A stretch of 63,813 nt of DNA from an uncultured Prochlorococcus sp. GTDB lineage: Bacteria; Cyanobacteriota; Cyanobacteriia; PCC-6307; Cyanobiaceae. The notes below the pieces were generated by a model. The model saw only the letters and a list, made by a program, of their open reading frames with translations. It had not been told where the DNA came from and did not search any database. Both the position numbers and the translations under genes were made by a program. Below are positions 1-63,813 of the stretch, one piece after another. Position 1 is the first letter of the stretch. Each line of letters begins with the position of its first letter. The DNA is taken from assembly GCA_902534675.1 (NCBI GenBank), contig CACAQQ010000002.1, positions 1-63,813 on the forward strand, given 5' to 3'.

Positions 1-1034
1 TTATTGATGAATCTGAATTAGGAGAATTTGATGATAATTTCACTTGGTCAGCGATGGTATTAGCTGCTCAAGGAAAAAAAATAAATCAAATATCGATAGA
101 TGAAATTGATTGGTTAACTAAATTAAGGAGAGGATTAGAAGAAACTCGAAAGGGATTTGTCACTGAATTATTGGACAAATTGGGAGACGATCCTCTTACG
201 CCTGAATCTCTCGATGATTTAGAGACTTTGTTAATAAGGGCTGATGTCGGTATTGATTCAACTGATAAAATAATTAGCTCTCTTAGAACAAAATTAAATG
301 AGGAAGTGGTGGGTGGAGAAGCAGGAATAAAATTTTTGAAGAAGGAATTAAAAATTATTATCGATAAACCAATAAAAAATTCGGGTATTGATCTTCTAGT
401 TCCCCAGAAGGGTAAGTTGAATGTTTGGTTATTAGTAGGAGTTAATGGTGTTGGTAAGACTACTACATTAGGAAAATTAGCTTATTTGTCATCAAGAAGT
501 AATTATAAAACCTTGATAGCTGCTGCTGATACTTTTAGAGCTGCGGCAGTAGAACAACTTAAAGTATGGGGTGAGAGAAGTAATGTTGACGTTATATCTA
601 ATCAATCAAAAAATGCTGATCCAGCTGCTGTAGTTTTTGATGCAATTAATTCTGCAAAAAAAAGAGATGTCGATTTATTACTAGTTGATACAGCTGGGAG
701 ATTGCAAACAAAAAATAATTTAATGGATGAATTAGCAAAAATAAAAAAAATTATTGACAAAAAAGTCCCAGATGCAATTGTTGAATCATTATTAGTTTTA
801 GATGCAAGTCAGGGTCAAAATGGCTTAAAGCAAGCAAAAAGTTTTGCTAAATCAGCAAATTTAAGTGGAGCAATTATTACTAAATTGGATGGTACTTCTA
901 GGGGAGGAGTCTCTTTAGCTGTATCTGAAGAAGTAAATTTGCCTATAAGGTTTATCGGCGCTGGAGAAGGTATAAAAGATTTGAGACCATTTAATAGTTT
1001 TGAATTTGTGGAGGCTTTGCTTGCAGATAAATAA
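1..1034 (+). CDS. ftsY: Signal recognition particle receptor FtsY (5' end outside window)
   Basis: GVNGVGKTTTLGKLA, DTFRAAAVEQL, DTAGRLQ, TKLDGTSRGG motifs; frame remains open upstream of the listed Met at 54. Confidence 0.95.
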   Translation, partial: IDESELGEFDDNFTWSAMVLAAQGKKINQISIDEIDWLTKLRRGLEETRKGFVTELLDKLGDDPLTPESLDDLETLLIRADVGIDSTDKIISSLRTKLNEEVVGGEAGIKFLKKELKIIIDKPIKNSGIDLLVPQKGKLNVWLLVGVNGVGKTTTLGKLAYLSSRSNYKTLIAAADTFRAAAVEQLKVWGERSNVDVISNQSKNADPAAVVFDAINSAKKRDVDLLLVDTAGRLQTKNNLMDELAKIKKIIDKKVPDAIVESLLVLDASQGQNGLKQAKSFAKSANLSGAIITKLDGTSRGGVSLAVSEEVNLPIRFIGAGEGIKDLRPFNSFEFVEALLADK

Positions 1035-1099
1035 ATATTTAATTAAATATTTTAAAATTAAAATATAATGTTAAAACATATTTATCTATTAGATTTGTT

Positions 1100-2437
1100 G
1101 TGACAAATAAACAAAAATTATTTTCAAACAAATTTATTCAAAATTTTTTAGAAAATGAATCTAAAGTATCTTTAAAAAATAAATATAAATTTGCTGAAAT
1201 TGCTTCTTCACTAGGATACTATTTAAAATCTTTTTCTAATGTAAATAAATTACTTGATTACATATGCTTAATTTTAAAACATATTTTTAATGAAAAAATA
1301 ATTTTAATTATTCCTTTAAATTACGAGGGAGAGATATGGAAAGAAAATACAAAAATTTCAGCTAACAATGAATGTTTAATAATTCAAGAAGAAATTAAGC
1401 GTTTTTTTAATAAATTTTATTTTTCTAAAAATTTTAAAATTAAAGAAATTCTAACTTTTGAAAATGCTTTAAAAAATTATTTCAAAGAATATAAAATTGA
1501 AACAAAAAAAATATTATCAAGAGGTAAATGTAGAGGATTTATTTACATTTTTAGCAAAGACATATCTAGTCAGTCGATCATTGAAGATAGTAATTTTAAT
1601 TTTATTGAAAATTGTCTAGCTGTTGGCTTAGAAAATTACTACTTAATAAAAACAAAGAAAAAGCATGAGAATGTAGATAGAGAAATTTCTATAGGCGCTG
1701 AAATTCAATCTCAATTACTCCCGGATTATTGTCCAATAATTTATGGCGTAGACCTAGCTGCACATTGTAGACCAGCTCTCCAGTTGGGAGGAGATTACTA
1801 TGATTTTATGTGCTTAAAAACTAATATCTCTGAAAAAAGAAAGGAAAAAGCAAGATGGGCCTTGGTAATAGGTGATGTAATGGGTAAAGGTATTCCAGCA
1901 GGTCTTTTAATGACTATGCTTAGAGGCATGTTACGTGCAGAAGTTCTTACAGGGTTGCCTCCTGATAGAATTTTGCATGATTTAAATCAATTGGCATTAA
2001 ATGATTTAGATCAATCTCATAGATTTGTGACACTATTCTATTCAGATTATGATCCTAGATCCGGAAAATTGAGATTCGCTAATGCAGCTCATAATCCCCC
2101 TTTGCTTTGGAAAAGTTCAGATCAGAAAATTATAAAATTAGATGCAGAAGGATTTGTACTTGGACTACAAAAAGATGCTGAATATCAATGTTGTGAAATC
2201 AAGCTTCATGAAAATGATTTAGTTCTTTATTACACTGATGGAGTAATTGATGCTTCGAACTCTTTAGGCGAAAGATTTGATGAGGAAAGGTTAATTAAAA
2301 CCCTCACAAAGTTATGCAAGCAATCCCATACTTCACAAGAAATCTTAAATAAAATATTCAAAAAATTAGATGACTTTACAGGTCAAAATAGGCATCTTGA
2401 AGATGATGCGTCTATGGTTATTTTTCAATTGAAATAG
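1100..2437 (+). CDS. PP2C/SpoIIE (RsbU-type) serine phosphatase
   Basis: EIQSQLLP, GGDYYDF, VIGDVMGKGIPAGLLM, NAAHNPPLL, YTDGVIDA motifs; GTG start. Confidence 0.9.
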   Translation: MTNKQKLFSNKFIQNFLENESKVSLKNKYKFAEIASSLGYYLKSFSNVNKLLDYICLILKHIFNEKIILIIPLNYEGEIWKENTKISANNECLIIQEEIKRFFNKFYFSKNFKIKEILTFENALKNYFKEYKIETKKILSRGKCRGFIYIFSKDISSQSIIEDSNFNFIENCLAVGLENYYLIKTKKKHENVDREISIGAEIQSQLLPDYCPIIYGVDLAAHCRPALQLGGDYYDFMCLKTNISEKRKEKARWALVIGDVMGKGIPAGLLMTMLRGMLRAEVLTGLPPDRILHDLNQLALNDLDQSHRFVTLFYSDYDPRSGKLRFANAAHNPPLLWKSSDQKIIKLDAEGFVLGLQKDAEYQCCEIKLHENDLVLYYTDGVIDASNSLGERFDEERLIKTLTKLCKQSHTSQEILNKIFKKLDDFTGQNRHLEDDASMVIFQLK

Positions 2438-2498
2438 ATATTTTTGTCACCTTTATAAAAAAATGCTTTATTAGAGATACCTAAAGTTACTTATTGAG

Positions 2499-3878
2499 AT
2501 GGCAAAAGTTTGGAGTAATAGGTTTGATAATTCACTTAATCCTTTTATTGAAAAGTTTAATGCTTCAATTGGTTTTGATAGAAAGCTTATTCTAGAAGAT
2601 TTAGATTGTTCGATTGCCCATGCAAAAATGCTTGGTAAAACAAAAGTTTTATCCTCTGCTGAAGCTTTGAAAATTATTGATGGTCTAGAAAGAATAAAAG
2701 TAGAGTATTTGGAGGGTAAATTCATTCCTAGTCCTCCTTCTGAAGATATTCACTATTGTATTGAAGAAAAATTGATAAATTTAATTGGTGAAACTGGAAA
2801 AAAATTACATACCGGTAGAAGTAGAAATGATCAAGTTGGTACAGATATAAGATTGTGGCTAAGAAAAGAGATTGACAATATTGAAATTTTAATAACCGAT
2901 TTGCAAAAATCCTTTTTAAATATTGCTAAATCAAATATTTATACCTTAATTCCAGGATATACCCATATGCAAAGAGCTCAACCGTTATCTTTGGCTCATC
3001 ATTTATTAGCTTATATAGAAATGCTCCAAAGAGACCGTGAAAGGTTTAAAGAAGTACGCGCAAGAGTAAATATTTCTCCTTTAGGAGCTGCAGCTTTAGC
3101 AGGAACAAAAATAAAAATAGATAGGCACTTCACAGCTGCAGAATTGGGTTTTGACAATATTTATAAAAATAGTATTGATGCAGTTAGTGATAGAGATTTT
3201 TGTATAGAGTTTGTTTCTGCTTCTGCATTGTCAATGTCTCATTTAAGTAAAATTTCAGAGGAAATAATTTTATGGGTAACTGATGAATTTTCTTTTGCAA
3301 AATTAACAGATAAATGTGCCACAGGAAGTAGCTTAATGCCGCAGAAAAAAAATCCTGACGTACCAGAATTGATTAGAGGTAAGACGGGAAGAGTGTATGG
3401 ACATCTTCAGGCATTGTTAACTATGGTCAAAGGGGTACCACTTGCATACAATAAGGATTTTCAAGAGGATAAAGAGCCAATATTTGATACTGCAGAAACA
3501 ATATCTGCTTGTATGAAAGCAATGACTATTTTAATTAATGAGGGCATTGAATTTAATATTAAAAATTTATCTGATTCTGTAGAAAATGACTTTTCTAATG
3601 CTACTGATTTGGCAGATTACTTAGTTGCTAAAGATGTTCCTTTTAGGACTGCCTATCAAGTTGTTGGAGAAATTGTTAAATATTGCCTCGAGAGAAAAAT
3701 GTTATTTAAAAATCTCAAAATAGATGAATTTAAAAAGTTTCATCCCGAATTTGATGAGGATGTTTTTGCTGATCTAAAACCTCTTAATGTCGTTAAATCA
3801 AGAAATAGTGAGGGTGGTACAGGTTTTGTTCAGGTAGAAAATGAGGTAAATAATTGGCAAAAAAAATTGTTACTTTGA
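2499..3878 (+). CDS. argH: Argininosuccinate lyase
   Basis: [12 protein letters not shown] and [12 protein letters not shown] signatures. Confidence 0.97.
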
Positions 3879-3995
3879 ATCTCAATTATTTTCCTACAAC
3901 ATGGGTATCCTTTGAAGTAGAATATTAATGTAATATTATGGAATTACTTATTAGTAGTTTTCTTATAAGGTAAATTTTTCTTTGTTGAGTTTAAA

Positions 3996-4478
3996 GTGAG
4001 TATTTTTGTTGGCAATTTGCCGTTCCGTGCAGAGCGTGAAGACGTTATACAGTTGTTTGCCCCTTTTGGTGAAGTTTTAAATTGTTCTCTTCCTTTGGAG
4101 AGAGATACTGGGAGGAAAAGAGGATTCGCATTTATTGAAATGGCTGATGAGGCAATTGAATCAACAGCTATTGATGGTTTACAAGGTGCGGAACTGATGG
4201 GTAGACCATTAAGAATTAATAAAGCCGAACCAAGAGGTTCTGGTGGATCTCGTAGAGGCGGAAGAGGCGGCTATGGCGGTGGCGGTTACGGCGGTGGCGG
4301 TTACGGCGGTGGTAATTCAGAATCTAATAGCTCTTACACTAATAAATCTTCTGGAGCAGAAGGTTGGGAAGACAGAAGTTATGGAAATTCTTCTGAAAAC
4401 TCTGAATATGAAAGTGGTAGGAGCAGGAGGAAAAGGGGAATGTCCAATGAGAGCAATGCTTCAAACGAAACAGATTAG
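3996..4478 (+). CDS. RRM-type RNA-binding protein with Gly-rich tail
   Basis: RNP motifs IFVGNLPF and RGFAFIEM; GGYGGGGYGGGGYGGG tail; GTG start. Confidence 0.93.
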   Translation: MSIFVGNLPFRAEREDVIQLFAPFGEVLNCSLPLERDTGRKRGFAFIEMADEAIESTAIDGLQGAELMGRPLRINKAEPRGSGGSRRGGRGGYGGGGYGGGGYGGGNSESNSSYTNKSSGAEGWEDRSYGNSSENSEYESGRSRRKRGMSNESNASNETD

Positions 4479-5479
4479 AAACCCATTTCTTTAAGGGTTG
4501 TTGTTAATTTAAATAGATATTCAATATTTAATTCTTTCTTGATAGATTTATTGGAAATTTGGTTTCTCCAAATTTTCGCTTTTGGTATACCTTCAACTAA
4601 ATTTATAAGGTGTTTACAGATATCCCAAGATTTCCCCCCACTACTTAAATGAGCTTCTAAGTATGGAATTAAGGAGAATATGATATCTGAAGCAGATTTA
4701 GTTTTTGTACTAACTCCATAAATTTTTTGATCAATTTCAGACCATCGTAAGGGATGTTTATATACTGATCGTCCAATCATGACTCCATCAAAATCATTTA
4801 AAGCTTTTAATGATTCATCGATATTTGTTAAACCACCATTGATTTCTATTAGTAATTCTGGATTTGATTTCTTTAATTTTTTTACTATATCGTAATTTAG
4901 TGGAGGTATGGTCCTGTTTTGTTTTGGATTTAGGCCTTTTAATATGGCTTTTCTTGCATGAACTGTAAATCTGTCTGCACCAGCATTTGCGATAATTTTT
5001 ACGAAATTATTCAAGTTAACAAAACTATCATCGTTGTCTATACCGATTCTGTGTTTAATTGTAACCGGTAAGTTGCAGTTATTTTTTAAGGATTCTATAC
5101 ATTTTGCTACTTTTTTCGGTTCTTTCATAAGTGAAGCACCAAAATTTCCAGAACAGACCCTTGGACTCGGACAACCAACATTAAAGTTTATTTCGTCATA
5201 ACCCCAATCCTGCGCCATTCGGGCTACCTCTTTAAGGACTTTAGGGTCGTCCCCTCCAAACTGAATCGATATTGGGTGTTCTTCACAATTAAAATCAAGA
5301 AAATTTTCTTTTTTATCCGTATAAACTAAACTTTGGGCCACAATCATTTCCGTATATAGTAAAGCTTTAGAACTTATTTTTCTCATTATCATTCTGAAAT
5401 GTTTATCTGTACAATCCATCATTGGAGCAATACTTAATTTATGAATATTTTTAATAGAATTGGTTTGCACAGAACTCAT
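4475..5479 (-). CDS. tRNA-dihydrouridine synthase (DusA-like)
   Basis: APMMDCTDKHFR, NFNVGCPSPRV, GVMIGRSVYKHP. Confidence 0.93.
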   Translation of the reverse strand: MSSVQTNSIKNIHKLSIAPMMDCTDKHFRMIMRKISSKALLYTEMIVAQSLVYTDKKENFLDFNCEEHPISIQFGGDDPKVLKEVARMAQDWGYDEINFNVGCPSPRVCSGNFGASLMKEPKKVAKCIESLKNNCNLPVTIKHRIGIDNDDSFVNLNNFVKIIANAGADRFTVHARKAILKGLNPKQNRTIPPLNYDIVKKLKKSNPELLIEINGGLTNIDESLKALNDFDGVMIGRSVYKHPLRWSEIDQKIYGVSTKTKSASDIIFSLIPYLEAHLSSGGKSWDICKHLINLVEGIPKAKIWRNQISNKSIKKELNIEYLFKLTTTLKEMGF

Positions 5480-5502
5480 TACTCTTTATGTGATTTAAAT
5501 AT

Positions 5503-5997
5503 ATGAATCAATTTTTACCAAGAAGAACGTTTATTTTAATCCCTTTTATGTCAATCTTAAAACTAATCTTTAAGCCTATGCAAGTATCAGCTTCTTCACT
5601 CGGGTCTAAAGAAGAGTGGAATTTATCAAAAGAAGAATGGAAATCTAGACTTAGTCCAGAATCTTATTATATTTTGAGGGAAGAAGGCACCGAAAGAGCT
5701 TTCAGTAGTGATTTAAATAATGAGAAAAGAAAGGGAGTTTTTCATTGCGCAGGATGTGATCAGCCGCTTTTCCTCTCAGATGCAAAATTTGATAGTGGCA
5801 CAGGATGGCCAAGCTTTTGGGATTCTATTCAAGGATCAGTTGAAACAAAGGTTGATTTCAAGTTAATTGTTCCAAGAACTGAATATCATTGTTCTAGATG
5901 CGGAGGGCATCAAGGTCATGTTTTTAATGATGGGCCACTTCCTACAGGCAAAAGATACTGTAATAACGGTCTAGCATTGAGGTTTGTTCCTGAGTAA
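5503..5997 (+). CDS. msrB: Peptide-methionine (R)-S-oxide reductase
   Basis: CAGCDQPLF, GTGWPSFWD, RYCNNGLALRF; N-terminal signal-like extension. Confidence 0.95.
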   Translation: MNQFLPRRTFILIPFMSILKLIFKPMQVSASSLGSKEEWNLSKEEWKSRLSPESYYILREEGTERAFSSDLNNEKRKGVFHCAGCDQPLFLSDAKFDSGTGWPSFWDSIQGSVETKVDFKLIVPRTEYHCSRCGGHQGHVFNDGPLPTGKRYCNNGLALRFVPE

Positions 5998-6002
5998 AGA
6001 TT

Positions 6003-6028
6003 TGTGCGGCCTTCCGCAACTTGTTTTG
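6003..6028 (+). terminator. Possible intrinsic terminator after msrB
   Basis: TGCGG-CCTT-CCGCA hairpin followed by a T-rich stretch (ACTTGTTTTG). Confidence 0.5.
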
Positions 6029-6072
6029 TGCATCAATTTAATGGAGAATAGTCTTATTAAATTTTTAAAAAA

Positions 6073-6792
6073 ATGATTGAAAATCAATCAGATAATGTTG
6101 ATCATAAAGAAAATGATGTTTCTAGCCAGGAAAATATTCCTGAGGATACTTCATCATCGGAAGATCAAATAAATGAAAATGATGATTTATCTTCTCAAAA
6201 AGCGGAAGAAATAAATACTGAAGAATTAAAAAATACTATTTCCAATAATGATGCAAGGTTAGAACAGCTAGAAAAGGAACATGAAACATTAAAAAATCAA
6301 TATGTAAGAATTTCAGCAGATTTTGATAATTTTAGGAAAAGGCAGTCTAGAGATCAAGATGATTTAAAAATACAACTTGTTTCTAAGTCTTTAACTGCAA
6401 TTCTTCCAATTGTTGATAATTTTGAGAGAGCAAGACAACAACTTAAACCAGAAAGTGAAGAGGCTCAAGCCCTGCATAGAAGTTATCAAGGGTTGTATAA
6501 ACAATTGGTAGAAGTTCTAAAACAACAAGGAGTTGCTCCTATGAGAGTTGTTGGTCAGCAATTTGATCCAAATTTACATGAAGCTGTATTAAGAGAGCCT
6601 AGTGAAGAGTTTAAGGAAGATTTTATTGTAGAAGAATTGCAGCGAGGTTATCATCTAGAGGGTAAGGTTTTAAGGCATGCTTTAGTTAAAGTTTCTATGG
6701 GACCTGGAAAACAAAATTCACAAGAGGAAGAAGAAAAGGATACAGTTGAAGGGGATATTAATTCAGAGGAAAATACTTCTGAAGATGTATAA
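6073..6792 (+). CDS. grpE: Co-chaperone GrpE
   Basis: [18 protein letters not shown], next to dnaJ. Confidence 0.95.
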
Positions 6793-6821
6793 ATTCCAAA
6801 TTCTTACTTGATCATTATCTA

Positions 6822-7946
6822 ATGGCTGATTTTTACCAAATACTTGGAGTTTCAAAAGATGCTGATGCGGATACCTTAAAAAGGGCTTATAGAAAACTAG
6901 CAAGACAATATCATCCTGATGTTAATAAAGAACCTGGTGCTGAAGATAAATTTAAAGAAATTGGAAAAGCTTACGAAGCATTAGCCGATCCTGAAACTAG
7001 AGCTAGATATGATCAGTTTGGTGAGGCTGGTCTTGGTGGAGCGGCTGGAATGCCTGACATGGGCGACATGGGTGGCTTTGCAGATTTATTTGAAACCTTC
7101 TTTAATGGTTTTGGAGGCCAAAACCCACAGGGAGGAAGAACTCAAAGAAGAGGCCCTCAACAAGGAGATGATTTAAGGTATGACCTTAATATTGACTTTA
7201 AAGATGCAATATTTGGCCAACAAAGAGAAATAAAAATTCCTCATCTTGAGACATGTGAAGTCTGTAAGGGAACAGGTGCTAAACCAGGAACTGGACCAAA
7301 AACTTGTTCTACATGCGGAGGAAGTGGACAAGTTAGAAGAGCTACAAGAACACCTTTTGGTAACTTCACACAAGTAGCTGAATGTCCTTCTTGTAATGGA
7401 AGTGGTCAAATAATTGCAGATCCTTGTGCAAGTTGCGGTGGTAATGGAGTAAAGCAAGTCAGAAAAAAGTTAAGAATTAATATTCCTGCAGGAGTTGATA
7501 CTGGTACTAAATTAAGAGTCTCTGGAGAGGGAAATGTTGGATTAAGAGGTGGCCCACCTGGAGATCTTTACGTTTTTATAAAGGTTAAGAATGATCCAAA
7601 ACTTAAAAGAGATGGTGTGACTATTTACTCAGAAATAACGGTGAGTTATTTACAAGCTATTTTAGGCGACACTGTTGAAATTATTACAGTTGATGGAAAT
7701 GTTAATTTAAAAATTCCAAGTGGTACGCAACCAAATACAACTCTTTCACTTGAAAATAAAGGTGTCCCTAGACTTGGTAACCCAGTGGCTAGAGGAAATC
7801 ATGAAGTCTTAGTAAAGGTAAAATTGCCAACTCGAATAACCGACGAAGAACAGAAGCTTTTAGAGAGTTTAGCTTCTCAATATTCAGATAAAAACATCAA
7901 TTCTAGTAGTGGACTATTTAGTAAATTATTTGGTAAAGAATCCTAA
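6822..7946 (+). CDS. dnaJ: Chaperone DnaJ
   Basis: J domain [13 protein letters not shown], four CxxCxGxG zinc motifs. Confidence 0.97.
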
Positions 7947-8176
7947 TGACTTCATTAAAGTATTTGGATCTCAAATCTGTTCCATGTCCTTTAAATGTTG
8001 TCAAAATTAAATTGGCTTTAGAAAAGTTATCCAAAAACGAAAATCTTATAGTTGATCTAGATAAAGGCGAACCACAAGAAATGGTATTAAATAATCTAAA
8101 AGAAATGGGATGTTTGTTTAAACAAATTAAAGAAAATGAAAAATTTATAAAAATAAAAATATTGAATGAAAACTAA
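7946..8176 (+). CDS. TusA/SirA-family sulfurtransferase-like protein
   Basis: DLKSVPCPLNVVKIKLAL motif; start overlaps dnaJ stop. Confidence 0.85.
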   Translation: MTSLKYLDLKSVPCPLNVVKIKLALEKLSKNENLIVDLDKGEPQEMVLNNLKEMGCLFKQIKENEKFIKIKILNEN

Positions 8177-9083
8177 TACTAAACATTTAGGCATTGTTAC
8201 GAAAAAATTTAATGATTTTTTTTTAGTTGACTTCAAAAATCAAGAAAACTTTGGAAATAGTGAGCCCTTTTTATGTAAGGTTAGGAAGTCTATAAATTTC
8301 AAAGATCAATTAATTTATGTTGGAGATGAAGTAGTAATTGATAATCTTGATTTAAAAAGTAAACGTGCAATAATAACAAGTTTAAAAAAAAGAAAAAATT
8401 TATTAACTAGACCATCAGTTGCGAATATATCTAATATATTTATTATTTTTTCCGTTGAAGAGCCAGAATTGAATTTATCACAACTTAATAGGTTTTTGAT
8501 ATCAGCAGAATCTATTGGAGTTGAGGTTTCTTTAGTTTTGACAAAGTGTGATTTAATATCAAACAAAAAAAGATTGTTTTTAATTGATAAATTTCAGAAA
8601 TGGGGTTACCAAGCAATTACTTTAAATTTACAGAAATCTGATTATTTTAAATATTTTTTAGCTGAGTTAAAGCAAAAAGAGTGTTCGATTTTTATGGGTC
8701 CATCTGGTGTTGGTAAAACTACTTTGCTTAACATGATAATTCCAGGGCTTCAAAATCGTACTGCGTCAGTTTCCCATAAAATTAAGAGGGGAAAAAATAC
8801 TACTCGAAATGTTGAATTATTTTCTTTATCAAATCAAAGTTACATTGTGGACACACCTGGTTTTAATATGCAGCCTTTAGAGATTGATATTAAGTTATTA
8901 CCAAATCTTTATTCTGAAATATATAAACAAGTAATCGATGAAGGAATTAGGTGTAAATTTCGTAACTGCTTACATTTAAACGATGCTGGTTGTAATTTAA
9001 ATAAATCCTTCGAAAGATATTCTTTTTATAAAGAAATGATCGAATCTTTTAAGAGTCACTATTATCAAAACCAGGAAGATTAA
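8166..9083 (+). CDS. rsgA: Ribosome small-subunit GTPase RsgA
   Basis: Circularly permuted GTPase order: [21 protein letters not shown]-terminal CxxxxCxHxxxxxC-like zinc knuckle. Confidence 0.93.
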
Positions 9084-9399
9084 GATTTAATCCACCGGTC
9101 AAATCATTCATTCTTTCTTTCATAGTTGTAGTGGATAATTCATGAGCTTTTTGCATGGCTTGTAAAATGTTGTGCTCTATTTTTTCTTTATTTGAATTCA
9201 AAATATTTTCTTGCACTTCTACTTTTAAAGGAAGTTGGTTGCCACTTATCCAGACTTTTACCATTTCATCATCACTTTTTCCTTCAATCTCCATATTTTC
9301 AAGTTCATCTTGTAATTTTTGAGCATCTTGCTGAATTTGTTTAGCTTTTTTAAAAGCCTCAGTAAGTTGTCCAAAGTTAGGAAGTCCAAAACCCGCCAT
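9049..9399 (-). CDS. YbaB/EbfC nucleoid-associated protein
   Basis: Typical size and sequence with conserved C-terminal region. Confidence 0.9.
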
Positions 9400-9417
9400 T
9401 TTGTAAAAAAAGTTTCT

Positions 9418-10311
9418 TTAATTAGGATAGTCAAAACCAATCATTCTTACTTCTGGTTGCAAATAAATTCCTTTGTTTTGTAGTACTTTTTGTTGAATTA
9501 CTGTTATTAATTCATAAATATCTTTTGAACTTGCTGAAGAAGTGTTAATTATAAAATTTGAATGCATTTTAGATATTTCTGCACCGCCAATTTTAAATCC
9601 CTTTAAACCCATATCATCAATTAATTTTGCTGCATAATTATTTCTAGGATTTTTAAAAACACTACCAAAACTTGGTTGATTATATGGCTGTGTTTCTGTT
9701 TTTAATTTAAGGTTATTTTTGGTTGCTTGAATTAATTTTTCGAGATTTCCATTAGGCTCAAAATGAAGTCTTGCACTAATAATTGTTAAATCATTTCTTT
9801 GAAAAGAGCTAAATCTATATTCAAAATTGATATCTTTTTTTTCAATTTCAAGTTTTTCATTAGTTTTATTATTTATAACTTTTACGGAAATAAGGTTTTT
9901 TGCTAGCGATAAATTACCTGTGCCAGCATTCATATAAACTGCTCCTCCTAATGTCCCTGGAATTCCAACAGCCCATTCACCTCCTTGTAATCCATTTTTA
10001 GCAAGAGAATTAGATAATGTTGGGAGCATTACACCTGCTTCAGCTTCAACAATTCCTGAATAAGGCTCTATCGTTAATGATTTCATCTTTTTTGTACACA
10101 CAACTAAACCTTTTATGAAAATATTATTTATTAAAAGATTTGAACCTGCGCCAATTATTTGGCATCTTTGATTGTTTAAATTAGCCCATTTTATTAGATA
10201 TGAAAATTCGTCAATGCTTTTTGGCTCAGCAAAAAATTCAGCTACTCCTCCCACTTTTATAGTTGTATAACTACTTAAATTAAAGTTTTCAGAAAAAATC
10301 TTTTTATTCAT
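9418..10311 (-). CDS. murB: UDP-N-acetylmuramate dehydrogenase
   Basis: GAGSNLL, GIPGTLGGAVYMNAG, PSFGSVFKNP. Confidence 0.96.
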   Translation of the reverse strand: MNKKIFSENFNLSSYTTIKVGGVAEFFAEPKSIDEFSYLIKWANLNNQRCQIIGAGSNLLINNIFIKGLVVCTKKMKSLTIEPYSGIVEAEAGVMLPTLSNSLAKNGLQGGEWAVGIPGTLGGAVYMNAGTGNLSLAKNLISVKVINNKTNEKLEIEKKDINFEYRFSSFQRNDLTIISARLHFEPNGNLEKLIQATKNNLKLKTETQPYNQPSFGSVFKNPRNNYAAKLIDDMGLKGFKIGGAEISKMHSNFIINTSSASSKDIYELITVIQQKVLQNKGIYLQPEVRMIGFDYPN

Positions 10312-10328
10312 AAATTAGAAATTTTATT

Positions 10329-11738
10329 TTAATTGTTTTTCCCATTTAAAAATGACCAGAAATTATGACAATCACCAGCTCCCATATTCAAAATTAAATC
10401 TCCTTCTTGAGTTAATTCGTAAAAATTATTTGTAATTTCATGATAATTATTTATGTAAATAACATTTTTATTTTTTTTATAAATCAAATCAGTGATAATT
10501 TTTGAAGTAATTTTATCTTCGTTATCTTCTCCTGCTCCATAAATACTGGTTACATAAATAACATCTGCTTTTGATAATTCTTCAGCGAATTCTTTAGTAA
10601 ATTGTTTTACTCGAGAGTATCTATGAGGTTGAAATATTGCGATTAATCGACTTTTGCGGTATTCATTATTATGTTTTTGCTTAATAAATAATCTTCCTAA
10701 TTTAATCGTCTCTTTTATTTCGTTTGGGTGATGTGCATAATCATCATATAAGCTTCTTTCTTCTATTTGGCCTCTGAATTCAAATCTTTTTTTTGGTAGT
10801 TTAAGATATTTTATATTTTTCTTAATTTTTATAAAATCCACACCTATCATTCTTGAGGCCGCAATTGCTGCGGTGATATTAGATAGATTATGTAATCCTG
10901 GAATTGGAATATTTAAACTACTAATAAGATGTCCATTTTCATAATATTTTCCTATAGTGTATGTCGAATTGATTTGAGACGGAATTATGGCATAAGCAAC
11001 GTCTTTGGCTGTAATGTTTGACCAATTACTCTTTGAATAGAAATTATTTCTTGACGTTTCACAATCAAAATTAAGTAATAATTTTTTAGAGTTTGTAGCG
11101 AAACTTTTAAAAGAAGATATTACTTCACTTAAATTTGAAAAGTGATCGCAATGATCAAAATCAATGTTATTAATTATTCCAATATCAGATTTATATTTAT
11201 TAATTGTCCCATCAGATTCATCAACTTCAGCTACTAAGTATTGTGTATTTTCTAAATGACAATTAGAGTTGTAGATAGGAATTATTCCTCCAGTTATTGA
11301 AGAAGAATTATGGGTACATAACTCAAGTAATGTAGAAAGAAATGTACTGGTTGATGTTTTTCCGTGACTTCCTGCTACTGCCAATGTAGTGTAAGTGCGC
11401 ATTAGCATTGAAAGTATTTCTGAACGATGTTTTATTGATAAATTTTTATCTCTGCAGTAAGAAAATTCTTCATTTTCTGGTTTGATCGCTGAGCTTACAA
11501 CAAAATTAATCAATTTGTTGGGAAATTTTGAAATCACAAATTCAATATTTTGTTGAACTTGAGAAGTAAAGATTACTGCACCTAATTGTTCTAATTTATT
11601 AGTTTCATTGTTTTTAACTAAATCAGATCCTGAAACTGAACAACCTTTTTTAAGTAAACCCATTGCTAATGCTGACATTCCAATACCTCCGATTCCAATA
11701 AAATGAAAATGACTTCTCAACAGTAATTCTTTATCCAA
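10329..11738 (-). CDS. murC: UDP-N-acetylmuramate-L-alanine ligase
   Basis: HFIGIGGIGMSALA, GSHGKTSTS, DDYAHHPNEI. Confidence 0.96.
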   Translation of the reverse strand: MDKELLLRSHFHFIGIGGIGMSALAMGLLKKGCSVSGSDLVKNNETNKLEQLGAVIFTSQVQQNIEFVISKFPNKLINFVVSSAIKPENEEFSYCRDKNLSIKHRSEILSMLMRTYTTLAVAGSHGKTSTSTFLSTLLELCTHNSSSITGGIIPIYNSNCHLENTQYLVAEVDESDGTINKYKSDIGIINNIDFDHCDHFSNLSEVISSFKSFATNSKKLLLNFDCETSRNNFYSKSNWSNITAKDVAYAIIPSQINSTYTIGKYYENGHLISSLNIPIPGLHNLSNITAAIAASRMIGVDFIKIKKNIKYLKLPKKRFEFRGQIEERSLYDDYAHHPNEIKETIKLGRLFIKQKHNNEYRKSRLIAIFQPHRYSRVKQFTKEFAEELSKADVIYVTSIYGAGEDNEDKITSKIITDLIYKKNKNVIYINNYHEITNNFYELTQEGDLILNMGAGDCHNFWSFLNGKNN

Positions 11739-11929
11739 TTTTTATCGTTTACTTAAATCAAAATAACTTCTAGGTAAAATTTTGCTATTTTTTCTTAAAA
11801 AAAAAGTTTTTTTTCCTTGAATTAATACAAAACTAGACTTATTTGCTTAATAAATCAAAAAAACCTTACGTTATTGCACAAAATTCAGTATGATCAGCAA
11901 CTTAGGTTAATCATTAGAAATTATTAGTT

Positions 11930-12952
11930 ATGACTTTGCGTGTTGCAATTAACGGTTTTGGCAGAATTGGTCGAAACTTTATGCGTTGTTGGCTTAGTAG
12001 AGGGGCTTACACCAATATTGAAGTAGTTGGAATTAACGTTACCTCAGATCCAAAGACTAATGCTCATCTATTAAAGTACGATTCAGTTCTTGGTCAACTT
12101 GATGGTGTCGATATTCAATATACTGATGATACTTTTGTAATTAATAACAAGACAATTAAGTGTTTCTCTGATAGAAACCCACTTAATCTCCCCTGGAAAG
12201 AGTGGGGTGTAGATTTGGTGATTGAATCTACAGGAGTTTTTAATACTGACGTAGGTGCAAGTAAGCACTTAGAGGTAGGAGCAAAGAAAGTTATATTAAC
12301 TGCTCCTGGTAAAGGCGATGGAGTTGGTACTTATGTAGTTGGAGTTAATGCTGATACATATAAACACAAAGATTATGATATTTTGAGTAATGCTAGTTGT
12401 ACTACGAACTGTTTAGCTCCAGTTGTTAAAGTTTTAGACCAAACTTTTGGGATTAACAAAGGTTTGATGACTACAATTCACAGTTATACAGGGGATCAAA
12501 GAATTTTAGATAATAGTCATAGAGATTTACGAAGGGCTAGAGCCGCTGCTACAAACATAGTTCCTACTTCTACAGGTGCTGCAAAAGCAGTAGCACTGGT
12601 ATACCCAGAAATGAAAGGCAAATTAACAGGAATTGCAATGAGAGTTCCAACTCCTAATGTTTCAGCAGTTGATTTCGTTTTTGAATCTTCTAAATCTGTC
12701 ACAACCGAAGAAGTCAATAATGCTCTTAAAGAAGCATCTTTAGGCTCAATGAAAGGTATTATTAAGTATGGAGATGAACCTTTAGTGTCTAGCGACTATG
12801 CAGGTACCAATGAATCATCAATAGTAGATAGCGACCTCACTATGTGTATTGGCGATAATCTTGTTAAGGTCCTTGCTTGGTATGATAACGAATGGGGGTA
12901 TAGCCAAAGGGTTGTAGATTTAGCAGAGATTGTTGCTAAAAATTGGGAATAA
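11930..12952 (+). CDS. gap2: Glyceraldehyde-3-phosphate dehydrogenase
   Basis: [34 protein letters not shown]. Confidence 0.96.
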
Positions 12953-13939
12953 TTAAAAGTGCCTGAAAGGTTTGTTTTTTAATAATTGATTTTTATTTTT
13001 ATCTTTAAATTCTGTTGATGGTTCACCATCAATAAAATAACCAATCTGGTAAATATTTTTATCGAGCTTGGATAAATTATTTGCCCATTTTTTGGGTAAT
13101 GAGAAAATTAATTCGTAATCTTCACCTCCAAAAAAATAATATTCATCCCATTTATCTCCTTTAGGCCAATTTTTATCTTTGGGTATTTTTTCATAATTTA
13201 TTATCGCTTTACAATTGCTAGCTATTGCTAAATCTTGTATGGCTTGAAAAAGACCATCGCTACTATCAGTACATCCTATTCTCTTTATCTCTTTATTAGA
13301 TCTAGTTTTAAGAAGATTTTTTAGAAAATTTGGGTAAACTTGAGGGCGACAAAAATGTTTAATAGATTTACTGATCAATCTTTCATTAAGAGAAATATTA
13401 TTTTCAAAATTTATTTTGTTTTTTATCATAAATCCTAGTTTGCTAAGGCCGTGAATCCCTGTAGTTAGGATAATATCTCCTGGTTTGCATGCGTTTCTTC
13501 GTAATTCAAGTTCACCTTGAATCCCAAAGGCTGTTATTGAAATGATTTTTTCATTCCCCTTTGAGCAATCTCCTCCTAGAATTAGCCCGCCATATTCGTT
13601 TAACGCTTTATTAATTCCTTTGTATAATTCTTCAACCCAAATCCACTCAGTTCTAGCAGGTAGGATTAGACTTATAGTAATACCTATAGTTTTCTTGCTT
13701 CCACTGGATAACAAGTCAGAGATGTTACTAACAACTGCTTTCCACCCAAGGTCTTGAGGGCAAATAGTAATGTCATTGAAATGAACATTTTCTACCAAAG
13801 AATCAGTATTAACTAGTAAATTTTCATTTTTAGTTTTGATTAAAGCGCAATCATCTAAAATTTGATTTTTAGGCATAAATTTTCCTAGCCTATTTATTAA
13901 TTCTTTTTCCCCTAAATCTTCTAATGTTTCTTTATGCAT
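12953..13939 (-). CDS. thiL: Thiamine-monophosphate kinase
   Basis: DDCALI, GGDCSKG, CTDSSDGL, FFGGEDYEL. Confidence 0.93.
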   Translation of the reverse strand: MHKETLEDLGEKELINRLGKFMPKNQILDDCALIKTKNENLLVNTDSLVENVHFNDITICPQDLGWKAVVSNISDLLSSGSKKTIGITISLILPARTEWIWVEELYKGINKALNEYGGLILGGDCSKGNEKIISITAFGIQGELELRRNACKPGDIILTTGIHGLSKLGFMIKNKINFENNISLNERLISKSIKHFCRPQVYPNFLKNLLKTRSNKEIKRIGCTDSSDGLFQAIQDLAIASNCKAIINYEKIPKDKNWPKGDKWDEYYFFGGEDYELIFSLPKKWANNLSKLDKNIYQIGYFIDGEPSTEFKDKNKNQLLKNKPFRHF

Positions 13940-15023
13940 TTAATTTGAGATTTTCAATACCGTCTAAAACATCAATTGAAATTATTGTGTCATCTTTAGT
14001 AAGCTCCTCTAATACCTCAAATCCATCTACAACATAACCAAAGGCAGCATTTCTCCCATCAATTAAATTTCGACCTGCTGGATTTAATTCTGCTTCATAT
14101 AAAAAGAAGAAAAATTGTGATGAGCCATCATCAACTGCGGTATTCGAATGGGACCATCCTAGAGTTCCAAGTGTTGCAAAAGGTAATGTTGGCGTCTCTG
14201 TGTAAAGACCTAAATCTTCAAAAGTTTGATTATAAAAAGTATCTTTTTCATCAGGAATTCTAATTTCTAGGGGAACATGACGTTCTTCGTTTGTTTCGGG
14301 ATCTACATAACCAATTGCTTCACCAATTGGATCACCTGTTTGCAATACAAAAAATTCTTCCGCTCTGTTAATAGGTAAATCTTTGTAGAAGTTTTTTGAA
14401 GATAAATCTATAAATGCTCCTGCAGTAAGTGGAGCGTTGAATCCATCCACAACAGCTATCATATCTCCTTTGGAGGTCTTTATATTGACTTTTGCTCTGC
14501 CCAGTAATCTTGGTAAATTATCAAATTCTTGGGGAATAGAGTATGGAAATTCATTAGGTAGAAAATATTCTTCTATTCCACCTATTTTATCTAAAGCATT
14601 TCTTCGGGTTGCTATAAATGAATATTTATCCTTTGATTTAGCGTAATCTTGAAGGCTATCAAAATTTTTTTTGAGCTCTAAAAATGTTTTTTCAGCAATT
14701 TTCTTTTTATCGTTTGGTAATTCTTGGATAATTCGACTTTGGTATTTTTTAAGTAAAGATTGACATTTTGTAACAGTTTTCGTAAGAGCGGGCCATCTTC
14801 CTCCTCTTACAAGATCACTAGTTTCTTCCAATTTGTGTTGAATCTCTTGTAACTCAACTTGCTTGATAGGGAGCGCGTTCCTGAGTATTGCGTTAGGGTC
14901 TTTTACTGCATTTCCAGTAGGTAAATCAGCTAGTACTTGAATCGGTTTAAAGAAAAAAACCTGTAAAATTATTATTAAAAGAGTTAAAAGAAGTTTGTTC
15001 TGATTTGATAAGAATTTTTGCAT
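13932..15023 (-). CDS. Cyclophilin-type peptidyl-prolyl isomerase, exported/lumenal
   Basis: N-terminal signal peptide, C-terminal cyclophilin domain ([29 protein letters not shown]). Confidence 0.88.
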
Positions 15024-15066
15024 AGCGCTCTTGCAGGTTTATGATCCTTGGGGATGTAATACAGGA

Positions 15067-15627
15067 ATGATTTCCAGTAACGATTTTCGCACAGGTACTA
15101 CCATCGAATTAGATGGACAAGTTTGGCGTGTTGTAGAATTTCTACATGTCAAGCCTGGTAAGGGTTCTGCTTTCGTGCGAACAAAATTAAAATCAGTTCA
15201 AAGCGGCAATGTGGTTGAAAAAACCTTTCGAGCCGGAGAATCAGTACAGCAGGCTATCCTTGAGAAGTCTAACCTGCAACATACTTATGTGGAGTCGGGA
15301 GATTATGTTTTTATGGATATGATAAGTTTTGAAGAGACAAGACTTTCCTCTGAACAAATAGGTAAAGGCTCAAAGTATTTGAAAGAAGGAATGGAGGTTA
15401 ATGTAATTTTCCATAATGGTAAGGTTTTAGAAGTGGAACTTCCAATATCTATTACTTTAAAAGTTACTGAGACTGATCCAGGAGTCAAAGGAGATACTGC
15501 TAGTGGGGGCACGAAACCAGCTATTCTAGAAACAGGTGCTCAAGTTATGGTCCCTTTATTTATTTCCGTGGGAGAAATGATTAAAGTTGATACTCGTAAT
15601 GATAGTTACCTTGGACGTGAAAATTAA
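15067..15627 (+). CDS. efp: Elongation factor P (start MISSNDF, downstream of listed ORF start)
   Basis: [24 protein letters not shown]. Confidence 0.97.
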
Positions 15628-16133
15628 TGGCTATGAAATTAGATCATGAAGACTTAAATCGCTTAATAGAGAAAATCTCTACAAGCGATATTCAGGAGTT
15701 CTCGTTAGAGGGGGAAGATTTTAAACTCGAAATAAAAAGAAATTTATTTGATCAGAACCAAGTTACTAATAATTTAGTTTCTAATAATTCATTTGATAGT
15801 CAAACAATTGCGAATAGAAAATCTATCAAAGATAATGTCTCAATTGCTAATGAGTCTGAGTCGCCTCAAATAGCCCCTCCTGGACGTTCAGATCTTACTG
15901 AAATTACTTCTCCTATGGTTGGAACCTTTTATAGAGCTTCAGCGCCTGGGGAGGATCCATTTGTAGAAGTAGGAAACAATATTAAGGTTGGTCAAACTAT
16001 TTGTATTTTAGAAGCTATGAAGTTAATGAACGAAATTGAATCTGAATTTAACGCTGAAATAGTGGAGATTCTCGTTGAAAATGGAACGCCAGTTGAATTC
16101 GGTCAAGTTTTAATGCGTGTTAAGCAGTCTTGA
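15627..16133 (+). CDS. accB: Acetyl-CoA carboxylase biotin carboxyl carrier protein
   Basis: SPMVGTFYRA and ILEAMKLMNEIE biotinyl motif. Confidence 0.96.
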   Translation: MAMKLDHEDLNRLIEKISTSDIQEFSLEGEDFKLEIKRNLFDQNQVTNNLVSNNSFDSQTIANRKSIKDNVSIANESESPQIAPPGRSDLTEITSPMVGTFYRASAPGEDPFVEVGNNIKVGQTICILEAMKLMNEIESEFNAEIVEILVENGTPVEFGQVLMRVKQS

Positions 16134-17144
16134 ATTGTTAGTCATTTCTATGGCAGCTTTTATAGCTTCAATCATGCTTTGAGATTGAGCTATTCCTTTG
16201 CCAGCAATATCAAATCCCGTTCCATGATCTGGAGATGTTCTTATAAAAGGTAAACCAATTGTGGTATTAACTGAGTAATTAAGAGCTATAACTTTCATCG
16301 GTATTAAACCTTGATCATGATACATAGCAAGAATGCCATCATGTTTTTCTGCATCTTTTTCTCTCCAAGCTTTTGCCGAAGAATTCCAGCAACTATCTGG
16401 TGATAAAGGGCCTAATAATTTAATATCTTTATTTTTTTCATTCCAAGTAATTAATGCATCATTGAGCCAATCTTTTTCTTCATTACCTAAAATCCCCTCT
16501 TCGCCTGCATGAGGGTTTAATCCGGCAACTTTTAAAGTAGGTGTATCAATATAGGTTCTACAAAACTCTTTAAAAAGATCTAATTTTGAATGGATTAATT
16601 CTTTAGTTAATATCTTGGGAACTTCACAAAGGGCTATATGGGTTGTAGTTAGTAAAGTATTAAATCTCCAGCCTGTAATTGGCGATTTTGCTGTGAATAA
16701 CATTCCAACATTTTTTACTCCACACAATTTTGCTAACACTTCAGTTTGACCAGCAAAATCATGACCAGCCTGTGACCATGATTTCTTGCAAATTGGTCCA
16801 GTTACAAGTGCTGAATCTGGATATTGCTTTACAATTTCAATTGCTTTTGTTAAATAATGGAAACTTGAATTGCCATAACTTGATTTATAACCACTTTCGG
16901 TTGAATTAAATTCAAGATCATAAATCGTTAAATTTTTAGGATTCGCGAGTTTTTTTAATCCTAGAGATCTAAGATGATTATAAGTATTTTGTAGATTTTT
17001 TTTTGAACCAACTACTATAAATTCAATATTTTTTGGTATCTCATCAGAACAAAGAGCTTTTAAGATTATTTCAGGTCCAATACCAGACTCATCTCCAACG
17101 CTTAAAACCAGTTTAAATTTATTGTTTGTATTCTGAGAATTCAT
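16110..17144 (-). CDS. pdxA: 4-hydroxythreonine-4-phosphate dehydrogenase
   Basis: GDESGIGPEI, NPHAGEEG, MYHDQGLIPMK, RTSPDHGTGFD. Confidence 0.95.
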   Translation of the reverse strand: MNSQNTNNKFKLVLSVGDESGIGPEIILKALCSDEIPKNIEFIVVGSKKNLQNTYNHLRSLGLKKLANPKNLTIYDLEFNSTESGYKSSYGNSSFHYLTKAIEIVKQYPDSALVTGPICKKSWSQAGHDFAGQTEVLAKLCGVKNVGMLFTAKSPITGWRFNTLLTTTHIALCEVPKILTKELIHSKLDLFKEFCRTYIDTPTLKVAGLNPHAGEEGILGNEEKDWLNDALITWNEKNKDIKLLGPLSPDSCWNSSAKAWREKDAEKHDGILAMYHDQGLIPMKVIALNYSVNTTIGLPFIRTSPDHGTGFDIAGKGIAQSQSMIEAIKAAIEMTNNSRLLNTH

Positions 17145-17165
17145 AAAAACTTTCTAAATTTATTT

Positions 17166-18044
17166 TTAAATATTTAAATAGCAATTTTTTAAGCCTACTT
17201 TATAGTTTTTATAAATTAGTTTATATCCAAGTGTTTCGCATAAAAGTTTATTAGAAACTCTTCTATTTTCCATCCAAAAAGATTGTGCTATAGGGGATAA
17301 TTCCTCTTTTGCATCCTCAAATAATATTGGCTTTGGCATTTTTAAACCAAGTAAATTGTAGCAATATTGAATAACTTCTATTTGAGAACAAGGTTCATCA
17401 TCTGAAATATTAATTATCTTGTGAAACTTCAATGAATTTTTATTTTGCAACAAATAGATAATTGCAGATGTAATATCAGCAACATGAATTCTTGAAAATA
17501 CCTGATTTTTTTTTGAGATAACACGAAGTTTCTCATTTCTGATTGCTTCAAAAGTAGATCTTCCAGGTCCATAAATTCCGGGTAATCTAAAAATTTGAAC
17601 TGGCAAACCAGATTCAATCCATTCTTTTTCACAATTTAATCTCTTATGACTCCTTTTTTGAAAAGGGTTAGGTGGATCAATTTCAGAAACCCAATCACCT
17701 CGGGTATCACCATATACTCCTGTGGTAGATAAATATCCAACCCATTCAATGGACAAACTTTTTAGTTTACTTTTAAGAATTCGTAATACTGGATCATTTC
17801 CATTTTTATCTGGAGGTATGCAACTAAGAATATGTGTGACTCCATCAAAAATTTTTTTATTCGGAATCATAAAATTTTCACTGTTAAAAACGAAACTATT
17901 CGGATCATTGTTTTCAGATCGTGTACTTGTTAAAGCAGAACAACCTAATTGCCTCACAGTTTTTGCAAAGAAACTACCACTAAAACCACATCCAAAGATT
18001 AAAAATTTATTTTTATTATTTAGTGAACTTGCGGAATTATTCAT
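17166..18044 (-). CDS. NAD(P)-dependent epimerase/dehydratase-like protein
   Basis: IFGCGFSGSFFA Rossmann motif, STTGVYGD, IFRLPGIYGPGRS. Confidence 0.85.
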   Translation of the reverse strand: MNNSASSLNNKNKFLIFGCGFSGSFFAKTVRQLGCSALTSTRSENNDPNSFVFNSENFMIPNKKIFDGVTHILSCIPPDKNGNDPVLRILKSKLKSLSIEWVGYLSTTGVYGDTRGDWVSEIDPPNPFQKRSHKRLNCEKEWIESGLPVQIFRLPGIYGPGRSTFEAIRNEKLRVISKKNQVFSRIHVADITSAIIYLLQNKNSLKFHKIINISDDEPCSQIEVIQYCYNLLGLKMPKPILFEDAKEELSPIAQSFWMENRRVSNKLLCETLGYKLIYKNYKVGLKNCYLNI

Positions 18045-18057
18045 ATGGCGATAAAGT

Positions 18058-18071
18058 AGTACATATGTATT
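18058..18071. promoter_or_regulatory. LexA-box-like palindrome AGTACATATGTATT
   Basis: One mismatch from the cyanobacterial LexA consensus RGTACNNNDGTWCB as remembered; lies between divergent ORFs. Confidence 0.4.
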
Positions 18072-18080
18072 AATTAATTA

Positions 18081-18308
18081 ATGAAGACAGCAGTTAAACC
18101 TGAATTAAAATCAAATACTTTCTGCATTAGCAAAAGTTATACCCCTTTAATAGAAAAAGAAAGGGGTTTTGTTAATTTTAAATTCTATCAAAAATTATTT
18201 GTTGTTCTTATTTCATTTTCTATAAATTTAATATTCCCAGAATCGCCAAGAGAGTTGGGAAATATATGTGAAAGCTATAACTCTAGAATAATATGTAATG
18301 TTTGGTAG
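18081..18308 (+). CDS. Small membrane/secreted protein with Cys-containing C-terminal tail
   Basis: 75-aa ORF with one hydrophobic segment then SPRELGNICESYNSRIICNVW. Confidence 0.6.
   Translation: MKTAVKPELKSNTFCISKSYTPLIEKERGFVNFKFYQKLFVVLISFSINLIFPESPRELGNICESYNSRIICNVW
18142..18179 (+). terminator. Intrinsic-terminator-like hairpin inside the small ORF
   Basis: CCCCTTT-aatagaaaaag-AAAGGGG followed by TTTTGTTAATTTT. Confidence 0.5.
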
Positions 18309-18710
18309 TTAAGCTGCTTTATATCCTGATTTATCTTCATTGTAATTTTTATTATTCACTTTAAAATCAGGATTTGCCCATTGCAGTAATCTTATAGCTA
18401 ATCTTAAATCTCCTTCTAACCAAGCTCTAATAGCCATTGCTCTTCGAGGATCATAAAATTTTTGTCTTCTATACCAATAGAAAGCATTTTCATCTGATTT
18501 ATCCCCATTACAGGAAAGGCATGCAGGTACACAGTTTTCTGTTGTACTTAAGCCCCCTTGACTACGTGGTAATACATGGTCAATTGATTCTGATGGTTTT
18601 CCGCAATATATACAACTTTTTCCTGTGAATCTATGAATAGATTTTCGCCATTGTCTTAATCTGAACTTAGGACATAAATCCTCTAAAAAGACCGCATCAT
18701 TGATATGCAT
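18309..18710 (-). CDS. HNH endonuclease family protein
   Basis: CIYCGKPSESIDHVLPRSQGG...ENCVPACLSCN. Confidence 0.9.
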   Translation of the reverse strand: MHINDAVFLEDLCPKFRLRQWRKSIHRFTGKSCIYCGKPSESIDHVLPRSQGGLSTTENCVPACLSCNGDKSDENAFYWYRRQKFYDPRRAMAIRAWLEGDLRLAIRLLQWANPDFKVNNKNYNEDKSGYKAA

Positions 18711-18869
18711 TCAGACTATTTAATTAAGTAAATAATGGCTTGAAAATATCAAAAGTCAATATTGATTTATTACTTTTTAGCTGAAATTTGTCTGTAAAAA
18801 AAAATTTAGTGTTGATAGATACAAAATAGAATTAAATATATGTAAAATTCAATATCTAAAATTTTTTGA

Positions 18870-19319
18870 TTAATAACTATATCTTTCTATTGTCTCATCT
18901 GAAAAATCTTCATTAACTTCTTCTAGTTCTTTTTCTAATCTTCTCTTATTTTGTTCTTTTTCTTGAGCTTCTTTTATTTTTTCTTCTTCTTCTTTTTGTA
19001 AATCCCTCATTAGTTTTCTATTAGGATGAAGTTTATTTAGATATTCAATGCAATAACTGAAGGATTCTTTATTTCTTATAACTGCTTCAGTAATTTGTGC
19101 TGCAGCTTTTTTAGGTGAGATTTTAAAAATTCCTCCTTTTTGCTTTTTAATATATGTATATGCTGCTTCCCAACTACTTTCATGATCATTACCTCCATCT
19201 CTCATAGTGCAGTAAATTTCTGCACCAAAGGACCCGGCGTTAACTCTGGACGTTTGAAATGATACAGAAGATATTATCCCAAAGGTAAGAAAAATTAGTT
19301 TTTTTTTAAATCTTTGCAT
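18870..19319 (-). CDS. Exported hypothetical protein
   Basis: Signal peptide MQRFKKKLIFLTFGIISSVSFQTSRVNA and charged C-terminus. Confidence 0.7.
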   Translation of the reverse strand: MQRFKKKLIFLTFGIISSVSFQTSRVNAGSFGAEIYCTMRDGGNDHESSWEAAYTYIKKQKGGIFKISPKKAAAQITEAVIRNKESFSYCIEYLNKLHPNRKLMRDLQKEEEEKIKEAQEKEQNKRRLEKELEEVNEDFSDETIERYSY

Positions 19320-19375
19320 TTAACTTTTGCCTGCCATTTAAAAATATCTTTTATTCAAAATATGTCTATAGATAA

Positions 19376-19888
19376 TTAAGATTTTATTACTCCAAATAAG
19401 TTCAAGCATTTCACAATTAAAGGAAGAATTAGAAGCACGGTAATAAGCCTTACCGCATGTAAAGTTGCCACAGCAGCTCCTACGCCATATTCAGAGCCTA
19501 CAAGACTCATACCACTAATACCTCCTGGTGCAGCACCCAGAATTGTCGTTATTACATCTATTTTAAGTAATCTGCTTGTCCACAATCCAATTGCTAAACC
19601 AGTAATAACTAAAGTAAAAGTTATTAAAATAGCGGGTCTCCATAAACTTTGTAGATCAACTAATGAGTCTTTAGTTAACGACGTACCAATGACCGTTCCA
19701 ATTCCAATTTCTAATATTGTTCTTGTTCCAGTTGGCCACTGTGCTACATCGACTTTACCACTGATGCTAAGTATACTCGCTCCTATTAAAGCCCCCGCGA
19801 GAGGAGCTGCAGGGATTCCTGTTTTTAGAGCCATAGCTCCAAAAATGCTACCTGCAATTAGATAATAGATAAGATTTATGTTTGCCAT
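19376..19888 (-). CDS. AbrB-family (ammonia monooxygenase-like) membrane protein, short form
   Basis: PAAPLAGALIGASI and APGGISGMSLVGSEYGVGAAVATLHAVRLI. Confidence 0.75.
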   Translation of the reverse strand: MANINLIYYLIAGSIFGAMALKTGIPAAPLAGALIGASILSISGKVDVAQWPTGTRTILEIGIGTVIGTSLTKDSLVDLQSLWRPAILITFTLVITGLAIGLWTSRLLKIDVITTILGAAPGGISGMSLVGSEYGVGAAVATLHAVRLITVLLILPLIVKCLNLFGVIKS

Positions 19889-20012
19889 AAATTAGAACTA
19901 TATTTTGGTCATGATATTAGAAAATATTTTTTTTGCTTGGGTTTATAGTCAAAATATATTTTTAGTTTCCTCCCGTAATGCCCCCTTTTGTTGGCATAAT
20001 AATATGTAAAGC

Positions 20013-20219
20013 ATGAATTTTATGTCTTCACAAATTTTATTCAAATCTAAGGGAAGTCGCATTAAGAAAAAGTTATCTTTTGTTGAGTGTGGCCACCAGC
20101 TTGAAAAATTAGAGTTTGCTCTTGCAATAGCTCAAACCAAGGGAGATGAAAAAAAATCAATAATCCTTAGAAAAAAGATTGTTGAATTAGGTGGAAATGT
20201 TGAAGAACCAGGCACTTAA
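20013..20219 (+). CDS. Small hypothetical protein
   Basis: 68-aa ORF in a gap between genes. Confidence 0.6.
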   Translation: MNFMSSQILFKSKGSRIKKKLSFVECGHQLEKLEFALAIAQTKGDEKKSIILRKKIVELGGNVEEPGT

Positions 20220-20220
20220 C

Positions 20221-21384
20221 TCAGTTTTTCTCAAGATATTTAGTTGCCACTACTAGGGCTTCACCTACTTCTTTTGCAGTTATTTTTCCTAAATCAAAAA
20301 GTACATTACTGATAGCAGAAATCACAGTAATGATATCTCTATCATTTACATATCCAAGGTGACCGACTCTAAATATTTTCCCTTTCAGGTGATCTTGACC
20401 ACCAGCAAGTAGAATATCAAAATTATTTTTTATTATCTTTCTAAATTCTTCAGCATCCATTTCTTCTGTTTTTATTGCAGTAATAGAAGGACTTAAATAA
20501 TTTTCATCAGCAAATAATTTTAAATTTAAAGCTTTTACAGCATTGCTTATGGCTAATTTATGTTTACTATGCCTACTGAAAATGTTGTCTAAGCCTTCTT
20601 CTCGCATCATTTTTAAAGCTTCATCTAATGCAAAAACTAAATTAACTGCTGGAGTATATGGATTACTATTACTTAAAAGACTCTTTCTATAGGATTGTAA
20701 ATTTAAATAAAATTTTGGTATATTAGATCGCTCTGTAGCTTCCCACGCTTTTTGGCTAATTGAGATAAAACTTAAGCCTGGAGGGATCATATATCCCTTT
20801 TGTGATCCTGAGGCAACAATATCTAATTGCCATTCATCTACTGGTACATTGCATGCTCCAAGACTTGTAACGCAGTCAATTATAGATAATGCTGTATTGT
20901 GTTCCCGAATATATCTACTTATAGTTTCTAAATCATTAATTACACCTGTTGATGTTTCAGAATGGGTCAAAATAACCGCTTTTATTTCTTTTTGTTTATC
21001 TTCCTCTAGCACCTTTTTGAATTCTTCTGGATCAAGTGGATTTCCCCATTCGGAATCAATTTTTATTACTTCCAGACCAAATTCTTTAGCCACTTTCACC
21101 CATCTTTCGCCAAATTTACCATTTTCTCCACAAATTACTTTATCTCCTCTACTTAAGGTATTTATTATTCCAGCCTCCATTGCGGCAGTCCCACTACCAG
21201 TGATTGTTAGAACATCATTTTGAGTTTGATGAAGCCACTTTAAATTTTCAGTTGTACTCTCTACGAGATCTTGAAATTCTTTACTGCGATGGCCTATTGG
21301 ATGCTTACTTAATGCTTGTAAAACTTTTTCTGGAACTGGTGTGGGTCCAGGAATCATCAATGATAATTTTTGTTGTATGGCCAC
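20221..21384 (-). CDS. Class V aminotransferase (serine/alanine-glyoxylate type)
   Basis: MIPGPTPVPEKVL, TGSGTAAMEA, SGSQKGYMIPPGL. Confidence 0.93.
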   Translation of the reverse strand: MAIQQKLSLMIPGPTPVPEKVLQALSKHPIGHRSKEFQDLVESTTENLKWLHQTQNDVLTITGSGTAAMEAGIINTLSRGDKVICGENGKFGERWVKVAKEFGLEVIKIDSEWGNPLDPEEFKKVLEEDKQKEIKAVILTHSETSTGVINDLETISRYIREHNTALSIIDCVTSLGACNVPVDEWQLDIVASGSQKGYMIPPGLSFISISQKAWEATERSNIPKFYLNLQSYRKSLLSNSNPYTPAVNLVFALDEALKMMREEGLDNIFSRHSKHKLAISNAVKALNLKLFADENYLSPSITAIKTEEMDAEEFRKIIKNNFDILLAGGQDHLKGKIFRVGHLGYVNDRDIITVISAISNVLFDLGKITAKEVGEALVVATKYLEKN

Positions 21385-21444
21385 TTTTTATTAAATAGGT
21401 CATTCTTAGATTAGTTCTCATTATATATTTTTCAATTACTTGAT

Positions 21445-22563
21445 TTGAAAAAAGGATTTTCTTTACCTTTGTGGGTTGCTGGAGCTGCTAGGTCAGCATT
21501 AAATAAACTAGTAGGGTTACCATTTAAGAATTATGAACTAATAAAAATTCCTAATGAAAAAAAAGAAATAAAAATCGAGATTCATTCTGTTGGTTTACTT
21601 AAAGATGACTCGCATGCGTTAGGAATTACCTTTGCAAACTCTGGTTTAGATCTTGACATTACACAAAACTTAGAGATTTGGACAATAGCCTCTTTAGAAA
21701 AAATTTCTTTTAATAATCCAATTCAGATAAGTCAAATAAATATTATTGCAGGATCTGGTGTAGGCATAAAAGAAGATACATCAGAGATATGCATTTCTAA
21801 TTTTGCCAAAGAAGTTTTATATGAAAATTTATTAGATAGTATTCCTGCCGGCTTTAATTTGAAATTAGAAATTATTTTCCCAAAGGGGGCTTTTTTAGCA
21901 GAAAGAACTAGTAATAAGTCATTTGGTATTGTTCATGGATTATCTATTATTGGCACTTCTGCTGAGACTTATTCGAGTGCTTCACCTGATCAATTAGAAG
22001 AAGCTAAGAATAATTTAGAAAAGTTAATTCAAAATGATTTTAAAGGGGAAGTTATATTTGTTATTGGTGAGAATGGGTTAAATTTGGCCAAAACTTATAA
22101 TGTTAATCTGCCAATTATCAAAATTGGAAATTGGATAGGGCCATTATTAGTCGATGCAGCAATAAAAAAAGTTAAAACTGTAATTCTTTTTGGTTATCAC
22201 GGGAAATTAATTAAATTAGCAGGCGGAATTTTTCATACACATAATCATTTGGCTGATGCAAGAATTGAGATTCTTGTTTATTTAGCGATTCAAGAAAAGT
22301 TACCACATGAAATAATAGTTGAATTATCTCAGTTAGATAATCTTGAGAATGCATTACTACTTCTTGAAAGATTTAATAAATCTTTAGCTGATAAATTATT
22401 CAAGAATTTATCAAATACGATCGAAAAGCGTTCTTTTAAATATGTAAATAGGTATGTAAAAACCGATATGGAAATTGCATCAATTATTTTTGATAGAAAA
22501 AGAAAAATTAGGTGGGCTGGAATTAATGGCAATAATTATATTTCTTATTTTCAATCAGATTAA
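21445..22563 (+). CDS. cbiD: Cobalt-precorrin-5B C1-methyltransferase
   Basis: Overall CbiD-like sequence incl. GIVHGLSIIGTSAE, LFGYHGKLIKLAGGIFHTH. Confidence 0.9.
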   Translation: MKKGFSLPLWVAGAARSALNKLVGLPFKNYELIKIPNEKKEIKIEIHSVGLLKDDSHALGITFANSGLDLDITQNLEIWTIASLEKISFNNPIQISQINIIAGSGVGIKEDTSEICISNFAKEVLYENLLDSIPAGFNLKLEIIFPKGAFLAERTSNKSFGIVHGLSIIGTSAETYSSASPDQLEEAKNNLEKLIQNDFKGEVIFVIGENGLNLAKTYNVNLPIIKIGNWIGPLLVDAAIKKVKTVILFGYHGKLIKLAGGIFHTHNHLADARIEILVYLAIQEKLPHEIIVELSQLDNLENALLLLERFNKSLADKLFKNLSNTIEKRSFKYVNRYVKTDMEIASIIFDRKRKIRWAGINGNNYISYFQSD

Positions 22564-22612
22564 TTTTTTGATTCATTATGCTTTTGTAAAAAAATTGAGT
22601 TAACTTTTATAC

Positions 22613-24199
22613 ATGAGTCAAATAATTTTAAAAAAAGAACGAGATCCTTCAATATTAATTTTGGATTTCGGATCCCAATATTCTGAATTGATTGCAAGAA
22701 GAATTAGAGAAACTAATGTTTTTTCTCTTGTAGTAAGTAATTACATTTCAATTGAGGAAATCAAAAATATTAATCCTAAAGGGATTATTTTGAGTGGAGG
22801 CCCAAATTCTGTATATGAACAAAATGCACCTAAGTGTGATGAAAAAATTTTTAATTTAGGAATTCCTATTCTTGGCATATGCTATGGAATGCAATTAATG
22901 GTTAAAGAACTTGGAGGATCTGTTATTTCAGCAACTAAAAGAGCCGAATATGGTAGAGCACCAATAAAGATAGACCAAGAATCAGACCTCCTTGCTGATG
23001 TAGAAGATAAATCTATTATGTGGATGAGTCATGGTGATTCTATTAATTATTTGCCTGATGGATTTAATAATATTGCTCATACCGAGAACACACACCATGC
23101 AGCAATTTCAAATGATGTAAAGAAATTATTTGGCGTGCAATTTCATCCTGAAGTTATTCATTCAGAGTTTGGGATGACGTTAATTAAAAATTTTGTTTAT
23201 AAAATTTCTTGTTGTGCAGCTGATTGGACAACCGAAACCTATATAGAGGAAACTATTCCCTGGATAAGAGAGCAAGTTGGCAATAAAAAAGTTTTGCTTG
23301 CCTTATCTGGAGGAGTTGACTCCTCAACTCTTGCTTTTCTTCTCAATAAAGCTATTGGAAATCAGCTTACATGCATGTTTATAGACCAAGGTTTCATGAG
23401 AAAAGGTGAACCAGAATTTTTAATGAAATTTTTTGATAAGAAATTTCAGATAAAAGTTGAATATATTAATGCAAGGGAAAGGTTTATTGCCAAATTAAAA
23501 GGGATTACTGATCCAGAAGAAAAAAGAAAAATTATAGGTAAAGAATTTATTAGAGTATTTGAGGAAGAGAGCAAAAGATTGGGACCTTTTCAGTATTTAG
23601 CCCAAGGAACTCTTTATCCTGATGTTATTGAAAGTGCTGGGACTAATATTGATCCCAAAACAGGAGAAAGAATAGCTGTAAAAATAAAAAGTCATCATAA
23701 TGTGGGTGGATTGCCAAAAGATTTACAATTTAAATTAGTTGAGCCATTAAGAAAACTTTTTAAGGATGAAGTCCGAAAAGTGGGAGCTGCTTTAGGTTTG
23801 CCGGATGAAATTATAAAAAGGCATCCATTCCCAGGACCAGGATTAGCTATAAGAATTTTGGGAGAGGTTAATAATGAAAAACTTGATTGTTTAAGAGATG
23901 CAGACTGGATAGTAAGAGATGAAATTAAAAAAGCAGGCCTTTACAATGATATTTGGCAAGCTTTTGCAGTATTGCTACCTGTAAAAACAGTAGGAGTTAT
24001 GGGTGATAAAAGGACTTATGCATGGCCAATAGTTTTACGTTGTGTATCTAGTGAAGATGGTATGACAGCTGATTGGTCAAAAATTCCTTTTCAGATTTTG
24101 GAGAGGATTGCAAATAGAATAGTAAACGAAGTAAGTTCAGTTAACAGAGTTGTTTATGATATTACAAGCAAACCTCCTGGAACTATTGAGTGGGAGTAA
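22613..24199 (+). CDS. guaA: GMP synthase (glutamine-hydrolysing)
   Basis: [31 protein letters not shown]. Confidence 0.98.
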
Positions 24200-24270
24200 G
24201 TCTTCAAATTTTTAAAAAATTTAAAATTTTTTATTTAAGCAAGAAATTTTTAAATGAGATTTAAAACGTA

Positions 24271-24984
24271 ATGCCCGATATTATTAAATTAAGTCGATCT
24301 ACAGTCGAGAAATATCTTACTTGTCCAAGATGTTGCGTACTGGACAAAAAATATCAAATAAAACCGCCATCATTACCATTTACCTTAAATATAGCTGTAG
24401 ATAATTTATGTAAAAATGAATTTGATTATTATAGAAAAATTCAGGAGCCGCATCCTTTATTTATTGAATATGGAATTGATGCTGTGCCTTTCAAACACAA
24501 AGATTTAGAACGTTGGAGGAGTAATTTTCAAGGGATAAGATATAAGTCAATTGAACATAACTATGATTTTGGTGGAGCAGTAGATGATGTTTGGCAGAAA
24601 AAAAATGGTCATCTTATTATCGTTGATGTAAAAGCAACATCTAGAAATAATTTTGATTGGTTTGAGACTTTTAATAAATATGAATATGCAAAAGCTTATA
24701 AAAGACAGTTAGAAATGTATCAGTGGTTGTTTAAAAAAAACGGTTTTCAAGTGGCTAAAGAAGCTTATCTTTTATATTTCAATGGCAAGAAAAATGAAGA
24801 GTTTTTTAATAACCAATTAAATTTTGACGTACATCTAATTAAATTAGATTGTTCTACTTCATGGGTAGAAAATAAGATAATTGATACGGTAAATTTATTA
24901 CGTTCTGATAATTTCCCCAAACCCTCTTTAAATTGTGAATACTGTAATTATTTAAAGAAGCGTTGGAAGTTGTCGATAACTTAA
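24271..24984 (+). CDS. PD-(D/E)XK (RecB/Cas4-like) nuclease
   Basis: GAVDDVW...LIIVDVKAT...RQLEMYQWLF active-site pattern; N-terminal CPRCC and C-terminal CEYC. Confidence 0.75.
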   Translation: MPDIIKLSRSTVEKYLTCPRCCVLDKKYQIKPPSLPFTLNIAVDNLCKNEFDYYRKIQEPHPLFIEYGIDAVPFKHKDLERWRSNFQGIRYKSIEHNYDFGGAVDDVWQKKNGHLIIVDVKATSRNNFDWFETFNKYEYAKAYKRQLEMYQWLFKKNGFQVAKEAYLLYFNGKKNEEFFNNQLNFDVHLIKLDCSTSWVENKIIDTVNLLRSDNFPKPSLNCEYCNYLKKRWKLSIT

Positions 24985-25064
24985 TATTAACAGGATAGTT
25001 TTTTATATTTCTGGAAAAATAGTGAATTAAAGATAATCTTTAATTAGATTATTAATTTAGACTT

Positions 25065-25673
25065 TTGATAAAATCGAAAAATTCTGAAAGAAAGATAACT
25101 AATCATCTGCAACAAGATGTAGTAAAGGTATCTGGTAAAACAATTTTTATTAATCCTTTTTTATATTGGCGGAGATTTGACGAAAACACTAATAGATGGA
25201 TTAGAGAACCTGGTCAAATGTCAGAGGATCAAATTTCACCAAACAGGAACCGTTTTTATCCAGAAATAGAGTGGGCTGATTTAAGTCATGAGCAAAAGCT
25301 AATCAAAGATGCAACTGTTGAGATGTTTTTAAAAACTCTTGAATTGATAAGTACATTTCATCCTTATCTTAGTTCCGGACAATTATTAGAAGTGGAGAGA
25401 AAAATGGCGATTATCAAAAAGATTCCTTTCGAAAAGTGGGTTACAAAATCTTTTGCTAAAAAAGCAAGATTATTAGAAAATGAAAAAAGAAAATTTCAAA
25501 GAGAAAAATTTTTTAATAGTTGGAGGGAATGGTTTAGTCTCGAAAATACTCAACAAGCTATTTTGCCATTTATTATCACAATATTTATTTCATCATTCAT
25601 TGGCTGGTCTTTAGGTATCTCTAAAAATAGTTGTAATCCTTATTTCGAACAAAACTTAGAGCAATTAAATTAA
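25065..25673 (+). CDS. Hypothetical protein with a hydrophobic segment near the C-terminus
   Basis: 202-aa ORF. Confidence 0.7.
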   Translation: MIKSKNSERKITNHLQQDVVKVSGKTIFINPFLYWRRFDENTNRWIREPGQMSEDQISPNRNRFYPEIEWADLSHEQKLIKDATVEMFLKTLELISTFHPYLSSGQLLEVERKMAIIKKIPFEKWVTKSFAKKARLLENEKRKFQREKFFNSWREWFSLENTQQAILPFIITIFISSFIGWSLGISKNSCNPYFEQNLEQLN

Positions 25674-25776
25674 TTTTTTAAGATTGGTCAGTGTTAAACT
25701 TAATATTATTCTGCAATAACAAATTTTTGATTTAGGGTTAAAATGTTAATAATTTAAAGTTAAAAATATAGCTTTT

Positions 25777-25926
25777 ATGAATGAAAATTTCATTTCAAAT
25801 AAAGTAAAAAATGTTGAGTCTGATATGGAAACTGAAAAGAGTGATTATAAAAATTTAATTTTTAGACTCAAAGAAATCAGTGAAACCATTGCTTTATTAG
25901 AAAAAAAATATTTAGATAAATTGTAA
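25777..25926 (+). CDS. Small hypothetical protein (49 aa), not in ORF track
   Basis: MNENFISNKVKNVESDMETEKSDYKNLIFRLKEISETIALLEKKYLDKL, just before the PBP2 ORF. Confidence 0.55.
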   Translation: MNENFISNKVKNVESDMETEKSDYKNLIFRLKEISETIALLEKKYLDKL

Positions 25927-25929
25927 ATT

Positions 25930-27720
25930 TTGATAAAAACTAGTCTTAATAAAAAACTTATTTCTTTTAAGAGACAACCTTTAGTTTTACTGATTTTTTC
26001 TTCCATTTCGTTTCTATTGATTTTATTAAGGTTAATTTTTTTACAACTTTTAAATTATGAATCTTTTAAGAAAATGTCTGATGAAAATCGGATTAGACTC
26101 ATTGCTTCTCAACCAATACGTGGAAGAATAATTGATAAAAATGGTTATGTTCTTGCAGATAGTAGAGTTAAATATTCTTTAATAATAAAACCTCAATCTG
26201 TAAATGAAAGTAATTGGGAAAAACATAAATCAAGTCTTTCTAGTCTGTTAAATGTTGATAGTAATTTAGTTCAGACAATGTATTTTGATGGCTTAAAAAA
26301 TAAAAAACTTTCAGTAAGTATCATTGATGATTTAAGTATGGATCAATTAATAAAATTTAAAGAAAATGAAGATAATTTATTTAGTTTTGAAATAGCTACT
26401 AGATTAATTAGAAATTATCCATATAAATCTGTCGCTGCGCATGTAATTGGTTATACGCAGCCATTGACTGATTCAGAATATAAATTTTTATCTAAAAGGG
26501 GTTATAAATTAAATGACTTAATAGGTAGAACCGGAATTGAATATGTTTTTGAAGACTTCATAAGAGGTGAATGGGGCGGAGAGATGATTGAGGTAAATTC
26601 TGTGGGTGAATTTCAAAAATCATTGGGTATAAAACCCTCAATAAAAGGAAATGATATTGAATTGACAATAGATATAAACTTGCAATTAGTTGCTGAAGAA
26701 GTACTTAAAAATAAAAAAGCTGGAGCGATTATAGTTATGGATCCAAGAGATGGTGCAATAAGAGCTATGGCAAGTAAGCCTACTTTTGATTTAAATTTCT
26801 TCTCAAGGGATTTTAAGCCTCAAGAAGAATATGATAAATTATTTAATTCGCCGGAAAAACCTCTGTTTAATAGAGCACTAAATGCTTATGATCCGGGAAG
26901 TGTTTGGAAGATTGTAACAGCTTTAGCTGGCTTAGAAAGTGGGAAATTTCCTAGTGATATTATGCTAGAAACAAAACCATGTATTACCTATGGTAGTCAA
27001 TGTTTTAGAGAACATAATGATTTAGGTTTTGGGGTTATAGGTTATGAAGATGCTTTAAGAGTTTCAAGTAATACATTCTTTTATCAAATCGGACATGGAG
27101 TAGGAGTTGATGAAATTCATGAAGTATCAAGAAAGCTTGGTTTTAATTCTTTTTCTGGAATTGAAATTGCTGAACAAGAAAATATAGGATTAGTAGCTAG
27201 TAGCGAATGGGCTGAAGAAGGTAGAGGATGGGGAGAGCCAGGAAGAACTCCTTGGGTTCCAGAAGACATTGCGAGCATGTCCATAGGACAATTTGTGGTG
27301 CAAGTTACCCCTATTCAAATAGCTAGAGCATATGCTGCTATTGCTAATGGAGGTTATCTAGTAACTCCTCATTTGTCTAAAAAAAATGGAAAATATCTTG
27401 CAAATAAAGGACGTATGCAAATTGATATTGATCCAAATAATATTCAGTTGATAAAAAGCGGTCTAAAGAAAGTAGTTGAGTCTGGTACGGGTGTATCCAT
27501 TAATTATGGAATTTCGAATTTACCACCGGTTTCAGGAAAAACTGGAACAGCTGAAGATGGTGAAGGGGGGTCAGATCACGCTTGGTTCGTCTGTTTTACA
27601 CCTTCTGAAAAGAGTGAGTTGCTTGTAGTTGCTTTTGCCCAAAATACTCCTGGCGGTGGTTCTGTACATGCACTTCCTATGGCTAGAGAAATTTTGAAAG
27701 TTTGGAATGAAAAAAAATGA
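25930..27720 (+). CDS. mrdA: Penicillin-binding protein 2 (transpeptidase)
   Basis: DPGSVWKIVTALAGLESG, SSNTFFYQIG, SGKTGTAE. Confidence 0.92.
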   Translation: MIKTSLNKKLISFKRQPLVLLIFSSISFLLILLRLIFLQLLNYESFKKMSDENRIRLIASQPIRGRIIDKNGYVLADSRVKYSLIIKPQSVNESNWEKHKSSLSSLLNVDSNLVQTMYFDGLKNKKLSVSIIDDLSMDQLIKFKENEDNLFSFEIATRLIRNYPYKSVAAHVIGYTQPLTDSEYKFLSKRGYKLNDLIGRTGIEYVFEDFIRGEWGGEMIEVNSVGEFQKSLGIKPSIKGNDIELTIDINLQLVAEEVLKNKKAGAIIVMDPRDGAIRAMASKPTFDLNFFSRDFKPQEEYDKLFNSPEKPLFNRALNAYDPGSVWKIVTALAGLESGKFPSDIMLETKPCITYGSQCFREHNDLGFGVIGYEDALRVSSNTFFYQIGHGVGVDEIHEVSRKLGFNSFSGIEIAEQENIGLVASSEWAEEGRGWGEPGRTPWVPEDIASMSIGQFVVQVTPIQIARAYAAIANGGYLVTPHLSKKNGKYLANKGRMQIDIDPNNIQLIKSGLKKVVESGTGVSINYGISNLPPVSGKTGTAEDGEGGSDHAWFVCFTPSEKSELLVVAFAQNTPGGGSVHALPMAREILKVWNEKK

Positions 27721-27744
27721 GATTAATTTAAAGCTTTTAAAAGT

Positions 27745-28269
27745 TTATAATTTTAATTTTTGCATTTGTAAAAGTCTTTGAATTATATCTTCTATAGTTT
27801 TCGTATCTATAGGTTTACTATATGAGGATAAAAGTTGCCTTCCTAATACCTGACTGCCTAAATGGACTAATTGAATGCGTAATGAAGTAAGAAGTTCTAA
27901 TCCGATTCCACCAGAAAATGTTGCAATTGCAATTGGTTGACCGTTAAATAGATTTCTGAAATCATCTCCTGAAACAGAAAGCCAAGCTATGAAGTTGGAG
28001 AGAATTGGAGGTATAGAGCCATTATATTCAGGAGCACAAATGACCCACTTTTCTATTGCGAAAAGCTTTTTTTTTAATTCTTGTATTTCAACTGGAATAT
28101 TTTCTTTGCTGTGAATTCGTGGATTAAATAATGGAATATTAAGAGTGGTCAGATCTAAAATCTCAGAACTTATTTTCAGTTCGTTACTTTTTTCAAGAAA
28201 TTTTTCAGAAAGTTCTAGATTTTTACCACAACTAGCCGTAATGATTATTAGATCTTTTGTTTCAGTCAT
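27745..28269 (-). CDS. NADPH-dependent FMN reductase family protein
   Basis: CAPEYNGSIPPILSNFIAWL. Confidence 0.88.
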   Translation of the reverse strand: MTETKDLIIITASCGKNLELSEKFLEKSNELKISSEILDLTTLNIPLFNPRIHSKENIPVEIQELKKKLFAIEKWVICAPEYNGSIPPILSNFIAWLSVSGDDFRNLFNGQPIAIATFSGGIGLELLTSLRIQLVHLGSQVLGRQLLSSYSKPIDTKTIEDIIQRLLQMQKLKL

Positions 28270-28286
28270 AAATTAGATAAATAAAT

Positions 28287-30089
28287 TTAATAGTTAGCAC
28301 CTGTTTTGCGGTGATGAACTGCCGTTAGACTATCGGATTTTAGTATATTACCGTGTAGTACTTCCGCGTATATTACCCAATGATCTCCACATTCCATTCT
28401 CTCTTTTACAGAAGCATCTAACCATGCGAGAGATTCAGGAATGATTATCTGTTCATTAGGGGTTAATTCAATATTTATTCCTTCAAATCTATCTTCTCCG
28501 GGTGCAAAGGGCTTTGTGAATCTTTTCAAAGGTTCTTTAAACTCTTTTTCACTAAGAATATTTAATGCGAATGAATCTCCTATTTGGAGAAGAGACTCTA
28601 CCGATCTATCTTTTGCTACTGCGATACTTAACCCGGGAGGAGAAAAACTTGCTTGACTTACCCAAGATGCAAGCATAGCTCCTTTAATATTGTTCTCATC
28701 TTTGCCTTTAGAGGCTGTTAGGACACAAAGTGAACCAATTACTCTTCCAAGAGCTTGTAGCTTTGGATCCGTTTTGCTTGTAATCATTCCAGTATCTGAT
28801 TTTCTAGGTTTTTTCTTTGCTTTTTTTATAATTTTTCTTCCAAAGTGAGTGCCTATTTCTTCTAGCTCTTTAATTTTTGGTTTATTCGGGCTGAATTTAA
28901 TCCTTATAGGGTCAAAACTAAACTTAAAACCACCGTCTTTTAATTTTGTTTCAAGTAAATCTATAGCTTCGCCGCTCCAGCCAAAACTACCAAAAATTCC
29001 CACTGGCTTATCTCTATTACCCTCTGCTAACAACGTTCCTAGTGCACTAACTATTGGAGTTGGGGCATGACCACCCAATGTGGGTGAGCCTATTAAATAT
29101 CCATCAGCATTTTGGATAGACTTTACAAGTACATCATTAGGTGTAAATTCACAATTAATACTTTCAACTTCTACAGAGGTTCTATTTATCCCTTTAGCCA
29201 ATGCATCACCTATTGAGGCTGTATTTCCATATGCACTTGCGTATATCAGAGCGATCTTAGGATTATTTGTTGAGAGATTCTCTCCCCATCGAATATAGTC
29301 ATTTAAAAAGCTTTTTAAGCTATATTCGATCGCGGGGCCATGTAATGGTGCAATAGTTTTAATGTCATAATCTGCAATTTTTTCAGTTATTGATACTACT
29401 TGATTAGACATTGGTGCCATCAGGCAATCATAAAAATGTTTCCTATCAATTTCTGTACTAACTCGATTTGTTTCAGACCAATCAGCAGAAGCAATATGAG
29501 CAGAGAAAATTTTTTCACTAAGAAGTATTTCTTGATTACGTTCATAAATTATCAGGCCACCAGGCCAACGTGCTGTTGGAATAGGAATTAATTCAAGTGA
29601 AATTTTATCTAATTCTAAATTAAGTTCTTTTTTGATTATGTTTATTTCAGGTAATTCAATTTCAATACAGTTTTCTAAGGTAGGATTTCTTTGATTCCAA
29701 AGTTCGCTAATAAGTTTATAACCTGGATTAGAGCAAGTAATAGTTGTGTTTTGAAATTGGGTACTTATATTTTTTATTGTTTCAATAATTTGGGGATTAA
29801 TATGACCAGAAATGAAGTTAATTTTATCCAATTTAAATTGATCGCTAAACCTAGAAATTACTTTATTAAATGAATTTAAATATTGTTTCTCAGGTGGATG
29901 AATAATAAAAAGTTCCTCATGACTTCTAATGAAAAAAGTATTAAAAGAGGTTCCTTTTTCAAGGTTAAATTCAAGTTCAAATCTTTCTTTATTTTGGTCT
30001 AAGAATCTTACACAAGAAAAATTTTCGGTAATTTCAAATTCTGATAAGTTTTGATTTTCTTCAAGTAAGCTTATATTAATATCTGACAT
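28287..30089 (-). CDS. Flavodiiron protein with C-terminal flavin reductase domain
   Basis: ALIYASAYGNTASIGDALAKG flavodoxin motif, SWVSQASFSPPG; metal-ligand pattern less canonical than the neighbour. Confidence 0.9.
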   Translation of the reverse strand: MSDINISLLEENQNLSEFEITENFSCVRFLDQNKERFELEFNLEKGTSFNTFFIRSHEELFIIHPPEKQYLNSFNKVISRFSDQFKLDKINFISGHINPQIIETIKNISTQFQNTTITCSNPGYKLISELWNQRNPTLENCIEIELPEINIIKKELNLELDKISLELIPIPTARWPGGLIIYERNQEILLSEKIFSAHIASADWSETNRVSTEIDRKHFYDCLMAPMSNQVVSITEKIADYDIKTIAPLHGPAIEYSLKSFLNDYIRWGENLSTNNPKIALIYASAYGNTASIGDALAKGINRTSVEVESINCEFTPNDVLVKSIQNADGYLIGSPTLGGHAPTPIVSALGTLLAEGNRDKPVGIFGSFGWSGEAIDLLETKLKDGGFKFSFDPIRIKFSPNKPKIKELEEIGTHFGRKIIKKAKKKPRKSDTGMITSKTDPKLQALGRVIGSLCVLTASKGKDENNIKGAMLASWVSQASFSPPGLSIAVAKDRSVESLLQIGDSFALNILSEKEFKEPLKRFTKPFAPGEDRFEGINIELTPNEQIIIPESLAWLDASVKERMECGDHWVIYAEVLHGNILKSDSLTAVHHRKTGANY

Positions 30090-30105
30090 TTTAAAGGCTT
30101 ATTTT

Positions 30106-31881
30106 CTAATAGTGATTAGCAACTTTTCTGTGATGAACTGCTGTCTTGCATGATAAGTCAGAAACATTACCATTCTCAACTATTCCGTAAATTATCCAAT
30201 GGTCTGGAGTCTCCAGCCTGGAACTAACTTTACAATCTAAAAAGGCGAGTGAATCTGAGAGAACTGGTCCCCCTTCAGCGATGTTGCTAATTACATCTAC
30301 ATCTGCAAATCTATCAGCTCCAGGTGCAAATCTTTTTAAAAAATGTCTGAACATTTTTTGATAGTTATCTTCTCTCAAGATATTCACAACAAAACCTTTC
30401 CCAACTTGCATATATGATTCAATAGCTCTATCTTTTGCTACTGCAACTGTAATGCCTGGAGGAGAAAAGCTTGCTTGACTAACCCAACTTGCGACCATTG
30501 CACTTTGTCTGAATGTCGAACCTTCCCCTTGGCTTGCTGTAACTACATATAATCCTCCACTTATTCTACCTAACGCTTTATCTAAATTAGAATCGAGGCT
30601 CTTCATAGAGGCAATATTCTTCTTTTTATTGATCAATTGACCTAAGTCAGTTCCAGCTTCTTCGAATTGCTGATAAATAATGGGATCTGGAATATTTTTA
30701 ACTCTTAAAGGGGAGAAAGCTTCTTTTTGACCAAGTTCTCTTAATTTATTTGCTAACGAATCTATTGGTTCATCATTTCCACCAAATGCATCATAGACAG
30801 CAGTAAATTGTTTTGGTTTTAGTGCTGCAAATAAAGTACCCAGAGATTCTTTTAATTCATTATCTGAGTCTACTGGCCATGTGGGAATTACTACTGCTTT
30901 TGATTCGGAAATTAAACTTGTTAATTCTTGCGGGTCAGAGGATCTTAAATCAATTAATTGAACTTGTGCATCTGCTTTACTTATTCCATGAGATATCGCT
31001 TGACTTAGTCGATCACAATAACCATAGTCGCTTATATAGCAGACTGACACAAAATCATTACCTTTGCTTTTATTGCTACTCCATTCTTGATATTTTCCTT
31101 TCCAAAAATTAACTTGATTATGAAGTAAAGGCCCATGACCTACGGCTAATGTTTTTAATTTAGGTAGCTTATCTATTCTTTTAATTGCCTGCAGAACGCT
31201 TCTAGCGTTTGGACCCATTAGGCAATCGTAATAAAAACGAAAATCATCATATATTTCTTTTTGATCAGTGTCATAAAATTCATCAGAACAATAATGGAGT
31301 CCAAATGCATCGCATGTGTAGAGAACATGAGTGCTGTGGTCATATGAAAAAATTGTATCTGGCCAATGTAAATTTGGTGCGCTTATAAATTCAATATTAT
31401 GTTCTAAACCGCTATTAGGGTTAGTTCCTAGATTTAAAAACTCTCCACTTTTAACTTCTAGTCGCTTAAAGGGAACATGTATTTGGTCTTCAATAAACTT
31501 AAGGGCTAATTTTGAACCAACTATTGTGATATTTTTGTTTAATTCTAGAAGATTACCTATTAAACCAGAATGATCAGGTTCTGTATGGCTTGTAATTAGA
31601 TAATCCACTTCTTGTGGATTTATCTCTTTTAGTAATTCTTCAAACCATAATTCTTCAAATTTTGCGTGACTAGTATCAATTATTGCTAGTTTTTCGCCTT
31701 TAATAATAAAACTATTGTAAGTAGTGCCATTTCTTAAGCCAAATTCAATATCAAATCTACTGCGATCCCAATCCAGAGATCTTATGGCACAAGAATCATC
31801 AGCAAAGTTTTGAGATTGAACTGTCAACTTGTTATTTATTTGTGCCAATTTAGAATTACTTGTCTGGGCAGAGGCTAGCAT
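30106..31881 (-). CDS. Flavodiiron protein with C-terminal flavin reductase domain
   Basis: HTEPDHSG diiron motif, flavodoxin and SWVSQASFSPPG flavin-reductase segments. Confidence 0.92.
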   Translation of the reverse strand: MLASAQTSNSKLAQINNKLTVQSQNFADDSCAIRSLDWDRSRFDIEFGLRNGTTYNSFIIKGEKLAIIDTSHAKFEELWFEELLKEINPQEVDYLITSHTEPDHSGLIGNLLELNKNITIVGSKLALKFIEDQIHVPFKRLEVKSGEFLNLGTNPNSGLEHNIEFISAPNLHWPDTIFSYDHSTHVLYTCDAFGLHYCSDEFYDTDQKEIYDDFRFYYDCLMGPNARSVLQAIKRIDKLPKLKTLAVGHGPLLHNQVNFWKGKYQEWSSNKSKGNDFVSVCYISDYGYCDRLSQAISHGISKADAQVQLIDLRSSDPQELTSLISESKAVVIPTWPVDSDNELKESLGTLFAALKPKQFTAVYDAFGGNDEPIDSLANKLRELGQKEAFSPLRVKNIPDPIIYQQFEEAGTDLGQLINKKKNIASMKSLDSNLDKALGRISGGLYVVTASQGEGSTFRQSAMVASWVSQASFSPPGITVAVAKDRAIESYMQVGKGFVVNILREDNYQKMFRHFLKRFAPGADRFADVDVISNIAEGGPVLSDSLAFLDCKVSSRLETPDHWIIYGIVENGNVSDLSCKTAVHHRKVANHY

Positions 31882-32000
31882 AGGACAAATCGCGTTATAA
31901 AATAACTTTAGTTATGTAGAATATAAATCCGCGTGATTATTTTTGCGAAATAACCGAAATTACGCTTTTCTTTAATTTTTAATCTTTTTATTCTGGATAA

Positions 32001-34661
32001 ATGACATCTCAACTAATTAAAAAAATAGTTACTGGAGATGAGATAAGAAATGCTTTTTTAAAATTTTACAGTGAAAAATTACATAAAATCATTCCAAGTG
32101 CATCTTTAATACCAGATGACCCTACGGTTATGCTCACAATTGCTGGGATGCTACCTTTTAAACCAGTTTTTTTAGGTTTAAAAGAAAGACCATCAAAAAG
32201 GGCTACATCTAGCCAAAAGTGCATCAGAACAAATGATATAGAAAACGTTGGAGTTACAGCTAGACATCACACTTTTTTTGAAATGCTTGGTAATTTCTCT
32301 TTTGGAGATTATTTTAAACGAGAGGCTATTCAATGGGCTTGGGAATTAGTTACTGATATTTATCAACTTTCTGTTGAAAATATAATTGTGAGTGTTTTTC
32401 ACCAAGATGAAGAGTCTGCAAAAATTTGGAAAGATGAAATAGGTATTCATCCAGATAGGATAGTGAAACTAGGTGAGGAAGATAATTTTTGGTCATCTGG
32501 CAAAACAGGTCCATGTGGACCTTGTTCAGAACTTTATTATGATTTTCATCCTGAAAAGGGTCTGCAGAATATTGATTTAGAAGATGGAGATCGTTTTATT
32601 GAATTTTATAATCTTGTTTTTATGCAATATAATCGTGATCCATATGGAAAATTGACAGATTTAAAATCTAAAAATATTGATACAGGAATGGGTCTTGAAA
32701 GGATGGCTCAGATACTACAAAAAAAACAAAATAATTATGAGACAGATTTAATTTTTCCTATTATTCAAAAAATTTGTGAGATTGCAAATATTGATTATTT
32801 TTCTTCAGATGATAAAAACAAAATTTCTTTAAAAATCATTGGTGATCATACAAGAGCTGTTATTCATTTAATTTCTGATGGAGTAGCAGCAAGTAATCTC
32901 GGCAGGGGATATATATTAAGAAGACTTATTAGAAGAATGGTCAGACACGGAAGATTATTAGGTATAACAAATGAATTTTTACCCCATATTGCTACTGTAG
33001 GGATCAATTTAATGCAAAATAATTATCCTGATTTAAAAAATAATAATGGTTTAATTTTGAATGAGATAAAAATTGAAGAAATAAGATTTAGGGAAACTCT
33101 TGAAAGAGGAGAGAAATTGCTAGATGAGTTAATTTCTTCAGGGCAGAAATTAATTTCTGGTTTTAAAGCTTTTGAACTTTATGATACTTATGGATTTCCT
33201 CTAGAACTTACTGTAGAAATTGCTGAAGATAATAGTATCAGTGTAGATGTAAAGGGTTTTGAAGAAGAAATGAATGCACAAAAAGAGAGAGCTAAAGCTG
33301 CTTCAAGTAATATTGATTTGACATTAGAGGGATCATTAGAGCGAGAAATAGATCTTTTTAACAAGACTGTTTTTAATGGTTATGATTCACTCCTTTCGGA
33401 AGCTGAAATAAAGGGTATATTCTTGGATTCAACATTAGTTAAGCAAGCAAGTGAAGGTCAGAAAGTTTTAATTGTTCTTGATCAGACAACTTTTTATGGA
33501 GAATCTGGCGGGCAAGTTGGTGATATTGGAACGATATTTTCACAAGATGTAGAGGTCTTGGTTGATAATGTTATGCGAAAGAAAAGTGTTTTTTTACATT
33601 ATGGAACGATCAAAAAAGGAATATTAACTATTGGACAAAAAGTTAAGACTAATGTTAGCTCCTCTAATAGAGCTAAGGCTGCTGCAAATCATACAGCTAC
33701 TCATTTATTACAATCTGCACTTAAATCAATTGTTAACGAAAGTGTTGGACAAAAAGGTTCATTAGTAGCCTTTAATAAATTACGATTTGACTTTAATTCC
33801 TCTAATCCTATTTCTAAAGATCAAATTTCTAAGATTGAGACTTTAGTTAACTCTTGGATTATGGAAAATCATGCCCTAGAAATAAAAAATATGTCTAAGA
33901 GTGAGGCTCTTGAAAAGGGCGCAGTCGCCATGTTTGGAGAAAAATATGATGATGAAGTACGCGTTGTTAATATACCTGGAGTTTCAATGGAACTTTGTGG
34001 TGGCACACATGTTAAAACTACATCTGAATTAGGTTCTTTCAAAATAATTAGTGAGGAAGGAATCTCAGCCGGAGTAAGAAGGATCGAAGCATTATCAGGC
34101 CAATCAGCATTAGACTATTTCAGTGATAGAAATGCTTTAGTAAATCAAATAAGTGATTTGTTAAAAGCAAATCCTAATCAACTTTTTGAAAGGGTTAATA
34201 ATTTGCAAGCAGAGCTCATTAATAAGAATAAAGAGATACAAAAAATGAAAGATGAAATTGCATATTTTAAATACTCTTCTATAAAATCATCCGCAGAAAT
34301 AGTAAATTCTTTTTCAATTCTAGTAAATCAGATTGATGGCTTAGATGGGAATTCTTTGCAATCTGCAGCACTGAATTTAACTTCTCATTTGGGAAAAAAA
34401 GCAATAGTGATTCTTGGGGGAATACCAAATTCAGAAAATAGAAATTTGTTATTTGTAGTTTCTTTAGGTGATGATGCAGTAAAAATAGGATTGGATGCAG
34501 GTAAATTAATTAATCAGATTGCAAGAATTTGTTCGGGAGGAGGAGGAGGAAAGCCTAACTTTGCTCAAGCAGGTGCTAAAAATATTGATAAGTTAAGAGA
34601 TGCTTTAGATTATGCTAAAAATTATCTTCAAAAAACATTAGATAGTCATTCTGATAAATAA
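32001..34661 (+). CDS. alaS: Alanyl-tRNA synthetase
   Basis: [30 protein letters not shown]. Confidence 0.98.
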
Positions 34662-36592
34662 CTACTTTTTCTGAGACTAATTTCGATTTGATTCATTAAT
34701 TTCCTTGCTTCTTTGATAGTTAATTTTTTTTTATCAATTGCTGATTCAGTATTAATTCTTATAGATTCAACCAAAGAAGCTGAACTGTAATCTAATAATT
34801 GTAAAATTTCAGATTTACTGTCCTCTTTAATAATATTTTTGACTTTATATGAATTATCTTGATTTATGTCTATATGAACAACGTTTGTACTGCCAAATAA
34901 ATTGTGCAAGTTTCCTAATGCTTCTTGATAGGCTCCAGTCATAAAAATTCCAATTAGATAATCTTTATCTTCCTCTGGCTTATGTAAATTTAGTAATGAT
35001 TTAATTTTTCCATCATTAATAAAATTATTTAGTTTCCCATCTGAATCACAAGTTAAATCTGCAAAGTTGCCTTTGCAGAATGGCTCCTCTAAGTGCCTAT
35101 GTATTGGTACTATTGGAAAAATCTGATTTATTGCCCAGCTATCGGGAATAGATTTAAAGATAGATAAATTTGCATAATAAGTTGATGCGAGAGTTTCTGT
35201 GATTTCAGATAAATCAGGGTGATTGATTTCATCATTATTCAGGTTATTAGAAATTTCTTTTGCGCAAGCCCAAGTAAGTTCTTCGGCATAAGCTCTTTCT
35301 GCCAAACTTAAAAATCCTAATCTAAAAGCAACTAAGCAATCCTCTTTAAACTTTTTTGCATCATTCCATAGTTCAATTATTTGAGATAAATTTATTTTTT
35401 TATTTTTAAGTTTTTTTAATTCATAGAAAGTTTCAAGTAAATTTGAAATTATTAATTGTTGATTTTTTTTATCAAAAATTTGTAGTTTGGAACTGACATG
35501 ACTTGTCCCTAAAACATTAAAAATTAAAACTGAACAATGGCTTATTATTGCTCTTCCGCTTTCTGAGATTATGGTTGGATGCTTGATATTATTTAATTCA
35601 CATGAATCCTTAATAGTTGCAATTACATCGTTAGCATAATTTTGAAGAGAATAATTAGTAGAGGTGTTGGAGGAGGTTTTGGTTCCATCAAAATCTATTC
35701 CTAATCCTCCCCCAACGTCGATATATTGCATTGGGGCTCCTAGTTTGCATAGTTCCACATATATTTGACTAGCTTCTTGTAATGCGTCTTTGATCACAGC
35801 AATATCACTTATTTGACTGCCTATATGAAAATGGAGCAATTTCATTTCGTTGATAAGATTTGCTTCTTTTAGTTCTTTTATTGTCAACATAATTTCTGGG
35901 ATTGATAATCCAAATTTGGAATTATCTCCAATAGATTTACCCCACCTACCACTACTTTTACTTGATAACTTTGCTCTAATTCCTATCAATGGAGTTGCGT
36001 TAAGTTCTTGAACTGCTTGAATAATTCTTTTTACCTCATCTCGTTGTTCAATAACTATTATTGGATTTTTGCCGAGCTTTCTGGCCAAAGTAGCAATCTC
36101 AATATATTTTTTATCTTTATATCCGTTGCATATTAATAATGAATTTTGGTTTTCAAGAAGTGCGAGGCCAATTAATAGTTCTGATTTACTTCCTACTTCT
36201 AAACCAAAATTCCATTGGCTACCAAACTCTATTATCTTTTCTAGGACATTTTTCTGTTGATTACATTTGACAGGAAAAACGCCTTGATAAATGTTCTTAT
36301 ATTTATAGGTTTTTATTGCTTTTAAAAAAGAGTCATGTAATGCATTTATGCGATCTTTTAAGATATCATTAAATCTTATGATTAATGGAGGATTTATTTC
36401 TCTACTCTTAAGTTCTTTGACAAGCTTAAAAAGATCAATCTTATTTTCAGATTTTATATCTTTAGTTACTGATATATTTCCTTTGGAATTTATAGAAAAA
36501 TATTTATCTCCCCATTTGTCTATGTTATAAGTCGCAATACTATCTTCAATAGTCCAAATATTCTTTAATTTTTTCGGCTCAAAATTGGTCAA
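34646..36592 (-). CDS. speA: Biosynthetic arginine decarboxylase
   Basis: [35 protein letters not shown]. Confidence 0.96.
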
Positions 36593-36714
36593 TTTATGTC
36601 TTAATGATTAATAAATGTTTTTGAAAATAACTCAAAACAATATCTTTTATTTTAATGATTACTTGCCAAGTTACCACCCAAAAGTTGAATATACATAGAG
36701 TGATTATTAATTAA

Positions 36715-37173
36715 ATGACCAAAGAGAGAACCTTTATTGCAATTAAGCCAGATGGAGTTCAAAGAGGATATGTTTCTGAGATTATTGGCAGATTTGAAAA
36801 AAAAGGATTTAAATTGGTTGGATTAAAGCAATTAATACCTTCAAAAGAACTTGCTCAAAATCATTATGGAGTACATAGAGAAAGACCCTTTTTTAGTGAT
36901 TTAGTAGACTTTATTTCAAGTGGACCTGTTGTAGCAATGGTGTGGGAAGGCGAAGGCGTTATTTTGAGTGCTAGAAAACTAATAGGTGCAACAAAACCTC
37001 TGGAAGCAGAGCCTGGAACAATTAGAGGTGATTTAGCTATTGATATTGGTAGGAATATTATTCATGGTTCTGATGGAGAAGATACTGCAAAATTTGAAAT
37101 TGATCTATGGTTTAACGAAGAGGAATTATGTGAGTGGGAAACTTCTGATTCGAAATGGCGATCTGAAAATTAA
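36715..37173 (+). CDS. ndk: Nucleoside diphosphate kinase
   Basis: [18 protein letters not shown]. Confidence 0.97.
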
Positions 37174-37176
37174 AAT

Positions 37177-38286
37177 TTAAATCGCAAATCTATCTAAACT
37201 AAATTTTTCTAAAAAGCTTTTTTCTATTTCTTTGAGATTTTTATTTTGAACTATTTTCAAAAGAAGATCACTTGTTATTGCAGAAAATAAAACTCCATTT
37301 CTGTAATGTCCTGTAGCTATAAAAAGATTTTCAATTTTTGATTTTCCAATTATTGGTTTTAGATCTGGTGTACAAGGTCTAAATCCCCACCAATGTTCCA
37401 TTTGTGGCCAATTAATAGCTTCTGGCAATAAGGAGCGAATGCCTTCTTGCAATTGTTTTATTCCATTAGGAGTATTACCCTGATTAAATTTTGAATCTTT
37501 TTCAACTGTCGCTCCAACTATAATAAGTCCATCATCTCGGGGAACTAAATAAGTTTTTGGACCAAAAATAACTCTTTTCAAAAAATTTGTTGGACCTTGT
37601 ATTGATAGCATTTGTCCCTTTACAGGAAAGACTGGAATTTTATTAAAAATTTTTTTACTCCAAGCACCGCTGCATATAATTGCTTTTTCGCAGTTAATTT
37701 TTTTTATTTCCCCAGTGGCACATACAACTGTTGCACCTGTAATTTTGTTTTTTTCGAATGTCAAATCCTCTACTTCTGATCCCTCTTGAAATTCCACTCC
37801 ATGCAAGGAGCATGCTCTCTCAAGAGCACGCATCAGTCTTCTTCGGTTATCTATTTGACCATCTTGTTCAAAAAGTAAACCATGTTTCCAAATAGAATTC
37901 ATTCCATTAATTTCTGTTTGAAGATCTTTGTGATTTAAATATTTTCCATATTCATAAGTGGGAAACTCTTCAAGATCTTCTTTGTTTTTAAAAGGAACTA
38001 CTATGCCACATTTTTTTAAACCGCATTTTATATTACTATCTTGTTCAATACTCTGTATCCACTTTGGAATTAGATTTTGACTTTCTTGGCCAAATTTTAG
38101 TAATTCATCTTCTAGTCCTTCGGCATGAGTAGCTAACATTCCTGCAGCAACAAATCCAGCTGATTCATTTCTGTTTTTGCTTAAAACTAAAACTTTGAAG
38201 TTATTTCTAGAAAATTCATAAGCAATAGATAAACCTAAAAGTCCACCGCCAATGATTAATATTGAATTTTTGGTTTCTTGTCTCAT
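37177..38286 (-). CDS. thiO: Glycine oxidase ThiO / FAD-dependent oxidoreductase
   Basis: IIGGGLLGLSIAYEF, HWWGFRPCTPDLKPIIG. Confidence 0.88.
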   Translation of the reverse strand: MRQETKNSILIIGGGLLGLSIAYEFSRNNFKVLVLSKNRNESAGFVAAGMLATHAEGLEDELLKFGQESQNLIPKWIQSIEQDSNIKCGLKKCGIVVPFKNKEDLEEFPTYEYGKYLNHKDLQTEINGMNSIWKHGLLFEQDGQIDNRRRLMRALERACSLHGVEFQEGSEVEDLTFEKNKITGATVVCATGEIKKINCEKAIICSGAWSKKIFNKIPVFPVKGQMLSIQGPTNFLKRVIFGPKTYLVPRDDGLIIVGATVEKDSKFNQGNTPNGIKQLQEGIRSLLPEAINWPQMEHWWGFRPCTPDLKPIIGKSKIENLFIATGHYRNGVLFSAITSDLLLKIVQNKNLKEIEKSFLEKFSLDRFAI

Positions 38287-38365
38287 TTAAAAATTAATAT
38301 TTTTATTTGTGTTTAGGTCCTCTTTTCCTTTATATCCAATAATATTAATAAAGAGACTTTTGATA

Positions 38366-39838
38366 ATGAACAATTTGGAATCTTGGGAAGCTGTGATTGG
38401 TTTGGAAACTCATGTACAGCTTAATACGAAAAGTAAAATATTCACATCTGCGTCAACAGCTTTTGGTGATGCACCTAATACGCATATAGATCCTGTAGTT
38501 TGTGGGTTGCCAGGAACTCTTCCAGTTTTGAATGAGACTGTTCTTGAGTATGCTGTAAAAACTTCGTTAGCATTAAATTTAAATGTTGCAGAACATTGTA
38601 AGTTTGATAGAAAACAATATTTTTATCCTGATCTTCCTAAAAATTATCAAATTTCACAATTTGATGAGCCACTAGCTGAAAATGGCTGGTTAGAGGTTGA
38701 AATAATTGAGAAGGACAAAGAACCTTATATCAAAAAAATTGGTATAGAAAGGCTACATATGGAAGAAGACGCCGGAAAACTAGTCCATTCAGGAAGTGAT
38801 AGATTAGCTGGCTCTAAGTATTCCTTAGTTGATTACAATCGTGCCGGAATAGCACTTTGTGAGATTGTAAGTAAACCAGATATTAGATCAGGTAAAGAGG
38901 CATCTGAATATGCTTCAGAGATTAGAAGAACAGTTAGATATCTAGGAGTATCAGACGGAAATATGCAAGAGGGTTCATTACGCTGTGATGTCAATATTTC
39001 AGTTAGAAAAGGACCTAATGCTCCTTTTGGTACCAAAGTAGAAATAAAGAATATGAATTCATTTTCTGCAATTCAAAAGGCTTGTGATTATGAAATAGCC
39101 AGACAAATAAAAGTTTACGAAAATGGAGGAAAAATTTTCCAAGAAACAAGGTTATGGGATGAAGCTAAGCAATTAACGAAAAGTATGAGATTAAAAGAAG
39201 GTAGCAGTGATTATAGATATTTTCCTGATCCTGACTTAGGTCCAATTGAAATAACAAAAGCTCAAAAAGAAATATGGTTAAAAGAACTTCCAGAATTACC
39301 TTGTAAGAAAAGAAATAAATACGTAACTAAATTTGGGTTATCTGCATATGATGCAAGGGTAATTTCTGATGAAATTAATATGGCAAACTTTTTTGAAGAA
39401 ACAGTAGCTAATGGTGCTGAGGCTAAAATAGCTTCAAATTGGATAACAAGTGATATTGTGGGTTATTTAAAAGCAAATAAGCTTAGTTTTAGTGAATTAA
39501 AACTTAGTCCTGAAAATCTTGCTGAAATGATTGGCATGATTTCAAATAACACTATCAGTGGAAAAATTGCAAAAGAAATTTTACCTGAATTAATTCAAAA
39601 AAATATTTCTCCGAAAAAATTAGTTGAGAAAAAAGGGTTAGCTATGATATCTGATTCTTCAAGTATTTTACCAATAATTGATGAACTTATAACTGAACAT
39701 CCAGATGAGGTTCAAGCATTTAGAAATGGTAAAACTAAATTACTTGGTTTTTTTGTTGGTCAATTAATGAAAAGAACAAAAGGTAAAGCTGATCCTAAAC
39801 TTGCAAATAAACTTCTTGCAGAAAAATTAAATAGCTAA
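38366..39838 (+). CDS. gatB: Asp/Glu-tRNA amidotransferase subunit B
   Basis: GLETHVQLNTKSKIF, FPDPDLGP; start at MNNLESWE. Confidence 0.97.
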   Translation: MNNLESWEAVIGLETHVQLNTKSKIFTSASTAFGDAPNTHIDPVVCGLPGTLPVLNETVLEYAVKTSLALNLNVAEHCKFDRKQYFYPDLPKNYQISQFDEPLAENGWLEVEIIEKDKEPYIKKIGIERLHMEEDAGKLVHSGSDRLAGSKYSLVDYNRAGIALCEIVSKPDIRSGKEASEYASEIRRTVRYLGVSDGNMQEGSLRCDVNISVRKGPNAPFGTKVEIKNMNSFSAIQKACDYEIARQIKVYENGGKIFQETRLWDEAKQLTKSMRLKEGSSDYRYFPDPDLGPIEITKAQKEIWLKELPELPCKKRNKYVTKFGLSAYDARVISDEINMANFFEETVANGAEAKIASNWITSDIVGYLKANKLSFSELKLSPENLAEMIGMISNNTISGKIAKEILPELIQKNISPKKLVEKKGLAMISDSSSILPIIDELITEHPDEVQAFRNGKTKLLGFFVGQLMKRTKGKADPKLANKLLAEKLNS

Positions 39839-39842
39839 AGCT

Positions 39843-40460
39843 TCAAAGAAGTTCTTTTATTGTCTTAATCCATTTATTTTGATCATCTGAATTATCTAAA
39901 ATAATGTCTGAAAATTTTCTTTTTTCTTCGAAACTTAATTGAAGATTTATCGATTCACGTGCTTCTCTTTCGCTAATTTTATCTCTTGTGATAAGTCTTT
40001 TTCTTTGTAGTTCTTTGGGACATTTAACTAACCATATTTCAGTGCAAATATCTTCAAATTTTGCTTCAAATAATAATGGAATAACCAATACTATAGTTTG
40101 ATTATTTTTGTATTGACAGCATTCTTCTATCATTTTTTCTTTAATTAATGGGTGAAGTAGTTTTTCAATCCATTCTTTGCTTTCTGAATGTTTAAAAACA
40201 ATTTTTCTTAAAAGTTTCCTGTTTATTACCCTTTCTGAATTGTTCTTATTATCAATAATTTTATTTCCAAAATAATCTAAAATTTTCTTATATCCATATG
40301 TGTTTGGTTTCATTAATTCTCTTGATAAATTATCTGCATCTAATATCGGAATGTTTTTATGTTTTCTAATGTAATTTGTTATGAATGTCTTCCCACTGGC
40401 AATGCCTCCAGTTAAACCAATTCTTCTTTGGTCATTTTTTAATTTTTGAACAATTTCCAT
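39843..40460 (-). CDS. coaE: Dephospho-CoA kinase
   Basis: GLTGGIASGKTFI, LDADNLSRE. Confidence 0.93.
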   Translation of the reverse strand: MEIVQKLKNDQRRIGLTGGIASGKTFITNYIRKHKNIPILDADNLSRELMKPNTYGYKKILDYFGNKIIDNKNNSERVINRKLLRKIVFKHSESKEWIEKLLHPLIKEKMIEECCQYKNNQTIVLVIPLLFEAKFEDICTEIWLVKCPKELQRKRLITRDKISEREARESINLQLSFEEKRKFSDIILDNSDDQNKWIKTIKELL

Positions 40461-40535
40461 ATATTTAATAATAATCTAATTACCTGTTTCTTTAGCATTA
40501 AAGAGCAGTTATTATGAATTAAAATATAAGAAAGA

Positions 40536-41774
40536 TTGAGCCAGTCTTATTCCAATTGGTCATTTATTGATGAAGGTAACATAACACCCCATGGTTTCCT
40601 TTTTGCAGGAATATCTGCTGGATTAAAAGCATCTAATAAAAAAGATTTAGCACTTATACTCGCTCCAGAAGGAAGTATTTTTAGCGGGATGTTTACCCAA
40701 TCATTGGTTCGTGCTTCATGTGTTGATATTTGTGAGGAAAGGATAAAAAAAACTTCGGGTTTCTTACGAGCAATATTAATTAATTCTGGTCAAGCAAATG
40801 CGTGTACAGGAAATCTTGGACTTAAACATTTTCAAATTGCTACAGCAAAGATTGCAGAACTTTTAGGAATAAAAGAAGAAGAAGTTTTAATGTGCTCAAC
40901 TGGTGTAATAGGTGTTCCTATACAAATAAATGATTTAGTAAAAAATTTGCCGAATTTAGTAAGTGATTTAAAAGTTAATAACTTTCAAAATGCAGCAGAA
41001 GCAATTTTAACTACTGATTTGACTTTGAAAAAAGTTTTAATAGAGACGATTATTCAAGGTAGAAAGATAAAAATAGCAGGATTTGCAAAAGGTTCAGGGA
41101 TGATTTACCCCAATATGGCTACAATGCTTGCTTTTTTATCTTGTGACGCGGGTATTGAAAAAGAAGAATGGGATAAAATGATTACTATTGCGGGTAAAAA
41201 ATCTTTTAATGCAATATCAGTTGATGGAGAGACAAGTACAAACGATTCTTTTATCGGAATAAATGCAGGAGAGAAAATTGATAAAAGATTTTTACCAATT
41301 ATCCAACAAGGTATTGATATTGTTTGTCAAAACTTGGCAAAAAATATTGCAAGGGATGGAGAGGGAGCAAATTGTTTATTAGAGGTTTTGGTTAAAGGAG
41401 CAAAAAATACTGATGATGCAATTATGGTTGCTAAATTTATTTGTAATTCTGCATTGGTGAAAACTGCTATACATGGCTGTGATCCTAATTGGGGAAGAAT
41501 TATTTCTGCTGCAGGTAACTCTGGAGTTAAATTCAATTTAAATGACGTTGACTTATATATAGGTAATGATCAAATTTTGGAAAAGGGCAAGTTAAATAAA
41601 TATGATTCGCAAAAAGTAACAGACTATATTAAGTCCAGAATGAAAGGTAGATATTTAGTTGATGATATTGTACAAATTATGATTAATCTAAACTCTGGCG
41701 AATCGAAAGGTAAAGCTTGGGGATGCGATCTTTCTAAAAAATATGTTGAAATAAACTCGGAGTATACAACTTAG
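40536..41774 (+). CDS. argJ: Bifunctional ornithine acetyltransferase/N-acetylglutamate synthase
   Basis: GSGMIYPNMATMLAF, SVDGETSTND, CDPNWGRI. Confidence 0.97.
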   Translation: MSQSYSNWSFIDEGNITPHGFLFAGISAGLKASNKKDLALILAPEGSIFSGMFTQSLVRASCVDICEERIKKTSGFLRAILINSGQANACTGNLGLKHFQIATAKIAELLGIKEEEVLMCSTGVIGVPIQINDLVKNLPNLVSDLKVNNFQNAAEAILTTDLTLKKVLIETIIQGRKIKIAGFAKGSGMIYPNMATMLAFLSCDAGIEKEEWDKMITIAGKKSFNAISVDGETSTNDSFIGINAGEKIDKRFLPIIQQGIDIVCQNLAKNIARDGEGANCLLEVLVKGAKNTDDAIMVAKFICNSALVKTAIHGCDPNWGRIISAAGNSGVKFNLNDVDLYIGNDQILEKGKLNKYDSQKVTDYIKSRMKGRYLVDDIVQIMINLNSGESKGKAWGCDLSKKYVEINSEYTT

Positions 41775-41847
41775 TTAAGATCCATTGCGGGGCAAGCGAT
41801 CTTAGTGTTTCTAAAAATTAATAAACCGGTAATAAACCAGTAAATTT

Positions 41848-43161
41848 TTATTGGAGTTTATAAACTGCTAAATCTTTTGATTTACTTTCACCTAGTGCAA
41901 TCTTTTCAATTTTTTCTAATCTTGCCATCAAGATAGAAAGTTTATTCTCTAATTTTTGATTTTTGGAAAGTATTGTTTTGTTTTTCTTTTCAAGTGATTC
42001 AATTTTTGTCTCCATTACTTTTTTATCTTTCATAGAAATTTGAGTAGGTTTATTTAATTCACCTAATTTAAAAACAAATCCTGTTTTAATGACCCCATTG
42101 TCTAAAGTTCCTTCACCATAAGATTTAGACCCACCGAAAACATATGAGCCACCTGCATTTATATCAACTCTTTCATTAACTTTTGAAGCACATCCAAAAC
42201 CTAATGCATATCTACTGCTATACGCACCTGTGCCAACACCACAACTTAATTTAGATTCTTTTGATGTCTGAGGTAAGGCAGATAATGCTGCTGTAAGTGC
42301 TGTTGAACCTGCAACTCCTTCCCCAAGATTTTTAATATTAGATGAATTGGTTGAAATATTTGAGGTATTAGTAGAAATATCATTTTTGTTCGTTGTAACT
42401 TGTGCGCTATCTCCTGCTGTAACTTCTACTCCATCAATTAATAATTTACTTCCATCAATATTTATTGGGATTTTATTACCATCAGCATCTTGTGCATAAA
42501 GAGGTTGAACTTTTCTTCCATCGCTTAATGTTTGTTCCTCAACTGTTGTTATCAAAGAGTTTTTACCAAAATGAATGGTATTGTCTGATTGATTATATGT
42601 AATAAGTGGATAATCTTTGACACTTAATCCAGTATCTGTGAGATCTACTTCATATCCATCTAATCCTATTTGAATAGTTCCATCTGAATTTTTTGTAATT
42701 AATGCTTCTCCATCAATAATGAACCCATCTTCAACAATTTCCAATTTATCGCCAGAAAGTTTAATTTTCCCTTTGCCTGTGCCAACATTCACACTATTAT
42801 CTGATGTAATTATTTTTTCTCTAGGTATTACCTTATCGTAATTTGTAGCAAAGTCTGTTATTTGATCGACGGTTTCATCTGATATGTTGTATCTATAAAC
42901 TGTCCCTCTATCGTGAACAATGATATTATTTTCGCCGTCAACATAATGTTTTGCAATATCATCACTAGAAGAACCATTGTTTCCTATTGCTTTTTTTAAA
43001 GTACAACTATTTGTTTTGGCTATACATTGATAGATATGTATCCCCTGAAATCCATCAATTCTGTCGTTTTTTACTGCCCAATAATCCCACTCTGCTCGTG
43101 CTGGCATTGCTCCAAAAAACAATGACATGCCAAAGAAAGATAATGAAATTAATTTTTTCAT
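41848..43161 (-). CDS. Exported YadA-like (trimeric autotransporter-like) protein A
   Basis: Signal peptide ending PARA; NISTNTSN heptads; GAYSSRYALGFGCASKVNERVDINAGGSYVFGG anchor-like domain; C-terminal coiled coil. Confidence 0.75.
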   Translation of the reverse strand: MKKLISLSFFGMSLFFGAMPARAEWDYWAVKNDRIDGFQGIHIYQCIAKTNSCTLKKAIGNNGSSSDDIAKHYVDGENNIIVHDRGTVYRYNISDETVDQITDFATNYDKVIPREKIITSDNSVNVGTGKGKIKLSGDKLEIVEDGFIIDGEALITKNSDGTIQIGLDGYEVDLTDTGLSVKDYPLITYNQSDNTIHFGKNSLITTVEEQTLSDGRKVQPLYAQDADGNKIPINIDGSKLLIDGVEVTAGDSAQVTTNKNDISTNTSNISTNSSNIKNLGEGVAGSTALTAALSALPQTSKESKLSCGVGTGAYSSRYALGFGCASKVNERVDINAGGSYVFGGSKSYGEGTLDNGVIKTGFVFKLGELNKPTQISMKDKKVMETKIESLEKKNKTILSKNQKLENKLSILMARLEKIEKIALGESKSKDLAVYKLQ

Positions 43162-43459
43162 TGTATTAACTGAATTATTATTAGTTTCCTAATTTTTTTA
43201 AATTTTTGCTTTTTTTGTTATTTTTCGCTGAAATTTTAAGATCTTTATCGTTAAAAAATTTTCCATATTTTTCCTCAATAAAACACTGACCTAATGATGT
43301 CAGTTGATTTCAGAGGATAAAATTAAAATAAAACACTAATTCAATCTTCGTAAACGCAGTTATAGTCTTGTTTTAGGGTCTATGTAGAGATCAATAGCGA
43401 ATATACAACTTAAAGCTAAAACTTAGTTATAGCAATAGATTTGAAGATTGTATATATGT

Positions 43460-43481
43460 TGCTTACGGTCTGCTTACATTA
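43460..43481. repeat. CTTAC direct-repeat pair with 11-bp period
   Basis: TGCTTACGGTC / TGCTTACATTA. Confidence 0.6.
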
Positions 43482-43523
43482 AATTAGGACTTATTATTAC
43501 TAATTTAATTTAGTCGAAGTAGG

Positions 43524-43698
43524 TTAAACATATCCGTTAACTATGGTTGGATAATCTTTGTTTTTGAACATTTTTCTATAATCATCATGCAATCTTTCAG
43601 TTGCTAATATTCTTTTTTTCATTGCATCTCTAATTAAATCCATCTCATTTAATTTTTGATTGAGAATGGAGAATGGAGAATGGAGTAGTTAGTTTCAT
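43524..43698 (-). pseudogene. Small ORF out of frame at a (GAATGGA)3 repeat; intact if 2 copies
   Basis: GGAGGttttATG start; reading frame shifts at the repeat; removing one 7-nt unit gives a 55-aa ORF. Confidence 0.55.
43664..43684. repeat. Heptanucleotide tandem repeat (GAATGGA)3
   Basis: Direct reading: tga GAATGGA GAATGGA GAATGGA gtag. Confidence 0.95.
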
Positions 43699-43739
43699 AA
43701 AACCTCCTTTTTTATTAATAAAGACTAAAAATTAATAAC

Positions 43740-43922
43740 TCAGTCGCAGTAAATTAAACAATTTTGATTTGTTGGATGTTCTCTACATTCTTTCTCCCAA
43801 AAGTTTTGAAACTCAGGGGTGCATTTTCCAAGTTCTTTTGGGGTTTCGTTTAGATTTAATCCTGCATAATTAAACGCAGTTAAGTATCTTGGAAGAATGT
43901 TAAATTGATTAAATAGTTTCAT
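43740..43922 (-). CDS. Small protein with CP12-like C-terminal motif
   Basis: 60 aa; ends ECREHPTNQNCLIYCD = C-x3-P-x4-C-x2-Y-x-D; GGAGGtcttATG start context. Confidence 0.65.
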   Translation of the reverse strand: MKLFNQFNILPRYLTAFNYAGLNLNETPKELGKCTPEFQNFWEKECREHPTNQNCLIYCD

Positions 43923-43958
43923 AAGACCTCCTAGATCTATATCTATATTGTCCTCCTA

Positions 43959-43987
43959 TTGACTTGAAATTCATAGAGTATTATTAC
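43959..43987 (+). promoter_or_regulatory. Sigma70-type promoter candidate for small RNA
   Basis: TTGACT - 17 bp - TATTAC. Confidence 0.6.
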
Positions 43988-43992
43988 CCTAG

Positions 43993-44141
43993 TAGAAGTG
44001 CTTTGTGGTTGTCACGACTATCTTTTCTCCTTCAGTAGGAGTAGAAATAATTCAAGAGTCAAAAGCACTTCATCGACTTTGTGGACAGCGAGGTGCATAC
44101 GACTCGAAGAGGGCAAACAAATGCCCTCTTATTTTATTTTT
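43993..44141 (+). ncRNA. Structured small RNA candidate with intrinsic terminator
   Basis: 10-bp closing stem GAAGTGCTTT/AAAGCACTTC; inner CTCC/GGAG hairpin; terminator AAGAGGGCA-aacaaa-TGCCCTCTT-attttattttt. Confidence 0.7.
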
Positions 44142-44231
44142 AGTAAACTTTTACTGATTCTTTTCGCTAAATTTTATCGACATTAACATTTAGGATATGA
44201 ATGGTTAGATTTATCAAAATAGGAAACAATT

Positions 44232-44525
44232 ATGTTTGTAAGTATTGATTTATGTTTAGTCCCTATTGGAGTTGGAACTTCCCTATCTCCTTATATAAAG
44301 GAGTGTATTGAAGTTATCAAAAATGAAGGTCTTAACTATGAATTAGGAGCGAATGGAACTGCAATAGAGGGAGATTGGGATAAAGTATTTAAATGTGTTA
44401 AAAAATGCCATAAAAAAATTCATTCAAAAGGTGCGCCTAGAATTTATACAACAATGAAAGTAAATACTAGAACTGATAAAGAACAAAAATTCTCAGATAA
44501 AGTAAAAAGTGTATTAGATAAATAA
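44232..44525 (+). CDS. MTH1187-family thiamine-binding-like protein
   Basis: DLCLVPIGVGTSLSPYIKECIEVIK...YELGANGTAIEGDWDKVF. Confidence 0.85.
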   Translation: MFVSIDLCLVPIGVGTSLSPYIKECIEVIKNEGLNYELGANGTAIEGDWDKVFKCVKKCHKKIHSKGAPRIYTTMKVNTRTDKEQKFSDKVKSVLDK

Positions 44526-44653
44526 TGGAAAAAGAGCGAAATTACGATAATGATGGATTAGACCCATCCGAAGAGTATTTTAAAAAGAAGGAAAAAGGTA
44601 ATGATGATGATACCTATTTTCCTCAAGAAGAATCACAACCACCACATTATTAA
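44525..44653 (+). CDS. Small acidic hypothetical protein (42 aa), not in ORF track
   Basis: MEKERNYDNDGLDPSEEYFKKKEKGNDDDTYFPQEESQPPHY; TAATG overlap with upstream stop; followed by terminator. Confidence 0.6.
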   Translation: MEKERNYDNDGLDPSEEYFKKKEKGNDDDTYFPQEESQPPHY

Positions 44654-44687
44654 ACACTTGGATATTTTTTGATATTCAATTTACATT

Positions 44688-44715
44688 AGAGGGTATAACA
44701 ACTACCCTCTTTTTT
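44688..44715 (+). terminator. Intrinsic terminator
   Basis: AGAGGGTA-taacaac-TACCCTCT-TTTTT. Confidence 0.8.
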
Positions 44716-44904
44716 AATGTCCATTAATACATTTCTTTTGCTGTTATTGGTGATTGCAAATTACATAAACTTATTTTTAAATATAAAAAAAAGAAAAACA
44801 TGATTGAAAGGGTTATGTTTTGGGATATCATCAAGAATTTTCATAAAAACTAAACTATCACTTTAATATGAATCAATGAGAAGAAAAATTATCCTTGATA
44901 TTTA

Positions 44905-45222
44905 ATGTTGCGACTTTTTCCACTGCCGATTTTTATTGGCATTTATTTATTCTCTTACTGGAGATGTAGAAAAAATATTGCTGATAGTGATAAGCAACTA
45001 AAACCATGTATTGATTGGGCATATGTAAAAAATTTACCTCTCCCACCAAAACCTTCATTTATCGAGTTTTATATTGTTTATGTTTCTTCTTTTTTTAAAT
45101 ATCCCTTTGGGGTAATTATTCAACAACTACCTTTCTCAAAGAAAGTAAGATACTACGAAAGAGAAATGAAATTAATATTTGATAAATGGAATTTAGAAAA
45201 AATTAAAAAAATAACTAACTAA
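44905..45222 (+). CDS. Hypothetical membrane-associated protein
   Basis: 105-aa ORF with N-terminal hydrophobic segment. Confidence 0.6.
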   Translation: MLRLFPLPIFIGIYLFSYWRCRKNIADSDKQLKPCIDWAYVKNLPLPPKPSFIEFYIVYVSSFFKYPFGVIIQQLPFSKKVRYYEREMKLIFDKWNLEKIKKITN

Positions 45223-45284
45223 TTTATTAAAGTTATCACTCAGATATTGATTTAATTTAGACTTGTTTCAGAAAGCATTTTTTG

Positions 45285-45350
45285 TTTTCTTACAGTTTTC
45301 TTACATTTTTCTTACAGTTTTCTTACAGTTTTCTTACATTTTGCTTACGG
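45285..45350. repeat. Six tandem 11-bp units, TTTTCTTACAG/T
   Basis: Units begin at 45285, 45296, 45307, 45318, 45329, 45340 (last degenerate: TTTGCTTACGG). Confidence 0.95.
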
Positions 45351-45572
45351 TTGCAAATTAGAAATTTAGTAATAACTAAATTTTTAATTTCTACTTACAC
45401 TTTGCTTATTATTGTATTGACTTAAAAAAAGTCAGTTATTGCAGTCAATTATTAGTGATTATCTTTGTATAGAAATGCATAGAGATTATATGACTTAGTT
45501 AAGATCAATTGCAAGGTAGGGGATTTTAGCACTTTTAACAATTCATAAACCGGTAATAAATCAGTGAATTAA

Positions 45573-47105
45573 TTATTGGAGTTTATAAACTACTAAATCT
45601 TTTGATTTAAGATCTCCAAGTGCTATTTTTTCAAGTCTTTCTAATCTTGCTAAGAGTTCAAATTTTTCATTTTCAAATTTTGTAATTTTTTTATTTAGAT
45701 TTTTATTTTCGCTTTTTAGGTCAGTTATTTCATTAGTAAGTTTTTGTTTATCTTTCATACTTATTTCAACTGGTTTATTCAATTCACCCAATTTAAAGAC
45801 AAATCCCGCTTTAATAACCCTATTGCCTAAAGAGTCTGCTCCATAAGATTTAGAACCACCAAATACATATGATCCTCCTGCATTAATATCTACTCTTTCG
45901 CTTACTTTCGATGCACATCCAAAACCTAATGCATATCTACTGCTATACGCACCTGTGCCAACACCACAACTTAATTTAGATTCTTTTGATGTTTGTGGTA
46001 AGGCAGATAATGCTGCTGTAAGTGCTGTTGAACCTGCAACTCCTTCCCCAAGATTTTTAATATTAGAAGAATTGGTTTTAATATTAGAAGAATTGGTTGA
46101 AATATTGGAGGTATTAGTGGAAATATTAGAAGCATTGTCATCAATTTGTCCTTGGACACTTGTACCATTTATCAAAAGGTCTGAGCCGTAGATATTAAGT
46201 GGAATTTTTGTATTATTATCATCCTCTGCCCATAAGTGGTGGACTTTTCTCCCGTCACTTAATGTTGAGTGATCTTCGGGCGTGATTAATGAGTTTTTAC
46301 CGATATGAATATTACCGTCTGCTTGCTTGGTAATCATTGGATTACCATCTATACTCAGTCCTTGAGAAGTAATGTCAATATCATTTCCATCCGCTCCAAT
46401 CTGGATGGATCCATCAGAATTTTTAGTAAAAATGGCTTCACCATTTATATTCAATCCGTCTGCTACTACATCAACATCATTCCCATCGGCACCAATTTGA
46501 ACTGAACCATCACTATTATTTTTTACTAAAGTTGAACTATTAGTTCCGCCTGTGCTTATTCCATCATCATCTATTCTTATAAGTTCTTCTGTACCAGAAC
46601 CACCAAGTGAGATGAATTTAGTATCAGTTGCACCACAAGAAGCACTAGTTGTATTACATTTTTTATCTGCAAGATTTTCCATCTTTACAGGTATATCAAT
46701 AAACATTGGACTTCCAGAACCAGGCAGATTAGTGATATTTGTAAATCCTTCGAATGCATTCGTCTCCATATCAAATACCCTTATTCTCCTCTGTTCAATT
46801 CCATTTCTTGGTGGTTCTAAAAAATATATTTTTCCAGTTTGCTGATTAACAGTATAGTCAGTTGCACTAAATGAATTTTCCACGGAGTCTGGAAAAATAT
46901 TTGATATTATGATGCTTGCCTCTCCATCAGATTTTAGTTTGTAAAGGTGGACTTGTTTGTTACCGTTATTTAAAAGTTCTGAAGAAACGAAATATCCTAA
47001 GTCTGATGTTGCAGTTGAAACTTCTCCAGCCAATGAAGATAAGGGTGTTATTAATAAAGTTGAACTGAATAATGAAGTAAATATTTTTTTGAGTGGTCTT
47101 CTCAT
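45573..47105 (-). CDS. Exported YadA-like (trimeric autotransporter-like) protein B
   Basis: Signal-like N-terminus; repeated SDGSxQIGADGNDxD units; NISTNTSN heptads; anchor-like domain and C-terminal coiled coil shared with 41848-43161. Confidence 0.75.
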   Translation of the reverse strand: MRRPLKKIFTSLFSSTLLITPLSSLAGEVSTATSDLGYFVSSELLNNGNKQVHLYKLKSDGEASIIISNIFPDSVENSFSATDYTVNQQTGKIYFLEPPRNGIEQRRIRVFDMETNAFEGFTNITNLPGSGSPMFIDIPVKMENLADKKCNTTSASCGATDTKFISLGGSGTEELIRIDDDGISTGGTNSSTLVKNNSDGSVQIGADGNDVDVVADGLNINGEAIFTKNSDGSIQIGADGNDIDITSQGLSIDGNPMITKQADGNIHIGKNSLITPEDHSTLSDGRKVHHLWAEDDNNTKIPLNIYGSDLLINGTSVQGQIDDNASNISTNTSNISTNSSNIKTNSSNIKNLGEGVAGSTALTAALSALPQTSKESKLSCGVGTGAYSSRYALGFGCASKVSERVDINAGGSYVFGGSKSYGADSLGNRVIKAGFVFKLGELNKPVEISMKDKQKLTNEITDLKSENKNLNKKITKFENEKFELLARLERLEKIALGDLKSKDLVVYKLQ

Positions 47106-47365
47106 TTCTATAAAAAATAGGGATACTTTACAAATATATAAATTTTATTAATTTAAAACTTTTTTAAAATTAGATTAATTAAATTTTTTTCAATTTCAAT
47201 TTTTTTTGCTCTCAAGTGATAGCCAATTGCCATCCCCCTTATTAATACGAATATTAAACTAGGGTAATAATGTGATTATTATCTAAAAATTAACTTAAGT
47301 GGTAGCATTGGAATAACAGCAAGGTATATATATTATTTGCCCAAGGTGGAAAATAAAAACAAATA

Positions 47366-47608
47366 TTAATTCACTTTAAGTAAATCTATTGGTAGATATT
47401 CATTTATATAAAGAAACAGTATTGTTAAAGTTCCAATTACAGAACCTATAAAACCTCCAAAAAAATTAACTAATAATCCAGATTGTCTAGTTATTGTTTT
47501 TTCGTTTTTGTCTTCTTCAAAATTAGGAGAATCAACTACTTTTAAGCGCTGATTGGTTGTGGGTTGTTTAAGTTGTTGGTGTCGGATGAGGGCTTCGAAA
47601 TCAGGCAT
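47366..47608 (-). CDS. Small single-TM protein downstream of and overlapping ParA-like gene
   Basis: MPDFEALIRHQQLKQPTTNQRLKVVDSPNF...GGFIGSVIGTLTILFLYI; internal Met chosen. Confidence 0.6.
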   Translation of the reverse strand: MPDFEALIRHQQLKQPTTNQRLKVVDSPNFEEDKNEKTITRQSGLLVNFFGGFIGSVIGTLTILFLYINEYLPIDLLKVN

Positions 47609-48213
47609 GGAATTTGTGAGGCAATTGAACAATAAGCAGACCAGCCCGTCATTCGACGAGGATCTGATCTACCTAAATCGTCTACAGCTTCAAATACAGC
47701 ATTACCAGAGGCTTCTGCTTTATCAAATGCTGAAAGTAAGGGTATAAATGTATCAAAAACATATAAACCAAAATTTTCTAAAGCTGCTTTGGCTTGTTGC
47801 GCTGCTTTTTGCTGTCTAAAATCAACTTTTACTATTACTACTGCATGGTTAACTTTTAAGTTACTTAATAAATTAGCTAGTTCAACAGTTAATTCCACTG
47901 ATCTTGCTTTTGCAGTTGTGGGCAAGATAACTAAATCTGAACCATAAGCTAAGTGTTTAAGTTCTTCTTGATCACTACTAGCCTGGCCATCAGTTATTAC
48001 AATTTCTGATGATCTTGATGCTTTAGCAGCTGCACTGACCGGGAAAACTGGAAATGGAAGATTGCCTCTTGATGCGTATGCTAATGCAGATCTATTCTTG
48101 TCTGCATCTACTATGCAAACTTTTTTACCTTCAGAATGCCAAACACTAGCAAGGTGAATACTTGTGCAGGTCTTGGCTACACCCCCTTTTTGTCCGCAAA
48201 CGGTAATGAACAA
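47542..48213 (-). CDS. ParA-family ATPase
   Basis: CGQKGGVAKTCTSIHLA deviant Walker A, VDADKNRSA. Confidence 0.9.
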   Translation of the reverse strand: MFITVCGQKGGVAKTCTSIHLASVWHSEGKKVCIVDADKNRSALAYASRGNLPFPVFPVSAAAKASRSSEIVITDGQASSDQEELKHLAYGSDLVILPTTAKARSVELTVELANLLSNLKVNHAVVIVKVDFRQQKAAQQAKAALENFGLYVFDTFIPLLSAFDKAEASGNAVFEAVDDLGRSDPRRMTGWSAYCSIASQIPCLISKPSSDTNNLNNPQPISA

Positions 48214-48363
48214 TTTTTTATTTTTATTTCTCTTACTTTGGAGAATAATTTCTTAATGTCAAGAGGGATTGATTGTTAATGCTTTAAAACTTATTTTTTG
48301 AAATATTTTAAAGAGTTTAATATTTTTAGATAACCTTATAAAGTTCCTTGTTTAAATAGGCTA

Positions 48364-49326
48364 GTGAAGAAAAGAATTGGATTAGGTACTTGGTCTTGGG
48401 GGAATAAGCTTTTTTGGAATTACCAATCTTCAAATGACGATGATTTACGTGATACATACAACGAAGCTTTACGAAGAGGCTTTGATCTAATTGATACTGC
48501 AGATTCTTACGGTACTGGGAATCTTCAGGGTAGAAGTGAATTATTGATCGGCAAATTTTTACTAAATACTTCTTTAGCAAAGAAAAAAAGAATTCAAGTA
48601 GCAACCAAACTTGCACCTTATCCCTGGAGAATAGGTAATAGAGGTTTTAATAAACCTTTTTTGAAAAGTTTAGAAAGACTTAATAACAAATTAGATATAG
48701 TGCAATTACATTGGTCAACTGCAAAATATAATCCTTGGCAGGAATTAGGGCTTTTGAATAATCTTTGCGATTTAAAAGATCAAGGCTTTGATTTTCAAAT
48801 TGGCTTATCAAATGTAGGGCCTAAAAGATTGACGAAATTAATTAATTTCTTGGCAAAAAGAGATAAGCGCCTAAAAAGTGTTCAGATACAGTTTTCTTTG
48901 CTTGCTCCCGATTTAGGAAAACAATATCAGGTAAAAAAAATTTGCCAAGAAAATAATATTGATTGCTTTGCTTATAGTCCTTTGTCCTTTGGAATACTTT
49001 GTATTGATCCAGATAAAGAAGATAATAAAGAAAAAAGTTTTATTCGTAATGCTTTATTTGAAAACTATAAAAAATCAACATATGAATTGCGGAGGTGTTT
49101 AAAAAGAATTGCGAATAAAAGATCAGTTTCCCAAGCTCAAGTAGCAATTAATTGGTGTTGTTATCAAGGAACTATTCCACTAGTTGGAATGCGAAAAAAA
49201 TCTCAAGTTATAGATATATCGAATGTATTCAAATGGAATTTAAATAAAAATGAATTTAAAGTACTTCAGGAAGCTTCAAAAAATTGTTTAAAAAAAATGC
49301 CGAAAAATCCTTTTTCGAGTATTTAA
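48364..49326 (+). CDS. Aldo/keto reductase
   Basis: GLGTWSWGNKLFW, DLIDTADSYGTG, VAINWCCYQGTIPLVGMRK. Confidence 0.93.
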   Translation: MKKRIGLGTWSWGNKLFWNYQSSNDDDLRDTYNEALRRGFDLIDTADSYGTGNLQGRSELLIGKFLLNTSLAKKKRIQVATKLAPYPWRIGNRGFNKPFLKSLERLNNKLDIVQLHWSTAKYNPWQELGLLNNLCDLKDQGFDFQIGLSNVGPKRLTKLINFLAKRDKRLKSVQIQFSLLAPDLGKQYQVKKICQENNIDCFAYSPLSFGILCIDPDKEDNKEKSFIRNALFENYKKSTYELRRCLKRIANKRSVSQAQVAINWCCYQGTIPLVGMRKKSQVIDISNVFKWNLNKNEFKVLQEASKNCLKKMPKNPFSSI

Positions 49327-49334
49327 TAGAATTT

Positions 49335-49472
49335 TTAGGTAGATATATTTTTATTTTTTTTTATTTCAAAATCATTATTCCATAGTTCAGAAGGAAATTT
49401 TTTACCAGTGAATCTAATAACTTTAGGTTTAAGATTTATTATCAAGTCATTAAGTTTTTTATTCGGTTCCAT
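49335..49472 (-). CDS. Small hypothetical protein (45 aa), not in ORF track
   Basis: MEPNKKLNDLIINLKPKVIRFTGKKFPSELWNNDFEIKKNKNIST. Confidence 0.45.
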   Translation of the reverse strand: MEPNKKLNDLIINLKPKVIRFTGKKFPSELWNNDFEIKKNKNIST

Positions 49473-49629
49473 TTTACAAGATTGGAGTTTTTAATAAGAT
49501 AAGTTAATTTAAAATTTATCTTCTCAGTATTTATACTTATAAAATTAAAAAAATTCTTTTTCATACAAGCACTTGCAGCAATATTTACACAGTAATAAAT
49601 TATCTATTACAAATTCTTAGTTATTTTTA

Positions 49630-49925
49630 AAGTGGAGTCCTTCCAGACTCCGCGTATCATTTGGTTGATAAGGCTGATATAACCCCATCTCCTTTAAGAT
49701 CAAGCAGCAACTGGTGCTGTTTGACGGGAGAAACTAACGATTTTGTTAGCGTTTGTGTTTTTGCTCTAACCGAGCCGGCTTCAGTCACCTTCCTTATGCC
49801 CCGTCGAAACCATTACAACCCCAAATAGTGGAGTTGAGCGGAATCGAACCGCTGTCCGAAACATCGGTTGAGATCACCTAGTCCAATTGGACATTTATAT
49901 TCTGACAGGCAAAATGAGTATTGAA
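49630..49925 (-). ncRNA. ssrA: Permuted two-piece tmRNA (ends approximate)
   Basis: Minus strand: acceptor piece ...GCGGTTCGATTCCGCTCAACTCCAC precedes GGGGTTGTAATGGTTTCGACGGGG; tag ORF ANKIVSFSRQTAPVAA-stop at 49750-49700. Confidence 0.93.
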
Positions 49926-49952
49926 TAGTTTTTTTATTAAGTTTTATCGTAT

Positions 49953-51077
49953 ATGAATGTAGTTGCATCAGCTCCAGAGGGACTAGAGAAATCATTAGCT
50001 GAGGAAATTTCAAATTTAGGTGGTTTTAATATTAATACTTATAAAAGATTTATTAATTTTGAATGTGATTTTGAAACTTTTTATAGAGTTCATTTCTATT
50101 CCAGATTAGCCTTTCGTTTTTATAGAGAAATTGCAAGTTTTAATTGCTATGACAAACAATCTTTATATGAGGGCGTTAGAGATTCATTTGATTGGTTAAA
50201 TTGGTTGCACTTTGAAAAAACGTTTAATGTTCAAGTAACTGGGAGAACATCTTCTTTAAGTCATACACATTTCACTGCTCTTGAAGTGAAAAATTCTATA
50301 ACTGATTTGCAACAGGCAGTTTGGAATAAAAGATCAAATATTTCTTTAGATAATCCTGATTTTATAATTCATCTTCATTTAAATAATAATAAAGCAATTA
50401 TCAGTCTTCAAAGTAGTTTGGAAAGCTTGCACAAACGAGGCTATAGACCGGCAGTTGGAAATGCTCCATTAAAAGAAAATTTAGCTTCTGGATTGATAAA
50501 TATGACTCAATGGAACGGCAAAGTTCCATTAATTGATTTTATGTGCGGCTCAGGAACTTTTTTAATTGAGGCAGTAAACCAATTTCTAAAAGTTCCCATA
50601 AATATTGATCAAGTATATCTTTTTGAGAATTGGTTAGACTTTAGGAAAGATATTTACCTTAATGAGAAAAATAAGGCAAAAAATAAAGTTATAAATTATG
50701 AAAAATTACCAAAAATAATAGGCTGTGAAATTAATAAAAAGGTTTTTGAGCAGGCTAATGTAAACATATCATTGGCTGGACTTGAAAATTATATTGAACT
50801 TATAAATAATGATTTTTTAGCACTCCAATTAAAATGTATACCTGGGATCATTTTATGTAATCCTCCATACGGCAAAAAATTAGGCGATGAAAATGAATTG
50901 ATTAGTTTATATGAACAAATGGGAGGATTCCTAAAGAATAATTTTTCAGGTTGGGAATTTTGGCTGCTAAGTGGAAATCCAAAACTAACAAAATATTTGA
51001 AAATGAAATCTTCATTGAAAATTCCCGTCAGTAATGGTGGGATAGATTGTAGATGGATAAAGTATTTAATAAGGTAA
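49953..51077 (+). CDS. THUMP-domain RNA N2-guanosine methyltransferase (RlmL/Trm14-like)
   Basis: LHKRGYRPAVGNAPLKENLASGLI, DFMCGSGTFLIEA, LCNPPYGKKL. Confidence 0.93.
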   Translation: MNVVASAPEGLEKSLAEEISNLGGFNINTYKRFINFECDFETFYRVHFYSRLAFRFYREIASFNCYDKQSLYEGVRDSFDWLNWLHFEKTFNVQVTGRTSSLSHTHFTALEVKNSITDLQQAVWNKRSNISLDNPDFIIHLHLNNNKAIISLQSSLESLHKRGYRPAVGNAPLKENLASGLINMTQWNGKVPLIDFMCGSGTFLIEAVNQFLKVPINIDQVYLFENWLDFRKDIYLNEKNKAKNKVINYEKLPKIIGCEINKKVFEQANVNISLAGLENYIELINNDFLALQLKCIPGIILCNPPYGKKLGDENELISLYEQMGGFLKNNFSGWEFWLLSGNPKLTKYLKMKSSLKIPVSNGGIDCRWIKYLIR

Positions 51078-51078
51078 T

Positions 51079-51480
51079 TTATTTTTTGCCTAAAACTGCT
51101 TTTGTTGTCTTGCCTAAACCCTCTAATGTTTGTGGAAGATAAGGTCCTTTGGCTAATTTCCCCCCAAGCTTTAAACTTAAGCCTGCAAGAAATAAATCGA
51201 TAAATATTATGAGTAATAAATTATATTCAATATTCCAGTTATTATATTTTGTGAGAAAAAGATAAAAAATAATATGGATGCAAATTAGTACTAATAATAA
51301 TAATGTGCTGCCAATTGCCAAAAATATTCCACCACTAATTATTCTTCTTTTTTCTCTATCAACTTCTTGAAGAGCTATTCTTACATGCAAATCCATCACT
51401 GAACTTGCGATCGCTGAAATTCTGGAGGCGGTATTCGCAAAGTTTTTATTTTTCGGTTTTTCCATATTATTTTCTGCCAC
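51079..51480 (-). CDS. Phage-holin-superfamily-like membrane protein
   Basis: Two predicted TM segments after an amphipathic N-terminus. Confidence 0.6.
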   Translation of the reverse strand: MAENNMEKPKNKNFANTASRISAIASSVMDLHVRIALQEVDREKRRIISGGIFLAIGSTLLLLVLICIHIIFYLFLTKYNNWNIEYNLLLIIFIDLFLAGLSLKLGGKLAKGPYLPQTLEGLGKTTKAVLGKK

Positions 51481-51928
51481 TGTTTAGGAGAGTTCCTATT
51501 AGTAAACCAATACCAGCAGCAATAGCAATAGATAATAGTGGTTTTTTTCTAATTGGGCTTTCTATTTTTGGTCTAAGAGTATTGTTAAGTTCTTCTAATA
51601 ACTCTTCTAATTGATTTTCAATAGGTTCAATTTTTTCTGATATCTCCCAATTGTTTTCCTTTATTGAATCAATGATTTCAAAAAGTTGACGTTTTGTTCC
51701 AATTGCAGAGGTTCCACTATGGCTAGCTATTACTTCAACTAATTCATCAATACTCCCCTTAGTTGCTTCAAGGGTTTGTTGTGCAATGGCAGGCCATTTT
51801 TCTTTTATTAAAGGGATTAAACTATCAATTTTCTCAAGTAACCATTTTTCCGAGATAACTTCTTGTTCAGGAAGTTTAGAGTTACCTTCTTTTTCTTCTA
51901 CTTCTTTGGGAGGATTGTAAGTCTCCAT
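51467..51928 (-). CDS. DUF883/ElaB-like protein with C-terminal TM
   Basis: Helical region then RKKPLLSIAIAAGIGLLIGTLL. Confidence 0.6.
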   Translation of the reverse strand: METYNPPKEVEEKEGNSKLPEQEVISEKWLLEKIDSLIPLIKEKWPAIAQQTLEATKGSIDELVEVIASHSGTSAIGTKRQLFEIIDSIKENNWEISEKIEPIENQLEELLEELNNTLRPKIESPIRKKPLLSIAIAAGIGLLIGTLLNSGRK

Positions 51929-52114
51929 TATTTATACTTATTTATTTAAGATTAGACCCTATTATCTTAATTTGAAACCCTTATCTAAAGAATTGTGCGA
52001 TTTATAAAAATTAAAACATATAAAAGTTTATTTACATTTCATTTATCTACGCTTTTCTGCAAGAAGGTTTTGTTAAGCTATTACTGAATTTATTAAAAGA
52101 GTTTAAATTTCATC

Positions 52115-52252
52115 ATGGATATTACATTTGCATCATTAATTTTTGCATCTCGCACAATTCCTACAGATTTTGGATTAGTAGCTGCAGCTATTGCTGGAGC
52201 TGGAAGTTTGCTATTCATTGCTTTAAGATTTGTTCCTGATGCTAGTAATTAA
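52115..52252 (+). CDS. Small single-TM protein (45 aa), not in ORF track
   Basis: MDITFASLIFASRTIPTDFGLVAAAIAGAGSLLFIALRFVPDASN. Confidence 0.75.
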   Translation: MDITFASLIFASRTIPTDFGLVAAAIAGAGSLLFIALRFVPDASN

Positions 52253-52334
52253 AAAATAGGAAACATCTTTAAAAAATATATCTTTATCTCAACTTTGTTT
52301 TGAAAATAGATCCAATTTATTTATCAACTAGATA

Positions 52335-52697
52335 ATGAATAAATGGGTTTTGCTTGAACATAAAGTTTATTCTTCTAACTCTTTTGATATTCATTTTGAT
52401 TTTCTTGTTGAAAATGGAATAGATTGCTTAACTTGGAAATTTTTAAAACTACCTATATTAAATCAAGCTTCTATAGAAATTTATAAGCAGCCAAATCATA
52501 GAATTATATGGTTATCACGGATTGAACATGAACTTTCTGATAGTAGAGGTTTTGTAAAAAGAATTGATCATGGAATATTTAAAAACGTTTCTGATAAATT
52601 GGACTCTGAATATTATCGATTCATTTTGGATGGTCAACTTCTTAATGGTTTGTTCGAAATTTCGCCTAATTCTTGTAGATTGAGCAAAAATTATTAA
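52335..52697 (+). CDS. Conserved-looking hypothetical protein
   Basis: 120-aa ORF. Confidence 0.7.
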   Translation: MNKWVLLEHKVYSSNSFDIHFDFLVENGIDCLTWKFLKLPILNQASIEIYKQPNHRIIWLSRIEHELSDSRGFVKRIDHGIFKNVSDKLDSEYYRFILDGQLLNGLFEISPNSCRLSKNY

Positions 52698-52773
52698 TAT
52701 TCATTTATAAATAAACGTAATATTTCTATTGAGAATTTTTGCAAATTAGTTATTCTTATTTAGTTATTGAGAC

Positions 52774-55700
52774 TTGAGATTGGTACATATCAATCAGGTC
52801 GAGTTTGAAAATTTTAAATCTTTTGGGGGAAATGTAAAAATACCTCTTGAAGAGGGTTTTACAGTGGTTACGGGTCCTAATGGTTCTGGGAAAAGTAATA
52901 TTTTAGATGGAATTTTATTCTGTTTAGGTCTAGCTAATAGTAGAGGGATGAGGGCTGAAAGATTACCAGATCTAATAAATAACTCCAAAGTTAAAGAGGG
53001 TAAGTCATCAGAAACATCTGTATCGGTAAAATTTAATATTCATGATTGGTCTCCCAGAGAAGACTTCCCTCCTTTGGAACTAGAAGAAGAAGAAATTGCA
53101 CTTAATAAAGGTCAAAAAGAATGGGTAGTTTCTAGAAAATTAAGGCTTATGCCAGGTGGTTCTTATGCGTCTACTTATACTTCTGATGGAAAACAATGTA
53201 CCTTGCAACAAATACAGAGAATATTAAGAGATATTAGTGTTGATCCTGAGGGCAGCAATGTTGTTATGCAGGGTGATGTAACAAGAATAGTATCAATGAA
53301 TAATAAGGAGAGGAGAAATCTTATTGATGAATTAGCAGGAGTCGCACTTTTTGATACAAGAATAGAACAAACTAATGCAAAATTAAATGACGTTTTCGAA
53401 AGACAAGAAAGATGTGAAATTTTAGAAAATGAATTGCAATCTAGTAAAAATAAGCTTGAAAAAGAATGTGAAAAAGCAAAGCGATATAAAGAGTTAAAGG
53501 CAAAACTGCTGAAAATAATGGAATTAGAGAAAGTTCTTATTTTTGATAAACAAGTTAAGCATGTTGAATCTATAGAGAAAAAAGAAACTGAAATTGAAAA
53601 AAATAAAATATTATTTAATGAACAAAAAGATTCTATTAATAAAGAAATATCAGTCTTAGAACGCGCTTTGAAAATTCTGGTGGCTGAGCTAAAGGAGAAA
53701 GGAGAGGATACTTTGATAAAAGTGAATTCTGATATTGGAAGTATTAACTCTAGCTTGAGAGAACTTGATAGGATATCAAGTTTGAATAAAGAAGAGGGTA
53801 TTAAATTACAAAATCAGAGAGATGAAATTGCAATATCTAAGAGGAATATCGAGTCAGAAAAAATGAGACAAGAAAATTTTGATGATAATTTCTTAAATAA
53901 ATTAAACTCGCAAATTGACGATTTCACACTAAAACATAAATTATCAAGAAAAAAACTTTCTGACGCAGCGGGAGAATCTGGAGAATTCTCAAAACAAAGT
54001 ATCAAATTAAATGCGGAGCTTGAAAGTATAAAAAATAAAATTAATCCTTTGGAAATAAAAAAAAGGAAAGTTGAAGAAGAAATGATTCAAAATAATATTC
54101 AAAAAGATGCAATATCTGCGCAGATCGATACTTTAAATGTAGAGAAGAAGAAACTTTTAGAGGGCAATCAAAGAAAAAATGAGACATCCAACAAAAATAA
54201 AAATAACTTGGCAAGTAATAGCTCGGAAATTAATTCTTTAAAAAATGAAATTGATTTATTAAACAAAACTAAAATAAGGCTAAATAAAGAGCAGTTAAGG
54301 CTTGAAAAGGATTTATCTAGATTCGAAAGTAGAAAGGAAGCTTTAAATGAATCCAGGGGTTCATACGCACTTAGAATTCTTTTAGAAGCAGGGTTAGAGG
54401 GTATTCATGGTTATGTAGCTCAACTTGGAGAGGTCAGTGAGAAAAATAGATATGCATTAGAAATTGCAGCTGGAAATAGACTCGGACAAATTGTTGTTGA
54501 CAATGATCATATTGCAGCTAAAGCAATTGAAATTCTTAAAAAGAAGAAAGCGGGAAGATTAACTTTTTTACCTTTAAATAGAATTAAAAGTCAAAAGAAG
54601 AATTATGCAATTACAAGGTTTGAAAATAATAGAGAGCATGGATTTGTTGATAAAGCCATTAATCTAATTACTTTTGATGAAGTTTATTCAGATGTTTTTA
54701 GATATGTGCTTGGAGATACTTTGGTTTTTTCAGACTTAGCATCAGCTAGGTTATCTAAACAAAAAAGTAGGTTGGTTACTTTAAGTGGTGAATTATTAGA
54801 AGCAAGTGGTGCAATTACAGGAGGCAGTAAGTTAAATAAAGATTTAGCTTATAAATTTGGTACTCATAATGATCTTGATGACTCTAGTCCTATTAAAGAA
54901 AGATTGTTGGTTATTGAAGAAGCTTTAAAAGAGTCAAATAATGATTTGATTATAAAAAATAATAGACTCAATAATTTAAATTCTAACCGCAGTAAAATAA
55001 TTGAGGATTGTGCTTCATTTAATAAAGAAATTGAAGTAAATAAAAATTCTCTTCAAGTTGTCATGAAAAGAATTGAGGATTTCAAATCGACTTTAAATAA
55101 ACTTGATGATAATAATAATTTAATAGTTGGGGAGTTAGACCGTTTAAAAAATGAATTGAAGCCTCATTATGATAAATGTGATCAATTGCAAATCATTATT
55201 CAGAAAAATTATGAAAAAAATCAAAAATCATCATTAATAGCTTTTAATAACGATTTTAATAATCTTGATAAAAAACTTGAATTACTTATTAATGAGAGAG
55301 ATACATTACTAGATAAGAAAAATCAATTTGCTTTAAATAAAGAGCGTATCAATAATTCATTAAAAATTATATTATTACAAGAAAAAAACTTGCAGGAATC
55401 TATCAAAGACCTTGCAATTGCTCATACTGAATGGATAGAAAAAAGAGATAAATTTAAAAAAGATCTTTTAGTTCTGGATAATCAAAAAAGTTCCCTAGAG
55501 AAGGATTTAGGTTTATTGAGAAGGAAAAGAGATGAATTAAACTCATCAATTTCAAATAAAAGGCAAGAATATAATAACTATCTATTAAAGTTGGAATACC
55601 TTGAAAGGGACATGAATTCTCTTAAAGAAGAGATAAGGTGCGAGAAAATAAAATTAGAAAATTATAAAAAAGATTTACCTAAACCTTCCCCGAAGTTTGG

Positions 55701-56364
55701 AGAATATGAAGGGAAGAGTCTTGAATCTTTGCAATCAGAAATCTCTATTGTAAATGCAAAATTACAAAGCTTAGAACCTGTTAATATGTTGGCTCTTGAT
55801 GAATTAGAAGAATTAATTGAGAGATTAAATGGTTTAAGAGAAAAATTAGTAATACTATCGAATGAAAGATCTGAATTATTGCTGAGAATAGAAACTGTAT
55901 CTACTATGCGTCAGGAGGCTTTTATGCAAGCATTTGTAGAAGTTGATAAACACTTTAGAGAAATTTTTGCAAATTTATCTGATGGAGATGGTTTCCTTCA
56001 ACTTGAAAATCATAATTCTCCTTTGGAAGGAGGCTTAACTTTAGTTGCTCATCCTAAGGGGAAAAATGTAAGAAGATTAGCTTCTATGTCGGGTGGGGAA
56101 AAATCATTAACTGCTTTAAGTTTTTTGTTTGCTTTGCAAAAATATAAACCTTCGCCTTTTTATGCGTTAGATGAGGTTGATAGCTTTTTAGATGGCATAA
56201 ATGTTGAGAGGTTATCAAAATTAATATCTAATCAGTCATCAAATGCTCAATTTATAGTTGTTAGTCATAGAAGGCCTATGATTGGTGCGTCTGAACGAAC
56301 AATTGGTGTTGCCCAAGCAAGAGGTGCCAATACTCAAGTTGTTGGGTTACCAAATGCTGCATAA
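52774..56364 (+). CDS. smc: Chromosome segregation protein SMC
   Basis: GPNGSGKSNILDGI, central hinge, SMSGGEKSLTALSFLFA, ALDEVDSFLD; TTG start. Confidence 0.97.
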   Translation: MRLVHINQVEFENFKSFGGNVKIPLEEGFTVVTGPNGSGKSNILDGILFCLGLANSRGMRAERLPDLINNSKVKEGKSSETSVSVKFNIHDWSPREDFPPLELEEEEIALNKGQKEWVVSRKLRLMPGGSYASTYTSDGKQCTLQQIQRILRDISVDPEGSNVVMQGDVTRIVSMNNKERRNLIDELAGVALFDTRIEQTNAKLNDVFERQERCEILENELQSSKNKLEKECEKAKRYKELKAKLLKIMELEKVLIFDKQVKHVESIEKKETEIEKNKILFNEQKDSINKEISVLERALKILVAELKEKGEDTLIKVNSDIGSINSSLRELDRISSLNKEEGIKLQNQRDEIAISKRNIESEKMRQENFDDNFLNKLNSQIDDFTLKHKLSRKKLSDAAGESGEFSKQSIKLNAELESIKNKINPLEIKKRKVEEEMIQNNIQKDAISAQIDTLNVEKKKLLEGNQRKNETSNKNKNNLASNSSEINSLKNEIDLLNKTKIRLNKEQLRLEKDLSRFESRKEALNESRGSYALRILLEAGLEGIHGYVAQLGEVSEKNRYALEIAAGNRLGQIVVDNDHIAAKAIEILKKKKAGRLTFLPLNRIKSQKKNYAITRFENNREHGFVDKAINLITFDEVYSDVFRYVLGDTLVFSDLASARLSKQKSRLVTLSGELLEASGAITGGSKLNKDLAYKFGTHNDLDDSSPIKERLLVIEEALKESNNDLIIKNNRLNNLNSNRSKIIEDCASFNKEIEVNKNSLQVVMKRIEDFKSTLNKLDDNNNLIVGELDRLKNELKPHYDKCDQLQIIIQKNYEKNQKSSLIAFNNDFNNLDKKLELLINERDTLLDKKNQFALNKERINNSLKIILLQEKNLQESIKDLAIAHTEWIEKRDKFKKDLLVLDNQKSSLEKDLGLLRRKRDELNSSISNKRQEYNNYLLKLEYLERDMNSLKEEIRCEKIKLENYKKDLPKPSPKFGEYEGKSLESLQSEISIVNAKLQSLEPVNMLALDELEELIERLNGLREKLVILSNERSELLLRIETVSTMRQEAFMQAFVEVDKHFREIFANLSDGDGFLQLENHNSPLEGGLTLVAHPKGKNVRRLASMSGGEKSLTALSFLFALQKYKPSPFYALDEVDSFLDGINVERLSKLISNQSSNAQFIVVSHRRPMIGASERTIGVAQARGANTQVVGLPNAA

Positions 56365-56409
56365 ACACACTTTTTTAAATTTATACGTCAGAATGATAGA
56401 AATATATCT

Positions 56410-57450
56410 ATGAGTTTGTCTAACACATCTGCAAATAATCGTCCTAATTCTGTTCCTAGAGAACGTTTATGGTTAAGGTCAGAATTGATGGGAACACAAG
56501 TTATTACCACTGATACTGGGAAGCGTTTAGGCGTAGTTGGAGAAGTTGTTGTTGATATTGATAGAAGAGAGGTAGTTGCGTTGGGACTTAGAGATAATCC
56601 ACTTACAAGATTTTTGCCAGGTTTGCCTAAATGGATGCCCTTAGAAAGTATAAAGCAAGTTGGAGATGTCATATTAGTTGACTCCTTAGATTCTTTGAGT
56701 GAAAACTTTTCTCCAGAAAGATATATAAAGGTAATTAATTGTCAGGTAATTACAGAATCTGGACAACTTATAGGACGAGTCCTAGGTTTTTCTTTTGATA
56801 TCGAGACGGGGGATTTAATTTCTCTAGTCACGGGAGCGGTTGGTGTTCCACTTTTAGGAGAGGGAGTTTTAAGTACTTGGGAAATTCCTGTTGAGGAAAT
56901 TGTAAGTAGTGGTACTGATAGGATTATTGTTTATGAAGGTGCTGAAGAGAAATTGAACCAATTAAGTAGCGGACTACTTGAGAAACTGGGAGTAGGAGGT
57001 TCTTCATGGGATGAAAGAGAAGCAAATGGATACTCAGCAAATCTTGTACCAGTTGCGAATCAGTTGCTATCTGGTTCGGAATCAGAACAGCAAAATAATT
57101 TAATTGAAGAATATGAAGAAATTGTTGAACAAGATGATTATGAAGAGGACTATGAAGATGAACTTGAATATGTTGAAATAAAGAGTTCTTCAAAGGAAAC
57201 AAATAATAGAAAAAAGTTATATATGGAAAATGATTTTTCTGATCAGAACGAAAATCAAAATAGCATAAATCAAATGGAGGAAGTAAAGAATATTGATTTT
57301 AATCAGAAGAAACAATCAAATACTAATTTAGCTTCGAAAAGACCAATTCAAAATGCAACAGAAACTTTAGATATTGAACCATTAGATACAAAAGATTTAG
57401 TTAATGATAATAAAAAGTCCAAAAATTTTGAAATTGATGATCCCTGGTAA
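56410..57450 (+). CDS. PRC-barrel domain protein
   Basis: LRSELMGTQVITTDTGKRLGVVGEVVVDIDRREVVALGL and second PRC-like repeat; acidic tail. Confidence 0.88.
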   Translation: MSLSNTSANNRPNSVPRERLWLRSELMGTQVITTDTGKRLGVVGEVVVDIDRREVVALGLRDNPLTRFLPGLPKWMPLESIKQVGDVILVDSLDSLSENFSPERYIKVINCQVITESGQLIGRVLGFSFDIETGDLISLVTGAVGVPLLGEGVLSTWEIPVEEIVSSGTDRIIVYEGAEEKLNQLSSGLLEKLGVGGSSWDEREANGYSANLVPVANQLLSGSESEQQNNLIEEYEEIVEQDDYEEDYEDELEYVEIKSSSKETNNRKKLYMENDFSDQNENQNSINQMEEVKNIDFNQKKQSNTNLASKRPIQNATETLDIEPLDTKDLVNDNKKSKNFEIDDPW

Positions 57451-57453
57451 TTG

Positions 57454-58719
57454 TTAAAGTTTTTTTATTGAATTCAAAATTATAGAAGCAAGTTTTTCTG
57501 CAGCACCTTTATCGCCTCTTTCTTTGTGCAAATTATCACTAATATTTTTTAAATGATCCTTATTTTTAATCAGAAATAATACTTCTCTTGCAATTTTTTT
57601 AGGCGAAATATTTCCTATCCTTTCGGGGACAATCATTCTTTTAGCTTTGATATTTGGCCAAGCAAAAAACTTCTTTTTTTTAAAATAAAAATATTTAATC
57701 ATAAGAGTTAGGAATCTATTTATGAATGAAATTTTCCCAATTACTCCAAAAAGTCCATCCCATGCATTCATCATGTTTAAATGTTGAGTTGGTAGAACAA
57801 CTAACATAGGAAGAGCTATTGCTGCTAATTCTGAAGTATTTGCTCCCACAGTTGTGATTGCAAGATCACACTCTTTTAATATTTCATAGCAAGGATGTTT
57901 CTTAATAAGATAAATTTTTGTATTTTTTGTTGTTTCAATTACATAATCAAAATAGGAGTCTTTGATATTTTTAATTGTCTTGATTTTTGATGAGTAATAT
58001 TTTGCAATTGGATTTCTATCGCTTTGAAAAAATAAATATTCACTTTTGTTGGTGGTTGGTGCCATGGGAATTATAAAATTTATGTTTTGATTTTCTTTAG
58101 CTATATGATCTGCAATTTCTAAGAAGAAAGGAATACCAACAGAGAGCTTTGCTTTTTTTGAACCAGGCAATAATGCAATATAGTGATTTCTTTTATTTTG
58201 TAATGATATTTCACTATTAAGTTTGATATCAGCCATTAAATCACCAATGATTTGACATTTATACTTATATCTTTTAGGAATTGACTCTTTTACTTTTAAA
58301 TTCATAGCAGCAATTTCGTTTGTCCATTGAGGCCATCGCGAAATCCATTCAGCATATGTGATATTCAAATAACCTAGTCTTTTAGCTAGTAAAATGCTCC
58401 AAAATTGATCCCCACCAAGGAAAATAACGACTCCTTTTTTTGGCCAATTCGCAAAAGAACGTGGCTTTATTAATAATTTCCAAAAACTTTTGGATTCTGT
58501 AATTAATTCGAATTTATTCCATGAATTTGCAACTAAATATTCTTTACCAGTGGCATTTGGGCAAGGAACAAGCACTAACCTAAGAGTGAAATCGAGTTTA
58601 TCTTCATTAATTAGAGATTTATTGATTTTGTTAAGCTCATTCACCACAGGATTTACCCATGTTGCTAATTCACCAGGACCATTAGAAACTATAACTACTG
58701 CAACTGATTTTTTTTTCAT
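57454..58719 (-). CDS. Cyanobacterial lipid-A-disaccharide-synthase-related (LpxB-like) protein
   Basis: SNGPGELATWVNPVVNEL; start MKKKSV chosen because the longer ORF runs into the tRNA. Confidence 0.8.
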   Translation of the reverse strand: MKKKSVAVVIVSNGPGELATWVNPVVNELNKINKSLINEDKLDFTLRLVLVPCPNATGKEYLVANSWNKFELITESKSFWKLLIKPRSFANWPKKGVVIFLGGDQFWSILLAKRLGYLNITYAEWISRWPQWTNEIAAMNLKVKESIPKRYKYKCQIIGDLMADIKLNSEISLQNKRNHYIALLPGSKKAKLSVGIPFFLEIADHIAKENQNINFIIPMAPTTNKSEYLFFQSDRNPIAKYYSSKIKTIKNIKDSYFDYVIETTKNTKIYLIKKHPCYEILKECDLAITTVGANTSELAAIALPMLVVLPTQHLNMMNAWDGLFGVIGKISFINRFLTLMIKYFYFKKKKFFAWPNIKAKRMIVPERIGNISPKKIAREVLFLIKNKDHLKNISDNLHKERGDKGAAEKLASIILNSIKKL

Positions 58720-58743
58720 TGCAGTTAACCAAAATACATTAAA

Positions 58744-58825
58744 TGCGGACGGCGAGACTTGAACTCGCAAGGCATAAGCCACACGCTCCTTAGACGTGCG
58801 CGTCTACCAATTCCGCCACGTCCGC
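58744..58825 (-). tRNA. tRNA-Leu, anticodon AAG (58789-58791)
   Basis: GCGGACG...CGTCCGC-A acceptor, anticodon stem CACGT/GCGTG with loop CTAAGGA, long variable arm, GCGAGTTCAAGTCTCGC T-arm. Confidence 0.93.
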
Positions 58826-58828
58826 AAA

Positions 58829-58860
58829 GGGTTTTCAGGCACCGTCGGGTACCTAAACCT
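58829..58860 (-). other. Inverted repeat directly 5' of tRNA-Leu
   Basis: Minus strand AGGTTTAGGTACCCGACGGTGCCTGAAAACCC: AGGTACC/GGTGCCT stem with CGAC loop and outer GGTTT/AAACC. Confidence 0.6.
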
Positions 58861-59085
58861 TAAAAATATCATACATTATTGACTGAAATAAGGATCTAGT
58901 TCTAAAGAGATTTTTTGGATATATGGAATTATTTTTCTATTGCATAAAACAAATATTTATACATATATAACGTTCTAGGCTGTATTGTAAAAAATGTCCT
59001 CTGATCATTAAAAAATTTTGTTAAGTACTTTGGCAAATAATTTTTTATTTTAAGTCATTTTTATTGCTTCAATTTAGTTTTCATA

Positions 59086-60435
59086 ATGGTTGAAAAAGTT
59101 TTAATTGCTAATCGTGGAGAAATAGCTTTACGAATTGTCAGAAGTTGTAGAGAACTAGGTATCGCAACAGTTGCAGTTTTTAGCACCATAGATAAAAAAG
59201 CATTACACGTTCAGCTGGCTGATGAAGCAGTGTGCGTTGGAGACTCGTTAAGTAATAAAAGCTATTTAAATATTCCAAACATACTTGCTGCAGCTACGTC
59301 GAGAGGAGTTGATGCTATTCATCCTGGTTATGGATTTCTTGCTGAAAATGATAAATTTGCTGAGATGTGTAATGATCATGGCATAGTTTTTATTGGTCCA
59401 TCTCCTAAAGCCATTAGATCTATGGGAGATAAATCTACAGCTAAAAAAACTATGGAAGCAGTAGGGGTTCCAACAGTACCTGGTAGTAAAGGCTTGTTAT
59501 CAAATGTTGATGAGGCTTATAAATTGGCAGATGACATTGGTTATCCGGTAATTATCAAAGCAACTGCTGGAGGAGGTGGAAGAGGAATGAGGCTGGTTGA
59601 AAACGCTAATAATCTTGAAAAAATGTTTAAAGCAGCTCAGGGTGAAGCAGAAGCTGCTTTTGGTAATGATGGTTTATACATGGAGAAATTCATAAAGAAA
59701 CCAAGACATGTAGAAATTCAAATTTTGGCGGATAGATCAGGTAATGTCGTGCATTTAGGAGAGCGAGATTGTTCAGTTCAAAGAAGACATCAGAAATTAT
59801 TGGAAGAATCTCCTAGCCCTGCAATTAACACAGAACTTAGAAAAAAAATGGGAAATGCAGCTATTGCCGCTGCAAAAAGTATTGGTTACGAAGGAGCTGG
59901 TACAGTTGAATTTTTAGTGGACGATAATAATAATTTTTATTTTATGGAAATGAATACTAGGATTCAAGTTGAACATCCTGTTACTGAAATGGTCACAGGA
60001 GTTGATTTAATTGCTGAGCAAATTAAAATTGCAAGTGGAGAAGACTTAGAATTTAATCAGGATGATATCCATTTAAATGGTCATGCCATTGAATGTAGAA
60101 TCAATGCTGAAGATCCTTCTCATAATTTCCGACCATCACCAGGAAAAATTACTGGGTGGCTTCCTCCTGGCGGTCCTGGTGTGAGGGTCGATAGTCATGT
60201 TTATACCGGTTATGAAATTCCTCCATTTTATGACTCATTAATTGGCAAATTAATAGTGTGGGGAAAAGATCGTAATACTGCAATTAAACGAATGAATAGG
60301 GCTTTAAATGAATGTGCAGTGACAGGTATCCCTACAACAATTAACTTTCATTTAACCCTACTCAATAAAGCTAAATTTAAGGAAGGTAAGATACATACTA
60401 AGTATGTCGAGGAAGAATTATTAATAAATTACTAA
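59086..60435 (+). CDS. accC: Biotin carboxylase
   Basis: [42 protein letters not shown]. Confidence 0.98.
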
Positions 60436-60452
60436 GGGGCTATACTTGATCT

Positions 60453-60767
60453 CTATGAGATATGTGTATGCAATGCAAGTTTTATGAGCCCTTGCTGACC
60501 GACTAAAATTTCTCTTAAAAAGCTAATAACGCCGATCCAAATTACGGGTCCAACATCAACGCCTCCAATAGGAGGTATTAGTTTTCTTGTTAAATTAAGA
60601 ACAGAGCTTGATGGTATTGAAATTAATAACCATAGCCCTTTACTTAAATCAATTTTTGGGTACCAAGTGAGTATTAATCTTATTAGAAAAACTATAGTTA
60701 GGTATGAAAGAGAAATTCCTAAACTAATATCTAAAATTTGAAGAGAGTTTATAAGCAAGGAAATCAC
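60453..60767 (-). CDS. YggT family membrane protein
   Basis: RLILTWYPKID and N-LTRKLIPPIGGVDVGPVI. Confidence 0.88.
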   Translation of the reverse strand: MISLLINSLQILDISLGISLSYLTIVFLIRLILTWYPKIDLSKGLWLLISIPSSSVLNLTRKLIPPIGGVDVGPVIWIGVISFLREILVGQQGLIKLALHTHIS

Positions 60768-60848
60768 AATTATTTAATTCATCTTAATAAATAACCCATT
60801 GAAACGTATTTAATTCGTATTATAAATTGAGAATTTAATATTTAAAAA

Positions 60849-61034
60849 GTGTTTCAAATCTCTGATTTATTATTAGCCGCAGATTTTTCTGCTGAAGTTG
60901 CAAATAATTCCGCAGTTGGAATGATAGGTAGTTTTATTGCCGCTGCCTTACTTATCGTTATTCCAGCCACTGCATTTTTGATTTTTGTTAGCCAGAAAGA
61001 TTCCCTCGATCGTACTTCTACTGGAAGACGCTAG
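60849..61034 (+). CDS. psbX: Photosystem II protein PsbX
   Basis: [23 protein letters not shown] start. Confidence 0.88.
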
Positions 61035-61112
61035 TTTTTGGCGAAGTTTTAAGTACACTATATATAGGGGATATAAGTAACCCTTTAAAAAATAAATTTT
61101 TGGAGAAAGAAT

Positions 61113-62042
61113 GTGGTCAATGCTAGTCTCAATTGGGCCAGTATTGTTGGTATAGTTCTCGCGGTATGTGGAGGAGGCCTTTATTTTTTGAGGTCCTTTA
61201 AGCCTGCCTTGGCAAGGGATTATGATGTTTTCTTCGCAGCAATTGGACTTTTGTGCGGAGGAATATTATTTTTTCAAGGCTGGAGGTTAGATCCTATCCT
61301 TCAGTTTGGTCAGTTTTTATTAGCAGGAACTACAGTTTTTTTCGCATATGAAAGTGTGAGATTGAGGGGCGTTGCTACTGATCAAGCTAGAAGGTCATCT
61401 TATTTTGATGATGATCCTATTTCTGATGTTCCAAGAAATTCTAGAGGTCGATTTAATGACGATTATGATAGGTTTGAAGAAGCTGAAAGACCATCTAGAA
61501 GATTTAAACCTCAAGAAGATGAATTTGAAGAAGACTATACGGAGGGGAGATTTCGTAGGAGGAATGTTTCAAGAGCCATACCCTCTGCTGCAGCAAGTAG
61601 AAGTAGGCCATCTACAAGGGAAATAAGTCAGTTTGAAAATGACGAGCCTATAAGAAGGAGAAGGCAGACTTCTGAAGATAGAAATAGGCAACAATCAGAA
61701 ACAAATAACTTTGGTGAAAGAAGAAATTCATCTCGCGATGAAGTTAAGACAGGGTCAAGACCCAGAATGAATCGTACAGTTTCTAGACAAGATAATATCT
61801 CTCCTCCTGCTGATTCTTCTCCATTAAGAAAGAAACCTACTAGATCTCCTATTAGGCAGCAAACTTCAACAGCTCAAGTAGAAGATGCTTCATTTAAAGA
61901 TGCTAATCAAGCTAAAAAACCACGTGACACTCGTAGAGTAAGCTCTTCAGCTAGATCAAGTTCAAAAAATCAAAGTACTAGATATAACGTTGGAACAAAC
62001 AAGAAAAAACCTAGAGATAACAGTTCTAGATTTGATGATTAA
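61113..62042 (+). CDS. ycf66: Ycf66 family protein with long basic/Ser-rich tail
   Basis: N-terminal three hydrophobic segments followed by RRXRR/Ser-rich low complexity; next to psbX. Confidence 0.85.
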   Translation: MVNASLNWASIVGIVLAVCGGGLYFLRSFKPALARDYDVFFAAIGLLCGGILFFQGWRLDPILQFGQFLLAGTTVFFAYESVRLRGVATDQARRSSYFDDDPISDVPRNSRGRFNDDYDRFEEAERPSRRFKPQEDEFEEDYTEGRFRRRNVSRAIPSAAASRSRPSTREISQFENDEPIRRRRQTSEDRNRQQSETNNFGERRNSSRDEVKTGSRPRMNRTVSRQDNISPPADSSPLRKKPTRSPIRQQTSTAQVEDASFKDANQAKKPRDTRRVSSSARSSSKNQSTRYNVGTNKKKPRDNSSRFDD

Positions 62043-62318
62043 TTATAGTATTCCTGCCCATTTTAAAAACGATTCTTTACTAAATAGTTCAATCAATATT
62101 ATTGAAAGAAAGCCAATCATTGCAAATCTTCCATTAGTTTTTTCAGAATAACTACTCCACCCAAATTTATATTCATCTTTAATTTCTATCGATTTTTCAT
62201 CTAATTGATTATCTCCAATTTGTTCATTGATATAATTTGGATCTTTCTGCTGTTCTATAAAACTCTCATTCTCTAGATTAGTGACTTCTGAGTTAGTTGG
62301 TTCTTCTTTCGAATTCAT
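62043..62318 (-). CDS. High-light-inducible (CAB/ELIP/HLIP) protein
   Basis: EKTNGRFAMIGFLSIILIELF motif. Confidence 0.92.
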   Translation of the reverse strand: MNSKEEPTNSEVTNLENESFIEQQKDPNYINEQIGDNQLDEKSIEIKDEYKFGWSSYSEKTNGRFAMIGFLSIILIELFSKESFLKWAGIL

Positions 62319-62326
62319 TTTTTTTG

Positions 62327-63796
62327 TTAATCCTTAAAATTATACTTATCAGACGTCAATAATTTCCAGTCTCCCTGTCCATTTAATTCTAAAATATTCT
62401 CGTGAAAATCTTTTAAGCTAGGTCTATGTCCAACACTAATAAGAGAAAGTTCTCTTTCCTTAAGTAAACTATATAGTTTTTTTTCAGTGTTAATATCTAA
62501 AGCACTTGTTGCTTCATCAAGTACTGCAAATCTTGGAGAATTTAGTAAGAGTCTTGCAAAAGCCAATCTTTGTTGCTCGCCTAAGGAAAGAATTCGTGGC
62601 CAATCTTGTTTGATATCAAGATTAGGATACCGATCCACTAAAGTTTTTAAATTTACTTCATGAAGTACGGAAGTAAGATGTTCATCACTAAATTTTTTGA
62701 CTTCTGTGGGATAACATAATTGTTCCCTTAAAGAACCAAGTAGCATATATGGTTTTTGAGGTATGAATAATAATTCCCCAATTTTTGGTTTTTTAATTAC
62801 TCCCTGATCGGGTTCCCATAAACCACTAATCATTCTTAGTAAAGATGTTTTTCCGCACCCAGATGGTCCTACTACCAAAAGTGATTGATTATTGTCGATG
62901 CTTAAATTTAAATTTTTAATTATTGCTTTATTTGATCCTGGTGGACAAAGGTCAGCATTATTAATAAGAATTGAGGGGTAATCTGAAATAACGTTTTGAT
63001 TACTTGTTGGGTTGGTTTGACTAATAGATTCAACTTTTGATTGGAATCCTTCTAATCTGCCAATACCAGCAGTAAATTTTGCAAGTTCTTCGATTTGATT
63101 AACAATGAAAAATAACGAACCTTCAACCATTCCAAATGCAAAGCTTGCCTGAATAAAGCGTCCATAATCAATATCACCTTTAAAGTAAGGGATTGCCATT
63201 ATTAAATATGGAAAGAAATTTCCAGCATAATTAATGGATCGTCTCATGACGTCTATTATTACTCTCCATATAATCAGTAAATTAAAGTTTCTCACCACTT
63301 CTCCTAAGCGTCTTTCAGTTTCACTTCGCTCAGGATTCTCCCCAGAGTAAAAGGCTATTGATTCAGCATTATCTCGAATATGTACTAAGCCATATCGAAA
63401 ATCAGCTTCATATCTGAGTTGATCAAAGTCAATCTTTACAAGATTTTTTCCAGCAATTAAGAGGATAGAAGTTGCAAATGCGGCGTAACCAAATAAAGAA
63501 AAAGTAAGCGTTGTACTAATACTCCATAAAATAAGAATATTAAGTGAAAATGTTAGTAGGGCATCAAAAATACCTAATGTGAAAGAGAGACTTTGCCCGG
63601 TAAAAGCTCGGGTATCATCTGTGATTCTTTGATCGGGATTATCTACATCGGTTTGGTCTTCATCATTGGGATTTAACTGGTAATAAGCTTTATTAGTCAT
63701 ATAATCTTTGACTAGACTTTTTGAAAGCCATTCTCTCCAAATTATTCCTAACTTATATGTAAAAAATATTTGGGAAACCCTTATTGGTAGAGCCAC
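62327..63796 (-). CDS. ABC transporter, SbmA/BacA (ABCD)-like, fused TM+ATPase (5' end may lie outside window)
   Basis: GPSGCGKTSLLRMISGLW, LSLGEQQRLAFARLLL, LDEATSALD. Confidence 0.9.
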   Translation of the reverse strand: MALPIRVSQIFFTYKLGIIWREWLSKSLVKDYMTNKAYYQLNPNDEDQTDVDNPDQRITDDTRAFTGQSLSFTLGIFDALLTFSLNILILWSISTTLTFSLFGYAAFATSILLIAGKNLVKIDFDQLRYEADFRYGLVHIRDNAESIAFYSGENPERSETERRLGEVVRNFNLLIIWRVIIDVMRRSINYAGNFFPYLIMAIPYFKGDIDYGRFIQASFAFGMVEGSLFFIVNQIEELAKFTAGIGRLEGFQSKVESISQTNPTSNQNVISDYPSILINNADLCPPGSNKAIIKNLNLSIDNNQSLLVVGPSGCGKTSLLRMISGLWEPDQGVIKKPKIGELLFIPQKPYMLLGSLREQLCYPTEVKKFSDEHLTSVLHEVNLKTLVDRYPNLDIKQDWPRILSLGEQQRLAFARLLLNSPRFAVLDEATSALDINTEKKLYSLLKERELSLISVGHRPSLKDFHENILELNGQGDWKLLTSDKYNFKD

Positions 63797-63813
63797 AGCG
63801 AAACAACAAGCGT

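Follow-up and report, generated by a model that had tools for sequence, protein, structure and literature searches.

The window analysed here is a stretch of 63,813 nucleotides from an uncultured Prochlorococcus, and a small gene on its minus strand (43698 to 43524) is most probably one copy of a conserved multicopy small-protein gene that was disabled recently, by an ordinary one-off mutation. A 17-codon ORF beginning GGAGGttttATG opens at 43698, directly behind an SD-like AGGAGGTTTT that ends at 43699, and MKLTTPFSILHSQSKIK ends at a TGA at 43647-43645; one base past this stop the ATG at 43643 opens a second frame, MDLIRDAM...NGYV, which runs for 39 codons to 43524 with no additional lesion. 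Deleting one 7-bp unit of a repeat in the first ORF fuses the two into a single 55-aa protein. An earlier sequence-only reading of this DNA had the sequence and the coordinates of both frames right, and the single 55-aa ORF that it reconstructed by removing one unit is a real protein family, since the intact orthologues it had proposed looking for are found at the same locus and confirm the gene. The features of the locus are as follows.

43699 to 43708, minus strand: SD-like AGGAGGTTTT leader of the broken gene (sequence; the same leader stands ahead of open orthologues)
43645 to 43698, minus strand: 17-codon ORF MKLTTPFSILHSQSKIK-stop, the 5' part of the 55-aa gene and then the wrong frame (sequence, orthologue comparison)
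43662 to 43685, minus strand: perfect heptamer array, CCATTCT on this strand, 3 full units and 3 bases, one unit above relatives
43524 to 43643, minus strand: 39-codon ORF, the rest of the 55-aa gene (sequence, family match)
43740 to 43922, minus strand: intact 60-aa small ORF MKLFNQFNILPRY...KECREHPTNQNCLIYCD, directly upstream, with a similar N-terminus and SD (sequence, shared loci)
43915 to 44141, minus strand: conserved leader of ~227 nt with a predicted fold, common to many small MKL ORFs

Of 266 Prochlorococcus genomes searched, 92 contain a match to the 55-aa reading at a cut-off of E <= 1e-5, and named records that carry the family include MIT 9107, MIT 9314 and MIT 9201, together with many single cells. 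A wider search of 400 genomes drawn from the bacterial family gave 41 matches within the genus and one marginal match outside it (E 0.009), so that among the genomes drawn the protein is essentially confined to Prochlorococcus. The downstream frame gives a 96% match over residues 3-55, with the nearest orthologue 93% identical, and the family consensus can be read in the window as an N-terminal MKL.TPFTIL followed by E.D.IRDAM and ATERLHDDYRKM; the N-terminal residues MKL.T.F..L are invariant in the family alignment. The window gene has the sequence of this MKLTTPFTIL family, as well as its locus and its upstream partner, and departs from it in the open frame, which is lost to the additional 7 bp. 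All 15 orthologues that share flanking sequence with the window (L127-L141) are open, and the upstream 60-aa ORF is also present at these loci. Over the 45 codons 3' of the array the pairwise pN/pS of the 15 orthologues is 0.23, and they are evolving under purifying selection. Neither the 55-aa protein nor the 60-aa protein encoded upstream could be placed with confidence in a family by Pfam, PHROGs, NCBIfam or PADLOC, the best hit of a PDB profile search had an E of 0.34, and no relatives were found in viral contigs and phage records. The AlphaFold2 model of the 55-aa protein is one long helix covering residues 6-45 (mean pLDDT 76, pTM 0.38), a shape too simple for fold comparison to be informative.

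In keeping with the loss of one copy here, the family as a whole is often broken. Repeats and lesions were compared in 122 distinct family copies, the window included, and a copy was classed as broken when a good start was missing or no ORF reached 43 codons; 16 of the 122 fall in this class, the window among them. The other broken copies carry start-codon changes, nonsense codons and 1-nt indels, lesions that have nothing to do with the heptamer. A paralogue, L124 (G524:C5), has a 12-bp tandem duplication near the site of the window array and a stop ahead. This variety of lesions, taken with the L124 duplication, fits a dispensable multicopy family that is decaying.

The likely origin of the lesion can be read from the closest orthologue, that of MIT 9107 (L127), which is in frame, with ACTACTCCATTCACCATTCTCAAT, and which aligns to the window gene without indels other than the 7 bp. 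This alignment and the open orthologues at the same locus bear out the view that the break in the frame comes down to a single 7-bp unit. The window also differs from MIT 9107 in the first array unit, with T in place of A, and in having 3 bp duplicated upstream of the SD. We infer that an A to T change on the minus strand (ACC to TCC) would first have perfected the pair CCATTCA CCATTCT, an imperfect repeat that encodes PFTIL, and that replication slippage or tandem duplication would then have inserted one unit; substitution before slippage is the simplest order. After about ten codons the frame is lost and a stop follows at codon 18; the 55-aa protein is thus not made, and its function has presumably gone with it. 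Reversal through the loss of one unit is possible, as in any short tandem repeat, and the lack of any further lesion in the gene is also what a reversible state, or an error in sequencing, would give. Spontaneous frameshift hotspots occur at short tandem repeats such as the three CTGG units of E. coli lacI and the three 6-bp units of mutL. The window array resembles these in the gain of one unit in a coding repeat of two or three units and in being reversible in principle, whereas here the unit is a heptamer, the gene an uncharacterised small one and the allele known from a single genome.

The array itself (43662-43685) is perfect, with a period of 7 and 3.4 copies, and no other perfect repeat in the window with a unit of 5-12 bp reaches three copies; no period-7 array arose in 60 dinucleotide shuffles of the window. 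Another 350 kb of Prochlorococcus DNA from elsewhere yielded five comparable arrays, one of them a heptamer, which makes such arrays uncommon, though not unique. The three-unit 21-mer is found in one of the 266 genomes, that of the window, and outside this genome the perfect pair CCATTCTCCATTCTC (15-mer) occurs only in G452, in frame and in a paralogue. Within the first 60 nt of the gene, the longest stretch with a perfect period of 7 measures 9-13 nt, the two exceptions among the 122 copies being the window with 24 nt and L044 with 17 nt, the latter in frame. Relatives carry an imperfect pair, which in the closest reads CCATTCA CCATTCT, and never three units. The earlier statement that two or five units would keep the frame is correct as arithmetic, but each of the relatives has just one imperfect pair, and alleles of five units did not turn up. 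Nine stretches of viral contigs match the array 24-mer, the start pattern of the gene being present in none.

It was on this repeat that the sequence-only reading had founded its suggestion of slipped-strand phase variation, in which frequent gain and loss of 7 bp would turn the 55-aa protein on at two units and off at three; on the comparisons made here this is highly improbable. The number of units does set the frame of a real gene, the array is placed as in a typical switch, close to the 5' end of a coding sequence that is under purifying selection, and a single unit restores the frame with the remainder of the gene intact. However, the unit number is constant in the rest of the 122 copies, three units are confined to the window genome among the 266 searched, and the count in related genomes that had been put forward as a check thus came out against switching. 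Nor has the tract been maintained in the lineage, where relatives have an imperfect pair and one other genome the perfect one, and other copies are broken by unrelated lesions. We found no report of slipped-strand phase variation in Prochlorococcus in the open-access literature.

Short repeats do switch in other bacteria, for example the TTTA tetranucleotide of icaC in S. aureus, which is likewise a short coding tandem repeat with the frame set by the number of units; in icaC reversal has been shown, ~9% of sequenced isolates vary and so do ~140 of ~88,000 reads (PMC4117637), whereas here the relatives are constant in a comparison of genomes rather than reads. In a survey of H. influenzae the minimum for calling a heptamer repeat was three units, which the window array just reaches, and strain Rd had 126 two-unit heptamers and no three-unit ones (PMC2651432). 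The clear heptanucleotide switches of that species, hmw1A and hmw2A, share the unit length with the window, but they lie in promoters, had 13-38 copies in the strains read and recur across strains (PMC2651432), as against three copies, in coding sequence, seen once. That the heptamer is a working switch for an island-type small protein in this lineage would accordingly be a long shot, and its use as a switch is unproven and unlikely.

The alternatives that the earlier reading allowed for, an assembly error or a fixed pseudogene, agree with the data better than the switch does, and of these two the disabled gene is preferred. It is unlikely, though less so than switching, that the living cell had two units and that the third arose as an error during amplification, sequencing or assembly. 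With 819 kb in 56 contigs the genome is 53% complete, which suggests an amplified single-cell genome, and the three-unit state has been observed once. Against this, the 24-bp array is much shorter than ordinary reads, and its length should assemble correctly; moreover the errors of phi29 amplification are mainly chimeras and not 7-bp duplications. If the assembly does derive from one cell, mixed reads would be of little use for measuring switching. A 39-aa C-terminal piece might also arise from the disabled gene by re-initiation at the ATG of TGA-G-ATG, one base past the stop, and Met17 is present in most aligned orthologues; that this piece is a functional protein and the frameshifted allele still works is the least probable reading of all, as the internal ATG has no SD and the product would lose the invariant N-terminus.

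Directly ahead of the disabled gene, the 60-aa ORF is its probable first cistron, with a start, MKL..F.IL, that resembles it. This ORF and others at L126, L142, L149, L155 and L187 have a common N-terminus, MKL.TPFT.L, and differing C-termini, among which a motif with spaced cysteines, W.KEC..HPT...C.(I/V)Y, recurs; they look like a mosaic small-protein family that has no Pfam entry. In the Prochlorococcus loci fetched, the leader at 43915-44141 recurs at 68-98% identity ahead of numerous distinct small MKL... ORFs, and 36 of the 60 genomes searched with surrounding DNA match part of the region. Its predicted fold is more stable than that of shuffles (z = -3.9), and a terminator-like hairpin closes it on the plus strand (44107-44130), so that an antisense RNA could make up part of it. 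The Rfam search gave no match above a family's gathering score, and RNAalifold gave weak covariation, with two-sided changes in 4 of 18 pairs and an energy of -6.8. By eye, and uncounted, pairing seems to be retained with both arms changed (GCACCTC/GAAGTGC, GCACTC/GAGTGC and GAACTTC/GAAGTTC) in a hairpin around columns 55-92 of alignment A1. Genome G152 we take to be MED4. Identity with a published MED4 non-coding RNA was considered and rejected, as the copies in G152 lie off Yfr20 and the other listed RNAs (PMC2518516). The region is a candidate for an unnamed regulatory leader or antisense RNA.

The small-gene locus is flanked by two minus-strand genes (41848-43161 and 45573-47105) whose products have a YadA-like membrane anchor (Pfam PF03895, E about 1e-8), are trimeric-autotransporter-like and are near-identical in sequence around the anchors. 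An 11-bp tandem repeat, GTTTTCTTACA, with 6.3 copies (TRF) at 45284-45352, separates the small-ORF cluster from the second of these genes, and a cyanobacterial tmRNA is found at 49635-49908 on the minus strand (Rfam RF01851, 297 bits).

Were the heptamer to switch, we would know of no earlier case of repeat-mediated phase variation in Prochlorococcus. Taken alone, the locus is an example of the decay of a small gene through a short tandem duplication. It also points to a neighbouring conserved leader that has a predicted structure and no Rfam entry, which we rate as more interesting than the frameshift, and to an unnamed family, present in roughly one in three of the Prochlorococcus genomes searched, that is under purifying selection and yet frequently lost.
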